Below are positions 1 to 46,890 of a stretch of DNA of 46,890 nucleotides, piece after piece. The notes beneath the pieces were generated by a model. The model saw only the letters and a program-made list of their open reading frames with translations. It was not told the DNA's origin and did not search any database. The translations under genes and the position numbers were made by a program. Position 1 is the stretch's first letter. Every line of letters starts with the position of its first letter. This DNA comes from an uncultured Acidiferrobacteraceae bacterium (lineage in GTDB: Bacteria; Pseudomonadota; Gammaproteobacteria; Arenicellales; UBA868): positions 1 through 46,890 of the forward strand of contig CAJXWH010000003.1 in the NCBI GenBank assembly GCA_913062915.1, written 5' to 3'.

Positions 1-5
1 AGAGA

Positions 6-383
6 ATGAGTATTCTTAGATACACCGATGACCACGAGTGGGCCCGACTTGAGGGCGATACGGTCACCGTCGGCATCACCGAGTTTGCCCAGGACCAGCT
101 GGGCGAACTGGTATTCGTCGAACTGCCTACCGTAGGTGGGGCGGTTACCCAGGGGGATGAGGCCGCAGTGGTTGAATCAGTTAAAGCCGCGGGTGAGGTG
201 AAGTCACCGGTCGGCGGTACGATTATGGAAATTAATGAGTCCCTGGTCGATACCCCAGAAAAAGTCAATGACGACCCTATGGGCGAAGGTTGGATTTACA
301 AGGTGGCTATTGCAGATCAGACCGAATGGGAGAGCCTTATGGATGAAGCGGCGTACGCCGCATTAGTGGCGGATACATCCTGA
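6..383 (+). CDS. gcvH: Glycine cleavage system H protein
   Basis: 125 aa; [36 protein letters not shown] and lipoyl-lysine motif [17 protein letters not shown]. Confidence 0.97.
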
Positions 384-415
384 ACTCCCACCGCCTCAAG
401 ACCCCAACGCAGACG

Positions 416-3325
416 GTGAGTAACTCGCGACCCACATTGCTTGACCTTGAGATGCATGGCGATTTCATTCGCCGGCATATCGGCCCAAACGACGATGATG
501 TCGAGTCCATGCTGCGAGAAATTGCTTTGCCGTCCCTCGATAAGTTGATTCAAAAAACGATGCCAGACTCGATTGTGAGTGATCGACCGCTTGATCTTAC
601 TGCGCCACGCAGCGAGCGGGCTGCCACGAGACACCTTCGTCATATGCGACATCGAAACCAGGTTTTTATCTCGATGATTGGCTGTGGTTATCACGGCACC
701 GTGATGCCATCTGTCATCAAGCGCAATGTGCTTGAGAACCCGGACTGGTATACCGCGTACACGCCCTATCAGGCAGAAGTCAGTCAGGGTCGGCTCGAAG
801 TATTGCTTGGATTTCAGCAGATGGTGATCGACCTCACCGGCATGGATATCGCAAACGCCTCGCTCCTGGACGAAGGAACCGCAGCAGCAGAGGCGATGAC
901 AATGGCTCGGCGCATCTCAAAGAGTGAGTCGAGTTGCTTCTTCGTTGACCGGGAATGTCATCCGCAGACCGAGGCGGTAATCCGAACACGTGCGAAATTT
1001 CTAGGATTCGAAGTCGTAGTCGGTGATCCCCACGTCGACCTTGCATCCCGAGATTTCTTTGGAGTGCTTATTCAGTACCCCGCATCTACCGGCGAACTTC
1101 AGGATCTTGAAGATCCGATCGCAACTGCTCATCAACGCGATGCCTTGGCGGTCGTTGCAACAGACCTTCTTGCACTTACCCTAGTAAAACCACCTGGTGA
1201 GATGGGTGCCGATATTGTGCTTGGCAATTCCCAGCGCTTTGGTGTTCCAATGGGATACGGTGGACCTCATGCGGCATTTTTTGCCGCCCGCGATTCCCAC
1301 AAACGTTCGATGCCTGGCCGTGTAATCGGGGTTTCCGTTGATGCGCTAGGTCGACCGGCTTTACGAATGGCGTTACAGACTCGGGAGCAGCACATTAGAC
1401 GAGAAAAGGCCACCAGTAATATTTGTACGGCGCAGGTCCTGCTCGCGAATATCGCGACCTTTTATGCCATGTACCATGGCCCGAATAGACTGAAAACAAT
1501 CGCCAATCGCGTTCATCGAATAACTGGAATTCTTGCGCTCGGCCTCAAGCAGCTCGGTTATACCGTGGACACCAAATTTTTCTTCGATACCTTGAAGGTG
1601 AGTGTCCCAGGTCTTGCCGGCCGCCTGGCTGCGCGAGCGCGTGAATCACGGATCAATCTTCGGGTAATTGATCCCAATTACCTCGGGATTTCACTTGACG
1701 AGACAACCAAGCGGGCGAACCTCGAAACACTGTGGCGTGTCTTCGACACACGTGCCAATTCCAAGCTCGATATCGACACACTAGACAAAGATGTTGGAAC
1801 CAGTATCCCGACGCAATTACAACGCACTTCAACTTATCTCGAACATCCGATCTTCAATCGATATCAATCCGAAACAGAGATGATGCGTTACATGCGCCGT
1901 ACGGCCGGCAAGGACATCAGCCTGGGTCGCTCAATGATTCCACTCGGCTCCTGCACCATGAAGTTGAATGCCACCACCGAGATGATGCCTTTGTCGTACC
2001 GTGACTTCGGCAACCTCCACCCATTCGCACCGCTCGATCAAACTCAGGGATATCAGCAACTTTTTGAGGAATTGGAGGGCATGCTTTGTGAAATTACCGG
2101 ATTTCACGCGCTTTCACTGCAACCGAATGCTGGATCCCAGGGTGAATATGCTGGACTGCTGTGTATCCGCGCCTATCACCAAAGTCTTGGGCAGGAACAC
2201 CGGAACATCTGCCTGATCCCGTCCTCAGCCCACGGCACGAATCCGGCCAGCGCGGTCCTCGCCGGCATGGAAGTCGTCGTGATTGGATGCGACTCCAGTG
2301 GCAATGTCGATCTAAACGATCTTCAAGACAAAGCGAAACAACACCGAGATCGACTGGCCGCGCTAATGATCACCTACCCCTCTACCCACGGCGTTTTCGA
2401 GGAAGCAATCCGCGATATCTGTCAAATCGTGCACGATTGCGGCGGCCAGGTGTACATGGACGGTGCCAATCTAAACGCGCTGGTGGGCATTTGCCGACCT
2501 GGCGAAATTGGCGCCGATGTCGCTCACATCAACCTGCACAAGACTTTTGCCATTCCGCATGGCGGTGGGGGACCCGGAATGGGTCCAATCGGAGTACTTG
2601 CACATCTGGCCCCTTTCCTTCCCGACCACCCCATAGTCGAAGGGATTAATCCTGCGTCCGGCGGTGACCCAACGATCGGCACAGTATCTTCGGCACCATG
2701 GGGCTCGGCCAGTATTCTGCCGATTTCCTGGGCTTATATTGCCATGCTGGGTGCCTCCGGACTGCGTCGAGCCACCGAAATTGCCATACTCAACGCCAAT
2801 TACATCGCCAAACGTCTACAACCTCATTACCCAGTCGTCTACCGTGGCGCCCACGGACTGGTTGCCCATGAATGCATTATCGATCTTCGTCCTATCAAGG
2901 CCGGTACGGAGGTTTCAGTCGAGGACGTAGCAAAACGTTTGATCGACTATGGATTTCATGCGCCAACTATGTCGTGGCCGGTACCCGATACCTTCATGAT
3001 CGAACCCACGGAGAGTGAATCAAAAGAGGAAATTGATCGTTTCGTAGACGCGATGATTGCAATTCGATCTGAAATCGCAGAAATCGAATCCGGAGAAGCT
3101 GATCGAGAAAATAATCTTCTTCGCAACGCACCGCACTCGATCCATCTCTTAACCGAATCAAATTGGAACTACCCGTATCCACGCGAACGCGCTTTCTTTC
3201 CGACTGACAACACCCGTCGGGATAAATACTGGCCGCCGGTTGGGCGGGTCGATAGCGTATCAGGGGACAGGAATCTCGTCTGCACCTGCCCACCCATCGA
3301 ATACTACGAGCAGGAGGCTACGTGA
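416..3325 (+). CDS. gcvP: Glycine dehydrogenase (decarboxylating), P protein, single-chain
   Basis: 969 aa, GTG start; [20 protein letters not shown]-lysine region [41 protein letters not shown]. Confidence 0.97.
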
Positions 3326-4305
3326 CTGAAAACCGTCCTTCGGTCCAGCAACGGGGCATCGACAAGGTTTCCCGAGTGCCTGTCAAATTTCCGATGACTG
3401 ATCGGGCTGAACGGCTGCCAAAACCCAACTGGATTCGAGCACAGTTTCCCGGTACACCTGAAGTTGCACGACTCAAGAAAATCCTGCGTCAAAACCAGCT
3501 GCACACCGTCTGCGAGGAAGCAAATTGCCCCAACCTCGGGGAGTGCTTTGGTAACGGGACCGCGACCTTCATGATCATGGGTGCTCTGTGTACTCGGCGC
3601 TGCCCATTCTGCGACGTTGCGCACGGCCGGCCGTTGCCGCTCGATCCGAACGAGCCCATCGCGCTGACTCGGACGGTATGTGAAATGGGGCTGAGTTACG
3701 TTGTCATTACCTCGGTGGATCGCGACGACCTGCGAGATGGTGGGGCCGGCCACTTTGCCGCCTGCGTTAGCGCGTTGCGCGCCGATTTGCCAGAGATTCA
3801 GATCGAGATCCTCGTGCCTGACTTTCGCGGTAGAGCAGAAGTGGCTCTCGACATCCTGAGTCAATCGCCCCCCAACGTATTCAATCATAACCTCGAGACT
3901 GTGCCCCGACTCTACCGGCGGGTTCGCCCAGGGGCCGACTATGAACACTCTCTTACTTTGCTGCGCCAGTTCGGTGAAAGATGTTCAGGCATACCCACCA
4001 AATCGGGACTCATGTTGGGGCTTGGGGAAACGAGCAAGGAAGTGGAAGCGGTGATGAACGACCTGCGTGACCACGGGGTCCAAATTTTGACCCTCGGCCA
4101 GTATTTGCAGCCAAGCCTCCATCATCTTCCAGTAGAGCGGTATGTGGATCCTGAAGAATTCAACAATTTAGGACTAGCAGGCAAAAAAATAGGATTTTCG
4201 CACGTTGCCTCGGGGCCCATGGTTCGCTCTTCCTACCACGCAGACCAACATGCGCGCGCTGCGAGGGTGGGATTTCAGCCTGTTTTAGGCAATTTGGCGC
4301 CCTAA
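3322..4305 (+). CDS. lipA: Lipoyl synthase (radical SAM)
   Basis: 327 aa, GTG start overlapping the gcvP stop by 4 nt; [12 protein letters not shown] and [10 protein letters not shown] cysteine motifs; [18 protein letters not shown]. Confidence 0.97.
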
Positions 4306-4446
4306 ACCGTACTGTGGATCTGGTAATCACTCGGAAATTCGGGTTACCATCGCGATAACACCGGTCCTTAGACGCGGCTGAGTCGTTGTGCCCGCTGTGG
4401 TCTGGTGCAATCATAATCATCCATCAAATACAGGAGAGGAGTACAT

Positions 4447-5481
4447 ATGAGACTCAAAACGACTGTAACTTTGGCCGCGGTGGCTCTTGCGCTCGGCGTG
4501 ACCAGTGGTGCCCAAGCGGGCACCCTGGAAGACGTGCAAGCTCGAGGCGTATTACGCTGCGTGGTCAGCACGGGAATCGCAGGATTTGCGAAGCCTGATG
4601 CAAACGGCGTGTGGGGAGGCTTTGATATCGACTTCTGCCGTGCCACAGCTGCTGCTGTTCTTGGCGATGCGGGCGCGATTGAAGCCGTGACCTCCACCGG
4701 CAAAACCCGTTTCACCAAGTTGAATGCTGGTGAAGGTGACGTCCTTTGGCGGAACACCACGATCACTTTTTCACGTGATGTCGGTGTGAAACTACGCTTC
4801 CATGGCATCAACTACTATGACGGCCAGGGCTTCATGGTGAAAAAGAGCCTCGGCATCGGTAGCGCCCTGGAACTCGACGGGGCATCGGTCTGCATCCAGA
4901 CCGGTACCACAACCGAGCTCAACCTGGCGGACTACTTTGCTGAGAACGGCATGTCGTACGAAGCGGTGACCATCGAGACCAACGATGAAGCGCGGCAGAA
5001 CTACGAAAGCGATCGTTGCGACGTCTACACCACGGACGCTTCTGGCCTGTCTTCAACCCGCTCGGCTCTGCCGGACCCCGATGCACACATGGTGCTTCCT
5101 GAGATCATCTCAAAAGAGCCCCTGGGCCCCGCAACCCGACATGGCGATGACCAGTGGTCGGATATCATCACGTGGGTCTTAAACGCCACAATTACGGCTG
5201 AAGAACTGGGTGTTACCCAGGCTAACGTCGATGCGAAGGCTGGCAAACAAGGGCAGCCTTCTAAGAATCCTGAAACTCGCCGCATGCTGGGCCTAGACGG
5301 CAGCCAGGGTTCAGAACTCGGTCTTTCCAATGACTGGGCTTACCAAATCATCAAGCAAGTCGGTAACTACAGTGACATTTTCGAGCGCAATATTGGCCCG
5401 AATACGCCACTTGGAATCGAGCGCGGTCTGAACGCGCTTTGGACCAACGGTGGTCTACAGTATTCGCCGCCTTTCCGTTAA
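4447..5481 (+). CDS. aapJ: General L-amino acid ABC transporter, substrate-binding protein (AapJ-like)
   Basis: 344 aa with signal peptide (LAAVALALGVTSGAQA); GFDIDFCRATAAAVLGD; followed by matching permease and ATPase genes; purine-rich RBS (aggagagga) upstream. Confidence 0.9.
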   Translation: MRLKTTVTLAAVALALGVTSGAQAGTLEDVQARGVLRCVVSTGIAGFAKPDANGVWGGFDIDFCRATAAAVLGDAGAIEAVTSTGKTRFTKLNAGEGDVLWRNTTITFSRDVGVKLRFHGINYYDGQGFMVKKSLGIGSALELDGASVCIQTGTTTELNLADYFAENGMSYEAVTIETNDEARQNYESDRCDVYTTDASGLSSTRSALPDPDAHMVLPEIISKEPLGPATRHGDDQWSDIITWVLNATITAEELGVTQANVDAKAGKQGQPSKNPETRRMLGLDGSQGSELGLSNDWAYQIIKQVGNYSDIFERNIGPNTPLGIERGLNALWTNGGLQYSPPFR

Positions 5482-5519
5482 TCGAAAGTCTGTAATTCTT
5501 ACTAGTTGTCCGGGTACGT

Positions 5520-5542
5520 CGGGGGCCTACCAAAGGCCCCCG
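5520..5542 (+). promoter_or_regulatory. Intergenic hairpin 1 between aapJ and aapQ (9-bp stem CGGGGGCCT/AGGCCCCCG, loop ACCAA)
   Basis: Perfect inverted repeat read directly; no T-tract follows. Confidence 0.75.
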
Positions 5543-5560
5543 GCCAACCCGTCTCTTCAC

Positions 5561-5579
5561 CGGCGTTTCCTAAACGCCG
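5561..5579 (+). promoter_or_regulatory. Intergenic hairpin 2 between aapJ and aapQ (8-bp stem CGGCGTTT/AAACGCCG, loop CCT)
   Basis: Perfect inverted repeat read directly; 18 nt downstream of hairpin 1. Confidence 0.7.
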
Positions 5580-5603
5580 AGCGGTCCTGATCGAAAACTG
5601 GCC

Positions 5604-6800
5604 GTGATGACACCAACACGTTCCGAAACGGATAATCTGCTTCTGCGTCTTTGGCGCAACCAGGAATCGCGCGCTGTCATCATTCAGATCGTGACGATGG
5701 CGATTCTCTTTGCGTTCATCGCGCTGATCGCCCGGAATATTGTCATTAACCTCGCAGCGGTCGGAAAAGAATTCAGTTTTAATTTTCTGATGTGGCCAGC
5801 CGCTTACGACATTACGTTTTCACCTTTTATCGAATACACCAACCAGTCGACACACCTTCGAGCCGCGACCGTTGGCGCTCTAAATACCCTTTTGGTCGCG
5901 TTCTTCGGAATTATTCTGGCATCGATCCTAGGCTTCACCCTTGGCATCCTGCGACTCTCCAGCAATTGGCTGGTCAACCGAATCGCCTATGTGTTTCTCG
6001 AATTCATGCGCAATGTACCGGTGCTCATCCACATCCTGGCGCTCTATTCACTCATCGTCGTCCTGCTGCCGCCAGCGAAAAAGGCGATCAACATCGGTGA
6101 CGGTACGTTCTTTCTTTCAAATCGTGGCTTCTACGTGCCCTCGCCCGTCTTCGAGTCCGGCGCAGGGATCGTCGGGGTGGTGCTCATCATCGCGATCGTC
6201 TGCGTCATCGGGTTCAAGCGCTGGGCGAAAAAGGTCCAGAACGAGACCGGGAAGATTTATCCCGTTTTCTGGATTTCGACCGCCGTCATTGTCGGTACGA
6301 CCGGCATCGCTTTTTTGGCCACAGGAATGCCACTCTCATGGGATATGCCAGTTCTCAAGGGCTTCAATTTCAAGGGCGGTATGGCACTCAAGCCGGAATT
6401 CCTGGCGCTTTGGCTCGCGCTTTCGTACTACACGGCCTGTTTTATCGCAGAAATCGTACGCGCTGGGATTCTCGCCGTCAGCCACGGCCAGACCGAAGCA
6501 GCACGCGCCATGGGGCTGCGACCCAACCGGACCCTTCAGCTTATCGTGATTCCCCAAGCACTCAGAGTGATCGTACCGCCACTTTGCAGCCAGTACCTTA
6601 ACCTGACTAAAAACTCGTCTCTTGCCATTGCCATTGGTTACATGGACATCACCGCGACTCTCGGCGGCATCAGCCTGATGCAAACGGGGAGAGAGATGGA
6701 GACCATGATGATTGTCATGGGCTTTTACCTGGTGATCTCACTCACCATCTCGGCCTTCATGAACTGGTTTAACCAACGCATCAAACTCACCGAACGCTAG
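5604..6800 (+). CDS. aapQ: General L-amino acid ABC transporter permease (AapQ-like)
   Basis: 398 aa; multiple TM segments; EAARAMGLRPNRTLQLIVIPQALRVIVPPL permease EAA motif; alternative ATG at 5607. Confidence 0.9.
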   Translation: MMTPTRSETDNLLLRLWRNQESRAVIIQIVTMAILFAFIALIARNIVINLAAVGKEFSFNFLMWPAAYDITFSPFIEYTNQSTHLRAATVGALNTLLVAFFGIILASILGFTLGILRLSSNWLVNRIAYVFLEFMRNVPVLIHILALYSLIVVLLPPAKKAINIGDGTFFLSNRGFYVPSPVFESGAGIVGVVLIIAIVCVIGFKRWAKKVQNETGKIYPVFWISTAVIVGTTGIAFLATGMPLSWDMPVLKGFNFKGGMALKPEFLALWLALSYYTACFIAEIVRAGILAVSHGQTEAARAMGLRPNRTLQLIVIPQALRVIVPPLCSQYLNLTKNSSLAIAIGYMDITATLGGISLMQTGREMETMMIVMGFYLVISLTISAFMNWFNQRIKLTER

Positions 6801-6812
6801 ATCAAAAAGTCC

Positions 6813-7943
6813 ATGGGCGCTCAAACGACCAAGCAATATGCCCCGGGCACACACCCGGACCTGCCACCACCGGTGCGAACTACCGGCCCTATTGCGTGGA
6901 TGCGGATCAACCTGTTCTCTTCTCCGCTCAACATCGCTTTGACAATTGCTTCTGTATGGATTCTGTGGTCGATCGTACCGGGAATCCTCGACTGGGTCGT
7001 ATTCAATGCTGTTTGGAGCGCAACCGACCGCAAGGATTGTTGGGGCCAGATGGCGGCAGCACGAGATGGTGCCTGCTGGGCGTTTATCCGGGGTAGCTTC
7101 AAACTCTTCTTATACGGCTGGTATCCAGAGGACCAGCGCTGGCGGCCGAATCTGTGCTTTGTGCTGTTTCTGGTGGCGGTTGTCGGTGTATTGCGGGAAA
7201 ACATGCCTGGCAAGAAGTACTGGCTCTGGTACGCCGTGGCCTTTCCGTTCATCGCGGCCTGGCTGCTGGTCGGTGGTTTCGGCCTGCCCCCAGTTAGCAC
7301 GAATAAGTTCGGCGGCATTCTCTTGACGGTAGTGATTGGCGTGACCGGAATTGCGTTCTCGCTCCCGATCGGCATTCTCCTCGCTCTTGGACGGCGATCG
7401 AATTTGCCGACCCTGCGGACAGTCTGCGTGGTCTTCATCGAGTTCATCCGGGGCGTGCCGCTCATCACGCTACTTTTTGTCGCCTCGACCATGCTGACCT
7501 ATTTCCTGCCGCCAGGTTCGACGTTCGATCTCTTGATGCGCGTGCTGATTATGGTGACACTGTTCTCTTCGGCCTATATCGCCGAGGTCGTTCGCGGGGG
7601 CCTACAGGGGTTGCCATCGGGGCAGTACGAGGCGGCCAACTCGCTGGGTCTCACCTACTGGCGAGCCCATCAGTTGATCATCCTGCCGCAAGCACTCAAG
7701 ATCTCGATCCCCGGTATCGTGAATACCTTCATCGGCCTTTACAAAGACTCCGTGCTGGTTCTCATCATCGGCATGATGGACATCCTCGGGCTCGGCCGGG
7801 CCCGTCTCAATGATGCGGACTGGCTTGGACTCGCGCCGGAACTTTACCTGTTCATCGCCCTTTTCTTTTTCATCTGCTGTTTCAGCATGGCGCGGTACTC
7901 GCTCAATCTCGAGAAAAGACTGGAGACTGAGCACAGACGATAA
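6813..7943 (+). CDS. aapM: General L-amino acid ABC transporter permease (AapM-like)
   Basis: 376 aa; [32 protein letters not shown]; immediately downstream of aapQ. Confidence 0.9.
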
Positions 7944-7966
7944 TTTTCTTACGGAAACTTGCACTC

Positions 7967-8758
7967 ATGGTTAACGAAAATTCCGACTCCCAAACAAGCC
8001 AGACAACCTCCGTTGAATCGGCTGAAGCCATCATATCGATCACAGGCATGCACAAATGGTTTGATGACTTTCATGTCCTGAAAGACATCGACCTTGAAGT
8101 GGGCCGCGGCGAGCGGATCGTGATCTGTGGGCCTTCAGGCTCTGGCAAATCCACCCTGATCCGCTGTATCAACCGGCTCGAAGACCACCAGCAGGGCACG
8201 ATCATCGTCGACGGGACCGAACTGACCCATGATCTCAAGAACATCGAGATCGTCCGCTCCGAGGTCGGCATGGTGTTTCAGCAATTCAACTTGTTTCCGC
8301 ACCTGACCGCGCTCCAGAACGTCTCCCTGGCACCAATTTGGGTCCGCAAAATGCCGAAGAAAGAAGCCGAAGAAGCCGCGATGCAGTATCTAGAACGCGT
8401 GCAAATTCCGGAACAGGCCAATAAATACCCAGGCCAGTTGTCAGGCGGTCAGCAGCAGCGGGTCGCAATCGCCCGGGCGCTTTGCATGAATCCAAGAATC
8501 ATGCTGTTCGATGAGCCCACCTCGGCGCTTGATCCCGAAATGATCAAGGAAGTCCTCGACGTCATGATCGAACTTGCCGAAAGCGGCATGACCATGCTGG
8601 TGGTCACCCACGAAATGGGTTTTGCCACCCGGGTCGCCCACCGGGTGATCTTCATGGATGAAGGCGAGATCATCGAACAGAATTCCCCGAAAGAATTCTT
8701 CGAAAATCCTCAGCATGACCGAACCAAACTTTTTTTGAGCCAGATTCTGCACCACTAA
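7967..8758 (+). CDS. aapP: Amino acid ABC transporter ATP-binding protein (AapP/GlnQ-like)
   Basis: 263 aa; Walker [10 protein letters not shown], signature [15 protein letters not shown], Walker [15 protein letters not shown]. Confidence 0.95.
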
Positions 8759-8860
8759 CACTCGCGGCAAAATTTCTGAAGCAAGGCGCCCGGGCCCATC
8801 GCCTTGTAGGGCCGCCCGTCCACTTGATTCCCGGCCTATGCCGAGACAGCAGCACGGTCG

Positions 8861-10066
8861 TCAGCGCAACACCTGATCGAGGTCTGCACAGAGGTCTTCC
8901 GGATCCTCGAGCCCAATCGACATCCGAAATACCCCTTCCCCCGCCATCTCTCGGTACGCAGCAAGTTGGCTGCCTTCGATCTGGTAGCTCGACGTCACGA
9001 GGTCATCCGTTCCAATCCAGTACACCAGACTTCGATGATGGCCGAGGGAGACTGCGTAGTGAAATACTTTGAGCTCCTTGGCCATCTTAACCGCCACGGT
9101 CTCGCCATTTCGAACCCGAACTGAGACCATCCCGGAGTAGTTCTCCATCTGTGTCCGGGCGAGTTCGTACTGGGGGTGGCTCGGCAACCCGGGATAAAGC
9201 ACAGCGTCGACGCTTGGATGTTGCTCGAGATACGAGGCGACCGCCACCGCGTTCTTCTCGTGTGCTTCCATGCGAATCGGCAAAGTTGCCAATCCCCGCT
9301 GAATCAGCCACGCATTGAAAGGACTGATCGTGCCACCCAGATGGATCAGGCCTTCCGACTCAACCGGCTCCATGGCCTTCGTCGTACCCAGCACTGCCCC
9401 ACCCATTGCATCCCCGTGGCCTCCAATGTATTTGGTCAGCGAATGGATCACATAGTCCGCCCCCAAAGTGAGCGGGCGGGTGGCGATCGGGGAGGCGAAC
9501 GTCGAATCCACAGCAAGTTCCGCGCCTGCACGATGGGCAATGTCGGCAATCGCTGCAATATCAGACAAGCGGAGAATTGGATTGGCCGGCGTCTCAATCC
9601 AGACCAGGCGGGTTTTGGCAGAAACAGCGGCCTCGACGTCGTCCAGCCGGGAGCTATCCACGGGCACGACCTCCACCCCGAGCCGGGGCAGGGAGTTGCG
9701 CACCAGTTCCGCCGTGCCGGGGTAGTTGGTATCGCTGACCACCAACTGATCACCCGGATTTAACAGGCTGAACAGCAAAGCAGACGTGGCCGCCATTCCC
9801 GAGGCAAAACAGATACAGCGCTCCGCCTCTTCCAGCGAGGCCAGCTTCTCTTCCAGTTGGCGAACACTGGGATTGCCCCAGCGACTATAGATGTAGGGGG
9901 AAGCCGTATCACGGTCCACCGCGGAAAATCCGTGCGGCTCGTTCACAACGAACGTGCTCGACATCACGATATTGGGCGCCGACGCACCGGTTAACGCATC
10001 GGGCGCTTCCCCTGCGTGCACCGCCCGGGTGCGTACACCCCGAATCAATTGCTGATCTTTGGCCAT
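8861..10066 (-). CDS. Trans-sulfuration PLP enzyme (cystathionine gamma-synthase / gamma-lyase / methionine gamma-lyase family)
   Basis: 401 aa; YSRWGNPSVRQLEEKLASLE, PLP-lysine SLTKYIGGHGD; exact substrate not decidable by eye. Confidence 0.92.
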   Translation of the reverse strand: MAKDQQLIRGVRTRAVHAGEAPDALTGASAPNIVMSSTFVVNEPHGFSAVDRDTASPYIYSRWGNPSVRQLEEKLASLEEAERCICFASGMAATSALLFSLLNPGDQLVVSDTNYPGTAELVRNSLPRLGVEVVPVDSSRLDDVEAAVSAKTRLVWIETPANPILRLSDIAAIADIAHRAGAELAVDSTFASPIATRPLTLGADYVIHSLTKYIGGHGDAMGGAVLGTTKAMEPVESEGLIHLGGTISPFNAWLIQRGLATLPIRMEAHEKNAVAVASYLEQHPSVDAVLYPGLPSHPQYELARTQMENYSGMVSVRVRNGETVAVKMAKELKVFHYAVSLGHHRSLVYWIGTDDLVTSSYQIEGSQLAAYREMAGEGVFRMSIGLEDPEDLCADLDQVLR

Positions 10067-10219
10067 GACTCTTAGTTCTGGATGCTATTCAGGTCGACCG
10101 AAAAATTAACTTTTATCCACCTGATGAGCACCTCGGCCAGCCGCTGGCGCATGCGGTAGTTGTTAGGCGATCCGCCACCCTGAGTTCTGCCACAACTCCC
10201 CAACTGAGCGAGGCACGCC

Positions 10220-10819
10220 TCAAGCAGGCGCTTCGATTCTTTCGTGCAGCGGGCTGTTGCGAGGGAAATGGGCCAGTAAAAATTCCATCTGGTCGGCCAG
10301 GATTCGTCGACCAGAGAGATAAATGTACTCCGCATGAGAAGGCACGAAGGGCACGGCAATAAGTTCCATTCCCGCTTCCTCCGGTGTCAGGTCCCCCTTG
10401 TGGTGATTGCAACGCTTGCAGGCCGTGACGCAGTTTTTCCAGATGTCCGCACCCCCCCGACTCAGTGCCCGTATATGATCACGGGATAACTCGGATGGCT
10501 GAAACTGCTTGCCGCAGTAGAGGCAAAGATACGCATCTCGCCGAAACAGTGTCTTGTTGTTGAGTGGCGGGGTATAACTGGGGTGTCGCTTCAGGTGCGC
10601 ATGTGAATGGCCGAGGGTGCAAACGATCGAATGAACGTCAAGCGTACTTTGCCTGCCATTTTTTGCGTTGATGCCACCATGAATTGTGAACAGCATCCCG
10701 CCCATAGGATAGAGAACCTGTTTGAGCGCATACAAACGCGCCGCGTCCTGATAGCCGATCCAATCAATTGGCATTCCAGCGACATCGGTTCGAAGAACTC
10801 GCAGACTTAAGTCAATCAT
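10220..10819 (-). CDS. HNH endonuclease
   Basis: KTLFRRDAYLCLYCGKQFQPSELSRDHIRALSRGGADIWKNCVTACKRCNHHKGD (two CxxC pairs plus HNH core); start chosen at ATG 10819 (MIDLSLRV...), ORF track extends to 10906. Confidence 0.88.
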   Translation of the reverse strand: MIDLSLRVLRTDVAGMPIDWIGYQDAARLYALKQVLYPMGGMLFTIHGGINAKNGRQSTLDVHSIVCTLGHSHAHLKRHPSYTPPLNNKTLFRRDAYLCLYCGKQFQPSELSRDHIRALSRGGADIWKNCVTACKRCNHHKGDLTPEEAGMELIAVPFVPSHAEYIYLSGRRILADQMEFLLAHFPRNSPLHERIEAPA

Positions 10820-10915
10820 TCCCTCTCCCTCGCAACGATGCCTGCTACTTTGCGTGAATTCTCGGGTCGAATCAACCAGAGAATGCCCGCCAAACAAGCC
10901 ACCCATGGGACACAG

Positions 10916-12190
10916 TCAGCGCGACGGGATGTTGCCGACACCCTCGCCTGCGGGTACAGCAGCCAACCTGGCGAGTGGTGCTTCATTGATCGGCAAGTGC
11001 ACCAGCGCCGCTACAATCCCAAGCACAATTCCTGCATACCATACCAGATCGTAAGTCCCTGTCATGTCGTAGAGAAAACCGCCCAGCCAAACCCCGAGGA
11101 AGCTGCCCAGTTGGTGACTTACAAATACAAATCCGTACAAGGTTGCCATGTAGCGAACCCCGAATATTTGTGCGACCACCATGTTGGTGAGTGGCACGGT
11201 AGAGAGCCATAGAATACCCATGGCTGCCGCAAAGAGATAGAGACTCAGCTCTGTCTTAGGCATCACGAGCAATACCAATATCACCACTGCCCTTGCCGCA
11301 TAAATAAAACTCAGCCCCAGTTTTTTAACCCCGCGGCGTCCATACATCCCGGAAAGAATCGACCCGACGATGTTGAATATACCGATCAGTGCGATCGACC
11401 AGGCGCCAACGCGGGGGGCAAACCCGAGATCGGTGACATAGGCTGGGAAGTGAATCCCGATAAAAGCAACGTGAAACCCGCACACGAAAAACCCCGTCGT
11501 GAGAAGTATGAAACCGCGATGCTGGGCTGCTTCGCGAATCGCTTCTGAAATCGTTTGGCCTGTCTCTTGTTCTCCCTTGACGCCCGGGTTAAACGGCAAC
11601 AGTAAGGCAAGGGGTAAAATAATCAGTATCGAAAAAAACAGGAAAAATAATCCGCTCTCCCAACCGTATCCGTCGATCACTCCCTGCGTGATAGGCGAAA
11701 ACAGCACCTGACCGAAAGACGTTGCGGCCGTACCAACCCCAAACACTAAGGAACGCTTCTCCGGGCCTACCACACGCACCATTGCAGTCGAGATCAGTGT
11801 AAACGAAGTAAAAGAGACTCCCACACCCGTCAATACCCCAGCTGTCAGATGCAAAATAGTAACGGAATCGGTGAAAGCCATACCCCATAGGCCCAACGCA
11901 TAGACCAGCGCACCTCCTATGATCACCAGCACATACCCATAGCGATCAGCGAGTATCCCAGCGACTGGCATCATCAATCCCCACAGTAGATTCTGGATAG
12001 CCATCGCCAAAGCAAATGTCTCCCGGTCCCATTCCATCGCCCCGGACATGGGCGTAAGAAAAAGGCCGAATGTAGACCGAGCGCCGAACCCAATCAGGCA
12101 GATCAAGCAACCAGCTATCATCACCACCACCGGTTTCTGCCATCTCTGTGACCCGAAAGTGTGTTCTGTCTCGTTCATGAATAAACTCAA
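10916..12190 (-). CDS. MFS transporter
   Basis: 424 aa, about 12 hydrophobic segments; GRDxxGRR-like loop (GMYGRRGVKKLG), ADRYGYVLVI. Confidence 0.9.
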   Translation of the reverse strand: MSLFMNETEHTFGSQRWQKPVVVMIAGCLICLIGFGARSTFGLFLTPMSGAMEWDRETFALAMAIQNLLWGLMMPVAGILADRYGYVLVIIGGALVYALGLWGMAFTDSVTILHLTAGVLTGVGVSFTSFTLISTAMVRVVGPEKRSLVFGVGTAATSFGQVLFSPITQGVIDGYGWESGLFFLFFSILIILPLALLLPFNPGVKGEQETGQTISEAIREAAQHRGFILLTTGFFVCGFHVAFIGIHFPAYVTDLGFAPRVGAWSIALIGIFNIVGSILSGMYGRRGVKKLGLSFIYAARAVVILVLLVMPKTELSLYLFAAAMGILWLSTVPLTNMVVAQIFGVRYMATLYGFVFVSHQLGSFLGVWLGGFLYDMTGTYDLVWYAGIVLGIVAALVHLPINEAPLARLAAVPAGEGVGNIPSR

Positions 12191-12333
12191 AAGATGTAGA
12201 AGGTTAAAGCCGCGTAATTGTTCAATCGTAATCGACCTTTTTTTGTTCCAAGTTATTTGCCAAGAATTCGAACAAAACGGTCAGACCGCAAACATCCCCA
12301 TTTGATCAAAGCCACGGACCGCGCACGCTGGTT

Positions 12334-13176
12334 TTAGATCGGGTCCCGAAGTCCGCTCGATCGATGCAACAGCCAGTCGACGACAAAATTGACCGCCACC
12401 GTCAAGATAGCGATGGCAGCCGCCGGCAGGAGCGGCGTGATGTCACCGTAATTAATCAGCGTGGCATTGTCACGCACCATGGAACCCCAGTCGGCGGTGG
12501 GTGGCTGAATCCCAAGACCCAAAAAACTCAAGGCGGCGATAAACAGAAACACAAAACAAAAACGAAGCCCGAATTCGGCCAGGAGCGGCGCCATGATGTT
12601 CGGCAGAATTTCCTTGCGGATCACCCACCACAGCCCCTCACCGCGCAACCGAGCGACTTCAACATACTCCAAAACCACAACATTCATCGCTGCTGCCCGC
12701 GTGATTCGATACACCCGCGTGCAGTCCAATACTGCGATCACCAAAATTAAAATCGGGATCGAAGTCCCGAGTATGGTCAGGATTAACAACGCAAAAACCA
12801 AGCTCGGGATGGCCATTAAAATATCTACAATTCGACTGATGATGGTGTCGTACCAACCGCCGAGGATCGCAGCCAACATCCCGGTGGCGCCCCCGACTAA
12901 AAATGCAAGAGTTACCGCCGCAAGAGCAATACCGATAGTATTCCTGGCGCCAAATATAAGGCGGGACAGCATATCGCGACCGAGACTATCCGTGCCGAGG
13001 GGATATTTATCTGACCACAATTCGTAAGACGCACCCAGAATCTCCGTCTCACTGTAGGGTGCGATGACCGGGGCAAACACGGCCACTACAAGGTAGGCCA
13101 TAACCACCACCAGCCCCAACTTTGCTGTCAGCGGCACCGCCCAAAACCCTTTAAGCATGCTTTGCATGGCGGTCAA
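12334..13176 (-). CDS. Peptide-type (DppC/OppC) ABC transporter permease
   Basis: 280 aa; GTDSLGRDMLSRLIFGARNTIGIAL, EYVEVARLRGEGLWWVIRKEILPNIMAPLL. Confidence 0.93.
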   Translation of the reverse strand: MTAMQSMLKGFWAVPLTAKLGLVVVMAYLVVAVFAPVIAPYSETEILGASYELWSDKYPLGTDSLGRDMLSRLIFGARNTIGIALAAVTLAFLVGGATGMLAAILGGWYDTIISRIVDILMAIPSLVFALLILTILGTSIPILILVIAVLDCTRVYRITRAAAMNVVVLEYVEVARLRGEGLWWVIRKEILPNIMAPLLAEFGLRFCFVFLFIAALSFLGLGIQPPTADWGSMVRDNATLINYGDITPLLPAAAIAILTVAVNFVVDWLLHRSSGLRDPI

Positions 13177-14129
13177 CGCGGATGCAGCAATCGCGGGTTA
13201 GTAACGATCGCGACGATGTCAGCCAGAAGATTCAACAGTATGTAGACCCCGGCAAAAATCATAGAGCACGCCTGTACCACTGGCACATCTCGCTTCGAGA
13301 CACTGTCCACCAGCAACTGACCAAGGCCTGGATACACGAACACGACCTCGACGATCACCACGCCAACCACAAGGTACGCAAGATTGAGCGCAATTACATT
13401 CACGATGGGGCCCCAAGCATTAGGCAGTGCGTGATGAAAAATCACCCGCATCGGGCGGATCCCCTTGAGATAAGCCATCTCAATGTAATCGCTCGACAGC
13501 AAATTGATGATGGCCGCTCGAGTCATCCGCATCATGTGAGCCACCACCACCAGGGTCAGTGTTGCGGCGGGTAATAACGTTCGAAATAGCTTATCCCCAA
13601 GCGGAAGATCCGTACTGACATTCGAGATACCGGGAAACCATCCTGCTTTGACAGCAAAAAACAGGATCAAAATGTAGGCCACGAAAAATTCGGGGAAAGA
13701 GATCGAAGTCAACGTGAACAAGTTAACTCCACGGTCAAAGATACTGTTCCGGTACAAAGCTGCCAACAACCCCAAGATCAAAGACAACGGCACCGCAATC
13801 GCTGCGGCAAATCCACCGAGAAAAAGGGTATTTGAAAGACGTACGCCCACGAGTTCAGCAATCTCTCGCCTGTTGGCGAGCGACCTGCCCATGTCTCCCG
13901 TCACCATCCCCTTCAACCACTCGATGTAACGTTCGTGCACCGGCCGATCGATGCCGAGTTCGGCGCGAAACACTGCCACCGTTTCTGGGGTCGCCGATTG
14001 GCCCAGGATCGCCTGCGTGATATCCCCAGGCAAAAGTTCGACAATCGAGGCAATGATCAGCGAAACGATAAATAGAGTAAAGAGGCCCAGCGCAAGGCGC
14101 TGGGCCACCACTCTCAACAAATTAAACAA
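13173..14129 (-). CDS. Peptide-type (DppB/OppB) ABC transporter permease
   Basis: 318 aa; RVVAQRLALGLFTLFIVSLI, DYIEMAYLKGIRPMRVIFHHALPNAWGPIVNVI; 4-nt overlap with the downstream permease. Confidence 0.93.
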   Translation of the reverse strand: MFNLLRVVAQRLALGLFTLFIVSLIIASIVELLPGDITQAILGQSATPETVAVFRAELGIDRPVHERYIEWLKGMVTGDMGRSLANRREIAELVGVRLSNTLFLGGFAAAIAVPLSLILGLLAALYRNSIFDRGVNLFTLTSISFPEFFVAYILILFFAVKAGWFPGISNVSTDLPLGDKLFRTLLPAATLTLVVVAHMMRMTRAAIINLLSSDYIEMAYLKGIRPMRVIFHHALPNAWGPIVNVIALNLAYLVVGVVIVEVVFVYPGLGQLLVDSVSKRDVPVVQACSMIFAGVYILLNLLADIVAIVTNPRLLHPR

Positions 14130-14473
14130 TTAATGCTTTCCTTAATAAGTCAACAAAGCTAACTAGGCAAACCACCATCTTTCGTGATATTTGCTCAGCC
14201 ATAATATTTGTTCCTTTAGGTTGTGATGAAAACATACAGGTTAGAACACTCAACTTATAATTAATCTTTACTTCGAAAAAGAGCATAACGCGAAAGACCA
14301 TTTTTCACAATTTTCCGCCAATTTTGGTAACTGACCTTAGTTTTTCTTTGATTTTTAAGTAAAATTCGAACGCCTGGTATAAGAAGAGTTGGATGGTCTC
14401 TTATTTGAATCCGCTCACAAGATCACGCTTTGGACGAATACAATCCTTTGCCCAGTGAATCCGAGTTAACCCC

Positions 14474-15235
14474 ATGGTCCAGAGAGTTCTGATCACCGCG
14501 GGTGCGAGCGGAATCGGCCGCGCAATGGCGGATGCATTCTCGGCCCAAGGTGCCACAGTATGGGTTGCCGACGTAGATGAAGCAGCGCTTGATGCCTGCC
14601 CAAAAGAATGGCGACGGGACCAGCTCGATGTAACCGATGAAAAAGCGGTCTCCAAACTCTTTGAGCGATTGCACGCTGACTGGAGTGAACTCAACGTGCT
14701 ATGTGCCAATGCCGGCATTGCTGGCCCAACCGCACCTGTGGAAGAGATTTCACTTACCGAATGGCAGCGCTGTGTTTCCGTTAACCTCGAGGGCGCTTTT
14801 CTCTTTGCCAAATACGCGGCGCCGGTTATGAAAAACCAGCAAAGCGGAGTGATTCTTCTGACTTCTTCGACTGCAGGGCTCTATGGATTTATGCATCGGG
14901 CACCGTACGTTTCGGCCAAATGGGGCGTGATCGGCCTGATGAAGACGCTCGCCATTGAGCTCGGCCCGTTTAATATTCGGGCCAACGCAATCTGCCCTGG
15001 AGGCGTTGAAGGGGCTCGTCTTGACCGCGTGGTAGAGCGGGAAGCCGAGGCAAAAGGCGTGAACGTAAACAAGATTCGCGCGGCTTACACTGCGGGGACT
15101 TCCATGCGAAGCCTCGTCAGCCCAGCAGACATCGCCAACATGGCGGTGTTCCTGGCCAGCGATGGGGCTCGACTTGTCAGTGGGCAAGTGATCGCTGTGG
15201 ACGGCCATACCGAGCACCCCGAGCCTAAGTTTTAG
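14474..15235 (+). CDS. SDR family oxidoreductase
   Basis: 253 aa; TAGASGIG nucleotide-binding motif, catalytic YVSAK, CPGG. Confidence 0.93.
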   Translation: MVQRVLITAGASGIGRAMADAFSAQGATVWVADVDEAALDACPKEWRRDQLDVTDEKAVSKLFERLHADWSELNVLCANAGIAGPTAPVEEISLTEWQRCVSVNLEGAFLFAKYAAPVMKNQQSGVILLTSSTAGLYGFMHRAPYVSAKWGVIGLMKTLAIELGPFNIRANAICPGGVEGARLDRVVEREAEAKGVNVNKIRAAYTAGTSMRSLVSPADIANMAVFLASDGARLVSGQVIAVDGHTEHPEPKF

Positions 15236-15390
15236 CATTGGCTTCTAGCATGATGCGAAATTATCCCGCTCAAAATCCCAAAAAAGTCGCTGCCCAATAC
15301 AAGCACTATCCAATCGGGGGAAGAATCTAGCAAAGCAGTCACACCACAATTTGAACATTAATCAATTCAACGACAACGGAGCACAATTTC

Positions 15391-16497
15391 ATGTCTATGC
15401 CCTATCTCACGCCGGCCATTCGCCTTCGCAGTACGCCCTTTTCCCGGCGGGTAATAGCCGCCGGCGCGAAAGCCTATACGGTCTACAACCACATGCTATT
15501 GGCTTCCTTCTTTCGCTCGGTCGAAGAGGATTATGCGCACCTCAAGAGAGCCGTTCAGGTGTGGGATGTGTCGTGCGAGCGCCAGGTCGAGATCATCGGT
15601 CCCGACGCACTGCGGCTGGTGCAGCTAACGACCCCGCGGGATTTGTCTCGAATGGCGGATGATCAGTGCTGTTATATCCCTATGGTCGATGAAAACGGTC
15701 ACATGTTAAATGACCCGATTGCTATCAAACTCGCAGATAATCGCTACTGGATCTCACTTGCCGACACCGACATGCTCTATTACTTTAAAGGTCTTGCCAG
15801 CGGTTTCGGTCTTAATGCCAAAGCGTTCGAACCCGACGTTTCTCCACTCGCGATCCAAGGGCCCAAAGCGGACCAACTGGTGGCTCGTGTTTTTGGACAG
15901 GAAGTTGTCGACACTAAGTTCTTTCGATACAAGACTATCAATTTTCAGGGCCAGAAAATGATCATTGCACGCTCCGGCTGGTCGCACCAGGGGGGATTCG
16001 AACTCTACCTGGACGGTTCGGAATATGGAGAACCGCTCTGGGACCAGTTGTTCGAAGCCGGCGAAGACCTCGACGTTCGTGCAGGCGGCCCTAACTTGAT
16101 CGAGCGAATCGAGGCGGGGCTTTTGTCCTACGGCAATGACATTACGATCGACACCACACCGTTCGAGGCCGGGCTTGGCAACTACTGTAACCTGGATACG
16201 GCAACCGACTGTCTCGGACATGAAGCGTTACTGACGCAACAAGACCCAAGTCGCCAGATTCGATCAATTTCCATTGACGGACCGTCGATCTCTGCCATCA
16301 CAAAATACTGGCCACTCAAGGACCGTGAACGTCACGTGGCAGGCCATATCTCCTCGGCCGCCTGGTCTCCCGATTTTGAAACCAACGTCGCCATTGGCAT
16401 GGTCCATGAAACACACTGGACACCTGGCACCGAACTCACCGTTGAAACCGAAAACGGTGAGCGAACCGCCACGGTCAGAGACAGTTTCTGGATTTGA
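15391..16497 (+). CDS. GcvT-family THF-dependent methyltransferase resembling dimethylsulfoniopropionate demethylase (DmdA-like)
   Basis: 368 aa; RLRSTPFSRRVIAAGAKAYTVYNHMLLASFFRSVEEDYAHLKRAVQVWDVSCERQVEIIGPDALRLVQLTTPRDLSRM and VSPLAIQGPKAD...ARSGWSHQGGFELY closely recall DmdA sequences; substrate not proven. Confidence 0.75.
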   Translation: MSMPYLTPAIRLRSTPFSRRVIAAGAKAYTVYNHMLLASFFRSVEEDYAHLKRAVQVWDVSCERQVEIIGPDALRLVQLTTPRDLSRMADDQCCYIPMVDENGHMLNDPIAIKLADNRYWISLADTDMLYYFKGLASGFGLNAKAFEPDVSPLAIQGPKADQLVARVFGQEVVDTKFFRYKTINFQGQKMIIARSGWSHQGGFELYLDGSEYGEPLWDQLFEAGEDLDVRAGGPNLIERIEAGLLSYGNDITIDTTPFEAGLGNYCNLDTATDCLGHEALLTQQDPSRQIRSISIDGPSISAITKYWPLKDRERHVAGHISSAAWSPDFETNVAIGMVHETHWTPGTELTVETENGERTATVRDSFWI

Positions 16498-16510
16498 ACT
16501 GGAGATTCGT

Positions 16511-17377
16511 GTGAACCAGACAGCGGAACGAACTGCGAGGCCGCGGCGGAGTTTTATTTTCTCGCCGGGCCTCAAGCCAGACATGTTTCCAAAAGCGCTG
16601 GCCTCGGGGACCGATATTGTCTGCATAGAGCTCGAGGATGGGATCGCGCCGAAAGATAAGCAGCAGGCCCGTGAACACGCACTGGCTTTGTTCGCTACAC
16701 CGCAGGCCGATGATGGAATTGAACGGATCGTACGCATCAACTGCCTTCGGAGTGCGTTCGGCCTGGCAGATGTCCAGGCCGTGCTCGATACCCATACGCC
16801 ACCGCCCGGATTGATGTTACCCAAAGTGATGGCGCCGGATGAGATCACCTGGCTGGACGACCTCCTGAGCGAGCGAGGTCACAATACACGTTTGCACGTC
16901 ATCATCGAAACGAATGCCGCCCTCGAATCAGCCCACAAAATCGCACGGGCCAGCCCCCGCATTGACGCGCTTTTTTTCGGTGGCATAGATATGGCCGCCG
17001 AGCTGCACTGCCGGAATGCCTGGGAGCCCCTTCTTTATGCCCGCTCGCGCGTGGTTCATGCCGCTGCGGCCGCAGGCGTCGACGTCATTGATGTCCCCTA
17101 CCTGAATCTCAACGATTTGAGCGGCATGGAACGGGAGGCCCGCCTTGCAAGAGAGTTGGGTTTCAGCGGCAAAGGGGCTATTCACCCGAAACAAATTCCG
17201 ATTCTTAACCGAGTATTTACGCCCACCGAGGCCGAGATCGCCGACGCCCGGAAAATTCTCCAAGCGTTCGAGGCGGCGGATACCGGTCTCGTGGTGGTTG
17301 ACGGAAAATTGATTGAAAAACCGGTGGTTCGAGAGATGCGTCGGATCTTGTCGATTGCTGAACGGTTGCCCCGCTGA
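16511..17377 (+). CDS. HpcH/HpaI aldolase / CitE-like CoA ester lyase
   Basis: RSFIFSPGLKPDMFPKALASGTDIVCIELEDGIAPKDK; GKGAIHPKQIPILN; GTG start at 16511 inferred because the longer ORF (16274) runs inside the upstream gene. Confidence 0.88.
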   Translation: MNQTAERTARPRRSFIFSPGLKPDMFPKALASGTDIVCIELEDGIAPKDKQQAREHALALFATPQADDGIERIVRINCLRSAFGLADVQAVLDTHTPPPGLMLPKVMAPDEITWLDDLLSERGHNTRLHVIIETNAALESAHKIARASPRIDALFFGGIDMAAELHCRNAWEPLLYARSRVVHAAAAAGVDVIDVPYLNLNDLSGMEREARLARELGFSGKGAIHPKQIPILNRVFTPTEAEIADARKILQAFEAADTGLVVVDGKLIEKPVVREMRRILSIAERLPR

Positions 17378-17417
17378 GTCTTCCTCGGGGTCAGAGGATC
17401 CACCGGATTTCGATTTA

Positions 17418-18653
17418 TTACTGTGGCAGTAATGGTTGCAGCTTCTGATTCGTATCTGCGAGAACATCCGGATCGACTTCCTGACCCGCCCTCGCCAGCA
17501 TTCCTGCGATTCGGATGTCGCGACCGATTTTCGGTCCGATGGAGACGCCGCAAGCCCCAATGATTCGATCACTGCTTAAGTAAAAGTACAAGATACCCTC
17601 TTCCGGTGAATCTCCACGTTTGACACACGACTCGTAGCCTCTTGCGAGGCCGCTCAACTGCAACACGTAGTCATACTGATCCGACCACATCCACGGAACT
17701 TCGTTATAGGCCGCCGACTCCCCGGTCAGATTCTTGCCTGCGTTTATGCCATGGTTTTGGGCGTGCTTCCAGGACTCTAGCCGCATATGCGTGTCGTAAA
17801 GGGGATGATAGAAACTGGCAACATCTCCAGCTGCGTATACGCCGTCGATTGATGTTCGCCCGCACTCATCCGTGACAATGCCGTTGTCAATTCGTATGGG
17901 GCCTTCCTCGAATGCATCCAGGTTTGGCTCGATCCCGATTCCGGCAATGATCAGATCGCAGGTGATTGAATGACCACCGCTCATTTCCACGTCGTAGGTC
18001 GCGCCGTTTGTCGTGACCCGCGAAACCGTCGTGTTCAACTGAATCGCGACACCCGCCTGTTCGTGTCTTTCCTGCACAATGCCTGCAATCTCTGGGGGAA
18101 TAGCTCTGCCCATGAGTTGTGATCCCGCCTCGATTACGGTCACCCATTTGCCAAGCGTTCTCAACGACGCTGCAAGTTCCAACCCGATAAACCCACCGCC
18201 GATGACCAACACCCGATTTCGGGTTTGCAGTTGATCGACGATAGCCTGGCTTTCGGCCATAGTTCGAAGGTAATGGATTTGCTCTGGGGCCAAACCGTCG
18301 ACTGCAAGGACCCGGTTCTTACTGCCGGTAGTAATCAGGAGTCGATCAAATGCTACCGATGAGTGCTGGTCCAACAACAGTTTGCGATTGTGAAAATCAA
18401 CGGACTCCACTTTCCGGCCCAGTTGCAACTCAATCTTATGCTCCTTGTAAAAATCTTGATCAAAAAATACGCAAGACCCCAACGTTTTCTCCCCCCTGAT
18501 ACATTTTTTTGAAAGGGGTGGGCGTTCGTATGGCAACGAACTTTCTTCAGACACGAGTGTCACCCGACAGCTTTGATCCAATGACCGGATCGCTTTGATG
18601 GCATTAGCAGCAGCTTGACCGCCCCCTAGGATGACGATATTTTTATCGGTCAT
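17418..18653 (-). CDS. FAD-dependent oxidoreductase, ferredoxin/rubredoxin reductase type
   Basis: 411 aa; two dinucleotide motifs (VILGGGQAAANAI; VLVIGGGFIGLELAASL), YAAGDVASF, C-terminal reductase domain. Confidence 0.9.
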   Translation of the reverse strand: MTDKNIVILGGGQAAANAIKAIRSLDQSCRVTLVSEESSLPYERPPLSKKCIRGEKTLGSCVFFDQDFYKEHKIELQLGRKVESVDFHNRKLLLDQHSSVAFDRLLITTGSKNRVLAVDGLAPEQIHYLRTMAESQAIVDQLQTRNRVLVIGGGFIGLELAASLRTLGKWVTVIEAGSQLMGRAIPPEIAGIVQERHEQAGVAIQLNTTVSRVTTNGATYDVEMSGGHSITCDLIIAGIGIEPNLDAFEEGPIRIDNGIVTDECGRTSIDGVYAAGDVASFYHPLYDTHMRLESWKHAQNHGINAGKNLTGESAAYNEVPWMWSDQYDYVLQLSGLARGYESCVKRGDSPEEGILYFYLSSDRIIGACGVSIGPKIGRDIRIAGMLARAGQEVDPDVLADTNQKLQPLLPQ

Positions 18654-18939
18654 TGTTAGCTCTTAGGACTCAAATTCATTCCAAGACAAGAGCCTCAAGA
18701 CGCCCACGTAAATTCAAGCTCTCATCACCCGCAGATCATTATAAGTATGGCGCGCATGCTCTGCGACCTGCTAAAGACGAATTCAAGGTTCTGAAAAACG
18801 CCACTTGAGGCAGCTAAGAACGGCGACGGCTCAGCATACTGCTCCTTTTCGAAGCGCCCTTCCCTTGCTATGCTGTTAGTAACCATGTGAATCTACGAAG
18901 TCGATTCACACCCGACTGAGCACCCAGAGCAAACGAATC

Positions 18940-19731
18940 ATGCATATCCAGGCCAACGGTATTTCGATTCATTACCAGATCGAAGGCCCAGAAGACTCGC
19001 CGATCGTTGTTTTGAGTCATTCACTGGCGGCCCATCTTGGGATGTGGGACGCACAGATGTCGACTCTCCTGCCACAATTTCGCGTGCTACGCTACGACAC
19101 CCGTGGCCACGGCCAGACCGATGCCCCCGCGGGAGATTACACGCTGGAGCTCCTCGCCCGTGATCTGTTCTCTTTGCTGGATGGGCTTGGTATTGATGCC
19201 GTCCATTTTGTTGGATTGTCCATGGGTGGGATGATCGGACAAGCCGCTGCACTCGTGGATTCGAGCCGATTTCTGTCAGCTTCCTTGTGTGATACCTCAA
19301 GTCGCATCCCCCCTGAAGCACTGCCAGTGTGGGAGGAACGAATTGCCACGGCTCGTGCACAAGGCATGGATGCCATGGTTGAATCCACGATTGATCGATG
19401 GTTCTCGCAGGCGTTCCGGGAGCGCTGTGCCACAGTGGTCGACCCGATCCGGGCCATGATCCGCTCCACGCCGCTCAACGGCTACTGCGGCTGCTCCCGC
19501 GCCATCATGGGTCTCAATCTTACCGAACAGATTTCGGCCATTACTCTTCCCACGCTGCTCATGGTGGGTCGAGATGATCCGGGCACCCCGGTGGCAGCAC
19601 ATGAAACGATCCAGCAGCAAATTGCGGGATCGGAATTGGTCGTGATCCCCGATGCCCTTCATTTTTCTAATATCGAGCAATCTGAGACCTTCAACGCCAG
19701 GCTACTGGAGTTTCTCACACGACACACCTGA
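18940..19731 (+). CDS. Alpha/beta hydrolase (3-oxoadipate enol-lactonase-like)
   Basis: 263 aa; GLSMGG nucleophile elbow, YDTRGHGQTDAP, LLMVGRDDPGTPV, C-terminal His (DALHFSNIEQ). Confidence 0.85.
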   Translation: MHIQANGISIHYQIEGPEDSPIVVLSHSLAAHLGMWDAQMSTLLPQFRVLRYDTRGHGQTDAPAGDYTLELLARDLFSLLDGLGIDAVHFVGLSMGGMIGQAAALVDSSRFLSASLCDTSSRIPPEALPVWEERIATARAQGMDAMVESTIDRWFSQAFRERCATVVDPIRAMIRSTPLNGYCGCSRAIMGLNLTEQISAITLPTLLMVGRDDPGTPVAAHETIQQQIAGSELVVIPDALHFSNIEQSETFNARLLEFLTRHT

Positions 19732-19773
19732 CCCCTCGGTGTCACACGATTCCTGGCGGTTTGTAGGCAGACT

Positions 19774-20652
19774 ATGGGCTCTCTTAAAGAAACCTACCTT
19801 GACAAGGGTTACGTAGTTTTCGAGAACCTGCTGCCCATGTCCTTGATCGAGGACCTGCGGGCAATTGTCGATAGCCTGATCGACAATGCCGCGGCACTCA
19901 CCACTTCGGACGAGGTCTACGAGATTCTAGATGATCCCAACTCCGGAAAGCCGCGGATCGAACGGATCAAATCACCGCATAAGGTACGGCCACTATTTAA
20001 TGAATTAATCCGATGTCCCGAGATCACCGACGTGCTGCGCACGCTCCTTGGCCCGGATGTTCGACTCCAGAACAGCAAACTCAATCTCAAATCGCAGGGA
20101 GGCAGTGCAGCGGTGGCATGGCACCAGGACTGGGCGTTTTATCCACACACCAACGACGACGTACTGGCGGTGGGCATCATGATTGATGACATGACCGAAA
20201 ACAACGGGCCCGTGCTGTTTGCACCCGAGACCCATCGAGGGCCCGTGTACGATCATACTTCGAACGGCTTTTTCTGTGGCGCTGTGAACGAGAGTGTGGC
20301 CGAGACCCTGACCCCTACCGCCAGGATCATCACCGGAACAGCTGGCACCGTGACCTTTCATCATGCGCGTCTGCTGCACGCATCGATTGCCAACCCATCT
20401 ATCTATCCCCGTCGCCTGCTTCTATATGAGGTGATGGCAGCCGATGCCTGGCCGTTGGCCGGTTGCTCGGCGTTTTTCGAAAGTTGGGACAGCATGAACG
20501 AGCGAATGGTGATCGGAGTGCAATCGACCAGTCCACGGCTAACGAATGTACCGGTGCGGATGCCACAGCCGGAACCGTCCAAGCGAACCTCTATCTTTCA
20601 GATACAGCGAGATGGCAGCGACCAATACTACTTGGACGATCTTAACCGATAA
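19774..20652 (+). CDS. Phytanoyl-CoA dioxygenase (PhyH) family protein
   Basis: 292 aa; GYVVFENLLPMSLIEDLR, WHQDWAFYPHTNDD (HxD), distal His in TFHHARLLHAS. Confidence 0.9.
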   Translation: MGSLKETYLDKGYVVFENLLPMSLIEDLRAIVDSLIDNAAALTTSDEVYEILDDPNSGKPRIERIKSPHKVRPLFNELIRCPEITDVLRTLLGPDVRLQNSKLNLKSQGGSAAVAWHQDWAFYPHTNDDVLAVGIMIDDMTENNGPVLFAPETHRGPVYDHTSNGFFCGAVNESVAETLTPTARIITGTAGTVTFHHARLLHASIANPSIYPRRLLLYEVMAADAWPLAGCSAFFESWDSMNERMVIGVQSTSPRLTNVPVRMPQPEPSKRTSIFQIQRDGSDQYYLDDLNR

Positions 20653-20658
20653 AAGAAA

Positions 20659-22791
20659 TCAGACCAGCAGTCTCTTCTCTTGCAAAATGCCGGGCGGCGA
20701 GAATCGCTCCCCGTATGCAATCTGGAGTTCTTTGCAGCGTGCGATGAATCGTTCCCTGCCGTAGGTGTTGACGAACTGGATGTAGCCGCCGGTCCAAGCC
20801 GGTGCACCAATCCCTAAAATCGAACCGATGTTTGCATCGGCCACCGATTGTAAGACCCCCTCCTCGAGACATTTCAGGCTTTCAATTACGGCCCGAAACA
20901 GCATTCGGTCCTTGATATCCTGATCCGGTATGAAATGATCCGCCTGCCGCCAACGATCAAGGCCTGCCCATAGGGATTTGCCGATTTCCGTATAGTCGTA
21001 AAAACCTCTTCCTGCCTTGCGCCCTGGGCGGTCGTGCTGCTTCACCATTGCCCGCAACAACGCGCGGCCTTCGGGTGTTTGATCTGCCTCTTTCTTACGA
21101 AGTCCCATCTTGATCTGGCTCTCATAAATGTCAAGACTAAGAGAGAGGCTGACCTCATCGTGCAATGCCAGCATGCCCACTGGAAAACCGACAGCCCGAC
21201 ACATGGATTCAATACGAACCGGATCGAGCCCCTCGGCAACCATCTGGTTGGCCTCGTCGATCTTGGTGCCGATGGTCCGTGATGTGTAAAAGCCCACGCT
21301 GTCATTCACTACGATAGCGGTTTTTTGAATCTGCCGAGAGAAATCAAATGCCCGTGCCAGTGTCTCATCAGAAGTTTTCTCGCCGATAATAATTTCCAGC
21401 AGCGGCATCTTCTCGACCGGCGAGAAGAAATGCAGCCCGATAAAGTTCGAAGGATTTTTCGCCTTGGAACCCAGGCGGGTGATCGGCAGGGTCGAGGTGT
21501 TCGATGCCCAGATGCCTTCCTCAGCAAGCATGCTCTCGGTCTCGGTCAATACCTGATCTTTGATATCGATACGCTCGAAGACGGCCTCGATAATGAGGTC
21601 GCAGCCCTTAAGGTCCGCGACATCTTCCGTCGGCTGAATGAGCGTCAGCGCGGCAGCGCATTTCTCTGTCGTCATCCGCCCTTTTTCGGCGCGCTTTTCA
21701 AAAAGCCTCTTCGAGTAATGCTTACCGTGCTCAGCAGTCTCCAAACTCGTATCCTTCAAAACCACCTCGATTCCGGCCATGGCAGCCACAAACGCGATGG
21801 CCTGGCCCATCATGCCGGCACCGACGATCCCGAGTTTTTCGACGTTCGATACCGGCACGTCTTTTGGCCGACCGACACCGCCTTTGACCTTGTTCATATC
21901 AAAGAAGAAGGTGTTAATCAAATTCTTGGTCTCAGGTCGAGTAACCAGTCCCGCAAACTTCCGGCTTTCTATCCGCAACGCGACATCGAAATCCATGCGG
22001 CCGGCCTCTACCATGACATCGAGGATGCATTCGGGCGCCGGCAACAGGCCGCGGGTTTTTTTAAACAACATCGCTGAGGCAACACCGATGCGCGACGCAA
22101 TCCTGGGGGCGTTCGAACTGCCGCCGGGGATCTTGTGACCTGGACGGTCCCAGGGTTGTTTAGCGGCATCTGCTTCCTGCTGGACCTCGTTGATCCACGA
22201 CCTGGCCCGGTGGTGCAGTTCCTCCAGGCGTTCTACCGTCTCATCGATCAATCCGGCGGCCAGCGCTTCGACGGGCGAAACCTGCCGGCCCTCAATCAGG
22301 TACGGCATGGCGTCTTCAAGGCCCAGCAGATGGGTCATTCGCACCACGCCCCCCGCGCCGGGCAGCAATCCCAGGGTCACTTCCGGTTGCCCGAGCTTGA
22401 CACTGCGGTCGTTCCAAGCGATACGCCGGTTGCAACACAGGCAGATCTCGAACCCGCCGCCCAGCGCAGCTCCATTGATGGCGGCAACCACGGGAACCGG
22501 TAATCGCTCCAAGCGGCGCATGATCGCCTTCATCGATTCAAGCCCCTCGAAAAATTCCTGCTCGCCACCGGCTTCAATCGATGACAATCTGCGCAGATCA
22601 CCGCCTGCGAAAAAAGTCTTCTTGGCGGACCCTAGGATGACCCCTGCCAGGTGTTCTTCGGCTTCGAGCTTTGCCACCGCCTCGGCCAAGAGGGGTGCAA
22701 ACGACTCGTTCATTAGATTGACCGGCCCTTCCATGTCCATGGTGACAGCAACCACGTTGTTGTCGTCTTTCTGGTAGTGGAACAGATTCAT
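20659..22791 (-). CDS. Bifunctional enoyl-CoA hydratase / 3-hydroxyacyl-CoA dehydrogenase (FadB/FadJ-like)
   Basis: Crotonase half with GGGFEICLCC and LGQPEVTLGLLPGAGG; HAD half with GIVGAGMMGQAIAF and GLHFFSPVEKMPLLEI; start at ATG 22791 preferred over 22845. Confidence 0.94.
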   Translation of the reverse strand: MNLFHYQKDDNNVVAVTMDMEGPVNLMNESFAPLLAEAVAKLEAEEHLAGVILGSAKKTFFAGGDLRRLSSIEAGGEQEFFEGLESMKAIMRRLERLPVPVVAAINGAALGGGFEICLCCNRRIAWNDRSVKLGQPEVTLGLLPGAGGVVRMTHLLGLEDAMPYLIEGRQVSPVEALAAGLIDETVERLEELHHRARSWINEVQQEADAAKQPWDRPGHKIPGGSSNAPRIASRIGVASAMLFKKTRGLLPAPECILDVMVEAGRMDFDVALRIESRKFAGLVTRPETKNLINTFFFDMNKVKGGVGRPKDVPVSNVEKLGIVGAGMMGQAIAFVAAMAGIEVVLKDTSLETAEHGKHYSKRLFEKRAEKGRMTTEKCAAALTLIQPTEDVADLKGCDLIIEAVFERIDIKDQVLTETESMLAEEGIWASNTSTLPITRLGSKAKNPSNFIGLHFFSPVEKMPLLEIIIGEKTSDETLARAFDFSRQIQKTAIVVNDSVGFYTSRTIGTKIDEANQMVAEGLDPVRIESMCRAVGFPVGMLALHDEVSLSLSLDIYESQIKMGLRKKEADQTPEGRALLRAMVKQHDRPGRKAGRGFYDYTEIGKSLWAGLDRWRQADHFIPDQDIKDRMLFRAVIESLKCLEEGVLQSVADANIGSILGIGAPAWTGGYIQFVNTYGRERFIARCKELQIAYGERFSPPGILQEKRLLV

Positions 22792-22807
22792 CGACACACC
22801 GCTCGTG

Positions 22808-24016
22808 TCAGCAGCGCTCGATGAGGGTAGAGATACCCATTCCACCGCCCACGCAGAGCGAGATCATGGCCCGATTAAGGGCGCGGCGCTCCAGTTCATC
22901 CAGCACAGTAGACACCAGGCAGCCGCCGGTCGCGCCCAACGGATGTCCCATGGCAATGGCCCCACCGTTCACGTTGGTGATTTCGTGATCGATATCGAGC
23001 TCCCTCATGTAGCGCAAAGGTACCGAGGCAAAGGCCTCGTTGATTTCCCAGAGGTCAATATCGTTGCGATCCAGGCCGGCCCGGGTCAAGCACTTTCTGG
23101 CAGCAGGCGCGGGCCCGGTGAGCATGATCACCGGATCAGTTGCCAGTACGGCGGTTGCCACCACCCGGCCTCGCGGCTCAAGGCCCAGATCCCTGCCTAC
23201 CTCTTCACTGCCGACCAACACCGCGCTGGCTCCGTCCACGATTCCTGAGGAATTACCGGGCGTGTGTACGTGGTGGATCTTCGAAACCTGCGGATAACGC
23301 GAGAGCGCCATCGCATCAAAACCCATAGCGCCGATTTGCTCGAACGAAGCCTGCAAAGACCCAAGCACTGCCATGTCGGTATTCGGTTTAATGAAATCGT
23401 CACGCTCCAAAATGAGCATGCCGTTTTCATCCTCCACCGGGCAAACCGACCGGTCGAACCAGCCGCTGTCCCGAGCCCGTGTGGCGCGATGTTGACTTTC
23501 CACCGCATAGGCATCCACGTCCTCCCGCGTGTAACTGTCGAGCGTAGCGATGAGATCGGCTCCGATACCCTGGGGCACGGACATCTCCTGCAGCACAAAT
23601 TCAGGATCGGAGAACATAGGCCCCCCGTTGGAGCCCATAGGAACGCGCGACATGCTCTCGACCCCGCCGGCGACGATCAGGTCCTCCCAGCCGGCAACGA
23701 CTTTTGCGGCCGCCATGTTCACGGCTTCCAGCCCCGAAGCGCAAAACCGATCGAGTTGCACCCCTGCTACCGACCAGTCCCAGCCGGCAAACTGTACGGC
23801 GGCCTTGGCAATACACGAACCCTGCTCGCCGACCGGGGCCACACAGCCGAGGATCACGTCATCTACCCGCGCGGTATCAAGATCGTGCCGCGATTGGAGG
23901 TGATTGAGCAGCCCAGCGGCCAGGGCGACGGGCTTGACCTCGTTCAGCGTTCCGCCAACCTTGCCTTTGGAACGGGGCGTGCGAAGGGCATCATAAATAT
24001 ACGCAGTAGCGGTCAT
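22808..24016 (-). CDS. Acetyl-CoA C-acetyltransferase / thiolase
   Basis: MTATAYIYDALRTPRSKGKVGG start; QLDRFCASGLEAVNMA; NVNGGAIAMGHPLGATGG; SLCVGGGMG; ORF track start (24358) is overextended. Confidence 0.94.
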   Translation of the reverse strand: MTATAYIYDALRTPRSKGKVGGTLNEVKPVALAAGLLNHLQSRHDLDTARVDDVILGCVAPVGEQGSCIAKAAVQFAGWDWSVAGVQLDRFCASGLEAVNMAAAKVVAGWEDLIVAGGVESMSRVPMGSNGGPMFSDPEFVLQEMSVPQGIGADLIATLDSYTREDVDAYAVESQHRATRARDSGWFDRSVCPVEDENGMLILERDDFIKPNTDMAVLGSLQASFEQIGAMGFDAMALSRYPQVSKIHHVHTPGNSSGIVDGASAVLVGSEEVGRDLGLEPRGRVVATAVLATDPVIMLTGPAPAARKCLTRAGLDRNDIDLWEINEAFASVPLRYMRELDIDHEITNVNGGAIAMGHPLGATGGCLVSTVLDELERRALNRAMISLCVGGGMGISTLIERC

Positions 24017-24165
24017 ACGGTTCTCCCGGTTCGCGCAGTTGGGACAAAGGATTGTACTGATGAATTCAGTTGGTCGTATTTTTGGGTACCATGAACGAAT
24101 ACCCGATAAAATGTCGCCGGTGATTCGACACGACACCTTAGACTGACCATCAGGAGCGAGACCCC

Positions 24166-25326
24166 ATGCCCTTGCAAACCACGACATCGACTTGGTACAG
24201 CGAGGAACACGGACTCTACACCGAGAGCGTCCGAAAATTCTTTGGCGATGAACTGGCACCGAACATAGAACGCTGGAGCGACGCGGGCATCGTCGACAGG
24301 GATTTCTGGGTGAAGGCCGGTGCAGCCGGTATCCTCGGTGCTGCAATCGAGGAGGCATACGGTGGCGCCGGCGCAGGGATCAGTTTTGATGCGATTACCA
24401 TCTACGAGCAAGCCCGTTGCAGCGACTCCGGCTGGGGATTCGGCATCCAGAGCATTGTGATTCATTATATCCGGGCCTATGGAACCGAGGATCAGAAAGC
24501 GCGCTGGCTGCCTAGACTTGCTACGGGCGAGATGGTCGCAGCCCTTGCTATGACCGAGCCGGACTGCGGCTCCGACGTGCAGTCGGTTCGAACGTCGGCC
24601 ACTAAGGACGCGAACGAATACTTCATCAACGGTTCGAAGACCTTTATCACCAACGGCCAGACGGCCAACCTCATCTGCCTTGCTGCCAAAACCGACAAGG
24701 ACGCCGGTGCCAGTGGCGTATCGTTGATCATGGTTGAGACAGACGGTCTGGAAGGTTTCCGTCGCGGGCAAAACCTTAACAAACTTGGCTTAAAGGCCCA
24801 GGACACAACGGAACTTTTCTTCGAGGATGTACGGATTCCGCAAGACAACCTGCTCGGCATTCAGGAAGGCCAGGGCTTCTATCAACTTATGAATCAACTG
24901 CCCTGGGAGCGTCTGCTCATTGGAATTACGGCACTCGGCGCAATTGATTTTGCACTAGAAGAAACCATCCGCTACGTTCGCGAGCGCAAAGCGTTCGGCA
25001 CACGGGTGATGGACTTTCAAAACACCCGTTTCAAACTTGCCGAGATGAAGACCAAAGCCGAGGTAACGAGGTCTTTCCTAAATGATGGAATCGCGAAACT
25101 TGACGCTGGCACACTGGATGCGGCTACGGCTTCGATGGCTAAGTGGTGGGGCAGTCAAACGCAGTGCGAGATCATGGACGAATGTGTTCAGTTACACGGT
25201 GGTTATGGCTATATGATGGAATACCCCATCACCCGGCTCTACGCAGATGCCCGCGTACAGAAGATCTACGGCGGGACTAACGAGATCATGAAGGAACTCA
25301 TCGCGCGCTCCTTGGACGTTGAATAA
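24166..25326 (+). CDS. Acyl-CoA dehydrogenase (long-chain ACADL-like subfamily)
   Basis: 386 aa; AMTEPDCGSDVQSV, RKAFGTRVMDFQNTRFKLAEM, VQKIYGGTNEIMKELIARSL. Confidence 0.92.
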   Translation: MPLQTTTSTWYSEEHGLYTESVRKFFGDELAPNIERWSDAGIVDRDFWVKAGAAGILGAAIEEAYGGAGAGISFDAITIYEQARCSDSGWGFGIQSIVIHYIRAYGTEDQKARWLPRLATGEMVAALAMTEPDCGSDVQSVRTSATKDANEYFINGSKTFITNGQTANLICLAAKTDKDAGASGVSLIMVETDGLEGFRRGQNLNKLGLKAQDTTELFFEDVRIPQDNLLGIQEGQGFYQLMNQLPWERLLIGITALGAIDFALEETIRYVRERKAFGTRVMDFQNTRFKLAEMKTKAEVTRSFLNDGIAKLDAGTLDAATASMAKWWGSQTQCEIMDECVQLHGGYGYMMEYPITRLYADARVQKIYGGTNEIMKELIARSLDVE

Positions 25327-25363
25327 AAATCTTTTTTGGAATTCTAAGAGTAGAGCTGGTTTC

Positions 25364-25993
25364 ATGAAATTTTTCGACTGCAAAACTGCCCCCTCGCCGC
25401 GACGGGTGCGAATTTTTATCGCCGAAAAAGGCATTGCGGTCGAAACCGTTCCCGTGGATCTGCGATCCAAAGAACAGCTGGGTCTCGAATTTAGAGCCAT
25501 CAATCCCCACTGTACCGTGCCCGTACTCGAACTCGATGATGGCACCCGACTGACCACCACCGCTGGAATATGGCGTTACCTCGAGGCCACATATCCGGAT
25601 CCTGCATTAATGGGTGAGACGCCACAGCAGCGAGGCGTAATTGCGGACCTGCAGTGGCACATTGAGATGAATGGCTTTATGGCCATGGCCGAGTTCCTGC
25701 GCAACTCGACTCCGGCCATGAAAGGACGGGCTCTAACTGGACCGCACGATTATGATCAGATCCCGGAACTCGCCGATAGAGGGAAATTGCGAGTGCAGCG
25801 TTTTTTGGAAGAGATCGATCAAACGATTGGGAACAAGCTCTATGTTGCGGGCGATCGATTTTCAGTCGCCGACATTGACCTCCTGGTATTGATCGATTTT
25901 TCGGCCTGGCGAAAGCTGAGCCTGCCTGAGGGGGCAACGAATGCACGCCGCTGGTACGAGACCGTCCGTGCCCGCCCAAGCGCCCAGCTCTAA
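25364..25993 (+). CDS. Glutathione S-transferase family protein
   Basis: MKFFDCKTAPSPRRVRIFIAEKGI thioredoxin-fold N-terminus; NPHCTVPVLELDDGTRLTTTAGIWRYLE; ATG 25364 chosen (ORF track 25319). Confidence 0.92.
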   Translation: MKFFDCKTAPSPRRVRIFIAEKGIAVETVPVDLRSKEQLGLEFRAINPHCTVPVLELDDGTRLTTTAGIWRYLEATYPDPALMGETPQQRGVIADLQWHIEMNGFMAMAEFLRNSTPAMKGRALTGPHDYDQIPELADRGKLRVQRFLEEIDQTIGNKLYVAGDRFSVADIDLLVLIDFSAWRKLSLPEGATNARRWYETVRARPSAQL

Positions 25994-26022
25994 CTCCTTC
26001 AGAGAGTTGGGAAAGCGCCGTC

Positions 26023-26895
26023 TCAGCCTATCTCGTCTCGGATGACTTTGAATATCTCTGTGAAATCGCCGTCTGGAAACTGCTTCATACCCTTTTGCCA
26101 ATAAGTCGCCACCCGTTCGCAAAGAGACACCGGCGTACCTGCGTCCTTTGCTTCTGAAAGGTAAAGCGCCACATCCTTGTCCATCAATGCCATCCGAAAA
26201 CCTGCGTCATAAGTTGATGTCAAAATTCGGTTCGGGAATTTATCCTGAGTTGCTGAGTTCTGCCCAGTCGAGACGTTTGCCACATCCAGCATGGTCTTCA
26301 TATTGAGACCGTGGCTGAGGCCAAATGCGATCGCTTCAGAAGTTGCCGTCATCGCGACAGCCGACAAATAGTTGTTCAATAACTTCATGGCTTGCCCCTG
26401 TCCGGGCGTCGCGCCCACGAAAAAAACCGAGCCCGCAAACGAATCCAACACCGGACGGATGAGCTCCATACGCTCTGCAGACCCACTCCACATGATCGTC
26501 ACGGTGCCTCGAATAGCGCCGGCTCGACCCCCGCTGACGGGAGCATCAACATAGTCGACACCAGAATCAACCAACGTTTTTACGATCGGGCCTGTAGCCT
26601 CGACTCCCACAGTCGACAAATTGATGAGGGTTTGTGTATTCCGATCTTCGACAGCAACGAGCGACCGAGCGACGTCGAGGGAAGCCGCAGCATCAGGCAC
26701 CGACACGAAAACAACGCGGGCCCCGCGGGCCACATCTGCGATACCAACCCCGACCTCGACCCCGGAGGGAGCTCGATTCTCTGTGCCGGCCTTGTCATAG
26801 ACGATCAACCGGAAACCGCCCCGTGCGAGGTTGGCGGCCATCGGCCCGCCCATGTCTCCAAGACCCACGAATCCGTATTTATCCGAATCAATCAT
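26023..26895 (-). CDS. NAD(P)-dependent oxidoreductase, 3-hydroxyisobutyrate dehydrogenase family
   Basis: 290 aa; GFVGLGDMGGPMAANLARGGF, DAPVSGGRAGAIRGT, GQAMKLLNNYLSA. Confidence 0.92.
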   Translation of the reverse strand: MIDSDKYGFVGLGDMGGPMAANLARGGFRLIVYDKAGTENRAPSGVEVGVGIADVARGARVVFVSVPDAAASLDVARSLVAVEDRNTQTLINLSTVGVEATGPIVKTLVDSGVDYVDAPVSGGRAGAIRGTVTIMWSGSAERMELIRPVLDSFAGSVFFVGATPGQGQAMKLLNNYLSAVAMTATSEAIAFGLSHGLNMKTMLDVANVSTGQNSATQDKFPNRILTSTYDAGFRMALMDKDVALYLSEAKDAGTPVSLCERVATYWQKGMKQFPDGDFTEIFKVIRDEIG

Positions 26896-27041
26896 TTACC
26901 GACCTCCTGATTCCCGTCTAAGACAAATTTCCTGTCGAATCAATGCTGTTTTCGAGTAGACCAACCATAAAAGTGCCCCCTATGCTCAGAATTCGAGGCC
27001 GAAATCTACACAACGAACCGGTGTGTTCGTGCCGAAAACTC

Positions 27042-28280
27042 TCATGGTTGATTTCTTTCGGAATCTCTAAACACAGCATCAATTTCCTCGTTGCTCATTC
27101 CAACTTCGGTCAACACCTCGCGACCGTGCTCACCAAGCCGCGGCTGGGCGCAACGAACGGGGAGCGATCGACGGTCGAAACGATACGGCGTGTCTGGAAT
27201 TTCAAGGGTTCCCTCGGTCGGGTGCTCAAAAGAACGAAAGAACCCCACCGCATTTAAATGGGGATCACGACGAAGATCCGCCAAAGAGTTAACCGGACCC
27301 GAAGGAATTTCGGCTTGCTCAAAAAGTGCTAACCATTCTGTAGTGCTTCGCGTTGAGATGACTTCACTTGCTATCTTGTACAACACATCGATATTGCGGC
27401 TACGCTCAAGCATTGTGACGAAACGTGGGTCCTCCACATAGTCGGGCATACCTGCAAGCTTCCAAAACGACCGCCACTGTCGGTCCGTATACGCAAGCAG
27501 GCAAAGGTATCCGTCCTTGGTTTTGTGTGGACGACGATGGGGCGACAGCGCTCTCACATATCCGGCCTTCCCCTCTTTGGGTTTGAACGTCTCACCATAC
27601 TGATGCTCTACCAAGTTGAAGCTAGCCATCCCTTCAAACATGGAACACTCTAAGTAGGTACCCTTGCCCGTGCGAAGGCGTTTAACATACGCTGCCACCA
27701 GACCGCCTGACGCGATCAGGGCTGAGTTTTTGTCAGCGATTATGGATGGCACCAGTTGTGGCAAACCGTCGCGCTCCCCAAAGAGCCCGGCGATTCCGGA
27801 CTGACCCTGGATAACATCATCATAAGCAGGACGTCCCCCATAAGGACCGTCTTCGCCGTAACCGTGAAGGCCGCCATAGATAATACTGGGGTTGGACTGC
27901 AACACCGCATCTGGGCTGAAGCCGAGCTCTGCGATCTTTTGTGGCCGGATGTTGTGCACGAACATATCGGCCGTCTCGATCAGACGCCACAACGCCGTTC
28001 GCGCCGTCTCACGTTTCAGATCAAGCACGATACTGCGCTTATTCCGGTTACAGCCCAGATAAAGTGCCGACATCCCGGGGTTACGGGCAGGCCCAATCAC
28101 CCTTGTCATGTCACCCTCGGGTGCCTCGACTTTGATCACATCTGCGCCAAAGTCGCCTAGAATTTGAGTCGTATACGGGCCGAAGATAACTGTGGTCAGA
28201 TCGAGTACTCGAACGCCTGAAAGCGGCAAATCGTTCGTATCCGTAGTGCGACTATCCACGCTGCGAAAACCGTCGGCCAA
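27042..28280 (-). CDS. CaiB/BaiF family (class III) CoA-transferase
   Basis: 412 aa; PLSGVRVLDLTTVIFGPYTTQILGDFGADVIKVEAPEGDMTR; RNKRSIVLDLKRE; single-domain length. Confidence 0.94.
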   Translation of the reverse strand: MADGFRSVDSRTTDTNDLPLSGVRVLDLTTVIFGPYTTQILGDFGADVIKVEAPEGDMTRVIGPARNPGMSALYLGCNRNKRSIVLDLKRETARTALWRLIETADMFVHNIRPQKIAELGFSPDAVLQSNPSIIYGGLHGYGEDGPYGGRPAYDDVIQGQSGIAGLFGERDGLPQLVPSIIADKNSALIASGGLVAAYVKRLRTGKGTYLECSMFEGMASFNLVEHQYGETFKPKEGKAGYVRALSPHRRPHKTKDGYLCLLAYTDRQWRSFWKLAGMPDYVEDPRFVTMLERSRNIDVLYKIASEVISTRSTTEWLALFEQAEIPSGPVNSLADLRRDPHLNAVGFFRSFEHPTEGTLEIPDTPYRFDRRSLPVRCAQPRLGEHGREVLTEVGMSNEEIDAVFRDSERNQP

Positions 28281-29412
28281 CCAGTGCGGAAGTAATATTC
28301 ACTTTCTGAATGTCGATTGCGCCGCCCGCGATACCCCAGCCCCAAGCATCGCGCATCTTTTGTTCGATGGGGTACTCACCTGAGTATCCGTAAGCGCCCA
28401 TTAATTGCATTGCGGTGCTGGTCACTTCACGCGTAATTTCGTTGGCAAAACACTTGGCAACCGAACTCTCTCCGATGGAGGGCAGTCCCTGTTCTGCGTT
28501 CACCACCGCGCGGTAGAGAAGCAGACGGGACGCATCGAGTTTCATCTTCATTTCCGCGAGCTGAATCTGCACGGCCTGGAAATCCACCAACGCCTTTCCA
28601 AACTGCTGGCGATCCTGCACGTAAAGTAGCACGTAATCAAAAGCAGACTGCGCACAAGCAAGGCTCATCGTGGTATTGCCACAGCGCTCGAGGTCAAAAG
28701 CCTCCATCAACTGCTTAAATCCTCCGGCTGAAATGATCAGATTACCGATAGGCACCTCGACATTGTCGAAAAACATATCTGCACTCGGAATGCCGCGAAA
28801 TCCCATGTGCTGCTCTGGCTTACCGAAGGTAAACCCAGTCCGATCTTTCTCGACCAACACAGCTCCGATCCCTCGAGCCCCCGGTTCATCAGACATCCTG
28901 CAGTAAACCACATAGGCATCTGCATGCCCGGCCCCTGAACACCATCGCTTCTGACCTTTAACAATGACAGTGTCTCCCTCGATTCTTGCGGTCGTCGTTA
29001 GGTCAGTCAGTGCCGATCCTGCGTTCGGCTCCGACATCGAAACCGCAATCATCATGTTGCCGGAACATACATTAGGCAAGACGCGAAGCCGCAATTCTTC
29101 CGGTGCAAAATGAGCAATCGCCAGCGACGGACCGAAACAAGATTCAAAGACCGGAAACGCCACCGCGATTGAAATTTTGGCAAGTTCTTCAAGGACGAGC
29201 ACAGCATCCAAATGCTTCGCCCCCGCGCCACCATATGCCTCCGGTAGATTGATGCCCAAAAAACCCATCTCGGCAAAACGCTGCACGATCTCAGGTCCGA
29301 CCGGCTCGTCATTTTTCTCTATAATTTTCGCGACACCTGTGAGTTCAACTTCGGCAAATCGACGCGCACTCTCCTGCAGCGCTCGCTGTTCTTCGCTCAA
29401 TGAAAAATCCAA
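28252..29412 (-). CDS. Acyl-CoA dehydrogenase
   Basis: 386 aa; MDFSLSEEQRALQESARRF, VSMSEPNAGSALTDL, DRQQFGKALVDFQAVQIQLAEMKMKL. Confidence 0.92.
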   Translation of the reverse strand: MDFSLSEEQRALQESARRFAEVELTGVAKIIEKNDEPVGPEIVQRFAEMGFLGINLPEAYGGAGAKHLDAVLVLEELAKISIAVAFPVFESCFGPSLAIAHFAPEELRLRVLPNVCSGNMMIAVSMSEPNAGSALTDLTTTARIEGDTVIVKGQKRWCSGAGHADAYVVYCRMSDEPGARGIGAVLVEKDRTGFTFGKPEQHMGFRGIPSADMFFDNVEVPIGNLIISAGGFKQLMEAFDLERCGNTTMSLACAQSAFDYVLLYVQDRQQFGKALVDFQAVQIQLAEMKMKLDASRLLLYRAVVNAEQGLPSIGESSVAKCFANEITREVTSTAMQLMGAYGYSGEYPIEQKMRDAWGWGIAGGAIDIQKVNITSALVGRRFSQRG

Positions 29413-29444
29413 AACTTTTCTCCCACATTTATTCTCCTTACACT

Positions 29445-30650
29445 TTAGCCGCGAACGGCCTCCTTAATCGTGGTCACAATCAAATCGATATCTGCTAATG
29501 GGTTCGCAGCCACCGACCGCAGCCAGCGCTCATCTTCGATCACGCAAGTCGAAAACATACCCGAAGGCAGTTTCGCATGAATTCCGTCGGTATCGAAGTT
29601 ACGCGGACGAAATACAGTTACACCGGTTTTAGGCATCGCCAATAGCTCTATGTTTTCGTCCGCCCGAAGCTTTTCCGCCAGTTGATTCGCCATCTCCATT
29701 ACTCGATCGATTCGCTCGGCGATTCCAGCCCTACCCAGGGCAAGCAGGGTCGCCAATAAACTGATGGCAGCTGCGCCACGGGACCCTTGCACCCCAATGT
29801 TGGGCGTGGTCAGATACCCGCCGCCAAAACTGATGGCCGAATTTGCCAACTCTGGATCACGAAACATTACAAGCGCCGAGTCTTTTGGCTGCATCAACAG
29901 CTTATGCGCAGAAACCGCAACCGAGTCCGCCCCCTCGATGCCGGCAAGCTTATGGAAGTGCGTTGAGCTCAACCGCAGCGGGCCGCCCCAGGCTGCATCC
30001 ACATGTGTCCATCTGGCCTGCCCGATCAATTCCAGGGGATCGATTTCGCCGGTTGCCGTGGTGCCAGCCGTCAAGACCAGGCAGGCATCCGACACGTCAC
30101 CCAGTTGCGAAGTATCGAGTTGGCCTTGTTTACTTGCAGGCACTACCTCAATTGGCAACCGCAACATACGGGCGGCTTTCTGAATGCTCAAATGTGCGGC
30201 CTGCGACGCCACAACTCGTTGCACATCTTTGCTGTCGCGGGCCGCCCAGATCGCAGTCAGATTCGCCAGCGTAGACCCTGAACACATATGGCCACCATGC
30301 ATGCCAAAAAACGGCATTAACCAATCAAAAACACGCTGCTCTGCTTTGATAGCAAACGGAGCAGTAGCCGGATGCAGTAAATTCTGGTTCAACCGGGCAT
30401 TCCAAAGCGCGATCGCCCAAGTGATCCAGGGCGTCGGCGGATCCATATTCGCGAACGCCTCCGGCGCATCGAGCTTAGCTGCCTCCCCAATAACATAGGG
30501 CGACAATAGCTCCAACGTTGCCAACTCACCGAGCCCCGACTCCGGGCACTCCCGGGGTAAATCAGATTTTTTCTCTGGAGTATGGCGAAGCAGAGAAATG
30601 GCATCTTCTAGCTTCCCGTTTGGTGCGAAACTTGGATCTTGATGGGTCAC
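29445..30650 (-). CDS. Pyridoxal-dependent (group II-type) amino acid decarboxylase
   Basis: 401 aa; HMCSGSTLANLTAIWAARD, THVDAAWGGPLRLS, PLP-lysine SVSAHKLLMQPKDSALVMFRDPE. Confidence 0.88.
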   Translation of the reverse strand: MTHQDPSFAPNGKLEDAISLLRHTPEKKSDLPRECPESGLGELATLELLSPYVIGEAAKLDAPEAFANMDPPTPWITWAIALWNARLNQNLLHPATAPFAIKAEQRVFDWLMPFFGMHGGHMCSGSTLANLTAIWAARDSKDVQRVVASQAAHLSIQKAARMLRLPIEVVPASKQGQLDTSQLGDVSDACLVLTAGTTATGEIDPLELIGQARWTHVDAAWGGPLRLSSTHFHKLAGIEGADSVAVSAHKLLMQPKDSALVMFRDPELANSAISFGGGYLTTPNIGVQGSRGAAAISLLATLLALGRAGIAERIDRVMEMANQLAEKLRADENIELLAMPKTGVTVFRPRNFDTDGIHAKLPSGMFSTCVIEDERWLRSVAANPLADIDLIVTTIKEAVRG

Positions 30651-30896
30651 AATGTTGAAAGGCTCTTTTGTTATTGAAAAGATGGATAAATGGTGATAAT
30701 TCGTTACCGTTCGCTTTCCAGACGACCAAATAACCGATTTCCCCTAAAACCGTAACGCCCTTGTAAAATTATAATCACCTCACCAACGGACAACGAGAGC
30801 AGCACCCCAATCTTTGCAGCTCCACCCAGTCACCGCATTCGTCATTTCCGCTTCATCCAAGATTCCCTCCTCCTAAAGAAAAAACAGCTACACACC

Positions 30897-31994
<1,098 letters not shown>

Positions 31995-32032
31995 GGGCTT
32001 TATTTCATACCAAAGACAATCTTCATAATAAA

Positions 32033-32058
32033 AAAACGGCTGCCGAAGCAGCCGTTTT
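32033..32058. terminator. Bidirectional intrinsic terminator between convergent genes
   Basis: AAAACGGCTGC-CGAA-GCAGCCGTTTT, 11-bp perfect stem with A-tract/T-tract flanks, lies between the ATPase stop (31994) and the SBP stop (32076). Confidence 0.85.
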
Positions 32059-32075
32059 GAACAATAAAAAATAGA

Positions 32076-33683
32076 TCAAGCCAACCACCAGCGCTCGGCG
32101 TTTTTGTGACCGTCGAATTCCCAATTGGAGGCCATCACGTCCGGACGCACCACACCGACCGAACACGCGTGTCCATAGGAAGAGAAGATCGGAATAATAA
32201 CACTGCAATTGTCATGCACGATACGTTGCATCTCCACGTACATCTCACGACGTTTGGCATCATCCAACTCTGCGCGTGCTTGTACCAATAGCTCTTCAAA
32301 ACGCGGATGATTGAAAAACGTTTCTGACCATCCTGTTTCAATCGCGTTCTTGGAATAAACCTGACTGAACATCCAATCCTCCGTCGGGCGGCCACCCCAG
32401 TACGAAGCACACCAAGAATCAACCAGCCAGACATTGGACCAATAACCATCATCAGGTTTACGTAGTACTTCGATGTTGATACCCGCAGGTCGTGCGGTTT
32501 CTGCAAACAACACCATTGCGTCGTCTGAATTCTGGAACGCTGTATCGGCGACACTGATCTGTAGATCTATCGATGACAATCCCGCCTGCTTCATATAGTA
32601 CTTGGCCTTATCGAGATCGTATCCACGCTGCGGAATTTCCTCTTCGGTTGCACGAAAGCGGTTGGCCGGACCGATTGGGATGTCATTACCCAGCGAGGCA
32701 TACCCAAACCAGATCTTCTGCAGCCATTCCTGCCGATCAATTGCATATTTAAGTGCCATGACCAGGTTATTATTATCGTAGGGTGCACGATCGCTGAGCA
32801 TGGGCAACGTGCAGTGTTGATTGCCATTGGTATAAAACACATCGACACCCGGTCGCTGTCCAAGACGTTCTGCAGTTCGCGGGTCAGGTGAAGTGATCAC
32901 ATCGAGCTCACCGCTGATTAACCCATTTTCACGAGCGCCGGTATCAGATATAAAGAGTGTTTCAATTCCATCAAAGTGTGCTCGTCCTGCCTTCCAGTAA
33001 TTTGGATTGCGCGACGTTAAGGTTCGGATTCCAGGATCGTGAGATTCCAGTTTGTACCCGCCTGTACCGACCCCGGACTGCGTGTCGATCGTGCCATCCG
33101 CGTTGGCGGGGCAAATACCGAGGTGATAGTCCGTCATCAAGTATGGGAAGTCCGCATTTGGCCCTTCCAGCTTCATGACGACCTGGCTATTGCCATCCGC
33201 CGAGATTTCTTGCACCTGCGAAACGATACCTTTGGCGCCGGACTTCGTGTCCTCACCTAAATGATGCTGGATGGAGGCAACCACATCGTTGGCTTCCAGC
33301 GATCGGCCGTTGTGGAATTCGACGCCCTTGCGTAAGTTGAAAACCCAGGTCTGGCCGTCGCTAGAATCCCACGACTCGGCAAGTTCCGGAATCAACTGGT
33401 TGTTCTCATCGATCTCAGTAAGGTTGTTACGCAGCTGACCCATACCGACATTGATCATGTATGAATCGAGATACGTTGCGGGGTCCAAAGAATCGCTCGA
33501 AGAAGCGCCCGTCAGTGCCTGTCTCAAGACCCCGCCTTTCTTGGGCGTTGCTGCCAGCACTGCGCTCGACAAAGACAATGCGGTCGGTGTAGCAATACCT
33601 AAGGCGATGGCGCTTCGAATAAAATCGCGCCGCGTGATCCGTCCCTCAGCCAGTTTCGATTTAAGGTGATTGATCTCTTTCAT
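32076..33683 (-). CDS. Peptide-type (SBP family 5) ABC transporter substrate-binding protein with twin-arginine signal
   Basis: MKEINHLKSKLAEGRITRRDFIRSAIALG Tat-like leader; LAESWDSSDGQTWVFNLRKGVEFHNGRSLEANDVVAS; start at ATG 33683 preferred over 33779. Confidence 0.93.
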   Translation of the reverse strand: MKEINHLKSKLAEGRITRRDFIRSAIALGIATPTALSLSSAVLAATPKKGGVLRQALTGASSSDSLDPATYLDSYMINVGMGQLRNNLTEIDENNQLIPELAESWDSSDGQTWVFNLRKGVEFHNGRSLEANDVVASIQHHLGEDTKSGAKGIVSQVQEISADGNSQVVMKLEGPNADFPYLMTDYHLGICPANADGTIDTQSGVGTGGYKLESHDPGIRTLTSRNPNYWKAGRAHFDGIETLFISDTGARENGLISGELDVITSPDPRTAERLGQRPGVDVFYTNGNQHCTLPMLSDRAPYDNNNLVMALKYAIDRQEWLQKIWFGYASLGNDIPIGPANRFRATEEEIPQRGYDLDKAKYYMKQAGLSSIDLQISVADTAFQNSDDAMVLFAETARPAGINIEVLRKPDDGYWSNVWLVDSWCASYWGGRPTEDWMFSQVYSKNAIETGWSETFFNHPRFEELLVQARAELDDAKRREMYVEMQRIVHDNCSVIIPIFSSYGHACSVGVVRPDVMASNWEFDGHKNAERWWLA

Positions 33684-33989
33684 AATGTGCGCATTCCTCC
33701 ATTGAGTTTTAGCGTTTCTGATTGATTTTCGTTCAACATCGAACCCAAAATCTCGAAAGAAGCAAACCACAAACTCCACGAAAATACAAGAGGTTGCGGT
33801 CGGATCAAAATGGCCCTACGCTGGCCAAAACCGGTTCTACAGCGCAGATTGCCCTTTGCCTACGTAAAAAATTAGCTAATGCGTCATTTTCTTCGAATAG
33901 TCAATACGAGATTTCTTTGTCAGATCAAACAGAATTATGAGACTTCTACTTCTGTTTTGTATGGCTAACGATTGGATCCGGTAATCAAG

Positions 33990-34841
33990 ATGGTGCACGA
34001 CTTCTCTCGCATCTGGCACGACCCGCCTAACGGAACTAAAGCTCCAAGTTCGCCCAAGCCAGCCTCCACGGTACTCCTCGTTAGGAATCACTCCAATCAT
34101 GACGAAGTTGAAGTTCTCCTCATCGAGCGGGCTCTCTCTACCAATTTTGGAGGTGCTTTCGTTTTTCCGGGCGGCACCGTTGCACCGGAAGACCACGCAC
34201 CGAGGTTTGGTCAAATGTCCAACGGCCCGAACAACAGCGACGCCTCCGCCGTACTTGGCATCGAAGACGGAGGGCTCGCCTACTGGGTAACCTGCATTCG
34301 AGAGTGTTTTGAAGAAGCCGGCATACTGCTAGCAAATAAAAATAGTGGAGTCGATTCGGCAATTAAGGGAGATAACGACAGTCAACGATTTTCGAATTAT
34401 CGGCAAAGACTTAATCAAAGGGAACGGATTTTCGAAAAGATGTGTGCAGAAGAAAGCCTCGTTCTCAATACCAATCAACTGGCCTACCTTTCGCATTGGA
34501 TCACTCCAAAGACGGAAAGAAAACGCTATACGACGAGATTCTTTGTTGCCGCAGTACCGGAAAATCAAGACGCCATGCACGATGGTGCAGAAGCTATCCA
34601 CAGCCTTTGGATCCGACCTGAAGAGGCGCTTCGACAGCAACAAATGGGTAAGTTGCCCATGATCATGCCGACCATAGCTAATCTTCGGCAAATCTGCGGG
34701 TTCTCCTCAGCCGACGCATTGCTGCAAACAAAATTCGACATAGATCCAAAAAGTATTTCCGCGATCGAACCTAAGCTGTTCAAGCAGAACGGCAAATGGG
34801 TCGGTCTTTTACCGGGTGAACCCGGTTACGACGAGCACTGA
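33990..34841 (+). CDS. NUDIX hydrolase, NUDT19/RP2-like (divergent Nudix box)
   Basis: GGAFVFPGGTV, IRECFEEAGILL; ORF track starts at TTG 33972, ATG 33990 preferred. Confidence 0.82.
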   Translation: MVHDFSRIWHDPPNGTKAPSSPKPASTVLLVRNHSNHDEVEVLLIERALSTNFGGAFVFPGGTVAPEDHAPRFGQMSNGPNNSDASAVLGIEDGGLAYWVTCIRECFEEAGILLANKNSGVDSAIKGDNDSQRFSNYRQRLNQRERIFEKMCAEESLVLNTNQLAYLSHWITPKTERKRYTTRFFVAAVPENQDAMHDGAEAIHSLWIRPEEALRQQQMGKLPMIMPTIANLRQICGFSSADALLQTKFDIDPKSISAIEPKLFKQNGKWVGLLPGEPGYDEH

Positions 34842-34843
34842 GT

Positions 34844-35665
34844 ATGGCGTTAGAGCCTGAAGTGGTAGAAACCCTGTCTCCGATGGTGCGACGGATCACC
34901 GCTAATAACCCGGGTGTCTTCACCGGCCCCGGAACTAATACGTACCTCGTTGGCGACGGTAATGTGACGGTAATCGACCCAGGACCGGCAATGGATACCC
35001 ATGCTCAGGCCATTGCCGATGCACCTGGCACGATCACCCAGATCATCGTTACCCATACCCACCTCGATCACTCCCCAGGCGCCCAACTATTGCAAAAGAA
35101 ACTGGGCGTACCTGCTTACGGACTAATCGCAGCGTATCCCCAACATCAGGATCCAACCTTTAAGGCTGCCGCTTTGCTCAAAGATCAGCAAATAATCGAA
35201 GGGAAAGACTTTCGAATACGAGTAATCCATACCCCTGGCCATGCTTCAAATCATCTGTGTTTTCTTTTGGAACCCGGAGGTATGCTGTTCTCGGGCGATC
35301 ACATTATGAATGGTTCTACCGTCGTGATCCGGCCTCCCGATGGGAATATGAGCGCCTATATCGACTCCTTACGAAAACTAAAGGGGTATCCTATGACAGC
35401 AATTGCGCCTGGGCACGGGGCTGTACTGGAAGATCCCTATTCCGCGGTCGACTGGATTATTCAGCATCGCTTGGAGCGCGAAAAGAAGATCTTGGAGAGT
35501 TTACGAACAACCGGCCAAGGAACTTCTGATTCACTGGTCGAGGCTGTCTACGAAGACGTCGACTCTTCACTCTTCCCGATCGCCAAATGGTCCCTTGAGT
35601 CCCACTTGATCAAGTTGCTGGAAGACGGGGAAATCTCAAAAACCGGCAATGAATACTATTCATAG
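34844..35665 (+). CDS. MBL-fold metallo-hydrolase (LACTB2-like)
   Basis: 273 aa; GTNTYLVGDGNVTVIDPGP, THTHLDHSPGA, HTPGHASNHLCFLLE, LFSGDHIM. Confidence 0.93.
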   Translation: MALEPEVVETLSPMVRRITANNPGVFTGPGTNTYLVGDGNVTVIDPGPAMDTHAQAIADAPGTITQIIVTHTHLDHSPGAQLLQKKLGVPAYGLIAAYPQHQDPTFKAAALLKDQQIIEGKDFRIRVIHTPGHASNHLCFLLEPGGMLFSGDHIMNGSTVVIRPPDGNMSAYIDSLRKLKGYPMTAIAPGHGAVLEDPYSAVDWIIQHRLEREKKILESLRTTGQGTSDSLVEAVYEDVDSSLFPIAKWSLESHLIKLLEDGEISKTGNEYYS

Positions 35666-35778
35666 TTGGTGCGATTGACCGGGAAATATTGTGGGGCCCT
35701 CTACATCTAAACGCTTCCGACTGCAGCTGCAAATAATTCGACCGCTGCTCGCGACGACCCCCCCATCACAGAATTTCT

Positions 35779-36651
35779 TCAGTTGAGTGCGAAGTTCAAT
35801 TGAAAACGAACCACCACGGCCCGATGATCTGACGGGTACGGCTCAACAACCAAATCCGAGTGTTTATGATCTTCGCCGACGATCTTGGCGGCAACCGGTC
35901 GTATATCACCCCCGGTATGGTAGACGAAGTCGATCCGGTCGTGGACTTCGTCCGCTACGTTCGCGGCACCACCAACCCCCTGACCGGGCACTGGGGTCCA
36001 CGTAACCGCCGGAGCGCGACATTCGTTTGGATGAACCGCGCGCAGCGAATCCTCCATACCGGTTGCGATGACTTTGCCCGAGCAAGGCCATGGAACCATC
36101 TTTTTGAAGTGAAGCCCTACCGCAGCGGATCGATCGGTCCAGTCGAGATGAGAAGGCTCATTAAAATCCCCGCATAAAAACACCCGCTCTCCCTTTTTCA
36201 TCCACGGTGCGATTTCTGCCAGGACACGATCGATCTCTTGTCCCCGGGTCGTTTCCGCATTCTCGACCACTTCTTCAACACGAGAAAAAGTCCCGTCTCT
36301 TACCTGGTAGGGCTGATAGGGCGATGAAGAAAGGTGTACACCGAAAACGCAAGCGGTCTCACCTTCCGTAAGTCCGAGACGGACCCCGTGGTCGAAGGTC
36401 TCTATCATGGGAAAACGGCTCAATACTGCGACGCTATCTCGGTAGGGTGGAGCTGTGACCTCGTGGCAATGGAGCGCAAGCCGGTCGGCTAAGGGTCGGG
36501 CATTGCCGATGTGCTCGCACAATACCACGACATCTGCCCCCGCAGTCTCAATCACCTTGGCCGTCTGGTTCAGCGGCTGACCGAGGTGGGTCCCGCCATA
36601 AAGGATATTGAAACTCAGAATCGAAAGAAGAGAACCGTTCTGATACTCCAT
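35779..36651 (-). CDS. Endonuclease/exonuclease/phosphatase family protein
   Basis: ILSFNILYGGTH, CGDFNEPSHLDWTD, DRIDFVYHTG, YPSDHRAVVVRF; start at ATG 36651 preferred (longer ORF overlaps upstream gene). Confidence 0.88.
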   Translation of the reverse strand: MEYQNGSLLSILSFNILYGGTHLGQPLNQTAKVIETAGADVVVLCEHIGNARPLADRLALHCHEVTAPPYRDSVAVLSRFPMIETFDHGVRLGLTEGETACVFGVHLSSSPYQPYQVRDGTFSRVEEVVENAETTRGQEIDRVLAEIAPWMKKGERVFLCGDFNEPSHLDWTDRSAAVGLHFKKMVPWPCSGKVIATGMEDSLRAVHPNECRAPAVTWTPVPGQGVGGAANVADEVHDRIDFVYHTGGDIRPVAAKIVGEDHKHSDLVVEPYPSDHRAVVVRFQLNFALN

Positions 36652-36680
36652 AGCCAAAGAATAAACCTGCACGCGCTCTC

Positions 36681-37931
36681 TCACGGATCGCCACGATCGG
36701 TCAGGGCCTGGTAAACCAGATTCCTGAGATCCCACCGGATGGGGTAGAGGTCGGATGGCGCCAGCTGGGTAAAGAAACTGACCGTAAGATCATTCGTGGG
36801 ATCGACCCAGAATGCGGTACTGGCAAGACCGCCCCAGGCCACTTCCCCGACCGCGCAGGCATAATCGACTGCGTTTGGATCGATCACAATGGAGAAACCC
36901 AGCCCAAATCCGATTCCGTCGTAAGACATCTCATTGAACGTGCCCTGGCCCATGCTGGCGAGGTCACCGGGCAGTTGATTTCGCGTCATATCGGCAACGG
37001 TCTCGGGCCGCAGCAATGGGCCCTCCGGCCCCTGCCCGCTACGGCGAATCATTTCAGTAAACCGGAAATAATCCGACGCCGTGGACAGCAACCCGGCCCC
37101 GCCGGAGAGCGTGGTCACTTCGTTGCCATAGACGCTGTCCTCTCTTGGGTCCGCCAATTGCATCGGATCCGCTGGCGTCGCTTCATAAAGAGCCGAAAAC
37201 CGTCCCAGGTTGTGCCTGGGAAGACGAAAACCCGTGTCGGGCATACCAAGCGGCTCGAAAACACGCTTGGTCAGAAAAACATCGAGCGCCTGCCCAGACA
37301 CAACTTCAATCACGTGACCGAGAACATCGGTGGAAACCCCATAATTCCAACGGCTGCCGGGGTGAAACAACAAAGGTAATTCGGCGAGACGCAAGACGAC
37401 ATCTTCGAGTGGGCCATCGTCTGGATAAAACTCGACTTGTCGACTCTTGTAAAGCGAAGCCAACGGTGTATCGTCAAACACCCCGTAGCCAAATCCCGAG
37501 GTATGAGTCAGGAGCTGTCGGATGGAAATGGGCGATCGAGCCTTTTCCGTCTGTATCGCCTCGCCTTGCCCGGACCGATAAACCTCCATGTCTCGAAACA
37601 CCGGTAAATATTCTGAAAGTGGATCATCAAGTGCCAGCAAACCCGCCTCGAACAGGACCATTAGCCCCACCGAGACAATCGGTTTAGTCATCGAATAAAT
37701 ACGAAAGACGGTATCGACCTGCATCTCGAGTCCCGATTCGGGATCACTTTTGCCGACACATTCAAGAAAAAAAACCTCTCCGTGGCGGGAGATCATGGTC
37801 ATGGCGCCGGGCAGTTTGCCCTCATCGACATAGCCCTGCATCCATGTCCGGATGTCCTCGAGGCGATCGCGCGAGAACCCCACCGACTCAGGTGTTGCCG
37901 TCACCCGAACTGTGTGCCGCCCTATCTCCAT
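36681..37931 (-). CDS. Serine hydrolase, beta-lactamase/esterase (class C-like) family
   Basis: 416 aa; SMTK (FRIYSMTKPIVSVGL), YGVSTDVLGHVIEVVSGQ (YxV/YxN-type motif). Confidence 0.9.
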   Translation of the reverse strand: MEIGRHTVRVTATPESVGFSRDRLEDIRTWMQGYVDEGKLPGAMTMISRHGEVFFLECVGKSDPESGLEMQVDTVFRIYSMTKPIVSVGLMVLFEAGLLALDDPLSEYLPVFRDMEVYRSGQGEAIQTEKARSPISIRQLLTHTSGFGYGVFDDTPLASLYKSRQVEFYPDDGPLEDVVLRLAELPLLFHPGSRWNYGVSTDVLGHVIEVVSGQALDVFLTKRVFEPLGMPDTGFRLPRHNLGRFSALYEATPADPMQLADPREDSVYGNEVTTLSGGAGLLSTASDYFRFTEMIRRSGQGPEGPLLRPETVADMTRNQLPGDLASMGQGTFNEMSYDGIGFGLGFSIVIDPNAVDYACAVGEVAWGGLASTAFWVDPTNDLTVSFFTQLAPSDLYPIRWDLRNLVYQALTDRGDP

Positions 37932-37996
37932 AACGGATTCACCCGGCCCCGCCCAGCGTTTCGAAAGTGAATGATCTGGCTGGATTCAGCCGGAAA

Positions 37997-38368
37997 TTAG
38001 CTCGGGATCACCTGTTTGTAGCAGGTATCTTTTTTGAGGATCTTCCTGTCTCGGAACTGCCAAAGGTCACAGCCGAAACAGTCCAGGCGACCGTGTGCTG
38101 TCGTGCCTTGGACGCGCCACTCGGTCACGGCGCAGTCACCGCAGACCCAGGTTTTGACACCCGCCCAGCGGATGTCTGGCACCGCCGCAAAACGTTGCCG
38201 CAGAACCTCACCGATCGCTTCTCTGCCAACGAATCGCTCACCGTGTGGCTCCGGTCCAGCAGCCATCAGGAACTCACCTTCTTCTTCAAAATGCGAGACG
38301 ATGCGCTCTACATTGTGGTCATTAAAAGATTCAAGGACCTCCTCCATCTGTTCCATCGAAATGCTCAT
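37997..38368 (-). CDS. Small NTF2/SnoaL-like protein
   Basis: 124 aa from ATG 38368 (MSISMEQMEEVLESFNDHNVERIVSHFEEEGEFLMAAGPEPHGERFVGREAIGEVLRQRFAAVPDIRW); ORF track start 38623 lies inside the upstream gene. Confidence 0.78.
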   Translation of the reverse strand: MSISMEQMEEVLESFNDHNVERIVSHFEEEGEFLMAAGPEPHGERFVGREAIGEVLRQRFAAVPDIRWAGVKTWVCGDCAVTEWRVQGTTAHGRLDCFGCDLWQFRDRKILKKDTCYKQVIPS

Positions 38369-38390
38369 GCCTGGCTCCTTCACTGCGAAA

Positions 38391-39278
38391 TCAGGTACCG
38401 ATTCCGAGTTTTTCCCGCGTCTCATCCACCGTGCACGGACGGCCACCAAGATCTCGAATGATCCGGATGGCTTTCTCGACCAACTCGCCATTGCTCGCAG
38501 GAACGCCTTTCTCGAGGTATAAATTGTCTTCAAGACCGACTCGAACGTTGCCGCCGAGCAACATCGCCTGCGCCACCATGGGCATTTGCGTTCGACCGAT
38601 TCCAAAACCGGACCAGAACACATCCGGGGGCAACTGCCCGACCATCGCTGTCATGGTCGCGGGATCGGCACCCGCGCCCCACGGGATCCCGAGGCACACT
38701 TGATACATTGCCGGTGCATCGATTAGGCCTTCTCGGCCCAGCTGATTCGCGAAACGAAGATGCCCGAGATCGAACACTTCCATTTCGGGTTTAACCCCGA
38801 GCTCCTGGTATCGATTGGCCATCTTCCGCAGCATATTGGGGGTCTGGACATAGATGTAATTGCTGTCGCTGAAATTGATGGTGCCGCAATCGAGAGTCGC
38901 GATGTCCGGCCGCAATTCCTCTACGTGGGCTATCCGTGTTTCGGCGTTCACCATGTCGGAACCCGGCCCTGCTACCGACGGATCGTCGTCATCAATGATG
39001 AGGTCCCCACCCATCCCAGCAGTCAGGTTAATCAACATATCTCGGCCACTGTCGCGCACTCGGCGAACGGCTTCGCGAAACAGTTCAAGATCGCGGCTGC
39101 CTTGCCCGGTATCCGGATCTCGAACGTGGATATGTACGATTGCGGCTCCCGCATCGACCGCTTCAATCGCAGCATCGGCAACCTGCTCCGGGGTAACCGG
39201 TATCGCAGGGTGTTTATCCACCGTATCGCCGGCCCCCGTTACTGCACAGGTGACCACCACCTCCCTGTTCATATCCAT
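38391..39278 (-). CDS. BKACE family (DUF849) beta-keto acid cleavage enzyme, probable 3-dehydrocarnitine cleavage
   Basis: 295 aa; [52 protein letters not shown] (HxH metal motif); adjacent to carnitine dehydrogenase-like gene. Confidence 0.9.
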
Positions 39279-39347
39279 GATTGACTCCTTGGTCGACTTG
39301 GGTGTTTCTCTGGTCTCAGTACATCCGCCACAGGAACACGATGAAAA

Positions 39348-40319
39348 TCAGTCCATTTCTGGCCAGCCATCCTGGTCGTGTGGATACCAGTGTTCCGATA
39401 GAACTTTCTGAATCCCAGCCAGGCAGAGGTCTCGCCGCCTTTCCAATTCTGTGAACTGCCGATCTCCCGATTCCGTTTCACAGCCTTCGATGATTTTATT
39501 TTTTAACTCATCGGTCAGTTGCGGCGCCTTCATGTGTGACCAAGGCAATTCCAGCGCCGGTCCAAACTGCTCGATGGTGTGTCGCATTCCTCCTGGCCCG
39601 CCGCCAAGATGCCACGCCATGAACGTGCCCATGAATGCCCAGCGAAGACCCGGCCCGCCGGTCACTGCCGCGTCAATCTCAGGGACGGTAGCCACACCGT
39701 CATTGATCAGGTGGAGCGCCTCACGATACAGCGATTCCTGCAAACGATCCGCAATGTAGGCCTCGATTTCCCGGCGGACGTGTAAAGGTCGCATGCCAAC
39801 ATGACGGTAGAAACTTCCTGCACGGCGAATCATTTCTGGGCTGGTTTTCTCACCGCCGACAATCTCCACCAGGGGCAACAAATACACTGGAGCGAACGGG
39901 TGCCCGATCACGACCCGGTCGGGATACCGGCACCCGGCCTGCAGGCGGCTCGGTAATAACCCGGAAGAACTGGAGGCAATCACCACGTCTTCGGCTGCAT
40001 AACGATCGATTGCCTCAAGAACTTCGATTTTGATGTGTTCACGCTCAGGCACGTTTTCCTGGATGAAGTCCGCTCCTTCGACGGCCTCTTGGATGGTCTC
40101 TACGAATCGGAATTTCGTGCGGTCACCTTGGCCCGCAAGCCCGGCATCTTCAAGCACTGGCCACGCGTTCTCAATGGTCTGGTCCACCTGTGCCCGCGCA
40201 TCCGGCGACGGGTCAGTAAGCACCACGCGCAATCCTTTGGCCAGGCAGCGCGTTGCCCAGCCGCTGCCGATTACCCCCGCCCCGATCAGCGCGATCTGTT
40301 CGTATGTCTTTTCTGCCAC
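39348..40319 (-). CDS. 3-hydroxyacyl-CoA dehydrogenase family, probable L-carnitine 3-dehydrogenase
   Basis: 323 aa; ALIGAGVIGSGWATRCLAKGLRVVLTDPSPDA; VIGHPFAPVYLLPLVEIVGG; no fused hotdog thioesterase domain. Confidence 0.85.
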   Translation of the reverse strand: MAEKTYEQIALIGAGVIGSGWATRCLAKGLRVVLTDPSPDARAQVDQTIENAWPVLEDAGLAGQGDRTKFRFVETIQEAVEGADFIQENVPEREHIKIEVLEAIDRYAAEDVVIASSSSGLLPSRLQAGCRYPDRVVIGHPFAPVYLLPLVEIVGGEKTSPEMIRRAGSFYRHVGMRPLHVRREIEAYIADRLQESLYREALHLINDGVATVPEIDAAVTGGPGLRWAFMGTFMAWHLGGGPGGMRHTIEQFGPALELPWSHMKAPQLTDELKNKIIEGCETESGDRQFTELERRRDLCLAGIQKVLSEHWYPHDQDGWPEMD

Positions 40320-40334
40320 CTTGTAGCTTTCGAT

Positions 40335-41147
40335 TTACTCACCGCGAAAAATCGGTTTTCGTTTCTCAACAAAAGCGCGAATGCCTTCTTCCGCATCCTT
40401 CGATTTCAGCATTTTCCGATAGACCGGAACATCGCCGGTCCGCATGGTCTGAAACGCACGCTCTACGGTGTCCCCCTCGATAGCCCGCAACACTTCTTTG
40501 ACAGACTGCAACGCAAGGGGCGCCGCCTCAGCCAGTTGATCGGCCCACGCCCGAGCCCGCTGTAGCAACTCTACGCCCGGCACCACGAGATTGACGAGTC
40601 CGTGCTGAGCCGCCTCTGCAGCCGTCATGCGCCGCCCCAGTAACAGCATTTCCAGCGCAACGTTGTAGGGAATACGCCTTGGCAACCGTTGGATCGCACC
40701 CGCATCGGGTACGATCCCGAGTGGCATTTCCGGCAAGGCGAATTCAACGTGGTCCGCTGCAACGATGAGATCGCAGGCCATAACGAGTTCAAACCCGCCG
40801 CCAATCGCTAAACCATTTACTGCAGCGATCACCGGCTTGGTGAGATCCCACATTTCGGTCAAGCCGGCAAAACCGCCCGGCAAATCGGAATCTGCTTCCC
40901 ACCACTCATCGAGTTGCTGTTCTCCACGATTCACGGCTTTAAGATCCCATCCCGCAGAAAAGATGCGGTCGCCTGCTGCGGTCAAAAGACCCACCCGAAG
41001 CTCTGGATCGTCACGCAGCATCACGACGGCATCATTGATCTTACGGCTAAGCGCATAATCGATCGCATTCACCTTGGGACGGTCCAGCGTAATCTCAAGC
41101 ACAGCGCCGCGTCGCTCGAGTTGTAATTCCGTATCTCTTTCACTCAT
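40335..41147 (-). CDS. Enoyl-CoA hydratase, CaiD (carnitinyl-CoA dehydratase)-like
   Basis: RRGAVLEITLDRPKVNAID...FSAGWDLKAVNRGE...PGGFAGLTEMWDLTKPVIAAVNGLAIGGGFELVMACDL...FALPEMPLGIVPDAGA; start at ATG 41147. Confidence 0.85.
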   Translation of the reverse strand: MSERDTELQLERRGAVLEITLDRPKVNAIDYALSRKINDAVVMLRDDPELRVGLLTAAGDRIFSAGWDLKAVNRGEQQLDEWWEADSDLPGGFAGLTEMWDLTKPVIAAVNGLAIGGGFELVMACDLIVAADHVEFALPEMPLGIVPDAGAIQRLPRRIPYNVALEMLLLGRRMTAAEAAQHGLVNLVVPGVELLQRARAWADQLAEAAPLALQSVKEVLRAIEGDTVERAFQTMRTGDVPVYRKMLKSKDAEEGIRAFVEKRKPIFRGE

Positions 41148-41386
41148 TTGGCAATCTCGTACGTGAGAACTCCGGTATTCCACACCACAGGTTGCCCGCC
41201 ATTCACCCAGTGGCTTTGGAACCTGTAATCGAAGAAGGCCGGCATTGTACGCCAATCGACATATTCATCTTCGGGCAGAATATGGCAATGGGGGTCACCA
41301 AGCAATAAGATATTGGCACCGCCAGGCAACATATTCTGGGGAGTTGCCGAACCCGGCCTTTGGCAAGAATTTGTCCCATCGCACAA
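41144..41386 (-). CDS. Possible small ORF of unknown function upstream of and overlapping the caiD-like gene
   Basis: 80 aa (or about 61 aa from an internal ATG): ...MLPGGANILLLGDPHCHILPEDEYVDWRTMPAFFDYRFQSHWVNGGQPVVWNTGVLTYEIAK; ATGA stop/start overlap with the caiD-like start. Confidence 0.35.
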   Translation of the reverse strand: MCDGTNSCQRPGSATPQNMLPGGANILLLGDPHCHILPEDEYVDWRTMPAFFDYRFQSHWVNGGQPVVWNTGVLTYEIAK

Positions 41387-41402
41387 CTGAGTCGAGGAAG
41401 AA

Positions 41403-42563
41403 ATGGATCTGGACTTGACCGAAGAGCAGCGAATGCTGGCAGAGACCGTAAAATCCTTTGTCGAGAAGGAACTGCTGCCACACGAGCTCGAAATCGAAAA
41501 AAACGAGGCAGTGCCGCCAAGACTCGGTCAGCGCATTACCGAAAGAGCCCTGGAACTCGGCCTGTATGCCGCCAATCTTCCGCTCTCGGTCGGCGGTGGA
41601 GGGCTCGATTACAGTAGCCTTGCAATACTGGAACGGGAATACGGCAAAGTCAGTCATGCCCTGCACGGGTTTGCCTGGCGCCCCACGGAACTGCTGATGG
41701 CCTGCACCGGGGACCAAATTGCGCGCTACCTTGACCCTTGTGTCCGCGCAGAGAAAACGGAATGTTTTGCCATCACAGAACCCGGCGCCGGTTCCGATAT
41801 CTATTCGATGGCAACCAAGGCCATACAAAAGAACGGTGATTGGATCCTCAATGGCTCCAAGCATTTCATCAGCAGCCACGTGTTGCCCGATTTTTCGATT
41901 GTCTTTGCAATTACGGGAATCGACCAAGACGGTGATAAACCCCGCAAGCGTGTGTCTGCCTTCCTGGTTGACCGCGACACACCTGGGTTCGACATTCGGC
42001 GTGGTCCTCGCTGTGTCAGTCAGCGCGCCTACCACACCTACGTACTCTCCTTCGATGATTGCCGCATGGGTCCGGAACAGATGCTGGGCCAGGAGGGTGA
42101 AGGACTGGCGTTGGCCGATAAATGGATCAAAATGGGTCGCGTTTGGGTCGGCGCGGGATGTTGTGGCCGAGCGGAGCGACTGTTGGGCCTGTCGTTAGAC
42201 TGGGCTGCGAGTCGCAAGCAGTTTGGGCAGCCAATCGGGCACTTCCAGGGCACTTCGTTCAAACTTGCAGACATGGCGACGGAACTTCAGGCCGCGGATC
42301 TTCTCGTAATGCACGCCGCCCGCAAGGCAGATCAAGGGAAAATGGCGCCGGCCGATGCGGCCATGTGCAAACTGTTCGCCTCGGAAATGCTCCACCGGGT
42401 GGCAGACAACGCAGTGCAGATCTACGGCGGTATGGGTCTCATGGAGGACTTTCCGATTGAGCGTCTGTGGCGAGATTCCCGCCTCGAGCGAATTTGGGAA
42501 GGCACGTCAGAGATTCAACGTCACATTATCAGCCGATCGCTGTTGCGCCCGCTTGGCGCATGA
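41403..42563 (+). CDS. Acyl-CoA dehydrogenase
   Basis: 386 aa; MDLDLTEEQRMLAETVKSFVEKELLP, AITEPGAGSDIYSM, IWEGTSEIQRHIISRSLL. Confidence 0.93.
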   Translation: MDLDLTEEQRMLAETVKSFVEKELLPHELEIEKNEAVPPRLGQRITERALELGLYAANLPLSVGGGGLDYSSLAILEREYGKVSHALHGFAWRPTELLMACTGDQIARYLDPCVRAEKTECFAITEPGAGSDIYSMATKAIQKNGDWILNGSKHFISSHVLPDFSIVFAITGIDQDGDKPRKRVSAFLVDRDTPGFDIRRGPRCVSQRAYHTYVLSFDDCRMGPEQMLGQEGEGLALADKWIKMGRVWVGAGCCGRAERLLGLSLDWAASRKQFGQPIGHFQGTSFKLADMATELQAADLLVMHAARKADQGKMAPADAAMCKLFASEMLHRVADNAVQIYGGMGLMEDFPIERLWRDSRLERIWEGTSEIQRHIISRSLLRPLGA

Positions 42564-44689
42564 CGCCGCGACAGAAAAAGAACCTTCAACGCCTCCTTGC
42601 GCCCCGGCACATCGCATTCGTGGGCGGCGACGAAGCGGCATCCGCTGTCAAGCAGTGCGTCAATGGCGGATTTGGTGGAGCAATCTGGGGTGTCAATCCA
42701 AAAAGACGATCCATGGGGGAGCTCCCCTGTTTCAAACGCGTTGAGGACCTGCCGGAGCCGCCAGATGCGACATTTCTCGCGATTCCCAGACGTCAAACCG
42801 CCGAACTGGTCAGGCAGTTGGCTCAAATCGGAGCCGGCGGCGTTGTCTGCTACACCGCCGGGTTTCGCGAACTCGGAGAAGAAGGTGCCGAGCTCGAATG
42901 TGATCTCGTAAACGCCGCGCAAGATCTCGCTCTAGTCGGACCCAATGTCTATGGCCTTCTGAACTACGTCACGGGCGCACATCTTTGGCCATTCAGCCAC
43001 GGAGGTGCGCGGACGGCCTGCGGTCCCGCTATCATCTCGCAATCGGGCATGTTGTCCAGTTCGCTGACCTTTAATCAACGCTCCGTTTCCTTCTCCTATG
43101 TCATTGGCGCTGGCAACCAGGCGATCCTTGGGATCGAGGATTACCTGGAGACCCTGGTGGGTCATCCGGCGGTCAATGCCTTCGGGCTTTACGTCGAAAC
43201 TCTTCGGGACATCCCCAAGTTCACAGACGCGGCGATTCGGGCACTCGAGACGAATACCCCAATCGTTGCACTGAAAGTTGGTCACTCGGAACTCGCGGCA
43301 AGATCGACGATCACGCACACGGGATCGATTTCTGGAAGCAGCGAACGGTACCAAGCACTCTTCGAGCGGCTCGGCATCATTCCCGTTGCAACCCCTTCAC
43401 TCCTTCTAGAAACACTGAAAATGGTGACCGTCTCAGGAGCCCCTTCGGGCAACCGGCTGGCTGCGTTCACGTGTTCGGGCGGTGATGTGGCGATGTTGGC
43501 CGACTCAGCAGAGGGTACTGGGGTCGAGTTTCCTGAACCGTCGGCGGCGGCTCAATCGGATCTCACTCGCCTGTTGCCGGAGATCGCGACCATCTCTAAT
43601 CCTCTCGATTACACAACACCTCTTTGGGGTCAGGAAACGGCACTAAATAAAGTCTTTCGCTCCATGCTCAAGGACGGTTTCGACGCGGCCCTGTTGGTGC
43701 AGGATTACCCGCCCCAGGCACTCGACGAAGACCGCCCCATGTACCTCGCAGATGCGAGGGCTTTCATCGAGGCCACCCGCGACGCCGGCATACCGGGGGC
43801 GATCTGCAGCAGCGTGCCAGAAAATATGGATGTCGACGCACGACAGTTTCTGCTGGAACAGGGGGTTGCACCGTTGCAGGGGGTCGCTGAAGCGGTGACC
43901 GCGATTTCGGGCGCCTCTCGTTTCGGGCAGAAACGCCAAGAGTCAATCGATCGATTCGATGCACTGCGGCTTCAACCCCCAGGCCGTGATGACAAACAAC
44001 TGCGGGACTACGATGAATGGCAGAGCAAACAACTCCTCGCGCGTTTCGGAATTTCCGTACCCAACGGCCGACTCGTGGATGCCGAAGAAGCGCCTGCAGC
44101 GGCTGCGGATTTGGGGTTCCCTGTGGCTATTAAGCTCAATCACAAAAACATCGCACACAAAACTGAGTTGGGTTTGTTGCGTTTACAACTTATGACCGAA
44201 AACGACGTAGGTGCCGCCGTCGAGACAATCACAGAGCGTGTCGGAACCATCCACGAAGACATCAGCAGCAACAAATTCCTGATCGAGCAGATGATCGAGC
44301 CCGTGGTAGCAGAACTGCTCGTCAGCATCGTGAACGATTCCAAGTTTGGCCACGTCCTGACCCTCGGCACAGGAGGTACGCTGGTCGAACTGATGCGCGA
44401 TACCCGCACCCTTCTCTTGCCCACCTCTAGGAAGGCGATCAGTCAAGCGATCGCCGGCCTCCGTGTGTCCACGTTGATGGCGGGCTTCCGCAGCCAGGCC
44501 TCTGTGAATCAGGGGCCAGTCGTCGATCTGGTTCTTCGTGTAACCCATCTGGCCGAAACGCTCGGCAAAGCGCTTGGGGAGCTCGAATTGAACCCCGTGC
44601 TGCTGTCCCCGAACGGCCCGGTGGTCGCAGATGCTCTCCTTCGGGCGGCGCCCAATGCAATGTTGACCAATATTGGGTCGCTCAGATGA
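42560..44689 (+). CDS. ADP-forming (NDP-forming) acyl-CoA synthetase, fused alpha-beta with C-terminal ATP-grasp domain
   Basis: CoA-binding N-terminus (LLAPRHIAFVGG, GGVVCYTAGFRELGEEG), HTGSISGS phospho-His region, ATP-grasp part (SKQLLARFGISVPNGRLVDAEEAPAAAADLGFPVAIKLNHKNIAHKTELG); ATGA overlap with the upstream gene. Confidence 0.9.
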   Translation: MTPRQKKNLQRLLAPRHIAFVGGDEAASAVKQCVNGGFGGAIWGVNPKRRSMGELPCFKRVEDLPEPPDATFLAIPRRQTAELVRQLAQIGAGGVVCYTAGFRELGEEGAELECDLVNAAQDLALVGPNVYGLLNYVTGAHLWPFSHGGARTACGPAIISQSGMLSSSLTFNQRSVSFSYVIGAGNQAILGIEDYLETLVGHPAVNAFGLYVETLRDIPKFTDAAIRALETNTPIVALKVGHSELAARSTITHTGSISGSSERYQALFERLGIIPVATPSLLLETLKMVTVSGAPSGNRLAAFTCSGGDVAMLADSAEGTGVEFPEPSAAAQSDLTRLLPEIATISNPLDYTTPLWGQETALNKVFRSMLKDGFDAALLVQDYPPQALDEDRPMYLADARAFIEATRDAGIPGAICSSVPENMDVDARQFLLEQGVAPLQGVAEAVTAISGASRFGQKRQESIDRFDALRLQPPGRDDKQLRDYDEWQSKQLLARFGISVPNGRLVDAEEAPAAAADLGFPVAIKLNHKNIAHKTELGLLRLQLMTENDVGAAVETITERVGTIHEDISSNKFLIEQMIEPVVAELLVSIVNDSKFGHVLTLGTGGTLVELMRDTRTLLLPTSRKAISQAIAGLRVSTLMAGFRSQASVNQGPVVDLVLRVTHLAETLGKALGELELNPVLLSPNGPVVADALLRAAPNAMLTNIGSLR

Positions 44690-45633
44690 CAGCGGCGGAC
44701 CTAGACCCGCAGATGATCGACGTGCTCCGCGTACAAGAGGAACGGTCACTTTCACGAGTCCTAATCAGCCAGACATCTGTGACAGAAATACGAAATTTAT
44801 ATATCCAAGAGCGCGCCTACTGGAACGCTGATCCGCCGGCGGTCGCCTCGGTCCAGGAATACTGGATCGAGGGACCAGTCGGAGACATTGCTCTTCGTTG
44901 CTATCTGCCGAGAAAGGAACAGGCACTGCCGGGTTTGATCTACCTCCATGGTGGCGGTTTTATCATGGGCAACCTCGATACCCACGACCGAATCATGCGT
45001 GTTCTGGCCACGCAATCAAATCTCGCCGTAGTGGGCGTCGATTATCACCTTGCGCCGGAGCACAAGTTTCCGATCGCCCTGAATGAAACACTGGCGGTCA
45101 TTGCTCATCTAGAGAGCCACGGGGATGCGCTTGGCATTGACAGTACCCGCTTGGCACTCGGCGGAGATTCTGCTGGAGCCAACCTCGCGGTCAGCGCGAC
45201 ACAACTCCTTCATGCCGCATCTCCCTATCGGGTCCGGTACCTGCTGCTCTATTACGGCGCTTTCGGACTTCGCAACTCCGAGTCGCGTCGACGTTTTGGG
45301 GGCACCGAGGATGGACTGTCTGAAGAGGATCTGCGGTATTACGAGGCCTGCTATCTTCGTAGCGCGGTCGACGCGGACGATCCCCGCTATAACATCCTTG
45401 CAGGTGACTTCTCGCGATTGCCTTCTGCTTTTATCGGCACAGCCGAACATGACCCGCTGATCGATGACTCTATCGCCCTGAAAAAACGCATGGACGCGGC
45501 CGGTGGTGTTTCAAGTCAACTACGAATATACCCTGGTGTCCTTCATGGCTTTCTGCACTATGGGCGCATTCTCGAAAAAGCCAACGAGGCCCTGACAGAA
45601 GGAGCTAAATCCTTACAAAGTGCCCTTACTTGA
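44686..45633 (+). CDS. Alpha/beta hydrolase (acetyl esterase / HSL family)
   Basis: 315 aa; YLHGGGFIMGN (HGGG), LGGDSAGANLAVSA (GDSAG), GTAEHDPLIDD, VLHGFLHY; ATGA overlap with the upstream gene. Confidence 0.93.
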   Translation: MTAADLDPQMIDVLRVQEERSLSRVLISQTSVTEIRNLYIQERAYWNADPPAVASVQEYWIEGPVGDIALRCYLPRKEQALPGLIYLHGGGFIMGNLDTHDRIMRVLATQSNLAVVGVDYHLAPEHKFPIALNETLAVIAHLESHGDALGIDSTRLALGGDSAGANLAVSATQLLHAASPYRVRYLLLYYGAFGLRNSESRRRFGGTEDGLSEEDLRYYEACYLRSAVDADDPRYNILAGDFSRLPSAFIGTAEHDPLIDDSIALKKRMDAAGGVSSQLRIYPGVLHGFLHYGRILEKANEALTEGAKSLQSALT

Positions 45634-45640
45634 CAACTGG

Positions 45641-45675
45641 TGGGTCGAAAGGTTGGCACATCACGGTGCGACCCA
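45641..45675. terminator. Weak inverted repeat between convergent genes (TGGGTCG...CGACCCA)
   Basis: 7-bp arms with a 21-nt spacer between stop codons at 45633 (+) and 45691 (-); no clear T-tract. Confidence 0.3.
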
Positions 45676-45690
45676 ACAATGATAAAAACA

Positions 45691-46890
45691 TTATAGCGAT
45701 GCGGATGTCGGTACTTGACCGGCTCGGCGTTTGTCCATCAAGTTGTCCAGCCAGTCTGGATCCATCTCGGGAACGGACGACAACAAAAGCGCCGTATAGT
45801 CTTCGTGGGGTGGTGTAAGGATCTCCTGTTTCGGACCCTGCTCAACGATTTTTCCCTGATACATCACGACGATATCGTCGGCAATCGCCTTGACTGTTGC
45901 GAGATCGTGAGTAATAAAGAGGTACGACACCCCGAGCTCATTCTGCAAGCGCTGCAATAATTCGAGGATGCCTTCTGCGACGAGCTGATCCAACGCGGAC
46001 GTGACCTCGTCACAGATAATCAGATCGGGCTCTGCAGCAAGAGCGCGGGCAATGCAGACCCGCTGTTTTTCGCCACCTGACAGTTGGCCGGGATGGCGAT
46101 CACCAAAATCCGTGGCCAGTTCAATTTGCTGCAACAGCTCAGCAATGCGAGCCGCCTTCTGAGCCCCATGCATCCGTAGGTAAAATTCGAGTGGCCGACC
46201 AATGACATCCCGTATCCGTTGTCGCGGATTGAGTGCCACATCCGGCATCTGGTAGATCATCTGGATTCGGCGCAGATCTTCTTTCGTTCGGTCGCGAAGC
46301 GCAGACGGGAGAATTTCCCCTTTGTAACGAACCGCTCCCGCGGTTGGCGGCAGAAGCCCCGTAATCACGCGGGCCAGGGTGCTTTTGCCGCTGCCCGATT
46401 CCCCGACCAATGCGACTGTCTTGCCGCGTTCCACCTCGATACTGACTTCTTCCAGTACGTTCTGCTCTGTGCTCGGGTAGCGAGCCGTGACTTCTTCCAC
46501 CTTCAGCACAACAGCGTCGTCCGCCTGTACCGAGCGCTCCTCGCGTAACGAGCGAACCGCAAGTAATCGTTTGGTGTACTCCTCCTTCGGGTTCGCCAGC
46601 AAATTGCGGGTCTCACCCTCTTCGATCAGGTCCCCGTACCGCAACACCATAATCCGGTCTGCCACCTGGGCAATCACGGCAAGATCATGGGTAATATAGA
46701 TGGCAGCCGAATCCCGAGCATGTACGGCATCCTTGATCGCGGCCAGCACTTCAATCTGGGTAGTGACATCAAGCGCTGTGGTCGGCTCGTCAAAGACCAC
46801 AATCTCCGGCTGGCACCCCATAGCCATTGCCGTCATCGCCCGCTGTAACTGGCCCCCGGACACCTGGTGCGGGTAACGCTCGCCGAAATG
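45691..46890 (-). CDS. Peptide-type ABC transporter ATP-binding protein with two fused ABC domains (DppD-DppF/YejF-like), N-terminus cut by window edge
   Basis: Frame stays open to the window end ([19 protein letters not shown]); first domain only from signature onward, second domain complete ([31 protein letters not shown]). Confidence 0.93.

Follow-up and report, generated by a model that had tools for sequence, protein, structure and literature searches.

A 2017 review still confined demethylation of the algal sulfur compound dimethylsulfoniopropionate (DMSP) to Alphaproteobacteria; SAR92 joined the known DMSP demethylators through a study of 2023 (PMC10746254). In that study, SAR92 DmdA proteins sharing 35-40% identity with ratified DmdAs restored MeSH production in a dmdA mutant of R. 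pomeroyi, and a homologue at 21-24% did not (PMC10746254). Two other kinds of DmdA serve as references for this family: the enzyme of Candidatus Pelagibacter ubique (P. ubique), represented by structures 3TFH, 3TFI and 3TFJ, and the acuI-linked Roseobacter enzymes (SPO1913 type), whose gene precedes acuI, an order reported in R. pomeroyi (PMC5395565). The fold and folate-binding site of these demethylases are shared by GcvT and by the T-protein domains of DMGDH/DMGO, which carry out another type of reaction.

In this work, we analyzed a 46,890-nt stretch of DNA (hereafter the window; contig CAJXWH010000003.1, assembly GCA_913062915.1) from an uncultured Acidiferrobacteraceae bacterium of GTDB lineage Arenicellales; UBA868, which carries a dmdA-like gene at positions 15391-16497. 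We propose, with a probability of about 0.82, that this uncultured marine gammaproteobacterium encodes an intact, true DmdA, one that belongs to the Roseobacter-like branch and acts on DMSP and THF. Like the SAR92 enzymes (mBio 2023), it would be a gammaproteobacterial DMSP demethylase; unlike them, it is Roseobacter-like, and its gene lies outside a dmdA-acuH-dmdB-dmdC cluster of the SAR92 kind.

Materials and methods

DmdA-like sequences were gathered from named genomes, 109 genomes of the order to which the window belongs, 299 genomes of its phylum and 289 alphaproteobacteria. Two maximum-likelihood trees were built; for the second, four rows that were long or distant were left out. Pocket residues were judged from a PeerJ paper and from conservation, and the evidence on the host comes from a MAG assembly that is 87% complete.

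Results

An intact dmdA gene

The features needed to follow the locus are these:

15378-15381, + strand: GGAG, a likely ribosome-binding site, 9 nt upstream of the dmdA ATG
15391-16497, + strand: dmdA, predicted THF-dependent DMSP demethylase of 368 aa (GCV_T and GCV_T_C), identified by model score, fold, trees and residues
16501-16504, + strand: GGAG, a likely ribosome-binding site for the lyase
16511-17377, + strand: CitE/RipC-like acyl-CoA C-C lyase of the HpcH/HpaI family, 288 aa, GTG start, a conserved partner of dmdA in the family

The reading frame is uninterrupted from the ATG at 15391, and the strand opposite to it is interrupted by stops. The first-pass annotation, made from the letters alone, had placed the frame exactly there, and the two blocks that it quoted as DmdA-like are present letter for letter at residues 15-68 and 195-206. 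Against the NCBIfam equivalog model for DMSP demethylase (NF009133), the product scored 553.8 bits over residues 2-368 (E=1.6e-166; cutoff 410), staying below the cutoffs of two curated GcvT models (149.7 bits against 300, and 113.1 bits against 235.85) and of the TMAO-demethylase model (153 bits against 1100). The best PDB match was P. ubique DmdA (E=2.5e-104), with GcvT next (7e-30). An AlphaFold model built with 45 relatives as input reached a pLDDT of 94.4; its top fold match was 3TFH (TM-score 0.96, rmsd 1.4 A), while the best GcvT gave a TM-score of 0.88. The protein resembles P. ubique DmdA in length class, fold and two-domain build.

An ordinary GcvT or a paralogue of the DMGDH/sarcosine-oxidase type would share this fold and both Pfam domains, and gcvP and lipA lie at the start of the contig. 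However, the GcvT scores fall below their cutoffs, the protein lacks a FAD domain and is placed inside the DmdA clade, homologues of the GcvT and DMGDH types are present elsewhere in the genome, and identity reaches 21-25% with GcvT and 15-23% with DMGDH/DMGO; we find this explanation hardly credible. GcvT and DMGDH identities were rejected on tree placement and model scores, and those of DMGDH and the sarcosine oxidase alpha subunit also because the T-protein domain is not fused to a FAD oxidoreductase, GCV_T and GCV_T_C being the only Pfam domains in the 368 aa. The earlier preference for DmdA over such paralogues was therefore borne out by model scores, PDB matches, fold and trees.

Phylogenetic placement

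The phylogeny that the first-pass annotation had called for put the protein inside the DmdA clade, together with P. ubique and acuI-linked Roseobacter DmdA (support 99/94 in tree 1 and 95/94 in tree 2), and within it the protein grouped with Roseobacter DmdA (99/96 and 99/98, respectively). The Roseobacter enzymes are the nearest characterised kind, with a mean identity of 61%, against 45% to P. ubique DmdA; these two reference sets are 46% identical to each other. The closest relatives (67-71%) come from marine gammaproteobacterial MAGs, several of them deposited as Acidiferrobacteraceae. In the window's order, DmdA above the model cutoff was found in 67 of 109 genomes.

Gene order links the Roseobacter sequences to actual DMSP metabolism: an AcuI-type acryloyl-CoA reductase gene follows many Roseobacter dmdA genes, and some share an operon with DmdC-like, DmdD-like and DmdB-like genes (L031, L069). 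This operon, seen in Roseobacter/Hoeflea, runs AraC-type regulator, DmdC-like, DmdD-like, DmdB-like, dmdA, and is present in part in L037 and L044; Roseovarius mucosus has it together with a second dmdA (L074). Since the acuI-linked loci mostly lack dmdB, dmdC and dmdD neighbours too, adjacency to these genes is not a defining feature of DmdA.

A lyase gene paired with dmdA

Where the Roseobacter gene precedes acuI, that of the window precedes a CitE-like lyase gene, absent from the first-pass annotation and found in this follow-up, whose GTG start lies 13 nt past the dmdA stop. The lyase is closest to the RipC citramalyl-CoA lyase, with 3qll as its best PDB match, and it fails the RipC model NF038242 (269 bits against a cutoff of 375). 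Among the 28 loci of the family carrying dmdA of the window's type (type I), 20, from four genera, carry the lyase gene 3' of dmdA in the same orientation. The distance is at most about 75 nt in three genera (g1, g155 and g159) and 2.4-2.6 kb in the fourth (g158), in which genes for a class III CoA transferase and an acyl-CoA dehydrogenase of 390 aa are intercalated in the order dmdA-caiB-acad-citE. The other eight comprise five loci of g158, in which, judging from contig extent, the lyase is probably missing due to short or end-limited contigs, and the three of g156, a genus with dmdA outside any lyase pairing. In other families, orthologues of the lyase adjoin a DmdA-like gene of 43% identity (L250, L251) or a divergent GcvT-like gene (L243, L248), or have neither as a neighbour (L246, L247, L252). 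Hence, the pairing is recurrent and not obligatory. In L243 (8163-10339) and L248 (3123-5299) the lyase gene lies directly 3' of that for the GcvT-like protein, which has 394 aa and finds its best match, at a score under the cutoff, in the C-terminal half of TMAO demethylase.

Gene neighbourhood

Further features flank the pair:

8861-10066, - strand: Cys/Met-metabolism PLP enzyme, methionine gamma-lyase/cystathionine gamma-synthase like (conserved at 78% in the sister species, L020)
12334-14129, - strand: two ABC permeases of the Opp/Dpp type, kept next to dmdA in L020, with relatives at 45-49% in the vicinity of dmdA in g158
14474-15235, + strand: SDR-family oxidoreductase upstream of dmdA, in the same place only in L020 (65%)
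17418-18653, - strand: ferredoxin/flavoprotein NAD reductase, beside dmdA-citE in L020 only

About a dozen window genes, on both sides of dmdA, are syntenic with the sister species, and the contig is therefore unlikely to be chimeric at dmdA. The PLP enzyme could conceivably handle methanethiol. On the reverse strand, an acyl-CoA dehydrogenase gene overlaps that of a class III CoA transferase (27042-29412); the dehydrogenase is nearest to 3-sulfinopropanoyl-CoA desulfinase, below cutoff, and the module may possibly serve sulfur-compound or dicarboxylate metabolism. Two other observations concern a 228-aa protein with an HNH-endonuclease-like motif encoded amid metabolic genes (10220-10906, - strand), for which no counterpart was found at that place in L020, and the glycine cleavage system parts gcvP and then lipA at 416-4305 (+ strand).

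Genes for the steps after demethylation

As had been noted before, no dmdB, dmdC or dmdD/acuH adjoins dmdA in the window: next to the gene we found neither an AMP-forming DmdB-like ligase nor a DmdD match, and the acyl-CoA dehydrogenases of the window have 386 aa, none being of the 600-aa DmdC type. Elsewhere in its own genome there are a DmdC-like protein of 598 aa (48%), a second one at 41%, and two DmdB-like ligases (50% and 48%). Nothing exceeded the cutoff of the NCBIfam model for MMPA-CoA ligase (best 424 of 822), against which a Roseobacter dmdA-linked ligase also reached only 305. In this 87%-complete genome, a DmdD orthologue was not found (best 30%, among many generic crotonases), nor were a BCCT transporter or a SBP56 methanethiol oxidase, absences that weigh against the DMSP reading.

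These findings bear on a proposal that would add to the main reading rather than replace it, namely that dmdA-(caiB-acad)-citE constitutes a non-orthologous DMSP demethylation operon, with the CoA transferase standing in for DmdB, the 390-aa acyl-CoA dehydrogenase for DmdC, and the lyase for DmdD, at a later C3 intermediate. It agrees with the gene order in g158, which equals the order of the steps, with the co-linearity of dmdA and citE in 20 genomes of four genera, and with the lack of a DmdD orthologue in the host genome. Conversely, caiB and acad lie outside the operon in the window's own genus, DmdB-like and DmdC-like proteins are encoded elsewhere in the genome, dmdA occurs apart from the lyase in g156 and citE away from any dmdA, and no known CitE-family reaction fits methylthioacryloyl-CoA directly, so that we consider the proposal improbable.

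Residues and substrate

The P. ubique-like and acuI-linked sets have 120 invariant positions in common, of which the window DmdA retains 104 and outgroup T-proteins 61%. W197, E204, Y206, S122 and N107-D108, shared with P. ubique DmdA, are all present. At these positions, the altered pocket that, with placement outside the DmdA clade, would have told against the first-pass reading was thus not seen. DmdA residues W171, E178 and Y180 have been published in alignment numbering (PMC7487153). We infer that these correspond to W197, E204 and Y206. In the alignment, the counterpart of D108 in T. maritima GcvT is Asp96, which we take to be the catalytic Asp of that enzyme. Position 197 is W in the window protein and in P. 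ubique, whereas it is Y in the acuI-linked Roseobacter proteins; therefore, this column is no guide to function. All 24 type-I sequences share five fixed changes (R10I, G91D, I98M, I123L and K199H); G91D, I98M and K199H, which also set the protein apart from P. ubique DmdA, fall in conserved stretches, with K199H two residues after W197.

These last three subclade-fixed changes, one of them so close to W197, would be compatible with a DmdA-clade enzyme shifted to another methylated onium compound (glycine betaine, DMSHB, gonyol or dimethylsulfonioacetate), in which case the neighbouring lyase and CoA enzymes would degrade the carbon skeleton. The constant coupling to a CitE-like lyase, foreign to the textbook DMSP demethylation pathway, would fit as well, as would the DMGDH-like gene close to dmdA at some loci of g158 (L009, L011, L019, L023). 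However, the 61% identity to Roseobacter DmdA and the retention of W197, E204, Y206 and N107-D108 speak against a shift, the far more divergent SAR92 DmdAs still act on DMSP (PMC10746254), and our search of the window DmdA for a betaine-specific signal found none, with no pocket feature shown to favour a trimethylammonium group. We regard such a shift as unlikely. DMSP is the best-supported substrate, since identities of 61% and 45% exceed the 35-40% of the working SAR92 DmdAs, and the enzyme most likely converts DMSP and THF to MMPA and 5-methyl-THF, a substrate, product and pathway that we infer from sequence.

Other DmdA types in the order

A second type of DmdA (type II), about 48% identical to the window protein, is nested in the same clade (L142, L143, L145, L149, L150, L152, L157, L159, L164, L166, L167, L172 and L187). 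In most of these loci, the operon runs FMN-dependent 2-hydroxyacid dehydrogenase, TPP enzyme, transthyretin/HIUase-like protein, dmdA. To judge by these neighbours, the type-II substrate is probably something other than plain DMSP; one guess would be a 2-hydroxy acid precursor, for example DMSHB. Because this operon is unlike DMSP demethylation, membership of the DmdA clade alone may not fix the substrate, and it is for the type-II operon and the unexplained lyase that the probability for DMSP was held at the value given above.

In another family of the order (L169, L174), dmdA is followed by a PLP Cys/Met-metabolism gene, which in L174 is an O-acetylhomoserine sulfhydrylase, and by genes for an alpha/beta hydrolase, a 3-hydroxyacyl-CoA dehydrogenase and a DmdB-like protein; in L169, a DmdC-like gene also precedes dmdA. 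This cluster could route methanethiol into methionine. The company of DmdC-like, sulfhydrylase and DmdB-like genes supports DMSP demethylation in the order.

Discussion

The family, fold, tree placement, residue conservation and gene order of dmdA are established here by computation. To find a DmdA in such a marine host is for the most part unsurprising: the family is a known one, and the unexplained part is the gene that accompanies it. In the mechanism that we propose, DmdA would bind THF in its T-protein fold and transfer one of the two S-methyl groups from DMSP to the N5 position of THF, yielding MMPA (3-methylmercaptopropionate) and 5-methyl-THF. MMPA would then probably be activated and oxidised by the DmdB-like and DmdC-like enzymes from other parts of the genome or, alternatively, by CoA-transferase and acyl-CoA-dehydrogenase enzymes such as those of the window itself. 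The lyase, probably carried on the same message as dmdA, would come in at a later step, with an acyl-CoA formed during breakdown as its substrate.

The lyase gene is consistently paired with dmdA and was previously untied to DMSP use; in the titles and abstracts searched, we found no report linking a citramalyl-CoA-type lyase or a CoA transferase to DMSP. As an alternative MMPA route, dmdA-caiB-acad-citE is speculative. We likewise give little credence to the broader view in which the lyase is dedicated to partnering THF-dependent demethylases and this gene set forms an undescribed route for MMPA or a related sulfonium compound, with CoA transfer, dehydrogenation and C-C cleavage replacing DmdB, DmdC and DmdD.

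What is new is that a Roseobacter-like DmdA, together with a nested second type, is spread through an uncultured marine gammaproteobacterial order, a distribution that bears on the interpretation of dmdA counts in ocean metagenomes. Taken together, the lyase pairing and the type-II operon suggest that not every gene of the DmdA clade feeds the textbook DmdBCD pathway.
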